From positions 1 through 28,059 of the IMG/VR virus record IMGVR_UViG_3300027896_000172: a stretch of 28,059 nt of DNA; one strand, 5' to 3'. The notes beneath the pieces were generated by a model, which worked only from the letters and a program-made list of their open reading frames with translations, ran no database searches and had not been told where the DNA came from. Positions 1 to 28,059 of this stretch are shown here, one piece after another. The position numbers were made by a program, and so were the translations under genes. Numbering within the stretch: position 1 is the first letter of the stretch; each line of letters opens with the position of its first letter. Source of the DNA: a virus.

Positions 1-284
1 AACTTGGCTGGTGGTTGAAACTCGTTGGGAATGGTACAGTGCATGTAGAGTTCGAATTGTTTCGTCATTGGTTCTCTCAGAATTTTGGAGAATAGTTCCC
101 TTTCAACATTGTCAGTAATGGATTCCGCCAAATACTTTCTGCTACAACCACCCCAGCGGGTGGGCACAATTTTCAGGTCATACTTGTCATACCGGAGAAG
201 GCTTTTGGCTAGAGCTAGTCCCAAGTCTCCGTATCCGCTACGGGTCCACATGGCCGATTGAAATATACAAATTGGTTTGCTCAT
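1..284 (-). CDS. Glycosyltransferase-like protein, N-terminal fragment (runs off window)
   Basis: Minus-strand ORF from ATG at 284, open to the left window edge, so only about 94 N-terminal residues are visible. It starts MSKPICIFQSAMWTRSGYGD, followed by a helix-like stretch with LALAKSLLRYDKYDLKIVPTR. A beta strand followed by a small-residue loop (RSGYGD) and a helix is how GT-B fold, GT4-type glycosyltransferases begin, and phage glycosyltransferases often open this way. The GT4 gene at 1637-3121 on the same strand begins comparably (a strand, then HSGVATMSRE), so the two may be paralogous. The catalytic C-terminal half is not in the window, so function is inferred from the N-terminus and context. 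No clear Shine-Dalgarno sequence precedes the ATG. Confidence 0.6.
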   Translation of the reverse strand, partial: MSKPICIFQSAMWTRSGYGDLGLALAKSLLRYDKYDLKIVPTRWGGCSRKYLAESITDNVERELFSKILREPMTKQFELYMHCTIPNEFQPPAK

Positions 285-316
285 ATTAGATGTCTTCTGT
301 TTTTGTATTGAATTGT

Positions 317-463
317 TTAGGATAGATTCCATCTTACAAACATATCAAACCATTCTTTTAACGGTTTTGGTTTGTTGAACGAAGTTCCTAAATTCATCAT
401 ATTTTTTCTAAAATTTTCTATATTTTCTTTTACTATATCACAAAATTCGTCTAATGTTTTCAT
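317..463 (-). CDS. Small hypothetical protein, 48 aa
   Basis: Short ORF starting at ATG 463, preceded on its strand by a GAGG Shine-Dalgarno-like sequence and the hexamer CATATG that recurs at many starts in this window. It begins MKTLDEFCDIVKENIENF and ends EWFDMFVRWNLS. The composition is charged and aromatic, compatible with a small helical protein. It shares an ATGA with the stop of the tiny ORF at 460-510, which in turn shares an ATGA with the dUTPase stop, so it is probably co-translated with dUTPase. I do not recognise the family. Between its end and the glycosyltransferase start (285-316) nothing is seen. Confidence 0.5.
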   Translation of the reverse strand: MKTLDEFCDIVKENIENFRKNMMNLGTSFNKPKPLKEWFDMFVRWNLS

Positions 464-510
464 ATGTATTTAACCTCTTCTCGTTGAAACGGCGTGATTA
501 TTTTCTTCAT
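460..510 (-). CDS. Tiny ORF or gene remnant, 16 aa, bridging dUTPase and the 48-aa gene
   Basis: ATG at 510 overlaps the dUTPase TGA as ATGA, has a purine-rich AAGGGG just upstream, and encodes MKKIITPFQREEVKYI before a TGA that overlaps the ATG of the next gene. The peptide reads like the natural N-terminus of a small phage protein that stops early, so it may be a truncated gene or simply a coupling ORF carrying ribosomes from dUTPase to the 48-aa gene. Both ends being ATGA overlaps is the main support. It could also be chance. Confidence 0.3.
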   Translation of the reverse strand: MKKIITPFQREEVKYI

Positions 511-1247
511 GACCCCTTTTCTCTTTCCTTGACCAATTTCTCATACCCAACAGGTTTGGGTAAATCGGGAGATTCTGACATTTTCTGCCAGCGCTCAACG
601 ATACTGGATTTTCCTGTTTTGTGATACTCCGTTCCAATATCATACTTTCTCTTAGGTGGTTCTGAAAGTTCAACAATGGGTGGAGCAGCGGCTCTTATCT
701 TGATAACATCACTATCGGTTGTCATAGGGTTTTGAACTGTTACCTTGTCAGTGCTGCCAAATCCACCTGTTCCCCGTTGAGTGGCCGACAAATCATCTAC
801 GACTTCAAATTCCACTTGAACAGTGGGCTCAAATACGAGTTGGGCAATCTTGTCGCCTTTCTTGTAGAGTTTGGCACCATTGACAGAGCCCCCTAACCCG
901 TCATCAGGTGTGAACGAAAAATCCTCTGGTTGCCAAATGTATTTGAACCGACAGATGACCATTCCCCGATAGTCATTATCAACCAGTCCAATGCTATTAG
1001 CCAATACAAGATTGTATTTGCTGACACTTGACCGTGGATGAATTAGGGTATGAAAAGTAACGGCTGATGGAGCAATGAACAAATTGGTTTCATACTCAAC
1101 ATAATCAACATGACTCCAATTTCCTTCATCCATTTTTTCACCAACAATTTTGGGGTCGCTTGTGGCTACAATATCGTAACCAGCAGCCACTTGAGAACCA
1201 CGTTCGGGGAGAGTAAGACCGTCGATTTTTTTGATGTAGATTTTCAT
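507..1247 (-). CDS. dut: dUTP diphosphatase (dUTPase), trimeric type, with C-terminal extension
   Basis: Hydrolyses dUTP to dUMP and pyrophosphate, keeping uracil out of phage DNA and feeding thymidylate synthesis. All five trimeric dUTPase motifs are visible in order: motif 1 AGYDI (about 22-26), motif 2 HPRSSVSK (70-77), motif 3 GLVDNDYRG (87-95) containing the catalytic Asp90, motif 4 GDKIAQLV (131-138) and the Gly-rich motif 5 RGTGGFGST (158-166). At 246 aa it is longer than the usual 140-170. The extra residues are an insert between motifs 3 and 4 and a tail of about 75 aa after motif 5 with no recognised domain. Start ATG 1247 lies in CATATG, 7 nt after a TAAAAT -10 box, with GAGGT also upstream. 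The stop overlaps a 16-codon ORF. Confidence 0.95.
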   Translation of the reverse strand: MKIYIKKIDGLTLPERGSQVAAGYDIVATSDPKIVGEKMDEGNWSHVDYVEYETNLFIAPSAVTFHTLIHPRSSVSKYNLVLANSIGLVDNDYRGMVICRFKYIWQPEDFSFTPDDGLGGSVNGAKLYKKGDKIAQLVFEPTVQVEFEVVDDLSATQRGTGGFGSTDKVTVQNPMTTDSDVIKIRAAAPPIVELSEPPKRKYDIGTEYHKTGKSSIVERWQKMSESPDLPKPVGYEKLVKEREKGS

Positions 1248-1254
1248 ATGGTCT

Positions 1255-1283
1255 ATTTTACCTCATAACCGTCTTTCTTTCAA
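1255..1283 (-). promoter_or_regulatory. Sigma70-like promoter for dUTPase
   Basis: On the minus strand, TTGAAA (1283-1278), a 17-nt spacer and TAAAAT (1260-1255). Only 7 nt separate the -10 box from the dUTPase ATG, so the transcript would start at or almost at the start codon. The spacing matches other promoters in this window. Confidence 0.5.
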
Positions 1284-1287
1284 GTTA

Positions 1288-1635
1288 TTATACATCGGGA
1301 AAGAGTTTTTCTAACTCTTCCATAGACTTCGTTTGGAATGTCGGCGTCAGTTTGTCATCCAAGATTTCGTAATGTGAACCTGTCATCATTGTCATTCTAT
1401 ATTTGATACCCAATGTTTCGTTGACCCAATCTTGAGATGGCATTCCACACCATCCTCCAGTTTGACTTTCACTTTCCTTGTGTGTATAATGGTGGATTTC
1501 ATATACCACATGAGTAGCAAAATCTCCATGATGACCGTCCGGGTTTAGCAAACCATCATCCCACATTTTTCGTATTTCCTGTGGGGGTTTGTTTATATCA
1601 TAGGCGCAAATCCATTTGTTGTTTATGATGACCAT
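1288..1635 (-). CDS. Hypothetical protein, 115 aa
   Basis: Start chosen at ATG 1635, one base after the stop of the upstream glycosyltransferase and 6 nt after GGAG. A longer form from 1647 or 1698 would overlap the glycosyltransferase and lacks that Shine-Dalgarno sequence. The protein begins MVIINNKWICAYDINKPPQE and carries a His-rich centre (GHHGDFATHVVYEIHHYTH, about 37-55) followed by a GGWCG segment. It ends in an acidic helix. It resembles no domain I can name. Clustered His and Cys could bind metal, but spacing does not match a known motif. It is the last gene of the operon running from 3806 to here and precedes the separately promoted dUTPase. Confidence 0.7.
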   Translation of the reverse strand: MVIINNKWICAYDINKPPQEIRKMWDDGLLNPDGHHGDFATHVVYEIHHYTHKESESQTGGWCGMPSQDWVNETLGIKYRMTMMTGSHYEILDDKLTPTFQTKSMEELEKLFPDV

Positions 1636-1636
1636 A

Positions 1637-3121
1637 TTACACTCCATTTTCAACCATCTTGGATTTGAGGGCTTCTTTGTTAATTGTAGGAATCTCAAAT
1701 CCCAGCCCGCCCGGCATCACATTCCCAACATAATCAGCATCGGTGTATAGACCAAACTGTTTGACGGGCTTGAATTTCGACAGCGTGAAATCCATACATC
1801 GAATGAATTGGTTACACATGTTCTCAGCATTGATGCCGCCGTCAGACATTGCCCATTTTCTGCCTTCAATTCCACACTTGGAACGCTTTTCGTCGCCCAT
1901 AAGATACCAATACATCATGCCATCGGCACCATCTTCCCACTTGGTCATGTCATCAAAAATGTATGGCGTAGGAATGGACCCCTGAACACAACGAACTTGA
2001 GTCCATATTGGGTAAGCCCACAAACCATGCTTACGATATTTCCCCATACAATTTGTGCCGAAGTGAAGGTCAAACTCAATCGGTGAACCATCATCCTTTG
2101 TCTGACCAATCTGGTCTTGAAGACCACCGGTAACAGAAACGATGATGGGTGTGCCCGCCATCAATGACTCAGCCGTTGACAATCCAAATCCTTCGTTGGA
2201 TGAAAGGTTAATGGTTACATCAGCAATGTTATACAACATGTTCATGTCGTCTGGAATATATTTTCCAGTTGAAAATGCTACATCGTATTCTGGACAAAAT
2301 GCTTCCTTGACAGCAATCAAGTCTGTTCCAGCATCACAACGAACTTCGGTGTGGAGGAGCAAACAACATTTAGCTGCTTCCTCTTTCGGAAGGTTATCAC
2401 AGAAAGTTCGGTATGCCAACATAATGTTACTGGTACGCTTTCTTTGAACATTTCGACTGTTGTACAGAATCACATAGTTGTAATCCTTGCCATTCAAGAT
2501 TTCTTTACGCCTCTTCATCAGAAGAGCATCATCTTTCGGAATGGGGCGGAATATGACGGTGTTGATTCCGTGCGGAACATAGTGAAGAACGGATTTTCCA
2601 GTAATATCATTGGCGTTGACATCGCACCATTTTCCTTCACCCAAAACATGCTTGTTGATGTTGTATGTTTGTTTGCTGATTGACATCAACAGGTCACATG
2701 ATTCGTAATAGGCTTTGTTGTAGATTGGGTATGGGACATCATCCCAAATGTTCAGATAAGTCAATGGCATCTTGCTACGGAGCTGACGTTCAACCGCATA
2801 CAACCAACCCCAAAAACGGGGGTCGGTAAAGTGCATTATAGCGTCGGGTTTTTCACGGTCAATGATACCGAAAAGGATTTCTTCATTGCCATAACCATCT
2901 ACAGGATAAAGAGTTACCTTGGCATCTTTCACTCCGGTTTGGTTAGCCGTAGCAGCATCCATGTTGATTATTTTACCTTTTTCAGGGTGTTGGATAGCCC
3001 CGGCGAGTTGAACCCAGTCATATTGCCGGACTGTTCCAAGAACGATTTCACGGGACATGGTAGCTACGCCGCTGTGCATTCGCATGTCGTCAGACAGTAA
3101 CAGAATTTTCCTTTTAGCCAT
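1637..3121 (-). CDS. GT4-family glycosyltransferase (GT-B fold)
   Basis: A 494-aa protein expected to transfer a sugar from a nucleotide-activated donor. The acceptor is unknown (virion protein, DNA base or host glycan). The N-terminal Rossmann half starts KRKILLLSDD with HSGVATMSRE, and contains PDAIMHFTDPRFWGW. The linker region VPHGINTVIF leads into the C-terminal half, with NYVILYNSRNVQRKRT, a characteristic second-half strand-loop, and the family signature EGFGLSTAESLMAGTP with the EX7E glutamates at E310 and E318. Length is somewhat above the usual 350-450. A Shine-Dalgarno AAAGGA precedes ATG 3121, and there are 3 nt between it and the upstream gene, so they form an operon. Another glycosyltransferase-like gene lies at 1-284 and a third at 25141-26154. 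Confidence 0.88.
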   Translation of the reverse strand: MAKRKILLLSDDMRMHSGVATMSREIVLGTVRQYDWVQLAGAIQHPEKGKIINMDAATANQTGVKDAKVTLYPVDGYGNEEILFGIIDREKPDAIMHFTDPRFWGWLYAVERQLRSKMPLTYLNIWDDVPYPIYNKAYYESCDLLMSISKQTYNINKHVLGEGKWCDVNANDITGKSVLHYVPHGINTVIFRPIPKDDALLMKRRKEILNGKDYNYVILYNSRNVQRKRTSNIMLAYRTFCDNLPKEEAAKCCLLLHTEVRCDAGTDLIAVKEAFCPEYDVAFSTGKYIPDDMNMLYNIADVTINLSSNEGFGLSTAESLMAGTPIIVSVTGGLQDQIGQTKDDGSPIEFDLHFGTNCMGKYRKHGLWAYPIWTQVRCVQGSIPTPYIFDDMTKWEDGADGMMYWYLMGDEKRSKCGIEGRKWAMSDGGINAENMCNQFIRCMDFTLSKFKPVKQFGLYTDADYVGNVMPGGLGFEIPTINKEALKSKMVENGV

Positions 3122-3124
3122 AAC

Positions 3125-3574
3125 TTACTTTCCTTTGATGTCGTTATTTACTCTAATGCTGGTGAAGCGGATTTTACATTGTACGGATAGGAAACTGTCG
3201 CCTTTACCACTCCAACATAACGAGTCGGGATAAACATTTTCAAACCTACAATCAATGAGTTCCCATTCTTCGGCCACATTTCCTTTATCGAATTCCCTAA
3301 CCCGAACATTGAAAGTTTTAGCGGAGTTGATTTTCATCAAGATGTTGTCCCCCATTGTTTCATAACACCCTATAGCCAAATCATCCCACACCCGTTTGTT
3401 TTCAACCCACCGGTAAGTGGGTCTATCAACGGTGTGAATAACATAACATGGAATTACAACGACTCCGGTTACAGAGTCGGTTATGCTACATACGAATCCG
3501 GCGCCGAGTTTTGGAGAAAAAGTTTGCCAATATTTCTCTTCGTTTATCTTGTATTCATCCAAGGCACTATTCAT
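3125..3574 (-). CDS. Hypothetical protein, 149 aa, possibly virion-related
   Basis: Start placed at ATG 3574, 4 nt after AAGGA. A TTG start at 3601 would add 9 residues and overlap the RHH gene, and is less likely. The protein is beta-rich in appearance, with GAGFVCSITDSVTGVVVIPCYVIHT near the N-terminus and a C-terminal segment EWELIDCRFENVYPDSLCW followed by SFLSVQCKIRFTSI. That ending has the general look of small phage tail-tube or baseplate proteins (a target strand, an aromatic/proline turn, then a closing strand), but I cannot assign it. It lies between an RHH regulator and a glycosyltransferase, a context that does not settle function. Confidence 0.65.
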   Translation of the reverse strand: MNSALDEYKINEEKYWQTFSPKLGAGFVCSITDSVTGVVVIPCYVIHTVDRPTYRWVENKRVWDDLAIGCYETMGDNILMKINSAKTFNVRVREFDKGNVAEEWELIDCRFENVYPDSLCWSGKGDSFLSVQCKIRFTSIRVNNDIKGK

Positions 3575-3581
3575 AACATCC

Positions 3582-3806
3582 TTATGGGGTTGTGATGCCA
3601 AACGAACTACTAATGGGAGTGCTTAGTATCGGCAAGTGGAAGTTGTTGACGATTGAACGAAACGGTTCATTAACGATATACAAGCGAACGCATTTTTCTA
3701 CGAACTTTTGTAAGTTTGAACCGCTTCTGATTCCTTGAATCTTGAAGTCGTTATACAGAGACTTCTCAATTTTGACTGTGGTTGCGGTAGTGTTTTCGTT
3801 TTTCAT
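3582..3806 (-). CDS. Ribbon-helix-helix (Arc/MetJ-type) DNA-binding protein, 74 aa
   Basis: Begins MKNENTTATTVKIEKSLYND. The segment TTVKIEKSLYNDFKIQGIR continues into GSNLQKFVEKCVRLYI, which fits a ribbon-helix-helix fold: a short beta strand (TVKIEKS, about 9-15) that inserts in the DNA major groove as an antiparallel dimer, followed by two helices (about 16-27 and 31-45) with a small turn between them (RSGSN). The C-terminal 25 residues are uncharged and proline-containing. Its likely job is a dimeric repressor. A 16-bp perfect palindrome flanked by symmetric repeats overlaps its start codon, which strongly suggests autoregulation. Function is by motif and context; an antitoxin role is possible but no toxin gene is recognisable nearby. 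Confidence 0.65.
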   Translation of the reverse strand: MKNENTTATTVKIEKSLYNDFKIQGIRSGSNLQKFVEKCVRLYIVNEPFRSIVNNFHLPILSTPISSSFGITTP

Positions 3807-3841
3807 ATCTATGAATGTGAATATTCACATCCATATCTATG
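3804..3841. promoter_or_regulatory. Symmetric operator candidate at the RHH gene start
   Basis: A perfect 16-bp palindrome ATGTGAATATTCACAT (3815-3830) is flanked on both sides, each one base away, by the 10-mer CATATCTATG (3804-3813 and 3832-3841). Flank centres lie exactly 14 bp from the palindrome centre. Each 10-mer is itself an imperfect palindrome (CATA..TATG), so the 38-bp block is nearly self-complementary. The RHH start codon lies inside the proximal repeat, so bound protein would block transcription and translation initiation. Confidence 0.6.
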
Positions 3842-3860
3842 TGTATGGAACGAAAACTGG

Positions 3861-4064
3861 TTATTTTATTTCGGAGAGTTGGATGAATTCTTCTTTCAAC
3901 GGTTGTTTCGGATTCTCCCATAGAGGTTTCCCCGAAACGGTTCTTCGGTCTATACCAGTTGTCGAATAACATCCATCATAACAATGATAAGGACCACCGG
4001 CGTCTCGTTGCCATTTCGTTGTAGGCTTCCCGCAGATAACACATTTCTTTCGTCGTTCTTTCAT
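3861..4064 (-). CDS. Small four-cysteine (putative zinc-binding) protein, 67 aa
   Basis: Starts MKERRKKCVICGKPTTKWQR and has C8-x2-C11 followed by C28-x3-C32 (YHCYDGCYS), the layout of a small zinc finger or treble-clef-like knuckle. His27 could also serve as a ligand. The tail is charged and without features. The ATG at 4064 overlaps the nuclease stop as ATGA and has AGAGGA about 5 nt upstream, so it is translationally coupled to the Cas4-like nuclease. Function is unknown. Coupling suggests a partner or an unrelated small accessory gene. Confidence 0.7.
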   Translation of the reverse strand: MKERRKKCVICGKPTTKWQRDAGGPYHCYDGCYSTTGIDRRTVSGKPLWENPKQPLKEEFIQLSEIK

Positions 4065-4985
4065 AATTCCTCTTTAGGTATGTCCGATTTAGCATCACAA
4101 TTGACTTTCTTGTGAGGGCAGTATTTACAGTTTTTTTTGGCTTTGCCGGGGTTTTTGAGATATCCTTTGGCGTCTTGAACGAAAGTTCCATCCGGATTGA
4201 AACACTCTGTAATGAAGTCAGAGAATATGTTCAATACGTCTGCCACCGTCTTCTGATTGTGTTTCGGAACAAAGGGTTGAATTCTGCTTTGTGGGAACGA
4301 CACGTTCTCATAGAGCCGTCTTTTAAGGATGAAGAACTCCACGTCAATCATGTCAATGGGAATGTTGTATTTCTTGCTGAAGAATGCTTTGTAGAGAAGA
4401 ATCTGTGAAATCTTGGCGGTGTCTTCTTTCTGATACTGATTCCAGCCCATTGTGCTTGTCTTGATGTCAATGATACGATATCGTCCTGTTGCTTTCTCTT
4501 TCAGAATGACATCAATAAAACAGATGAAGTCAACATTGTATTTGATGGGCATCACGATTTCGTCTTCCACCCCGATGAACTCAAATTTTCCCGTTGGAAA
4601 ATACTTGATTCGGTTGGTCATGTTGGTGAAAGCGTTGAGAATGTTGTTACCGTCTTCAACAAATTCAAACCATTGGTCTTGTTCGTATTTCACTTTCTTG
4701 TCAGTCAGTTCACGGAGGAATGCTTTCTTAAAGATGTCGTGTAGGTCGTGTTCATCGGCTTCTTTAGCCCCCTGTTTGTATAGGGTTTCAATATAGAGTT
4801 GAACGGCTTCGTGAATGGCTGTCCCGAAACAGGTGTGAAGGCTGTCTTCAAAGACGCGGAGGCCTTTGACGAAATCAAAGATACCAACGGTGACGGCAAT
4901 TGTACCAGTTAGAAAATTGAGAATAACTAACTCTCTTTTTTGGTGTTGCTTCCGTTGGCTCCTGTAACAAATTTTCAGTTTCCAT
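4061..4985 (-). CDS. Cas4/RecB-like Fe-S nuclease, apparently expressed by +1 frameshift
   Basis: Two overlapping frames join into a 307-aa nuclease: 4985-4878 (36 codons, ending TGG TAT CTT then TGA) and 4876-4061 after skipping one T. The first part carries SYSQFSNWYNCRHRWYL, the classic N-terminus of RecB/Cas4-type nucleases with the first Fe-S cysteine (C30). The second continues DFVKGLRVFED and FGTAIHEAV (His58), FICFIDVI (Asp158), IIDIKTST (Asp173, Lys175), QILLY (Q194, Y198) and a C-terminal C286-x2-C289-x6-C296. One N-terminal and three C-terminal cysteines is the Cas4/AddB 4Fe-4S pattern. It probably acts as a DNA exonuclease in replication or recombination. The downstream frame is also open upstream to 5020, but that N-terminus has no family resemblance. 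A promoter lies 6 nt upstream of ATG 4985. Alternatives to recoding are a real inactivating mutation or a sequencing indel. Confidence 0.82.
4875..4885 (-). promoter_or_regulatory. Candidate programmed +1 frameshift site (prfB-like)
   Basis: The minus strand reads GGTATCTTTGA, codons TAT CTT TGA in the starting frame. This matches, as recalled, the E. coli prfB site (GGG UAU CUU UGA C), where the Leu tRNA on CUU slips forward one base and the in-frame UGA is bypassed. The strong AGGGGG stimulator of prfB is absent here; the upstream bases are CACCGTTGG. Slippage gives Leu36-Asp37 and restores the family sequence exactly. Confidence 0.6.
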
Positions 4986-4991
4986 TTAACT

Positions 4992-5020
4992 ATGATAGTG
5001 TTATATTGTCGTTGTGTCAA
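4992..5020 (-). promoter_or_regulatory. Sigma70-like promoter for the Cas4-like nuclease
   Basis: On the minus strand, a consensus TTGACA (5020-5015), 17-nt spacer and TATCAT (4997-4992), with the ATG only 6 nt after the -10 box. The -35 box lies inside the 3' end of the upstream GIY-YIG gene. Its position supports 4985 as the true start and implies a leaderless or nearly leaderless mRNA. Confidence 0.6.
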
Positions 5021-5999
5021 CTTTATTTAGTTTCCAACCAGTATATTGTACTCGATGTTTATTATACAATCGAATGACACATCTCAAATGGAGCCCATAT
5101 TTTTTGCAAAAGTTTTCTAGGGTTCCAATAAAAAATGTTCCGTTTTTATGTGTAAAAGATGCTTCTCGTTTGGATAGATGTTTTGATGTATGACTCTTCT
5201 CTATTCGGAGTTTGTAGGTTTCTTTTATGTTTTCAGGAAATACGAAGTTCTCATTATACATCCCTAAATGTATCCACCCACGATTTGATTGACGAATATT
5301 AGAACATATTCCATTTATACCACATCTGTTCAACCCCCACTTTGAAACCATTTCTTTTATTTGTCCTGTAAAATACCCGTGGGCAGGATGATAAAATACT
5401 CTTACCGGAGTGGTTTTGTGTAAAATTTTTTCATATTCTGTCTTGATGTCTGTAATTTTTATTGGATATTTTCCAAAACAAACCCATCCTTTGTGGGAAT
5501 TCATACATCCATTACAGATTTTATCGATTCCACTTTTACGGAGTGAAAATTTTTCAATTAAATCCGTTCTACTTCCATAAAAAATGTTGTGTTTTGGATT
5601 GTAGAATACATATTTTCCTGTGTAATTCCAATTCTTTTCCCCTCTAAACGCATTTCCAATTTTCTTTTTTGTTTCGTCGGTGTGTTTGTATCCAAAAAAA
5701 CTACCAGCAACAGGTAAAATATTATACTTTGGAAATAAGGAATCCAAATAGAATTGCTCCCTATTAAAAGCATCATATGGACTACATATTTCTACTATTT
5801 GAAATACGAATCCATTTTTTCCATATTTATTCCACGCATTCTGTAATATCGGGTTGGTGTGTTTATGATTTTTAAGACGACTTAAATGTGATTTCCATCT
5901 GCCCCCAAATGTTCGTCTGGTTGAACCAATATAGAATTTCCCATTAAAAACATTCAAAATTTTATACACCCCACATTTTTTACATTCTCTGTTATTCAT
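5001..5999 (-). CDS. GIY-YIG homing endonuclease with three DNA-binding modules
   Basis: A 332-aa site-specific endonuclease, probably a free-standing mobile gene. The GIY-YIG domain shows GVYKILN (10-16), NGKFYIGS (19-26), GGRW with Arg34, NKYG with Tyr59 and NREQFYLD with the metal-binding Glu81. HTDETKKKI (106-114) is a NUMOD3-like helix. Then come three tandem modules at about 130-177, 200-247 and 280-325. Each has a strand with a His/Asn turn (YNPKHNIF, YHPAHGYF, THKNGTFF), a helix of type E-x2-xKxGL and a closing GW pair, resembling NUMOD/IENR1 DNA-binding repeats. The base composition is visibly more AT-rich than in neighbouring genes, consistent with acquisition. It has its own promoter and ends 15 bases before the nuclease ATG. 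Confidence 0.88.
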   Translation of the reverse strand: MNNRECKKCGVYKILNVFNGKFYIGSTRRTFGGRWKSHLSRLKNHKHTNPILQNAWNKYGKNGFVFQIVEICSPYDAFNREQFYLDSLFPKYNILPVAGSFFGYKHTDETKKKIGNAFRGEKNWNYTGKYVFYNPKHNIFYGSRTDLIEKFSLRKSGIDKICNGCMNSHKGWVCFGKYPIKITDIKTEYEKILHKTTPVRVFYHPAHGYFTGQIKEMVSKWGLNRCGINGICSNIRQSNRGWIHLGMYNENFVFPENIKETYKLRIEKSHTSKHLSKREASFTHKNGTFFIGTLENFCKKYGLHLRCVIRLYNKHRVQYTGWKLNKVDTTTI

Positions 6000-6010
6000 A
6001 TTGTACCATA

Positions 6011-6039
6011 AGTATAGTCGGTTAAACCAAATCAGTCAA
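6011..6039 (-). promoter_or_regulatory. Sigma70-like promoter for the GIY-YIG gene
   Basis: On the minus strand, TTGACT (6039-6034), a 17-nt spacer and TATACT (6016-6011). The ATG at 5999 follows after 11 nt, giving a leader of about 5 nt. It lies in the 54-bp divergent region at the polarity switch. Confidence 0.65.
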
Positions 6040-6040
6040 C

Positions 6041-6048
6041 TATTTATA
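6041..6048 (+). promoter_or_regulatory. TATTTATA motif upstream of the FecR-like gene
   Basis: TATTTATA ends 5 nt before ATG 6054. The same octamer precedes the starts at 16185 and 16988 by 4 nt. It may be a late-type -10 element lacking a -35 box. The intervening GAGGT could act as a Shine-Dalgarno sequence. Confidence 0.35.
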
Positions 6049-6053
6049 GAGGT

Positions 6054-6806
6054 ATGAAGACATCACTACTTATTTTAATGTTGACGGTTTGTGCCGTCTT
6101 TGGTCAAGTTACCACCAACGGCGTGTTTACAGCGATGGAAAAAACCGGCGCCCCCGTTTACGATGTTATCAGTAAAGGGGTCAAACCGAATAGCACTCCC
6201 ATAATCCTCGGGAAGACTTATGTTATGAATCGTTCATCGTATGGAGTTACGACGGCGAATGATACCGTTACATTCCAATTCTCCAACGGGTTGACGGCGA
6301 AAATTGGTACAAACTCCAATTTCATTGTGAATGATTTCCAACAAGAACTGCTCAACCCGAACACTGAGCCTGCCAAGGCAAAGTTTGGGACACATGTGCT
6401 GAGTATGACTTTCTTGGATGGTGAGGGAACATTCGTTTTTTCTGGTGGTGACTCCAATTCGTCGTGTGTGGTTTCAACTCCGTTGGTGGATGTTGAACTT
6501 ATGTCAGGAGAGTTCTTCATAAAAGGTAGCGAAAAAGGCATTGGTGTTTTTGTGTCAAAGGGAACTTTGAAATATCACGCCGAACATGGCCGGTCGAACG
6601 TTGTTGATGCTGGTAAGGCAGTGATGGCTGCTCCTATTCAATTTCAAACTAAGATGTTGGATGACAAGGTGTTCCTTAACACTAAAAAGGTCAAACCAAC
6701 CGAGTTGAAGTGGATTGAGGCTGAAACAAAAACCTTGACATCCATTCCAAACAAGGTTATTTTCTCTGTGGTCAATGGTTCGGTCGTCGGAATTCTTATA
6801 AATTGA
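6054..6806 (+). CDS. Exported FecR-like domain protein, 250 aa
   Basis: Begins with a cleavable signal peptide (MKTSLLILMLTVCAVFGQ, cleavage near 17-19). The mature part has the beta-rich FecR-type pattern: FQFSNGLTAKIGTNSNFIV (about 74-92), FQQELL, then a strand-rich segment SCVVSTPLVDVELMSGEFFI (about 142-161) and VFVSKGTLKYH. This layout (SNG..x..I..NS, then TP-x-V-x-x-x-x-G-x-F) is familiar from exported FecR-domain proteins of Verrucomicrobiota and relatives. In cells such domains act as periplasmic sensors or structural proteins. On a phage, an exported copy suggests host envelope modification or superinfection control, or it could be a borrowed host gene. It is alone in a transcription unit of its own at the polarity switch, behind a TATTTATA motif and GAGGT. 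Confidence 0.7.
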   Translation: MKTSLLILMLTVCAVFGQVTTNGVFTAMEKTGAPVYDVISKGVKPNSTPIILGKTYVMNRSSYGVTTANDTVTFQFSNGLTAKIGTNSNFIVNDFQQELLNPNTEPAKAKFGTHVLSMTFLDGEGTFVFSGGDSNSSCVVSTPLVDVELMSGEFFIKGSEKGIGVFVSKGTLKYHAEHGRSNVVDAGKAVMAAPIQFQTKMLDDKVFLNTKKVKPTELKWIEAETKTLTSIPNKVIFSVVNGSVVGILIN

Positions 6807-6831
6807 CCTGTCTCTCGTTTCGTGTTATACT
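6803..6831 (+). promoter_or_regulatory. Sigma70-like promoter for the 6843 gene cluster
   Basis: TTGACC (6803-6808), a 17-nt spacer and TATACT (6826-6831), with ATG 6843 after 11 nt. The -35 box overlaps the stop codon of the FecR-like gene. It probably drives the small genes leading to DNA polymerase. Confidence 0.65.
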
Positions 6832-6842
6832 GACCACTCACT

Positions 6843-7148
6843 ATGAGAATTGGTCAACTTGAATCGCTTACACCTGACGAACTTGGGCTCCTTCTTTATA
6901 TCGTCAATGTGGTCAGTCCTACCAGTCCCAAGATGGAAATTTCGCCCAAATTTCTGTTGTTTTACAAACATGACATGCTGACCTTCAAAGTTGCCCAACA
7001 AGAACCAAAACTCACCGAAGAGGGCAAGAAAATCTTCCACGGGTTGATGACAAAACTTAACAAAACATGGATACAGGAGATTATTGAACATGAAAATTCC
7101 AACCGACCAGAATATACGCAGCCAGAGTTACCGTTCGGACAGAGTTGA
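6843..7148 (+). CDS. Hypothetical protein, 101 aa
   Basis: Starts MRIGQLESLTPDELGLLLYI and is mainly helical by composition, with a segment LTEEGKKIFHGLMTKLNKTW (about 56-75) followed by a proline-rich, charged tail. The look (LTPDELGLLLYIVN, then a K/E-rich helix) is faintly like a small winged-helix or replication accessory protein, but no family can be named. It directly follows a strong promoter with an expected leader of about 5 nt, so it is probably expressed early. The next gene starts within its last 59 nt, so the two are likely co-translated. Confidence 0.65.
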   Translation: MRIGQLESLTPDELGLLLYIVNVVSPTSPKMEISPKFLLFYKHDMLTFKVAQQEPKLTEEGKKIFHGLMTKLNKTWIQEIIEHENSNRPEYTQPELPFGQS

Positions 7149-7419
7149 GTTCGTTTGGGTGTTCCAAGAGAACACCGGCGTTCGACAATTCGTTTTTGGA
7201 GTTTTTCAAAATGGAAATTGTTACATGGAATCTGGCCAAGTGGATTCGATTGGAAACTACATTGACAAACCTTTCTTTGCTGGAAGTTTGTCGGTCAAAC
7301 ATCTGACCCAACAAAAGGTGTGGGGATTGAAACAAGATTATCCACCGTGTTATAATTACTTTTCTTTTGGGCAGGATTTGGTATCATTGGCGAATGAGTG
7401 TATCGTGTATATGAGGTAA
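7090..7419 (+). CDS. Hypothetical protein, 109 aa
   Basis: Start taken at ATG 7090 rather than TTG 7084. It overlaps the preceding gene by 59 nt in another frame; there is no good start after the overlap. The protein has a charged beginning (MKIPTDQNIRSQSYRSDRVE) then a beta-rich core with VEFVWVFQENTG, RQFVFGVFQNGN and SFGQDLVSLANECIVYMR at the end. It looks like a small globular alpha/beta protein of unknown family. It is part of the promoter-6803 cluster leading to the polymerase. Confidence 0.6.
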   Translation: MKIPTDQNIRSQSYRSDRVEFVWVFQENTGVRQFVFGVFQNGNCYMESGQVDSIGNYIDKPFFAGSLSVKHLTQQKVWGLKQDYPPCYNYFSFGQDLVSLANECIVYMR

Positions 7420-7427
7420 CGAAAATC

Positions 7428-7691
7428 ATGAAAGACAACGATAAAAAGCAACTGTTGAAAGTTAAATCGGAATTTGACGGTCGGGGTTATGATATCCCAA
7501 AGGGGGTCAAGTTCTACAAAGTGACAAGTAGTAGAAAATCGAAATACACCGATATGATTGGAATGAAAGTTGGGGAATTCACCCATTCATGTCATATTGA
7601 CACCACCGATTTCATTGTTTTGTTGTTTGTGGATTTGGGTGGTGTTTTTGTTGAACATTTTGATGGTTTGGCTTTGGAAGAGTTGAAGTAA
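7428..7691 (+). CDS. Hypothetical protein, 87 aa
   Basis: ATG 7428 is preceded by GAGGT about 10 nt upstream, which favours it over the in-frame GTG at 7398 that would overlap the previous gene. It begins MKDNDKKQLLKVKSEFDGRG and contains GYDIPKGVKFYKVTSSRKSK, then a hydrophobic strand pair DFIVLLFVDLGGVFVEHF near the end. The closing strand pair and small size suggest a compact beta-containing protein. No family is recognised. It ends 3 nt before the next gene. Confidence 0.62.
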   Translation: MKDNDKKQLLKVKSEFDGRGYDIPKGVKFYKVTSSRKSKYTDMIGMKVGEFTHSCHIDTTDFIVLLFVDLGGVFVEHFDGLALEELK

Positions 7692-7694
7692 AGT

Positions 7695-8087
7695 ATGAAC
7701 AGATTAAAATTTCTCAAATCGTTGGCTTTGATTCCGTTTTTGGGATGGGTCATACCCAATCTCAAGGCTGAACCTAATGTTGTCCCTCAACCGACGATGC
7801 TAGACCGAGTGGGGATTCGGCGTCTTATCGTTAACATCAAACGGTTCATGACTCAGCTAGCGGATTCAATGTGGATGGGTGATGACGGAACACAGTATTG
7901 TGTGTCTCTCCGTCGATATCTGGATAGTTTAGTTAGTCGTGGAGCACTTCAAAGTTACACTGTATATTGCTTTGAAGAATGCTTTTTGGGCGGGCCAAAA
8001 AAGTGTAATAGGATTCATGTCATGGTCAATATTCAACCCATCAACACGGTGGAGTGGATTGTTTTAGATTCTATAATATCGATGTAA
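7695..8087 (+). CDS. Protein with N-terminal hydrophobic leader and tail-sheath-C-terminus-like domain, 130 aa
   Basis: Starts MNRLKFLKSLALIPFLGWVI, a basic then hydrophobic leader that could be a signal peptide or membrane anchor (cleavage possible near LKAEP). The rest resembles the C-terminal domain of contractile tail sheath proteins: VGIRRLIVNIKRFM (about 39-52), then SLRRYLDSLVSRGALQSYTV (about 75-94), and a closing IHVMVNIQPINTVEWIVLDS. In sheath proteins this domain reads xVRRLLxxIE..., fLxxLxxxGAL..yxV.CD, then N.l.v.i.i.P...iE.I. At 130 aa it is far too short to be a complete sheath (typically above 350 aa), and it lies next to DNA polymerase. It could be an unrelated fold with a similar pattern. 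Spacing to the polymerase is 2 nt. Confidence 0.55.
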   Translation: MNRLKFLKSLALIPFLGWVIPNLKAEPNVVPQPTMLDRVGIRRLIVNIKRFMTQLADSMWMGDDGTQYCVSLRRYLDSLVSRGALQSYTVYCFEECFLGGPKKCNRIHVMVNIQPINTVEWIVLDSIISM

Positions 8088-8089
8088 AT

Positions 8090-10762
8090 ATGTATCAAAA
8101 CATTTTCGTAAGCAAAAAAGACGGCATGGTTCATCTATGGGATGATGAAAAGGGATATTCCACTTTTCCGTATGGGAGATACGCTTACAAACGGCAAGTT
8201 GGTGGTAAACATCGTTCAATCTACGGCGATGAATTGACAAAGGTTTACATTGACGACGAACGAGACCCCAACCTCTTTGAATCCGATGTCTCGGCTGAAT
8301 GTCGTGTGTTGTTGGATACTTATCCCGATTCTGACGAACTTTCCAAAGGTCACAAAGTCGGAGTCATAGACATTGAAGTTTCATCCAAGGGTGGATTCCC
8401 AAACATGGAAACTGCCGACAAAGAGATTCTCGGCATCACCATTTACGATTCCGTTACCAGTAAATACACGGTGTTCATTCTTGACAAAGAGGGGAAAATT
8501 GAGTCCAAGGATTCCGCCGACCTCCAAATCAAGACATTTGATGACGAAGACAATTTATTGATGTCATTCCTTGACAAGTGGCAGGAGTGTTCTTTCACCA
8601 TCATCACAGGTTGGAATGTGGATTATTTTGACATGCCGTATCTGTATCTTCGGTTGAAAAATTGTTTGGGGTCAAAGGTGGCCAAGTTCCTTTCTCCGAT
8701 TGGAACGGCGTATCTCAACGGATTCACCAAGAAACTGACCCTCGGTGGCATTTCGGTGTTGGACTACATCCTGCTCTACAAGAAGTTCATTGGAAGAATG
8801 GAGCCTACTTATGCTCTTGGTCCAATCGGTAAGAAAGTGGTGGGGATTGACAAGATTCACTATCACGGCAGTCTTGATGACCTTTACAAAGAGGATGTTG
8901 AAAAGTTTGTTGAATACAACCTGAACGACGTAAAGATTGTTGTAGCGTTGGAAAAGAAACTCAAGTTTATTGATTTGGCTCGTCAAATTTGTCATGTTGG
9001 TCACGTTCCTTACGAGCACTTCCACATGTCATCCCATTACCTTGATGGGGCTATTTTGATGTTTTTGAAACGAAATGGCGGTCGTGTTGCTCCGAACAAA
9101 CCCTCAAGAGGCAGAGAGGAATATGAGGAACACATGGAAGAAGGCGAAGAGGGATTTTCAGGGGCGTTTGTCAAAGAGCCGGTTCCGGGTCGATATGATT
9201 GGGTATTTGACCTTGACCTTACATCCATGTATCCCAACATCATCATTTCTTTGAACATATCGCCCGAAACCAAGGTGGCTAAACTAGACCGCGTGGATTA
9301 TGTCATGGACGCCAAACCTGAGAAGCGTAAACTGGTCTTGGAAGAAATTGAAAACATGGAGAAGAAGACCCGTGATAGATTGTGGTCGGATGAAGACGGT
9401 AAGGAACGATACATTCAACGCCGTTGTGTGGAATTTGACATGGATTTCCATGTTAGGGGCAAATTGGAAACCTATCGGTTGGCTCAGACTCCATATACCA
9501 AGGATGAGTTTGTGAATTATGCTGTGGAGAAGAACTATTCGTTGAGTAGTAACGGAGTGCTTTATCGTCAGGATAAAAAGGGTGTAATCCCGGAAATTCT
9601 TCAAAAATGGTTTGAGGAACGAAAGGACATGAGAAAGAAGGCGGCTGAGGCCAGAAAATCCGGGTTGATGGATAGTTATCATTTCTACAATCAACGGCAA
9701 CAAGTATGGAAGATTCTTCTCAACTCCATGTATGGAGTTCTCGGACTCCCCATTTTCAGATTCTATGACATTGACAATGCGGAAGCAGTCACTAAGACGG
9801 GTGTATCAATCATCAAAACAACGGCTAAGGCAATCAATCAATACTATCAAGCCGCCTTGGGTCAAAGTAGTGGTGATTGGGTTATTTACACCGACACCGA
9901 TTCTTGTTTCGTGGATGCTATTCCGATTATCAAAAAGCGGTTTCCGAAAATTGACTTCAAAGACGAAAAAGCCGTTACCGACGCAATCATGACGGTTACA
10001 GGTGAGGTTCAGAGTTATGTCAACAAGTTCTATGACATAATGGCTTTACGGTTCTTCAATCTACATAAGCACGCTTTCGACGCCAAACAAGAAGTCATTT
10101 CCAAGTCTTCGTTGTGGTTGGCCAAGAAACGATACGCTCAGTGGATTATTCACAAGGAAGGTCATTTGTTAAAGGAACCAGAGTTGGAAGTGAAGGGTAT
10201 TGATGTGGTTAGAACATCGTTCCCTGCCGCTTTCCGTAAGTTCATGGAAGGGTTCTTGAGAAAATTGTTGACGGGCACCCCCAGAGACGAATTGAATGAC
10301 ATGGTTCTCAAATTTCGAGAGGAAATCAAAACTCTGGATATTTTGGATATCGCCAAAAACACTTCGGTCAAGTTCATTTCCAACGACGGGAAATACAATT
10401 ACAACCCAGAAGGGAGACGACCCTTCCAAATTGTAGAAGGGCCGCCGGCTCAAGTGAAGGCTGCCCTTCATTACAACGACCTTTTGAACAAGTGGGATTT
10501 GAGCAAGGTGTGTGAACCCATCAAACACGGTCAGAAAATCAAGTGGGTATATCTGACCGAAAATCCCCTTGGGATTGAGTTGATTGCCATCAAAGGTGAC
10601 GATACAGACCCCGACCAGATGTTGGAGTTCATCAACAAGTATGTTGACCGAAAAGCGATGTTTGAACATGAGTTGAAATCGAAGTTGTTGGATTTCTATG
10701 GCGTATTCCGTTGGGAATTCCCGACACAAGCAATGGTTCTGGCGAACCAGTTTTTCGGATGA
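8090..10762 (+). CDS. DNA polymerase, family B (T4 gp43-like), with 3'-5' exonuclease
   Basis: Replicative polymerase of 890 aa, close to the 898 of T4 gp43. Exo I VIDIEV (D94, E96), Exo II GWNVDYFDMPYL (D178), Exo III YNLNDVKIV (D280), Pol A DLTSMYPNII (D376), Pol B KILLNSMYGVLG (K541 to G549) and Pol C YTDTDSCF (D602, D604) are all present and intact, so both proofreading and synthesis should work. Start is ATG 8090 (MYQNIFVSKKDGMVHLW), 2 nt after the previous stop; a longer reading from 8054 overlaps that gene and adds no family sequence. A perfect TATAAT (8072-8077) lies 12 nt before the ATG but lacks a good -35 box. With the clamp and clamp loader downstream it would form a T4-type holoenzyme. 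Confidence 0.97.
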   Translation: MYQNIFVSKKDGMVHLWDDEKGYSTFPYGRYAYKRQVGGKHRSIYGDELTKVYIDDERDPNLFESDVSAECRVLLDTYPDSDELSKGHKVGVIDIEVSSKGGFPNMETADKEILGITIYDSVTSKYTVFILDKEGKIESKDSADLQIKTFDDEDNLLMSFLDKWQECSFTIITGWNVDYFDMPYLYLRLKNCLGSKVAKFLSPIGTAYLNGFTKKLTLGGISVLDYILLYKKFIGRMEPTYALGPIGKKVVGIDKIHYHGSLDDLYKEDVEKFVEYNLNDVKIVVALEKKLKFIDLARQICHVGHVPYEHFHMSSHYLDGAILMFLKRNGGRVAPNKPSRGREEYEEHMEEGEEGFSGAFVKEPVPGRYDWVFDLDLTSMYPNIIISLNISPETKVAKLDRVDYVMDAKPEKRKLVLEEIENMEKKTRDRLWSDEDGKERYIQRRCVEFDMDFHVRGKLETYRLAQTPYTKDEFVNYAVEKNYSLSSNGVLYRQDKKGVIPEILQKWFEERKDMRKKAAEARKSGLMDSYHFYNQRQQVWKILLNSMYGVLGLPIFRFYDIDNAEAVTKTGVSIIKTTAKAINQYYQAALGQSSGDWVIYTDTDSCFVDAIPIIKKRFPKIDFKDEKAVTDAIMTVTGEVQSYVNKFYDIMALRFFNLHKHAFDAKQEVISKSSLWLAKKRYAQWIIHKEGHLLKEPELEVKGIDVVRTSFPAAFRKFMEGFLRKLLTGTPRDELNDMVLKFREEIKTLDILDIAKNTSVKFISNDGKYNYNPEGRRPFQIVEGPPAQVKAALHYNDLLNKWDLSKVCEPIKHGQKIKWVYLTENPLGIELIAIKGDDTDPDQMLEFINKYVDRKAMFEHELKSKLLDFYGVFRWEFPTQAMVLANQFFG

Positions 10763-11004
10763 TGAATATGAAATACGAAAACAAAGAGTTTACCATCAAG
10801 TGTAAAATGAATGAGCGGTGGATTCCTCAGTTTTTGGGAATGTTGAAACTGATGGAACGGTTGGGCGGCTTGGGTGGTTCACGCTTGGTATCATTCTATT
10901 CCGATGGCGATGGCGATTATAGACCCAAATTTGAATGGGATGAAACCCTGTCCGAACCAGCGAGTCCTATGGACCCACACCATTACATGTTTGATGCAGG
11001 ATAA
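10759..11004 (+). CDS. Hypothetical phage protein, 81 aa
   Basis: ATG 10759 overlaps the polymerase stop (ATGA). ATG 10762 is an equally possible start. The protein reads MMNMKYENKEFTIKCKMNER, then a helix PQFLGMLKLMERLGGLGGSR and a conserved-looking SFYSDGDGDYRPKFEW (about 44-59). The GSR..xFYSDGDGDYRPKF pattern is one I recall from small hypothetical proteins in several large phages, but without a function. Coupling to the polymerase suggests joint expression. No metal-binding motif or membrane segment is seen. Confidence 0.72.
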   Translation: MMNMKYENKEFTIKCKMNERWIPQFLGMLKLMERLGGLGGSRLVSFYSDGDGDYRPKFEWDETLSEPASPMDPHHYMFDAG

Positions 11005-11012
11005 ATCATTAT

Positions 11013-11162
11013 ATGGCACAAAAATTCCATTGTCCTTGGTGTGGCGTGAAAAACGATGCATCACCACCGTTTGATATCAATTGGTTTATTGAATGTTGGT
11101 ATTGTAAAAATCTTTTTGGCATGATAAGTGGGATGTTGATAAAACTAGGAAAACATTATTGA
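11013..11162 (+). CDS. Small zinc-ribbon-like protein, 49 aa
   Basis: Encodes MAQKFHCPWCGVKNDASPPF and then CWYCKNLFGM: C7-x2-C10-G and C28-x2-C31 make a minimal zinc ribbon, followed by a hydrophobic C-terminal helix. Its final codons overlap a sequence resembling the nuclease gene at 11460 in another frame, so its 3' end may have been formed by the duplication there. Function is unknown; single-ribbon proteins often bind nucleic acid or RNA polymerase. Confidence 0.65.
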   Translation: MAQKFHCPWCGVKNDASPPFDINWFIECWYCKNLFGMISGMLIKLGKHY

Positions 11163-11220
11163 ACTGAAAACGGACGGTTATGACATGGAGAAGACGCCAA
11201 ACTTTTTCATGGAACAACTA
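11161..11220 (+). repeat. Partial duplicate of the PD-(D/E)XK-like gene (copy A)
   Basis: 60 nt matching 11610-11669 at 55 of 60 positions. Translated, it gives ELKTDGYDMEKTPNFFMEQL against ELKTDSYDMERTPNFFMEQL, 18 of 20 residues identical. Weaker similarity (GGAAAACATTATTG against GGGAAGACTGTTG) extends upstream of 11161. This is the nuclease motif region without the rest of the gene. Confidence 0.85.
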
Positions 11221-11463
11221 CTACGAAATATGATGAACTTAAAGAAATCAGAAGACGCTTGGAAGGCTTACAAAAACTCTCCGTTTTATTGGAGACATGG
11301 TATTCCAGAAGACCGAGAACATATATCCTTTGAGATATTCCTTGTTGGGTGGACGGAGTGCCAACAAGAGGCATTGAAAATTCTAACATCGAGTTGGACG
11401 GGGTTGGATATGTCTATAAACTCTTGTGATTCCCATTACATAGAAAAGGTTAAGGAACTATGA
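11185..11463 (+). CDS. Hypothetical protein, 92 aa (start uncertain; N-terminus may be remnant sequence)
   Basis: Open from ATG 11185, but its first 12 residues (MEKTPNFFMEQL) are the duplicated nuclease fragment. ATG 11230 or 11233 would give MNLKKSEDAWKAYKNSPFYW, which may be the native start; neither has a clear Shine-Dalgarno sequence. The body continues WRHGIPEDREHISFEIFLVG and WTECQQEALKILTSSW, a helical tryptophan-rich protein that I cannot assign. Its stop overlaps the ATG of the next gene (ATGA). It may be a real gene fused to leftover sequence. Confidence 0.55.
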   Translation: MEKTPNFFMEQLLRNMMNLKKSEDAWKAYKNSPFYWRHGIPEDREHISFEIFLVGWTECQQEALKILTSSWTGLDMSINSCDSHYIEKVKEL

Positions 11464-11945
11464 GAGACCATTACTTCAATTTTGATGACCAGAAACGAAT
11501 TGGTGATGTCGGAGAGAATGATTTCCTCCGAATTTACGAGAGTATGGGAGCGAAGAAAAGCCTCACCGACTTCCGTATGGATTTCACCTTGAACGATGGG
11601 AAGACTGTTGAACTGAAAACAGACAGTTACGACATGGAAAGGACGCCAAACTTTTTCATGGAACAACTAACCGTTTCTGATACCGGCAGTAACTTGGGAG
11701 GACCGTGGCGTTCCAAAGAACACAACATTGATTTCTTCGTTTACTACTTCGTCAAGAATAAGGTGTTTTTTTGGTTCGCTCCCATTCCGTTGTGTGAATT
11801 TTTGAACAGGTTTGTAGAGGAAAACAAATTGAAACCGATTTCCATACCCAACAAAGATAGACGGGGTGGTTACTATGAAGCGTTGGGATTTAAGATTCCA
11901 CGAGATGTTGTAGCCTCACTCCTTATACGAGAACACAAGGTTTGA
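11460..11945 (+). CDS. PD-(D/E)XK nuclease-like protein, 161 aa
   Basis: Starts MRDHYFNFDDQKRIGDVGEN after AAGGA at the ATGA overlap with the upstream gene. The core shows Glu19 (GDVGEND), FRMDFTL (Asp37 and Asp41) and VELKTD (Glu51, Lys53), the helix-Glu then D...ExK arrangement of PD-(D/E)XK nucleases. The middle part DFFVYYFVKNKVFFWFAPIP has the buried strands of that fold. It may be a structure-specific or DNA-processing endonuclease (Holliday resolvase-like or VSR-like), but the subfamily is not clear. A stretch covering the ExK motif is duplicated at 11161-11220. Confidence 0.65.
   Translation: MRDHYFNFDDQKRIGDVGENDFLRIYESMGAKKSLTDFRMDFTLNDGKTVELKTDSYDMERTPNFFMEQLTVSDTGSNLGGPWRSKEHNIDFFVYYFVKNKVFFWFAPIPLCEFLNRFVEENKLKPISIPNKDRRGGYYEALGFKIPRDVVASLLIREHKV
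11610..11669 (+). repeat. Copy B of the 60-nt duplication, inside the nuclease-like gene
   Basis: Intact copy containing ELK of the putative active site. Five mismatches separate it from 11161-11220, and only two change an amino acid (Ser/Gly and Arg/Lys). Purifying selection after duplication, or a recent transfer from a homologue, would explain this pattern. Confidence 0.85.
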
Positions 11946-11948
11946 ATT

Positions 11949-12257
11949 ATGGCCATAGGAATATCAAACAACTGTCCCATCTGTTGGGATAGTTACAAAA
12001 TTTGTACATGCACAATGGAAGACCGAAACAAGTATGAAGCTGATTTGGCACTGAAGCACAAACAACAACGTGACCAAGAGAGGAAAGAATATCATGATTT
12101 GTTGGACGCTTCGTTTGATAATATGCCTGTTTTTGAAGGACCGTTTCCTTTGTATTTTGCCAATCAACTGCTGAAACGGATGAACAGAGGGCAGTGGGAA
12201 AAATTGAAGAGGCGGTTTGATGTATTTTTTGAAACAAAGAAATTGGGGGTTATATGA
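11949..12257 (+). CDS. Small Cys-cluster protein, 102 aa
   Basis: Begins MAIGISNNCPICWDSYKICT with C9-x2-C12 and C19-x1-C21, a compact putative zinc site, then a charged helix rich in K, Q and E (EADLALKHKQQRDQERKEYH) and a C-terminal region ending FFETKKLGVI. The layout is an N-terminal zinc knuckle plus a coiled-coil-like helix. I do not recognise a family. It starts 3 nt after the nuclease-like gene and overlaps the macro-domain gene by ATGA, so it belongs to this operon. Confidence 0.65.
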   Translation: MAIGISNNCPICWDSYKICTCTMEDRNKYEADLALKHKQQRDQERKEYHDLLDASFDNMPVFEGPFPLYFANQLLKRMNRGQWEKLKRRFDVFFETKKLGVI

Positions 12258-12928
12258 AAAACATCGCTGAACAATATGAAATGTTGTCTAAAATGATGGC
12301 AACACCCGAAGAGTTCGTCGCGGTTCAGCCTATGCAGGGGCCGGTCAATCCTAAATATACGATTCCTATGGAAATACGGTACAACCAATTTGGTATCGTA
12401 ACCAAATCTATCTTTGCTGTTCCGGCTGATGCTTTTGTCAACACGGTCAACTGTGTGGGTGTCATGGGTGCGGGTATTGCTTTGGAGTTCAAGAAACGAT
12501 ACCCAAAAATGTTTGAAGAATACAAGATGCAGTGTGACAACCATCTTATCAAGCCCGGCGATTGTTACACATACTTCGATGCAGAACATCACATTTACAT
12601 TCTCAACTTGGCGGTAAAAAACGACTGGCGCCATTGGTCAACTTTGGAGTGGCTTGAGTATTCCATCAAGTCACTGAAACTAACCATTCTTGAAAACGAA
12701 ATCAAATCCGTCAATTTACCGTTGTTGGGTGGGAAGAATGGACGCCGGGGCCCGTTTGGTAAAGTGCCCGGTTTCACCCCTCCACCTGAAAAGTCAGAAC
12801 TGATTGAGTTGATTCGGCGTCATCTTGAACCGTTCGCTTTGAAATTCAAAGTGGATATCAACCTTTGTATTCCAGAGGATGCTCCGAAGAAAGAAGAATT
12901 CACCCTTAGCCAATTTTTTACTGTATGA
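12254..12928 (+). CDS. DarG-type macro domain protein (ADP-ribosyl hydrolase candidate)
   Basis: A 224-aa protein. A 50-residue N-terminal extension precedes a macro domain with AVPADAFVNTVNCVGVMGAG (about 55-74) followed by IALEFKKRYPKMFEEYKMQC, PGDCYTYF (101-108), LAVKNDWRHWSTLEWLEYSI (about 119-138), and LPLLGGKNGRRGPFGKVPGF (about 155-174). NTVNCVGVMG-x-GIALxFK is the signature of the DarG/TARG1 branch, enzymes that remove ADP-ribose from thymidine in DNA or from glutamate, with a lysine just after the GAGIALEF stretch as candidate nucleophile (K80). DarG is the antitoxin to the DNA ADP-ribosyltransferase DarT. No DarT-like gene is visible here, so a stand-alone phage copy may counter host DarT defence. 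ATGA links at both ends place it in the operon. Confidence 0.85.
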   Translation: MKNIAEQYEMLSKMMATPEEFVAVQPMQGPVNPKYTIPMEIRYNQFGIVTKSIFAVPADAFVNTVNCVGVMGAGIALEFKKRYPKMFEEYKMQCDNHLIKPGDCYTYFDAEHHIYILNLAVKNDWRHWSTLEWLEYSIKSLKLTILENEIKSVNLPLLGGKNGRRGPFGKVPGFTPPPEKSELIELIRRHLEPFALKFKVDINLCIPEDAPKKEEFTLSQFFTV

Positions 12929-12999
12929 ATAGACAAATTATATTAGCCGAGAAGAAGATATTCATCCCCTTGGATTGTGAAGTTCATTTTCTGGGTTAA
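12925..12999 (+). CDS. Possible 24-aa ORF coupled to the macro-domain gene
   Basis: ATG 12925 overlaps the macro-domain stop as ATGA and encodes MNRQIILAEKKIFIPLDCEV then HFLG. It ends just before the clamp promoter. The ATGA overlap is typical of real genes here, but the length makes coding status doubtful. The rest of 12929-13057 holds only the promoter and leader. Confidence 0.25.
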   Translation: MNRQIILAEKKIFIPLDCEVHFLG

Positions 13000-13005
13000 A
13001 ATAAG

Positions 13006-13034
13006 TTTACAAACAGACAACAACATGGTATAGT
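13006..13034 (+). promoter_or_regulatory. Sigma70-like promoter of the clamp/clamp-loader operon
   Basis: TTTACA (13006-13011), a 17-nt spacer and TATAGT (13029-13034). ATG 13058 follows after 23 nt of A/C-rich leader without a Shine-Dalgarno sequence. Confidence 0.5.
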
Positions 13035-13057
13035 GTCCCAACAACTGAGAAAAACAT

Positions 13058-13798
13058 ATGGAAAAAAAGACTATCGAAACATTCATCAAAAAGTATAACC
13101 TTAACGGTCTGATTGAAAAGGTCCGTTGGAACATCAAAGACAACACTCTAAGCGTTGCCGCTATCACCGACGACAAGAAATTTTTGGCGTCCGTCACCCA
13201 AAAGAAATTTGACAGTGCTGAGAATGTGGTTATTGGTATCATTGACTCCAGCAAAATCAAACAGATGTTGGGGGCACTTCTTGGCGATACCGTCAATGTG
13301 GATTTGGACAAGGATGAATCCGATGCTGACCGTGTTCTTTCTTTGGTATTCTCCGACGATAAGATAGAAATAAACTGTCAAGCCGCTGATTTGGATGTGG
13401 TCGGTAAGGGAGCCAGTGTCAAGAGCATTCCAGCATTCGATGTTGAAATCGCCCTCACCGAAGAATTCATTGAATCGTTCCTCAAAGCCAAGGCGGCCTT
13501 GCCTGAGGCGGACCTGTTTACGCTCATGATAAACAAGAGAAAACAGAACTTGGAGTTGGTTCTTGGTTACAATAAGAACAACAGCAATCGTATTTCGGTA
13601 GCGATTCCGAAGTCAACGGGCGTCGTGAAAGCGCCCATCAGTTTTTCTGCCAGAAATTTGAAAGCAATTCTGGACGCAAACTCCGAATGTAAAGACGCTG
13701 TGTTAAAAGTGTCGGAAGCAGGCATGGCGTATGTCGAGTTCGACCAAGACGGTTTTCAGTCCCAATACTACATGGTTAAGATTGATGTTGAAGACTGA
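13058..13798 (+). CDS. DNA polymerase sliding clamp (T4 gp45-like)
   Basis: A 246-aa processivity factor expected to form a trimeric ring and tether the family B polymerase. It begins MEKKTIETFIKKYNLNGLIE and shows the alternating strand/helix pattern of PCNA/gp45 domains: SVAAITDDKKFLASVTQKKF, GIIDSSKIKQMLGALLGDTV, IEINCQAADLDVV (about 106-118), then a second half starting near IPAFDVEIALTEEFIESFLK, LFTLMINKRKQNLELVLGYN and ending YYMVKIDVED, comparable to the YVVALEAD end of gp45. Length is close to the 228 aa of T4 gp45. Identification rests on pattern and on the downstream clamp loader. Start is in CATATG with an A-rich, Shine-Dalgarno-free leader. Confidence 0.82.
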   Translation: MEKKTIETFIKKYNLNGLIEKVRWNIKDNTLSVAAITDDKKFLASVTQKKFDSAENVVIGIIDSSKIKQMLGALLGDTVNVDLDKDESDADRVLSLVFSDDKIEINCQAADLDVVGKGASVKSIPAFDVEIALTEEFIESFLKAKAALPEADLFTLMINKRKQNLELVLGYNKNNSNRISVAIPKSTGVVKAPISFSARNLKAILDANSECKDAVLKVSEAGMAYVEFDQDGFQSQYYMVKIDVED

Positions 13799-13830
13799 GA
13801 GTAGTAGTAACCAAAACAACACACAAACAT

Positions 13831-14010
13831 ATGAAAAACAAAAGAAACACATTCGGCGTATTCTACAAGTCTCACGGCCAGTGGACAAAGACACCCTATT
13901 TGGGGGAAACCTATACCGATTTCGGTATTGAAGCCTACAAGAAGAAGTGGTTGGCCATTGACCGAGCGAACCTCAAGTCACGACTGACCATTCGTAAACT
14001 TCGTAAGTAA
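13831..14010 (+). CDS. Hypothetical basic protein, 59 aa, between clamp and loader
   Basis: Starts in CATATG behind the leader AACAACACACAAA. The sequence begins MKNKRNTFGVFYKSHGQWTK, continues TPYLGETYTDFGIEAYKKK and ends in a very basic LKSRLTIRKLRK. The FGVFYKSHGxW strand pair with a basic tail suggests a small nucleic-acid-binding protein. No family is recognised. It sits between sliding clamp and clamp loader in an operon that in T4 runs 45-44-62. Confidence 0.7.
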   Translation: MKNKRNTFGVFYKSHGQWTKTPYLGETYTDFGIEAYKKKWLAIDRANLKSRLTIRKLRK

Positions 14011-14030
14011 GCCTGAACACACAAAACCAT

Positions 14031-14987
14031 ATGGAATTCGTTGTTGACGACAATGTAGTGGAGAAGAAGGAAAACTCCCTCTGGGTGGAGAAATACCGTC
14101 CAGTCACCGTTGATAGTTACATCGGTAACGACTCTATCAAGGAGGCACTCAAGAGCATGATTGCCAAGGGAGACATTCCCCACCTTTTACTGTATGGTCC
14201 TGCCGGAACAGGCAAGACAACATTGGCTAAATTGCTCGTCAACAACATTCCATGTGACTATTTGTATATCAATGGTTCGGCTGAAACGGGCATTGAAAAT
14301 GTTCGTGAGAAACTGAAATACTTCTCAATGGGTGCTGGTTTCAAGCCGTTGAAGGTTGTTATTCTGGACGAAGCTGATTATCTTAGCCATAACGCTCAAG
14401 CGGGTCTTCGTAACATGATGGAGTCCTACTCCGTTCATACGCGGTTCATTCTCACTTGTAACTTCTTTGAGAAGATGCAACCCGCCATCGTTTCACGTTG
14501 TCAGACCTATGAAGTCAAGCCCATCAGCAAGAAGGATGTAGCGTTGAGGCTGGTGAACATTCTACAGTCAGAAAAGGTCAAGTTCGCTCAAGAGGATATT
14601 GTTTTTTGTGTCAACACCTTTTACCCTGACATTCGTAAAGTAATCAATTTTGCCCAACAATCCAATTCAGATGGCACCCTGAAAATTTGTAAAGAGAATG
14701 CCATTGAAGCTGACTTGTTGAGTAAACTGGTGGATTTGCTCAAGAATCCATCCAAGCCGGGCGTATTCAACGAAGTCCGTCAAATCATTGTTGAGATTGA
14801 CCCAAACTCACTGGAAACGGTGTATCGTTATCTCATGGATAAGGTGGAAGTTTATGCCAAGGGCAAGGAAGCTATTGTTATTGTTGAACTGGCGGACAGC
14901 CTGTATCAAGCAGAACAAGTCATACCAAAAGTCAGAGACATCCCGTTTTTGGCCTGTATGTATAAGCTTCTCCGTCACCTAAAATAA
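14031..14987 (+). CDS. Clamp loader AAA+ ATPase (T4 gp44 / RFC small subunit-like)
   Basis: A 318-aa ATPase (T4 gp44 is 319) that opens and loads the sliding clamp at primer-template junctions. SLWVEKYRPVTVDSYIG (16-32) is the RFC box II-like start, Walker A GPAGTGKTT (56-64, K62), Walker B VILDEAD (110-116), sensor 1 LTCN (141-144) and the SRC motif with its arginine finger (S155-R156-C157) are all intact. The C-terminal collar region continues to FLACMYKLLRHLK. It starts in CATATG behind an ACACACAAAA leader and lacks a Shine-Dalgarno sequence. Its place between clamp and an 89-aa gene parallels the T4 45-44-62 order. Confidence 0.95.
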   Translation: MEFVVDDNVVEKKENSLWVEKYRPVTVDSYIGNDSIKEALKSMIAKGDIPHLLLYGPAGTGKTTLAKLLVNNIPCDYLYINGSAETGIENVREKLKYFSMGAGFKPLKVVILDEADYLSHNAQAGLRNMMESYSVHTRFILTCNFFEKMQPAIVSRCQTYEVKPISKKDVALRLVNILQSEKVKFAQEDIVFCVNTFYPDIRKVINFAQQSNSDGTLKICKENAIEADLLSKLVDLLKNPSKPGVFNEVRQIIVEIDPNSLETVYRYLMDKVEVYAKGKEAIVIVELADSLYQAEQVIPKVRDIPFLACMYKLLRHLK

Positions 14988-15003
14988 AACAGAAAGAAAT
15001 CAT

Positions 15004-15273
15004 ATGACATTACCAACCTTCATGCCAAAAACTCAGGAAGACCGTCAGATTCTTGGTGAATTTTACGACCTATACAAAGACCGCCAATGGTTTGAGCGAG
15101 CCGAACTTTACGAGAACCATCCTAAACAAATGAAGAGGGCGTTGGAAATCACCGTGAGGTATGCTCCTCTTCTTGAAATGAAGGAAATTCTTACCTTCAT
15201 TCACAAATATAACATTGGATTGGAAACAGTTTCCTTGAGTAATCAAGACAATACACCTGCTCATGCTCAATAA
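15004..15273 (+). CDS. Hypothetical protein, 89 aa (position of the small clamp-loader subunit)
   Basis: ATG 15004 in CATATG, AGAAAGAAAT leader. It begins MTLPTFMPKTQEDRQILGEF, then LYKDRQWFERAELYENHPK and a helical centre MKRALEITVRYAPLLEMKEI, ending in a polar tail. It occupies the position of T4 gene 62, the small clamp-loader subunit (187 aa in T4), but is half that size and I see no specific motif, so the link is positional only. It might instead be a small replication accessory protein. Confidence 0.65.
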   Translation: MTLPTFMPKTQEDRQILGEFYDLYKDRQWFERAELYENHPKQMKRALEITVRYAPLLEMKEILTFIHKYNIGLETVSLSNQDNTPAHAQ

Positions 15274-15281
15274 GCATAGTA

Positions 15282-15914
15282 ATGGATAACTTTGGACATA
15301 TAATCGGTGGTCCAGACGCTCCACACACATATGAGGATGGGGGCGGAGTCATACCTGAAATGCCTAATAAGGTGAAAACAAATGTTCTATACAAGGCCCG
15401 CTGCTATCTTATTGGACACATGCAGTATGCAGACGGACGTGGATGGCGTGAAATTGTCAAAACAGAACTTGGCGACAGGAGCATTACATTCTTTGACCCT
15501 TACCACAAGCCGTACATCCACGATGTTCCAGAAGATGATGCTGCCCGTGAGGATTTGAACCGATGGATGGAAACCGAACAATACGACCTTGTTCAACAGA
15601 GAATGTGGGAAGTTCGTGGGTATGACCTTCGTTTGTGTGATATTTGTGACTTCTTCATTGCTCATATCAATCCATCTATAGCATCTTGGGGGTCGGCGGA
15701 AGAAATCACCACCGTCATTCGTGAGAAGAAACCTTTGTTCCTATCAATTGAGGGAGGCAAGAAAAAGACTCCGCTTTGGTTGATGGGCAAGATTCCCCAT
15801 AAATACATCTACAACGATATTCAAGAAGTCATTCAGACCATCAAATACATTGACGATGGAATTATCAGGTTGAACAGTGACCGCTGGAAGTTGTTGAAAC
15901 CGGAATTGAGGTAA
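15282..15914 (+). CDS. Nucleoside 2-deoxyribosyltransferase-like protein
   Basis: A 210-aa protein of the nucleoside 2-deoxyribosyltransferase fold, which swaps bases on deoxyribosides or cleaves N-glycosidic bonds. It shows the N-terminal strand-loop RCYLIGHMQYADGRGW (40-55; canonical YLAGP...W), FFDPY (70-74), the strand LCDICDFFIAHIN (118-130) and SWGSAEEITTVI (135-146), where a glutamate of the GSAEE pair is the expected nucleophile, followed by KKPLFLSIEGG. The first 35 residues are an extension of unknown role. It may salvage nucleotides or help make or remove modified bases. NADase-like use of the fold is an alternative. It is downstream of the clamp loader in the same direction. Confidence 0.72.
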   Translation: MDNFGHIIGGPDAPHTYEDGGGVIPEMPNKVKTNVLYKARCYLIGHMQYADGRGWREIVKTELGDRSITFFDPYHKPYIHDVPEDDAAREDLNRWMETEQYDLVQQRMWEVRGYDLRLCDICDFFIAHINPSIASWGSAEEITTVIREKKPLFLSIEGGKKKTPLWLMGKIPHKYIYNDIQEVIQTIKYIDDGIIRLNSDRWKLLKPELR

Positions 15915-15916
15915 TT

Positions 15917-16081
15917 ATGAATATCGTTGAGTTGTTACTTTTTATCGGAATCGTTGCTGCCCTTTGGAACATTATTCCCAAGTCAAAGAAGAAAATCACA
16001 AAATTCGGTGAAGGATTGTTGTGTGACACAAAGATGAACGACAACACCACAGACGATTTGGATATTTGGAGGGGCTTCTAA
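15917..16081 (+). CDS. Small membrane-anchored protein, 54 aa
   Basis: Starts 2 nt after the previous stop. MNIVELLLFIGIVAALWNII forms one transmembrane helix (about 3-20), followed by a basic PKSKKKITK and an acidic tail ending DDLDIWRGF. Topology by the positive-inside rule puts the C-terminus in the cytoplasm. It is the last gene before the intrinsic terminator at 16111. Function is unknown; small phage inner-membrane proteins often act in host takeover, exclusion or lysis control. Confidence 0.65.
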   Translation: MNIVELLLFIGIVAALWNIIPKSKKKITKFGEGLLCDTKMNDNTTDDLDIWRGF

Positions 16082-16110
16082 ACCGTAGATTCTGGAATTC
16101 TTCTATTTAA

Positions 16111-16137
16111 CCGCCATCGGGTGATGGCGGTTTTCTT
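16111..16137 (+). terminator. Rho-independent terminator after the replication operon
   Basis: Perfect 8-bp stem CCGCCATC / GATGGCGG (16111-16118 and 16123-16130) with a GGGT loop, extended by two A-T pairs, followed by TTTTCTT. It separates the replication/nucleotide genes from the probable virion block. Confidence 0.92.
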
Positions 16138-16172
16138 GTGTCTATATCTATGGGTTTTATCAATTGCCATAC

Positions 16173-16180
16173 TATTTATA
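16173..16180 (+). promoter_or_regulatory. TATTTATA motif upstream of the 16185 gene
   Basis: TATTTATA ends 4 nt before ATG 16185, right after the terminator. A new promoter is expected here because the hairpin ends upstream transcription, which supports a promoter role for this motif. Confidence 0.45.
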
Positions 16181-16184
16181 GGAC

Positions 16185-16949
16185 ATGGCAAAGTCACTTG
16201 TAAAGGAAAACACATTCGACGGAGCACCCGGCGGCGGTTCAGGTACGTTAAACTATCAAACCGGCTATGGAACATCCGGTGGTGGAAATGTTTCTCAAAA
16301 CCCATCCAAATTCACTTCCTCCGAGAAGACCGTTGACCATTTTAACAACAATGTATCAACCGGCTCTACCCTATCCCCCCAACCAGAACGAATAAAGGAT
16401 TTGGCAAACAAACCTGCATCCCATGTTGGCGGTAACATGGGAAAAGACCAAAAGAAATCCACCGGAGAAGAATATGGTGGAGGCATTTTTCCAAAGAATG
16501 ATAGAGAATCCTCTAGCGGCGGCACCATCAGCCCAGCTGCCATGGCAGACAAAGCCGCATCGTTGAAACCGATGAATCCTGACCAGATATACGAACCACA
16601 GGTCAATCAATTGTTCAAGAAAAAGGTGACACCATCCCCCGATGAAATTTTGTCTGCAATGCAATATGAAATGGGAAACATGGTCAAGAAGGATAAACAC
16701 ATTGCTAAACAAATAGTTCTCAAGAACTTGAGAGCAGACCCACAATACTACAGTAGGCTAGGTATGTTAAACATAGACGACAAAAAAATGAAGGTCGATG
16801 AATCCAAAGATTCAACGTTTCAGAAAACAAAAAACCTCTTGGACCAAATGATTTTTGAGAAGAAAAAGAAAATCGGTGTTGCGGACCCCAATTTGGATGA
16901 AATCCTAAATGGGTTGTGGCAGAAAAGACACGGCTACCGTGCCAAATAA
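16185..16949 (+). CDS. Probable virion/assembly protein with DUF5661-like module, 254 aa
   Basis: The N-terminal half is disordered and Gly/Ser/Pro-rich (DGAPGGGSGTLNYQTGYGTS and similar to about residue 130). The C-terminal half contains DEILSAMQYEMGNMVKKDKH then IAKQIVLKNLRADPQYYSRL (about 151-190), which is the same module as in the following gene (EQLKKGIKTEKEHTKD... ALDHLREDPKYYDKL). The pattern E...(H/K)...A..I.L..L..DP.YY..L is that of DUF5661, known from phage and bacterial proteins without assigned function. Its place behind a terminator, with TATTTATA upstream and an 866-aa relative downstream, suggests late expression and a virion or scaffold role. No catalytic motif is seen. Confidence 0.7.
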   Translation: MAKSLVKENTFDGAPGGGSGTLNYQTGYGTSGGGNVSQNPSKFTSSEKTVDHFNNNVSTGSTLSPQPERIKDLANKPASHVGGNMGKDQKKSTGEEYGGGIFPKNDRESSSGGTISPAAMADKAASLKPMNPDQIYEPQVNQLFKKKVTPSPDEILSAMQYEMGNMVKKDKHIAKQIVLKNLRADPQYYSRLGMLNIDDKKMKVDESKDSTFQKTKNLLDQMIFEKKKKIGVADPNLDEILNGLWQKRHGYRAK

Positions 16950-16975
16950 TATCAGATTCCATCCAACCCAATCAA

Positions 16976-16983
16976 TATTTATA
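16976..16983 (+). promoter_or_regulatory. TATTTATA motif upstream of the 16988 gene
   Basis: Third copy of the octamer, ending 4 nt before ATG 16988 (which lies in CATATG). Same geometry as at 6041 and 16173. Confidence 0.4.
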
Positions 16984-16987
16984 CCAT

Positions 16988-19588
16988 ATGAACTACCAAG
17001 ATTATTTCAAATCATCCAAAGCGGCCCGTGCATTGGGACACAAAATCATGCTCCCCGAAGGAGTTGACCCAGAACAACTGAAAAAGGGCATCAAAACAGA
17101 GAAAGAGCATACAAAAGATGTGGGTATTGCTGCAAAGATTGCTCTTGACCATTTGAGAGAAGACCCGAAATATTACGACAAACTGTGTGCAGCCGGCCTT
17201 GAAGAAAATGGTGGCATACCACTATTAGGTGGAGCACTTGCTGTTCCTCATGTGGGCCAACCAATCCACATGTCCAAGATTATACAGATTGGCAAGAGTT
17301 TCGGTGTAGAGCCAAAATCCGGTAATCTTTCTGGCTATACGGAAATGAATCCACGGGGAGTAACCAAAGATTCAGGGGGGATTCCGGCGATTTCACAGGG
17401 AGACAAAGAACCCATTACCGCTGGTGGTCATAAAGTAGCCAATGCTGGTGTGGTTAAATCGGTGGGGGGCCCAGTTTCTCCGGGCGAGGGCCAAAAACAA
17501 GGCGGACCAAATAGCCAAGGAACAATTGCTAATACAGCCAAGATGGCCGAAGGTAAACAAAAGATTCGTTCTATTGTCAAGGAAGTTCTCAAAGAAATCA
17601 CCTTTGATAAGAAGAGTGGTAAGTGGGTTAGACTTACAGAAAGTCAACATGCTAGAATGTTCCCTGATGACCCGAATGCTCAAACTTCGGCGGGATTTTT
17701 CGGAACGGATAAAAAACTAAGCTCTCACCGTGGACCTTGGCCTAAACAGCCAGAAGCAGCTAACGATTCGGAGTTTCTAAAACTACAGAAGAAACTGAAA
17801 GATACCGGTGTAAAAGAGTTTGAAGAGAATGGTGGTATCAATGAACTCGGCGGTCATTACTGCTTTAAGTGTAAACAACCCACCGAAGTAAAGTTTAGAA
17901 ATGGAAAATCTGTGTGTAAGAAATGTGGCAAGCCATTGGATTATTCCAAGGATGTTGATTTGTCTGACCCAAAAGGTGTAGAAGATGAAGTCCCCAGAGA
18001 TGATGCCTATTGGATGGGTAAAGATGAATCGGTTGACATGAAAATGGGACCATCCTACAAGAAGGTTCAACCTCGTCAATACAAAGTTCAGGACGACGAT
18101 TTTGCTAGAACAAATCAATACGACCCTGAAATCACCGAAATGTGTGATGAAGAAGAGTTGGATATGATGAAGAATCGTATGTCTGAACTCACGAATGCTA
18201 AAAGAACTCTTTCAGAAGATGAAATAGCTGAGTTGAACGAGTTGAGTCAAAAGATAAACGAAGGTCGTTGTGAAGATTATCCGTGTTGTGGCCATGAAGA
18301 CGGCGACTGCCCGGATAGCCAAGGAAGATTTACATGTGTTGGTTGTGGTAAACGACTGCCAAGAGATGCTTCTTCATCCATTTGTCCAAAATGTCAAAGA
18401 AACATGTCAGATAGAGAAGACCCATTCGGTAATGGTGGTGGTTTTGGTGATAGTGAATATCAAGAAGGCGTAAAAGAAGGTTGGGCAATCGGCGGCTATA
18501 CTCCACAGCAACAACAGGCCATCAATGCTCTTCAATCAAAAGGATTCCACGAAGTAAGTTCTTTTCCGGGACAACCGGATGCGGATGGCGGGGGTATGGA
18601 TGATACAGTAACCGTTGTGTTACAAAGAAAAAACGGTCAGGTAAGACTATCGGTTGAAGTTGACCCAGATGGTTCGTGTAATGGACAACCAGTTGAAAAT
18701 TTTCTTCAACAAAATATGGAAGAAAATGTTGTCAATATGAAAATGGGTCCGGCTTACAAGAAGTCCGCCCGTCAAGCAAGAGTTCAAGCGGATGACCAAG
18801 CAAGAACAGTTCAATACGACCCAGAAATGACGGAAGACAATCCACCTGCTGAACCTAGCGACATGGAGTTACAGAAGGCATTGGATGACCTTGAACAGTT
18901 TGACGTTCAAAACCCAACACTTGCTCATCAGAGACGAGCCTTGGCTCAACCCGGTCAGAGATTTGCTGACCCAGAAGATGTAGAAGTCACCATTGGTTCT
19001 AAGATTCAGCAGGCAGGTATGAGTGATTTGGAAAGAATACACCGTGAGTTGGATATTACAAACCCAAACTGGCAAAAAGACTTTTCCACCACATCTTTCA
19101 AGTCGAATCCAACCGATGACACGGATAAATATGATGATTCTCCATATGTTCCACCAAAGGGTGGCAGACCAGAATTGACTCCTGATTACGCTAAAAGCTT
19201 AGGCGTTGACCCCGATACATTTGAAAAAGATAAAAAGCGTAGAGCAGATAAAAGAGCCGCCAATCAAGCAGCCGGACAATCAGTAGAACCGGATGATGCC
19301 GATGATGACGATGATGACGATGAAAAGGTAGATGAAGCTGGCATTGGAGCAACTCAACACTCTTCTTACCGAACCGTCAATCATGGTAATCTTGCTCAGG
19401 ACCCAGAGGTTAGATGGGCAGATGACTTGGATGAAAAGGTAGAACCAAAAAATAAGCCACCAAAAGAATCTGAGACGGTAAAGCAAATTAAGAAATCTCA
19501 GAAGGTAAAACCTTCGGCTAAGCCAGACCAGTTCAAGTACAAAACCCCAAGATTGAGTAAGAGTGGCGTTCACAAAAAAAAGCCATAA
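16988..19588 (+). CDS. Large probable virion protein with DUF5661-like module, zinc ribbons and internal repeat, 866 aa
   Basis: Start ATG 16988 (MNYQDYFKSSKAARALGHKI); an upstream TTG at 16916 would overlap the previous gene. The DUF5661-like module lies at about 20-60 (LPEGVDPEQLKKGIKTEKEH, then HLREDPKYYDKL). A Gly-rich region follows. A zinc ribbon has C292-x2-C295 and C310-x2-C313; a denser Cys region (CCGHEDGDC, FTCVGCG, ICPKCQ) lies at about 429-472. The block V-x-MKMGP-x-YKK ... ART-x-QYDPE-x-TE occurs twice (from residues 349 and 582). The C-terminus has an acidic Asp run (about 770-778) and a very basic end. Such modular, low-complexity proteins are often head-interior or scaffold-like. 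The xTE ends of both repeats might be protease sites, but this is speculation. Confidence 0.72.
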   Translation: MNYQDYFKSSKAARALGHKIMLPEGVDPEQLKKGIKTEKEHTKDVGIAAKIALDHLREDPKYYDKLCAAGLEENGGIPLLGGALAVPHVGQPIHMSKIIQIGKSFGVEPKSGNLSGYTEMNPRGVTKDSGGIPAISQGDKEPITAGGHKVANAGVVKSVGGPVSPGEGQKQGGPNSQGTIANTAKMAEGKQKIRSIVKEVLKEITFDKKSGKWVRLTESQHARMFPDDPNAQTSAGFFGTDKKLSSHRGPWPKQPEAANDSEFLKLQKKLKDTGVKEFEENGGINELGGHYCFKCKQPTEVKFRNGKSVCKKCGKPLDYSKDVDLSDPKGVEDEVPRDDAYWMGKDESVDMKMGPSYKKVQPRQYKVQDDDFARTNQYDPEITEMCDEEELDMMKNRMSELTNAKRTLSEDEIAELNELSQKINEGRCEDYPCCGHEDGDCPDSQGRFTCVGCGKRLPRDASSSICPKCQRNMSDREDPFGNGGGFGDSEYQEGVKEGWAIGGYTPQQQQAINALQSKGFHEVSSFPGQPDADGGGMDDTVTVVLQRKNGQVRLSVEVDPDGSCNGQPVENFLQQNMEENVVNMKMGPAYKKSARQARVQADDQARTVQYDPEMTEDNPPAEPSDMELQKALDDLEQFDVQNPTLAHQRRALAQPGQRFADPEDVEVTIGSKIQQAGMSDLERIHRELDITNPNWQKDFSTTSFKSNPTDDTDKYDDSPYVPPKGGRPELTPDYAKSLGVDPDTFEKDKKRRADKRAANQAAGQSVEPDDADDDDDDDEKVDEAGIGATQHSSYRTVNHGNLAQDPEVRWADDLDEKVEPKNKPPKESETVKQIKKSQKVKPSAKPDQFKYKTPRLSKSGVHKKKP
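18032..18139 (+). repeat. Internal protein repeat, copy 1
   Basis: 36-residue unit starting VDMKMGPSYKK and ending ARTNQYDPEITE, inside the 866-aa protein. It is shared with the unit at 18731-18835. Confidence 0.85.
18731..18835 (+). repeat. Internal protein repeat, copy 2
   Basis: 35-residue unit starting VNMKMGPAYKK and ending ARTVQYDPEMTE. It is one residue shorter than copy 1, with the ends best conserved. A DNA-level duplication followed by divergence is likely. Confidence 0.85.
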
Positions 19589-19590
19589 AT

Positions 19591-20298
19591 GTGTCACCCC
19601 CAGTCTCACAGAAACGTACAGCCACTTACCGTGACCTAATCGGTTTCGGTGAGGGCCTTAGTTTTAGTGATTACTTTGACGACTCCGTTCCCTACGATGT
19701 AAAACCTGTACCCTCATTACGTCCAATGGAAGAGTCGGATTGGCCCATTCAAGCCAAGGATTTGTTCAAAGGATTGTGGGAAACCTCTGATTCTACCATA
19801 TTTATTGATGGTATGAAACCAGAACAAAAGGAAGAGTTTAAGTCAGCGTTGGCTCAGTTGTTTACTTACCTTCAAACAGAATTGAAGTTGAAAACTGTGC
19901 CGACTATCATCCTTATGTCCGACCAAACCAACGCTAAAAAGTTGCTGGGAAAGACAGGCTATTACGATGCCCCCAAGAAGGCAATTCATTTGTTTATTAC
20001 TGGCCGTCACCCCAAAGACATCCTTCGTTCATTCTCTCATGAAGTCATCCATCATTGGCAACATGAAAACCAACAATTGGAAAAGGGCAAACAAGGAGAG
20101 AATGACCCTCAATACGCCCAAAATGACCCTTGGATGCGCCAAATGGAAAAGCAAGCCTACTTGCTTGGTAACATGTTGTTCCGTGATTGGGAAGACTCCA
20201 AAAAAGCCAAGGACCGTAAAAGCTCAAAGAAGTTAGCTGAGAGAATGTATCTTCTTGGCAAACAATACCCACCTAAAAAAACTGACTATAGAGGCTAA
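19591..20298 (+). CDS. HExxH zinc metallopeptidase-like protein, 235 aa
   Basis: Start GTG 19591, 2 nt after the previous stop; no ATG is available in this frame nearby. The active-site helix SFSHEVIHHWQHEN gives HEVIH at 150-154, and Glu186 (WMRQMEKQAYLLG) is a good third zinc ligand, a gluzincin-like arrangement. KKAIHLFITGRHPKDILRSF just before it supplies the edge strand usual in zincins. The N-terminus (LIGFGEGLSFSDYFDDSVPY) has no known domain. It follows directly the two DUF5661-like proteins, so a role in processing a virion or scaffold protein, or a virion-carried peptidase, is attractive. SprT-like or host-directed proteolysis remain possible. Confidence 0.72.
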   Translation: MSPPVSQKRTATYRDLIGFGEGLSFSDYFDDSVPYDVKPVPSLRPMEESDWPIQAKDLFKGLWETSDSTIFIDGMKPEQKEEFKSALAQLFTYLQTELKLKTVPTIILMSDQTNAKKLLGKTGYYDAPKKAIHLFITGRHPKDILRSFSHEVIHHWQHENQQLEKGKQGENDPQYAQNDPWMRQMEKQAYLLGNMLFRDWEDSKKAKDRKSSKKLAERMYLLGKQYPPKKTDYRG

Positions 20299-20299
20299 T

Positions 20300-20521
20300 T
20301 TGAAAACTGTTACAGATGGATGGCCAATCGAAGAAATGAAAGCACTAGAACAGTTCTGTGAAGAACATGGTATAGTCGGTTTCAAATGCGGAAGAATCCC
20401 TCCTGCTACCGCATTAGCACTCTTGAAAGCTTCTATGGGTATCGTTGATACGCAATTAGAGGAAAGAATTCCTTACAATCGCCCTAAGAACGGGAATGAA
20501 AAAGCGGTTTTACATGGATAA
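20300..20521 (+). CDS. Hypothetical protein, 73 aa, TTG start
   Basis: TTG 20300 lies 5 nt after an AGAGG Shine-Dalgarno sequence that overlaps the end of the peptidase gene, making it the likely start; a reading from TTG 20255 would overlap more. The product begins (M)KTVTDGWPIEEMKALEQF, contains CEEHGIVGFKCGRIPPATAL and a helix ALLKASMGIVDTQLEERIPY. It is small, globular and helical by appearance, and no family is recognised. Confidence 0.6.
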   Translation: MKTVTDGWPIEEMKALEQFCEEHGIVGFKCGRIPPATALALLKASMGIVDTQLEERIPYNRPKNGNEKAVLHG

Positions 20522-20554
20522 TCCTAATACTTATCGGTACAGGAGTGTGCTAAT

Positions 20555-21514
20555 ATGAACAAGTTTTTTTATGGTTTCACAGTTGGTCTGACGATTCTAC
20601 TACTCGCCGGTTGCGCTGGTCTTACAGGCAAAAACGCCGGTGTCTTCGGTAAAGCTTCTCAAAAACAAGCTGACCAAAACGAACGAGTTGCGAACATAGA
20701 AAAGAGCGAATCCAAGAACTCCGATGCTCGTCTTACCCATATTGGCGCTTGGTCCGAAGGAACAAAGTATGCTTTGAATAAGGTTCAAGAACCCCCCAAG
20801 GAAGTCGTAGTCGCCAAAGATGTTAACGAACGAATTCAAGCCTTGGCCAATAAACCAGATTTCAATGAAGTCAAGGAAGTCAAATCCATTATAGACCAGC
20901 TTCTCTCTGAAATGGATAATCAGAAAAAAGAAGGAGCGGCTGCCCTATCTGCAAAAGATGACGAGATTTACAAACTAAATCTTGAGGTTAAGGCATTGGA
21001 TGAAGACAAACAAACCGAGATTCGCAAAGCTATGAAAATGGCCGAAACGAATGCTGCAAAAGCCGACCAATACAAACAAACTCTAAACGACATGGATTCT
21101 TTCTTTGGGTTTGGCGCCATTTGGTATGGGGTGAAGAAACTCGTTACTCGTCTCGCATGGATACTTGGTATCGGTGCGGTTCTGTTCTTTGTTTTACGAT
21201 TTGCAGCGTCCTCCAACCCGATTGCTGGTGCCATTTTCTCTGTTTTCGAACAGATGATTGCTTGGGTTATCAATGCCTTGAAGATGATTGCTCCAAAGGC
21301 AGCTCAATTCTCGGGATTCGTTGAATCAAAGGTGTTCGCCGGATACAAACAAACCCTCACTCATTTAGTTGACGCAATTCAGTTATTGAAGGAGAAAGAG
21401 ACTCCTGAGAAAAAAGCCACCATCGATGAACTTTTGGTGGAGTTGGATAAATCTATGGATTCCGTAGATAAAAAAAGAGTGGATGCTGTCAAAGAAGAAC
21501 TTCACTGGAAATAA
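20555..21514 (+). CDS. Membrane lipoprotein with coiled coil and transmembrane segments, 319 aa
   Basis: MNKFFYGFTVGLTILLLAGC carries a lipobox (LAGC, Cys20), so the N-terminus should be lipidated after export. Residues about 90-180 are a charged coiled-coil-like region (KSIIDQLLSEMDNQKKEGAA and onward). A hydrophobic segment LAWILGIGAVLFFVLRFAAS (about 201-220) and a second less hydrophobic one (FSVFEQMIAWVINALKMI) follow, then a charged helical tail. A lipid anchor plus transmembrane segment recalls spanin-type or phage envelope proteins, but no specific match can be given. AGGAG lies 9 nt upstream of ATG 20555. The gene ends in a terminator-like hairpin. Confidence 0.72.
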   Translation: MNKFFYGFTVGLTILLLAGCAGLTGKNAGVFGKASQKQADQNERVANIEKSESKNSDARLTHIGAWSEGTKYALNKVQEPPKEVVVAKDVNERIQALANKPDFNEVKEVKSIIDQLLSEMDNQKKEGAAALSAKDDEIYKLNLEVKALDEDKQTEIRKAMKMAETNAAKADQYKQTLNDMDSFFGFGAIWYGVKKLVTRLAWILGIGAVLFFVLRFAASSNPIAGAIFSVFEQMIAWVINALKMIAPKAAQFSGFVESKVFAGYKQTLTHLVDAIQLLKEKETPEKKATIDELLVELDKSMDSVDKKRVDAVKEELHWK

Positions 21515-21521
21515 ATGGTCT

Positions 21522-21549
21522 CTCAAGTTAAAATAACTTGAGTTTCTTA
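21522..21549 (+). terminator. AT-rich hairpin, terminator candidate
   Basis: Perfect inverted repeat with 9-bp arms CTCAAGTTA (21522-21530) and TAACTTGAG (21534-21542), a 3-nt loop AAA, followed by TTTCTT. The stem is weak in GC, so it may be a leaky terminator or an operator. The second arm overlaps the -35 box proposed at 21538. Confidence 0.55.
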
Positions 21550-21566
21550 CCATATTTCTCTACAAT
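21538..21566 (+). promoter_or_regulatory. Weak sigma70-like promoter for the 21598 gene
   Basis: TTGAGT (21538-21543), a 17-nt spacer and TACAAT (21561-21566). ATG 21598 follows after 31 nt ending in an A/C-rich leader with CATATG. The -35 box is part of the hairpin arm. Confidence 0.35.
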
Positions 21567-21597
21567 ACCATTGGTCACACTACATATAGACACACAT

Positions 21598-21894
21598 ATG
21601 AGAAAATTCTATGTAAATAACACAGCAATAGGAAAGTATGTTTACTTCAACACAGTAAACGAACTTGTAAACTATTTGGGCGATGTTTTAGTGCCTACGG
21701 CTCTAAGACAAACCAAGGCTCAATATCTTCAATATTTGGCCGAACTTGGCCACGGTTACGACGATGGCAGCGGCGTAGTCCTAACGAGAGCGTTGGGAGA
21801 ATCGTTCGACATTGGCGTTATCCGTGATGGTCGTCATGTTAGAACTGATGTCCATCAAGCCGATAAGTTTACGAATACTGAATACGGAGATTAA
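21598..21894 (+). CDS. Hypothetical protein, 98 aa
   Basis: ATG 21598 in CATATG after AGACACACAT; an upstream reading from 21538 would cross the hairpin and promoter and is rejected. It begins MRKFYVNNTAIGKYVYFNTV, then helix TALRQTKAQYLQYLAELGHG and YDDGSGVVLTRALGESFDIG, ending RDGRHVRTDVHQADKFTNTE. It looks like a soluble alpha/beta protein and the even pattern suggests a conserved phage gene, but I cannot name a function. The helicase gene starts 17 nt downstream. Confidence 0.65.
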   Translation: MRKFYVNNTAIGKYVYFNTVNELVNYLGDVLVPTALRQTKAQYLQYLAELGHGYDDGSGVVLTRALGESFDIGVIRDGRHVRTDVHQADKFTNTEYGD

Positions 21895-21911
21895 CACTCT
21901 CACGGTTACGA

Positions 21912-23576
21912 ATGGTTATCGGCATGAACATTGATATTCAATGGTCAGACCCCTTTAAGTGTGAAGACTACGACGGCCTCAAGAAATGGCGTCGTGTCTG
22001 GCTAATTCCATCGGAGTATCGTTCTGCTTTCTTTGCCTTCTGGAAAGGCAACAAATACAAAATGTGGGCGGATGGGTTCTCCGTCAAAAAGATTGACGAT
22101 GATTGGTTTCTGATGGAGACCAAACTCTCCGCTGAAAACTTCAAGGAAATAGGCGGTAAGAAGCCAGCCCCACCCCCACCCGACCCGGACGAGTTCTGGG
22201 TGCCACCCTACAAAGTTCAAAACGAAGAGGGACTGCGACCTTGGCAAGTTGACTCCGTATCCAAATTGATTACTTCACTAAGCAAATGGAACAGTGCCAT
22301 TGATGGTTCAGATGTGGGAGTTGGTAAGACGTATGTTGCTTGTGCTGTTGCCAGAGAGTTAAACATGAACATATTGGTAGTCTGTCCAAAGGCCGTCATG
22401 GAAGCATGGAAACGGGTCGTCTGCAAACATTTCAAGATGAAGGATAAGTTGGTTGAAATTATCAACTACGAACAACTCCGCATTGGTAAGAAAGATTCCA
22501 AAATCGCTTCTTTTGTCACAAACCGAAAAACTCATCGGTACAAATTCACTTGGAAGATTGGCAAAGATACGCTCATCATTTGGGATGAGTCACAAAAACT
22601 GAAAAATTGGAAGACGAAAAACTCCAAGACTTGTGTTGAGGCATACAAGCAAGGCTACAAAATGTTGTTTTGTTCAGCCACAAATGCGACCAATCCTCTT
22701 GAACTTAGGACGGTTGGAACGGCACTGAAACTGTTCCGAACGGCTAACGAGTATTATTTGTGGTGTTACGAACACGGTGTAAACAAAGGCCGGTGGGGAT
22801 TGGAGTTCACCACCAACATGAACATCCGTAAACGAGTTCTCAAGAAACTTCATCAAGACATCTTCATAAATCGCGGTATCCGTCTCTCCCGAGAAACCAT
22901 TCCAAACTTCCCCGAATCTGAAATCATTGCTGAATGTTACAACATGGATGATGAAGATACCAAAAAGATTAACGAGTATCACGAAGAGATGGAAAAGGAA
23001 CTGAAACGGCTGTATTCAGTAATCAACCGTGACAAGGCGAGCGAACTGACTGCCATCCTTAGAGCGAGACAGAAAATTGAATTGGTCAAAGTTCCTCTAT
23101 TTATGGACATGATAGAGGAAGGATTGGAGAATGGAATGTCTGTCGTTGTATTCCTGAACTTTACGGAAACCATTCACGCATTAGCCAAAAGGTTAAACAT
23201 TTCCTGTATCTTTGATGGCAAAACGGCTGATGCAGTTAGACAACAGAATGTGGATGATTTTCAAGATGGGAAACAGAGGGTAATTCTGGTGAACATTGCC
23301 AGTGGTGGTGCAGGGTTAAGTCTTCATGACATACATGGACTTAATCCAAGAATGACACTAATATCACCAAGTTATTCTGCTGTTCTCATGAGGCAGGCCA
23401 CCGGGCGTGTTTGGAGAGAAAACTCCAAAAGCAAAAGCATTCAAAAGCTGGTGTTTGTTGCTGGCACGGTGGAGGAACAAGTTTGTGATAATGTAAGAGA
23501 GAAGTTGAAAAATCTCGACTTACTCAACGACGGAGATTTCAGATATGAAAAAGACTATGAAACGGTCAACCGTTAA
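21912..23576 (+). CDS. SNF2/UvsW-like superfamily 2 helicase
   Basis: A 554-aa DNA-dependent ATPase/translocase. A 100-aa N-terminal domain ending in a Pro-rich linker (KKPAPPPPDPDEFWVPP, 83-99) precedes the Q-like motif LRPWQVDSV, motif I SDVGVGKTY (133-141, K139), motif Ia ILVVCPK, motif II IIWDESQK (D224, E225), motif III FCSATNATNP, motif IV VVVFLNFTETIHAL, motif V ILVNIASGGAGLSLHD and motif VI MRQATGRVWRENSKSK. DESQ in motif II and RQATGRVWR in motif VI fit SNF2-type proteins. T4 UvsW is a comparable SF2 enzyme that remodels replication forks and recombination intermediates. ATG 21924 is an alternative start. No Shine-Dalgarno sequence is visible. Confidence 0.92.
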   Translation: MVIGMNIDIQWSDPFKCEDYDGLKKWRRVWLIPSEYRSAFFAFWKGNKYKMWADGFSVKKIDDDWFLMETKLSAENFKEIGGKKPAPPPPDPDEFWVPPYKVQNEEGLRPWQVDSVSKLITSLSKWNSAIDGSDVGVGKTYVACAVARELNMNILVVCPKAVMEAWKRVVCKHFKMKDKLVEIINYEQLRIGKKDSKIASFVTNRKTHRYKFTWKIGKDTLIIWDESQKLKNWKTKNSKTCVEAYKQGYKMLFCSATNATNPLELRTVGTALKLFRTANEYYLWCYEHGVNKGRWGLEFTTNMNIRKRVLKKLHQDIFINRGIRLSRETIPNFPESEIIAECYNMDDEDTKKINEYHEEMEKELKRLYSVINRDKASELTAILRARQKIELVKVPLFMDMIEEGLENGMSVVVFLNFTETIHALAKRLNISCIFDGKTADAVRQQNVDDFQDGKQRVILVNIASGGAGLSLHDIHGLNPRMTLISPSYSAVLMRQATGRVWRENSKSKSIQKLVFVAGTVEEQVCDNVREKLKNLDLLNDGDFRYEKDYETVNR

Positions 23577-23925
23577 AATTGTTGGGGTCAAATGCTCCGA
23601 TTTTTGGAACGATGAGTTCGAAGTGGATTCAAGCATCCACGACGATGTTTATCTTGAGGCTGCAACCCGAGCGGTTGAGAAGCGAAAATCTGTTCCCGGA
23701 TTCAAGGTAACTGCAGCCATTGAATGTTGGGAGAAGAAGGATGCATCTGACCCCTACAAACATTGGTGTTACAACACCTATTTCGTTTTAATGAATGCGG
23801 AAATGTTTGAGAAAGCTGAAATGTTACGAGAAAACTTCCTCAAAATCAACCACATTGACCTTCAAAAAGAAAGTCTAAAACCGAAGGACGCCGATGGAGG
23901 AAAACATACCACAACTGCCAACTGA
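23545..23925 (+). CDS. Hypothetical protein, 126 aa
   Basis: ATG 23545 overlaps the helicase end by 32 nt and follows GGAG at 9 nt. It begins MKKTMKRSTVKIVGVKCSDF, continues with acidic DEFEVDSSIHDDVYLEAATR, a helix with AVEKRKS, then KDASDPYKHWCYNTYFVLMN, and a lysine-rich tail (LKPKDADGGKHTTTAN) that overlaps the next gene by 32 nt in another frame. It is probably a small alpha/beta protein. No family is recognised. The overlap with neighbours at both ends shows co-translation. Confidence 0.65.
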   Translation: MKKTMKRSTVKIVGVKCSDFWNDEFEVDSSIHDDVYLEAATRAVEKRKSVPGFKVTAAIECWEKKDASDPYKHWCYNTYFVLMNAEMFEKAEMLRENFLKINHIDLQKESLKPKDADGGKHTTTAN

Positions 23926-24619
23926 ACAGGATAAGGACCGTGTAATACACAGTCTGGTCCAGACAGTTGAAGAACTGAAAAAGAAGGTTACAATCATAGA
24001 GAACAACAAAGTTATTGAAACCCTTCAACTCCCGGAAGACGTATTGGAACAAGTTGGAGTAATACAAAAACCCGCTCACCGGTTGAAGCGTGGACATGGT
24101 TGGCGCCCACTTTTGGAATTGGAAATCAAAGAAGCTCAAGAGAAATGTGATAACGCGGCGGCCTGTTCTCGTTATTTGGGTGTCAACTATAAAACTTACA
24201 AAAGATGGGCCACGAAATATGGGATGTTTAAGACGAACCCGTGGAGTAAGGGAGACCACAAAACCTATTGGGCACCCGACAAAGGAAAATACCCCCTTAA
24301 TCAGATACTCGAAGGTAAGTTCCCCGACTATCCAGTGTTTCGGTTAAAGGACTTGCTGATTAGAAGCGGCACCAAAAAAGCTGAATGTGAAAATTGTGGA
24401 TTTGAGGAACATCGGGTTGTTGATAACAAGATGCCTTTACTGTTGAGTTTCAAAGATAACAATCCAAAAAATCACATTCTTGACAATCTGGAGTTACTTT
24501 GTTACAACTGTATGTTCCTCGTTGGTAGGGGTTACATCCGTACTGGAAAGGTGGATTTTTACTTCCGGGACCCCGACCGAATTCAAGGGTCGTCAAGAAA
24601 GATTGACGCTCGCTTCTAA
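23894..24619 (+). CDS. HTH plus HNH-like zinc protein, 241 aa
   Basis: An AAGGA sequence 5 nt before ATG 23894 supports the start. The N-terminal coiled-coil-like part (HSLVQTVEELKKKVTIIE) is followed by a helix-turn-helix with AAACSRYLGVNYKTYKRWAT (about 88-107), of the type used in phage DNA-binding proteins. The C-terminal part has CENCGFEEHR (C-x2-C) and HILDNLELLCYNCMF (N and a second C-x2-C), the zinc scaffold of HNH nucleases. Where an HNH active site usually has a catalytic His (LDIDH), the sequence reads LLLSFKDNN, so the nuclease may be dead or the motif atypical. It could be a DNA-binding regulator derived from an HNH endonuclease. Confidence 0.7.
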   Translation: MEENIPQLPTEQDKDRVIHSLVQTVEELKKKVTIIENNKVIETLQLPEDVLEQVGVIQKPAHRLKRGHGWRPLLELEIKEAQEKCDNAAACSRYLGVNYKTYKRWATKYGMFKTNPWSKGDHKTYWAPDKGKYPLNQILEGKFPDYPVFRLKDLLIRSGTKKAECENCGFEEHRVVDNKMPLLLSFKDNNPKNHILDNLELLCYNCMFLVGRGYIRTGKVDFYFRDPDRIQGSSRKIDARF

Positions 24620-24674
24620 TAAATTGTTCTCCTTTCTGACCTGTTAGTGCCCGGCTCGGGATAGTTATTGGTGG

Positions 24675-25121
24675 ATGCAAACATCGAACCATATTTTAGC
24701 TAAAGAAGGAATCTTGACCGCCTTTGCTGTGGCCAAGAGAGTTACGTCGTTTGATATTAAGAAGTTAAAGGAGAAACTCAAGGAATCGAAAGTAAACCCA
24801 GAAAAACTTCAAGACATTCTCATTAAAACAATAATGGAACAAACTAAATCAGCGTTCGAATCGGAAACTATTCCGGGTTTGATGATGAAGGAAGTCATCA
24901 AAGAAGAAGAGGAAAAGAAGAGAATAATGGAGTTAACCTACTTTGCTTCGGTTATCGCTAAAAAGATATCCGATAACAATACTGATAAGTATCATTCCTG
25001 TTACATCATCAATGCTATAGTAAACATGCTGAGCTTGACCGAAGAAGATTTTGACGAATTCCATAGAAGGTTCGCTAGATTCAAAGAAGGGAAATCAGAA
25101 GAAGACCCGCCCGTTGAATAA
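24675..25121 (+). CDS. Hypothetical protein, 148 aa
   Basis: ATG 24675 follows GGTGG. It begins MQTSNHILAKEGILTAFAVA and is largely helical: KLKEKLKESKVNPEKLQDIL, a KEEEEKKRIMELTYFASVIA segment and a Lys/Arg-Glu-rich end. It contains SCYIINAIVNMLSLTEEDFD. It looks like a helical-bundle protein, function unknown. The upstream gap 24620-24674 contains only a short GC hairpin (CCCGGCTCGGG) without a T-tract and no convincing promoter. A tandem CCGTTGAATA (25111-25120 and 25122-25131) lies across the stop codon. Confidence 0.65.
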   Translation: MQTSNHILAKEGILTAFAVAKRVTSFDIKKLKEKLKESKVNPEKLQDILIKTIMEQTKSAFESETIPGLMMKEVIKEEEEKKRIMELTYFASVIAKKISDNNTDKYHSCYIINAIVNMLSLTEEDFDEFHRRFARFKEGKSEEDPPVE

Positions 25122-25140
25122 CCGTTGAATACACGTAAGC

Positions 25141-26154
25141 ATGCACAAGCACAAACGAGTATTATTCATCTGCAAAAAAAGAAACGACGATTACGGTCCA
25201 TCGTTTGGACTCATAAACTCTTGCCGGTTTATTTGTAATGCTTTGAATCAACACGGCATAACGGCGGTGGTTGTATCCGTTGTGGATAACAACTGTATTG
25301 ATAGGGAAGTTCACAAATTCAAACCTACCCACGTTTTCATTGAAGCCCTATGGGTAGTTCCATCCAAGTTTCATGTGCTTCTCAAACTTCATCCAAAGAT
25401 AAAGTGGTTCGTTAGAGTCCACAGTAAAATACCATTTATCGCTAATGAGGGTGTTGCCATTGAATGGTTGAGAGAATACGACAAAATATCAAAACACCAC
25501 ACGAACTTTTACATATCAGCCAACAACTTTGACATCGTTGAAACTTTCAATCATGCTTACAACATCAAGGTCGAGTATTATCCCAACATTTATTACCCAC
25601 CGGATTACGGTCATAAAGCAAAAACTCATTTTAATACGAAAGTGCTGGATATTGGTTGTTTCGGTGCTATTCGTCCAATGAAGAATCAACTGGCTCAAGC
25701 AATGGCCGCAATGGCCTTTGGAAATAACCACAAGAAGAAGGTTCGTTTTCACATCAACAGTAACCGCGTGGAACAGAGGGGAGACCCGGTTCTAAAGAAT
25801 CTGGAACAAGCGTTCAAAAACACCCCGCACGAACTGGTCAAACATCCGTGGGTTAGTCACAAAGAATTCGTTGACTTGGTTAGAAAAATGGATATGGGGA
25901 TGCAAGTGAGTCTAAGTGAGACATTCAACATTGTTGCTGCTGATTTCGTTTGGAATAACATTCCTGTAATAGGGTCAAATGAAATTTCTTGGTTGGCCTT
26001 CTTGTATAAAACCGAACCTACTGGTATCCACAAGCTAATGCACCATTTGTGTATTGCTTATCACGGCATTAAATGGAATCTCCAATCCATAAACCTTGAC
26101 AAGTTGATAGCATACAATGAGGGAGCAACAAATGTTTGGTTAGACTCAATATAA
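25141..26154 (+). CDS. Glycosyltransferase-like protein, GT-B fold, 337 aa
   Basis: The N-terminus KRVLFICKKRNDDYGPSFGL is the usual phage-type glycosyltransferase start, followed by INSCRFICNALNQHGITAVV, FIEALWVVPSKFHVLLKLHP (about 67-86) and FVRVHSKIPFIANEG. The C-terminal half has DIGCFGAIRPMKNQLAQAMA and SLSETFNIVAADFVWNNIPV (E260-x7-D268, a variant of the GT4 EX7E motif), where the aspartate replaces the second glutamate. Together this fits a nucleotide-sugar glycosyltransferase. The next gene is GDP-mannose 4,6-dehydratase, so a 6-deoxyhexose sugar is a plausible donor. Confidence 0.75.
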   Translation: MHKHKRVLFICKKRNDDYGPSFGLINSCRFICNALNQHGITAVVVSVVDNNCIDREVHKFKPTHVFIEALWVVPSKFHVLLKLHPKIKWFVRVHSKIPFIANEGVAIEWLREYDKISKHHTNFYISANNFDIVETFNHAYNIKVEYYPNIYYPPDYGHKAKTHFNTKVLDIGCFGAIRPMKNQLAQAMAAMAFGNNHKKKVRFHINSNRVEQRGDPVLKNLEQAFKNTPHELVKHPWVSHKEFVDLVRKMDMGMQVSLSETFNIVAADFVWNNIPVIGSNEISWLAFLYKTEPTGIHKLMHHLCIAYHGIKWNLQSINLDKLIAYNEGATNVWLDSI

Positions 26155-26183
26155 TTACTCTCTCCGTAGATACGGGCATAAGT

Positions 26184-27383
26184 ATGGTTATGAAGATTGA
26201 TAACATTCAAGACATCCGATTTGCTGACTACTGCCGAACGGGCAGTTTTGTCATTTTTATCTCTGGCGTTACTGGTCAAGATGGTTCGCACATGGTTGAT
26301 TATCTGTTGAAGAATGAACCCAACGCATTCATCATAGGTGGAGCCAGACGGTTAAGTGTAGAGAACCATCACAACATTGCTCACCTTGAACACGAACCTC
26401 GTTTCCAATTGGTCAATTTTGACCTCACCGATTCCCATTCCATTTACAAACTCATTGAATACGCTAAACCTGATTACTTCATTAACTTCGCCGCTCAGTC
26501 GTTTGTAGCATCCTCATGGGATTTCGCCCGTCAAACATGGGAATGTAACTCAACGGCCATCTTGGACTGTTTGGAAGCCATCAAAAGATTGAAACCCTCT
26601 TGTCGGTTTTACAATGCTGGAAGCTCAGAAGAGTTTGGAAATGTGGAATACAGTCCTCAAGATGAACTTCATCCTCCGAAGCCCCGGTCTCCCTATGGGG
26701 CATCTAAAGCGGCTGCCAGAACACTTATTAAAGTGTATCGTGAGTCCTATGGAATGTATGCTGTCCAAGGGTGGTTGTTCAACCACGAAGGTACCCGTAG
26801 AGGCGAAGAATTCGTTACTCGTAAAATTACCAAGGGAGTCGCCAGAATCAAGAAGGCAATAGATTACAAAACCAAGTCTGGTCTTGGCGGATTTGACCCG
26901 TTAAAACCATTGGAATTGGGCAATGTGGATGTCAAACGGGATTGGTCCGATGCTGAAGACATGGTGGATGCTGTGTGGAGAATGTTGAATCAGGAGAAGC
27001 ACAACTCCACCGTTCCATTGCCAACCAAAAAAGATGGGGTCACTTATTCGATTAGAGATTTATCCACATGGATAAGAGATTATGTTGTATCTAGTGATGA
27101 AAACCACTCCATTCGGGAATTTGTGGAGAAAGCGTTTGAATATGCTGGCATAGATAATTTAACATGGCACGGAAACGGAACAAATGAAGAATTGTGGTAC
27201 AGGGGCAAAAACGGTTATGAGTATTTATTGGTAAAGATAAACCCAAAGTTTTACCGACCCGCTGAAGTAGAAGTGTTGAGGGGTGATTCGTCAGAAATTC
27301 GTAAAGACTTGGGTTGGAAGCCAAAGTCCGATTTCAAAACTTTAGTCAAGAAAATGATTGAAAACGACTTGACATTGGCCTGA
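26184..27383 (+). CDS. GDP-mannose 4,6-dehydratase
   Basis: Short-chain dehydrogenase family enzyme (about 399 aa) converting GDP-D-mannose to GDP-4-keto-6-deoxy-D-mannose with bound NADP, the first step to GDP-rhamnose or GDP-fucose. The dinucleotide loop GVTGQDGS (28-35), FNFAAQSFVASSW-type sequence (INFAAQSFVASSWD), AGSSEEFG, the catalytic Tyr171-x3-Lys175 (SPYGASKAAA), LFNHEGTRRGEEFVTRKI, LGNVDVKRDWSDAEDMVDAV and FYRPAEVEVLRGDSSEIRKD all fit the family. Start set at ATG 26184; ATG 26190 is nearly equivalent, and a TTG at 26136 would overlap the previous gene. The family usually starts within a few residues of the glycine loop, so an N-terminal addition of about 25 aa is unusual. Phage use is likely for virion or DNA glycosylation. 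Confidence 0.93.
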   Translation: MVMKIDNIQDIRFADYCRTGSFVIFISGVTGQDGSHMVDYLLKNEPNAFIIGGARRLSVENHHNIAHLEHEPRFQLVNFDLTDSHSIYKLIEYAKPDYFINFAAQSFVASSWDFARQTWECNSTAILDCLEAIKRLKPSCRFYNAGSSEEFGNVEYSPQDELHPPKPRSPYGASKAAARTLIKVYRESYGMYAVQGWLFNHEGTRRGEEFVTRKITKGVARIKKAIDYKTKSGLGGFDPLKPLELGNVDVKRDWSDAEDMVDAVWRMLNQEKHNSTVPLPTKKDGVTYSIRDLSTWIRDYVVSSDENHSIREFVEKAFEYAGIDNLTWHGNGTNEELWYRGKNGYEYLLVKINPKFYRPAEVEVLRGDSSEIRKDLGWKPKSDFKTLVKKMIENDLTLA

Positions 27384-27396
27384 GTTTTGATATACT
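27369..27396 (+). promoter_or_regulatory. Sigma70-like promoter for the vWA protein gene
   Basis: TTGACA (27369-27374), a 16-nt spacer and TATACT (27391-27396), with ATG 27404 after 7 nt. The -35 box lies inside the end of the dehydratase gene. Near-leaderless geometry. Confidence 0.65.
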
Positions 27397-27403
27397 GTCC
27401 TCA

Positions 27404-28059
27404 TATGAAAAAAAATCTCACATATCTCATATTCGTCGTTGACCGTTCGGGGTCAATGAGTTCTATTGCAAAAGACATGATTGGAGGTTTCAATGCCTTC
27501 ATCAAAGCACAACGAGACGCCAGACTGGGGGAATGTAAAGTTTTCTTCTATCAGTTCGACACTAAGTATGACGCCGTTTACGAGGGGGTCGCCATTGAAA
27601 ATGTCATTGACCTTACTGGCAAGACCTATGTTCCACGCGGCGGCACTGCTCTCTATTGCTCACTTGGTAAGACGATTGTATCCGTTGGAGAGAAACTGAA
27701 TCTCATGCCTGAAAGTGAGAGGCCTGAAAAAGTTTTGGTTGTCACCATCACGGATGGCGAAGACAACTCCGTTTTGGAGAATTCGGAAGAGAAGGTTTAC
27801 ACCTTGGAACAGGTCAAGGAAATGGTCAAACAACAAACCGATATGTACAACTGGGACTTCGCCTACATCGGAGCAAATCAAGATGCTTGGAAGGTGGGTA
27901 ATAGTATGGGATACGCTAAAGGAACTTCGTTGAATTATGTAGCTTCCTCCACTGGAACAGCCGCCATGTTCGACAAGTTGACCAGGGGTACCATTTCGTA
28001 TCGTGCTTGTGCCGGTGCAAAGTTTGCCTTTGACGACAAAGACAACAAAACTGTTGCTC
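27404..28059 (+). CDS. von Willebrand factor A domain protein (5' part; runs off window)
   Basis: The reading frame from ATG 27404 stays open to the window end (218 residues). TYLIFVVDRSGSMSSIAKDM contains the MIDAS motif D13-x-S15-x-S17. KVLVVTITDGEDNS has the second MIDAS aspartate (TDGEDNS) and PRGGTALYCSLGKTI the conserved threonine. A vWA fold of this type binds a divalent metal and mediates protein contacts. Similar proteins occur in phages and in tellurite-resistance (TerY-like) operons. The C-terminal part is missing, so a second domain cannot be excluded. The start lies in CATATG with a promoter only 7 nt upstream. Confidence 0.82.

Follow-up and report, generated by a model that had tools for sequence, protein, structure and literature searches.

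A frame break at codon 36 of a RecB/Cas4-like nuclease gene beside a GIY-YIG homing endonuclease gene in uncultured T4-like phages

What has interrupted the reading frame of a phage nuclease gene after 36 codons, and can the ribosome read past the interruption? The question is raised by a 28,059-nucleotide stretch of viral DNA (IMG/VR record IMGVR_UViG_3300027896_000172), which is here called the window. On its minus strand, the open reading frame that begins with the ATG at 4985 has the sequence METENLLQEPTEATPKKRVSYSQFSNWYNCRHRWYL and then meets a TGA at 4879–4877, the codons around the break being CGT TGG TAT CTT TGA TTT. The putative slip site, GGTATCTTTGA (minus strand, 4885–4875), reads GG TAT CTT TGA, with Leu36 followed directly by UGA. 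A +1 slip at this point joins the 36-codon N-part, METENLLQEP...RHRWYL (4878–4985, minus; followed by the TGA), to the C-part (DFVKGLR...PKEEL; 4061–4876, minus), a PD-(D/E)XK, RecB/Cas4-like sequence in the +1 frame relative to the N-part. With one T dropped, METENLL...RHRWYL is fused to DFVKGLR..., and when CTTT is taken as a single leucine step the product is a stop-free protein of 307 amino acids. A preliminary description of this DNA had placed a frame break here, in a RecB/Cas4-like nuclease gene, and the present analysis agrees. The hexamer CTTTGA is common across the whole window, with 46 matches against 26 expected from dinucleotide shuffles, so that the position of the break site, and not the motif, stands out. 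The excess of CTTTGA is probably a matter of codon usage (TTT GAN).

The joined protein matches the Pfam domain PDDEXK_1 over residues 18–294 (E 1.6e-17) and the PHROG exonuclease families. Its AlphaFold model, made with 38 aligned relatives, has a mean pLDDT of 91.8 and a pTM of 0.86, and the best Foldseek matches of the predicted fold were AdnAB, the Cas4-family ACE1, AddB and Dna2, in addition to Exo5; solved relatives detectable by sequence were not found. The PD-(D/E)XK core (H58, D158, D173 and the K175 region) is present and invariant in 38 sequences. Four cysteines are present, one N-terminal and three C-terminal (C30, C286, C289 and C296), of which C30 is invariant in the 38 and all are kept in the nine closest relatives. 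From the modelled fold and these residues, we are confident in regarding the joined protein as a RecB/Cas4-like nuclease with a putative Fe-S cluster. It shares its predicted fold and the PDDEXK_1 domain with the RecB-family Fe-S nucleases (AddB/AdnA-B, Cas4, the Argonaute-associated Cas4 ACE1 and Dna2), but it is a stand-alone phage protein.

The two frames are one ancestral gene, since residues S20, S22, Q23 and C30 of the N-part are invariant in the 38 relatives and a predicted helix, residues 31–39, runs across the Leu36|Asp37 junction; for the same reasons the C-part alone would be deprived of conserved elements. The earlier statements that the joined protein has a RecB/Cas4 N-terminus with four putative Fe-S cysteines, and that the downstream frame by itself is incomplete, are upheld by these data.

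For comparison, the best 80 IMG/VR loci and a second set were taken, more than 100 related phage loci in all. The frame is continuous at codon 36 in all other loci fetched (>100), and is interrupted only in the window and in L013 (IMGVR_UViG_3300020016_000176), a contig of a different metagenome; the stops flagged in L036, L037 and L221 are the normal C-terminus. Intact relatives read TGG TAT CTT GAT and similar, to which the window adds a T and L013 adds CT. Slippage by +1 at CUU-UGA would restore exactly the conserved protein, as had been proposed. L013 is broken at the same codon (TGG TAC CTC TAG ATT; CTA GAT TTT in the frame of the C-part), where a +2 (or −1) shift is needed and the stop is UAG, an RF1 stop. 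Both indels are simple tandem duplications, of T and of CT, at one codon, and in both phages the C-part is uninterrupted and neither gene carries a second lesion. In IMG/VR, a scan for C-x-H-R-W-(Y/F)-L followed by the +1 site found the slip site of the window in none of its relatives; two matches to the pattern were discarded as chance occurrences, lying in unrelated genes and in other frames. Searches of bacterial and archaeal genomes for relatives, and of the phage collection for DNA-level relatives of the locus, found none. The nearest annotated phages infect Microcystis and Flavobacterium, and the window and L013 represent two separate lineages of uncultured T4-like phages.

The preliminary description had reasoned that related phages with one open frame and no slip site would point to a sequencing error or a lone mutation. 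Nearly all relatives are of this kind, but L013, which also carries a homing endonuclease gene (HEG) at this place, is broken too. An error of assembly or sequencing, or a lone mutation with no relation to the HEG, would agree with the single T added to a short T run, and there is no near-identical contig for comparison. On the other hand, the T run is only three long, and an error is unlikely when two separate assemblies show different indels in the same codon and each has a HEG next to it; we consider this explanation very improbable. The division of the gene into an N-peptide and a C-part that are made as two polypeptides, by re-initiation or an internal start, and then assemble, is more improbable still. 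Assembly of two polypeptides has a precedent in NrdA of phage Aeh1, which is split by mobE, and here each part is open, while in the two phages alike the stop marks the exact end of the N-part. However, the break lies within the predicted helix, the C-part frame of the window has no ATG, GTG or TTG near the junction, and no such codon is conserved between the window and L013. As no suitable conserved start codon exists, separate translation of the C-part by either route was rejected.

The sequence GGTATCTTTGA is identical to the E. coli prfB context over 11 bases, which include the CUU-UGA slip site and the GGTAT ahead of it. In prfB, both an SD-like element and the CTTT show hyper-conservation; the C that follows the stop is also highly conserved, and TGA is the stop in 98.6% of the motifs (PMC12421855). 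The break in the window has the slippery sequence and stop, CTT TGA, but the SD-like AGGGGG three nucleotides before CTTT is absent, the upstream bases being CGTTGGTAT, with CGTTGG just before the site; the lack of this stimulatory element had already been recorded. Moreover, the stop stands in the context TGAT and not in the prfB-type TGAC. The description of a prfB-type site thus holds for CTT TGA and GGTAT, and does not hold for the SD-like element or for the C after the stop, while the site is unique among the relatives. The 11-base match is the direct outcome of one extra T in the conserved Trp-Tyr-Leu-Asp codons: of all distinct ways to insert a single base here, just one yields CTT TGA.

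Unlike prfB, the gene in the window does not encode RF2 and its site is not conserved, and the other broken relative needs a different shift and stops at UAG, so that RF2 is not the common theme. SD-like sequences are weak before most genes of the window, and Flavobacterium johnsoniae, which rarely uses SD sequences, keeps the prfB motif with low efficiency (PMC12421855); a host of this kind might shift to some extent where the SD is absent. Even so, it is improbable that the nuclease is made by programmed +1 frameshifting of the prfB type and that its production depends on RF2 activity. The dedicated RF2-sensing switch put forward earlier is not supported, given that no relative has the site, that L013 uses UAG and that the match follows from W-Y-L-D coding and one T. 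The location of the break is better explained by two features that the preliminary description had missed, an adjacent GIY-YIG HEG and a predicted hairpin.

The HEG (5001–5999, minus) lies directly upstream of the nuclease gene and encodes a protein of 332 amino acids with a NUMOD3 motif and repeated C-terminal modules. It matches Pfam PF01541 (E 1.4e-9) and NUMOD3 (E 1.4e-9), and in alignment it keeps the Y, R, H, E and N residues of the GIY-YIG domain and the DNA-binding modules. L013 has a HEG in the same place, with 45% identity to that of the window, and both broken nuclease genes are thus directly 3′ of related GIY-YIG HEGs. The HEG status of the loci was judged only from the available flanking sequence, with the window HEG as query; a HEG search with the window protein alone gave no match, and one with a three-sequence alignment returned L010, L011, L012, L013 and distant matches. 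In two more HEG-positive lineages (L010/L011/L012 and L168) the nuclease frame is intact, which means that a phage can carry such a HEG without the break.

Upstream of the HEG there are only 54 nt (6000–6053, minus) before a divergent gene, and they hold a promoter-like stretch, TATAAATAGTTGACT, and a residual ATGG. HEG-free relatives have the same promoter-like motif, TATAAATAnTTGACA, directly before the nuclease start, and a second TTGACA in the window overlaps the end of the HEG. From these marks it follows that the HEG sits at the start of the nuclease gene, and that the nuclease 5′ end which comes after it has a start of its own. A group I intron or another known RNA element was discarded as a candidate: Rfam gave no match over the window at gathering thresholds, and no 5′ exon is present upstream of the HEG.

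Other features of the neighbourhood are of some interest. The small gene at 3861–4064 (minus) has an ATG that overlaps the nuclease stop (ATGA), an overlap kept in L013, L003 and L006; its occurrence in several phages suggests translational coupling. The small gene and its counterpart in L013, after 3905, encode paired cysteines (KCVICGK and KCFGCGK). The HEG-linked L168 (883–1626 and 1658–2545), with its intact frame, has Phe in place of the nearly constant Trp34, near the break of the other two, which is possibly an alternative way of changing the endonuclease target. Further endonuclease-like genes lie near the nuclease gene in the HEG-positive L010 (3884–4867) and in the HEG-free L002 (695–1360), and mobile nucleases may have targeted this locus repeatedly.

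The two ends of the nuclease gene show different affinities. In the tree of the C-part, the window is placed with L004 and L002, and L013 belongs to another clade behind a 100/100 branch; the presence of the HEG on this tree takes at least three changes on well-supported branches. The HEG-linked 5′ tract of the window, by contrast, is closest to that of L013. Codons 17–35 of the two phages are unusually similar, up to the break. In the shared 19-codon tract before the break (positions 18–36 in the codon comparison), 11 of the 15 codons for the same residue are identical between the two phages, against 68 of 183 (37%) in the C-part, where no segment of that length has as many as 11 identical codons. 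Such an excess of codon identity before the break was not seen in the eight other pairs compared. At the DNA level, the tract of the window is identical to that of L013 at 51 of 59 positions and to those of other relatives at 40–47 of 59. When site patterns were used to test whether the 5′ tract has a history of its own, the results pointed in the same direction, with marginal values (Fisher p 0.01–0.17).

The codon differences between the two tracts comprise four synonymous and two conservative changes (K/R and Y/F), a pattern that would fit continued selection on the protein without being proof of it; in a dN/dS attempt, synonymous sites were saturated for most pairs. The tract was either co-converted with the HEG or is constrained as DNA or RNA; in the second case, the hairpin or a DNA-binding site could account for its low synonymous divergence.

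The hairpin is predicted in the mRNA at 4877–4968 (minus), with a 5′ arm AGG-A-GCCAA... and a 3′ arm ...UUGGU-A-UCU that ends at the break, and a related shape is found in L013. The arms common to both phages are 5′ AGG-A-GCCA(A/G) and 3′ (U/C)UGGU-A-(U/C)CU, the 3′ end coinciding with the break, and two of the base pairs persist despite substitutions in both arms. Among 105 distinct relatives, the window has the strongest pairing between the 5′ arm and the W-Y-L arm and L013 the second strongest, by a statistic that was defined after the hairpin had been seen. The fold z is −3.2 for L013 and −1.6 to −1.9 for the window, which alone is not significant; by this measure they rank 4th and 19th of the 105, and z alone does not single out the window. 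The hairpins and 5′ tracts of the two phages may share ancestry, in which case they are not independent. Downstream of the break, no stimulatory RNA structure beyond shuffles was found (window 4775–4895, z 0.22; L013, z −0.85).

Taken with the linkage of both breaks to related HEGs, these features make it quite probable that the 5′ end of the nuclease gene was remodelled in connection with the HEG, with a frame break at codon 36. Whether this remodelling is accompanied by functional recoding is nearly an even question, with the balance slightly against it. In the reading with recoding, which we prefer to the alternatives, a GIY-YIG HEG would have entered the start region of the nuclease gene together with its own nuclease 5′ end (promoter-like TTGACA, start codon and codons 1–36). 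The 3′ boundary of the cassette would fall at the conserved Trp-Tyr-Leu|Asp codons, and codon 36 would most likely lie at or near the HEG cleavage and immunity site. A small tandem-duplication indel at this boundary, +T in the window and +CT in L013, would protect the phage from cleavage by its own HEG and would place a stop directly after Leu36. The frame would be rescued, at least in part, when the ribosome stalls at this stop and the peptidyl-tRNA-Leu re-pairs forward, by +1 from CUU to UUU at UGA in the window and by a +2 hop from CUC to CUA at UAG in L013. In either case the product would be the conserved W-Y-L-D protein. The hairpin, in re-forming just behind the ribosome, would perhaps favour forward movement. 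In both sequences the stop does stand directly after the last codon and a re-pairing codon is available downstream (CUU UGA / UUU in the window, CUC UAG / CUA in L013). A bolder form of the proposal, which we put forward more tentatively, is a mobile cassette that consists of the HEG and the 5′ end of its target with a recoding hairpin, and in which an indel of 1–2 nt at the cut site gives immunity and is also decoded by forward slippage.

The main rival is a scar linked to the HEG, with no functional recoding. In that case, cutting followed by imprecise repair, or escape mutations, would have left a nuclease that is inactive or barely expressed, and only the 36-residue peptide would be made. 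In favour of a scar, the indels are plain tandem duplications, of T and of CT, in a single codon next to a HEG; the L013 site is no known efficient recoding sequence and offers no strong slippery sequence for a +2 hop; and the other HEG-positive lineages avoid the break. The uninterrupted C-part says only that any inactivation is recent, and the broken cases are two only, the window and L013. Against a scar stand the lack of a second lesion in either gene, the mostly synonymous or conservative changes in the 5′ tract, the retention of the hairpin and of the ATGA overlap, and the fact that, after either indel, a codon remains on which forward re-pairing would restore the W-Y-L-D protein. A scar with the nuclease off is a real possibility, to which we would nevertheless not give an even chance.

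For HEG-linked remodelling with forward slippage, the closest precedent would be, by analogy, gene 60/mobA of phage T4 more than an RF2 switch. T4 gene 60 lies downstream of a HEG and is interrupted after codon 46 by 50 nt of non-coding sequence, an insert which the ribosome bypasses and which may have given protection from the HEG nuclease (PMC5009743, PMC3014915); the bypassing is apparently unique to T4 among related phages (PMC3014915). The two systems have in common a free-standing HEG just upstream, an early interruption of the reading frame (codon 46 in T4, codon 36 here), a stop right after the last decoded codon, a downstream codon for re-pairing and an insert possibly protective against the HEG. 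The RNA stem-loop at the T4 site may have a counterpart in the hairpin predicted here. The two systems differ in the size of the insert, 50 nt in T4 against indels of 1 and 2 nt here, with no long gap flanked by matched take-off and landing codons. Further, mobA is of the HNH type and splits a topoisomerase gene, whereas here a GIY-YIG HEG is found at the start of a RecB/Cas4-like nuclease gene; and bypass is known in T4, while recoding here is inferred from the sequence. The free-standing seg/GIY-YIG HEGs of T-even phages are also alike in being intergenic, with a modular DNA-binding tail and a position beside the likely target gene, and co-conversion of flanking DNA is expected for them (PMC2988022). 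For the T4 segs, the reported cleavage sites are hundreds to thousands of bp distant from the HEG (PMC2988022), whereas the suspected cut site here is about 120 bp away, and the window HEG, unlike these, is linked to a frame break of the neighbouring gene at that site.

If the proposal is true, the nuclease locus would provide a second, independent system of a HEG with ribosomal recoding, in which gaps of 1–2 nt are far simpler than the 50-nt bypass of T4, and which occurs in two lineages with different shift sizes. The origin proposed for the gene 60 arrangement, a protective insert tolerated through ribosome skipping, would then become directly testable. Even without recoding, the codons for the Fe-S cysteine and for W-Y-L in a phage recombination nuclease gene may be the target of the HEG, which would remodel the 5′ end of that gene.

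Elsewhere in the window, the 31 likely genes end in TAA (20) or TGA (11), and none ends in TAG. On the plus strand (about 11150–11250 and 11620–11690), a short stretch ahead of 11460, ELKTDGYDMEKTPNFFMEQL, repeats a portion of the gene that occupies 11460–11945 (ELKTDSYDMERTPNFFMEQL), as if it were a partial, broken copy of that gene.
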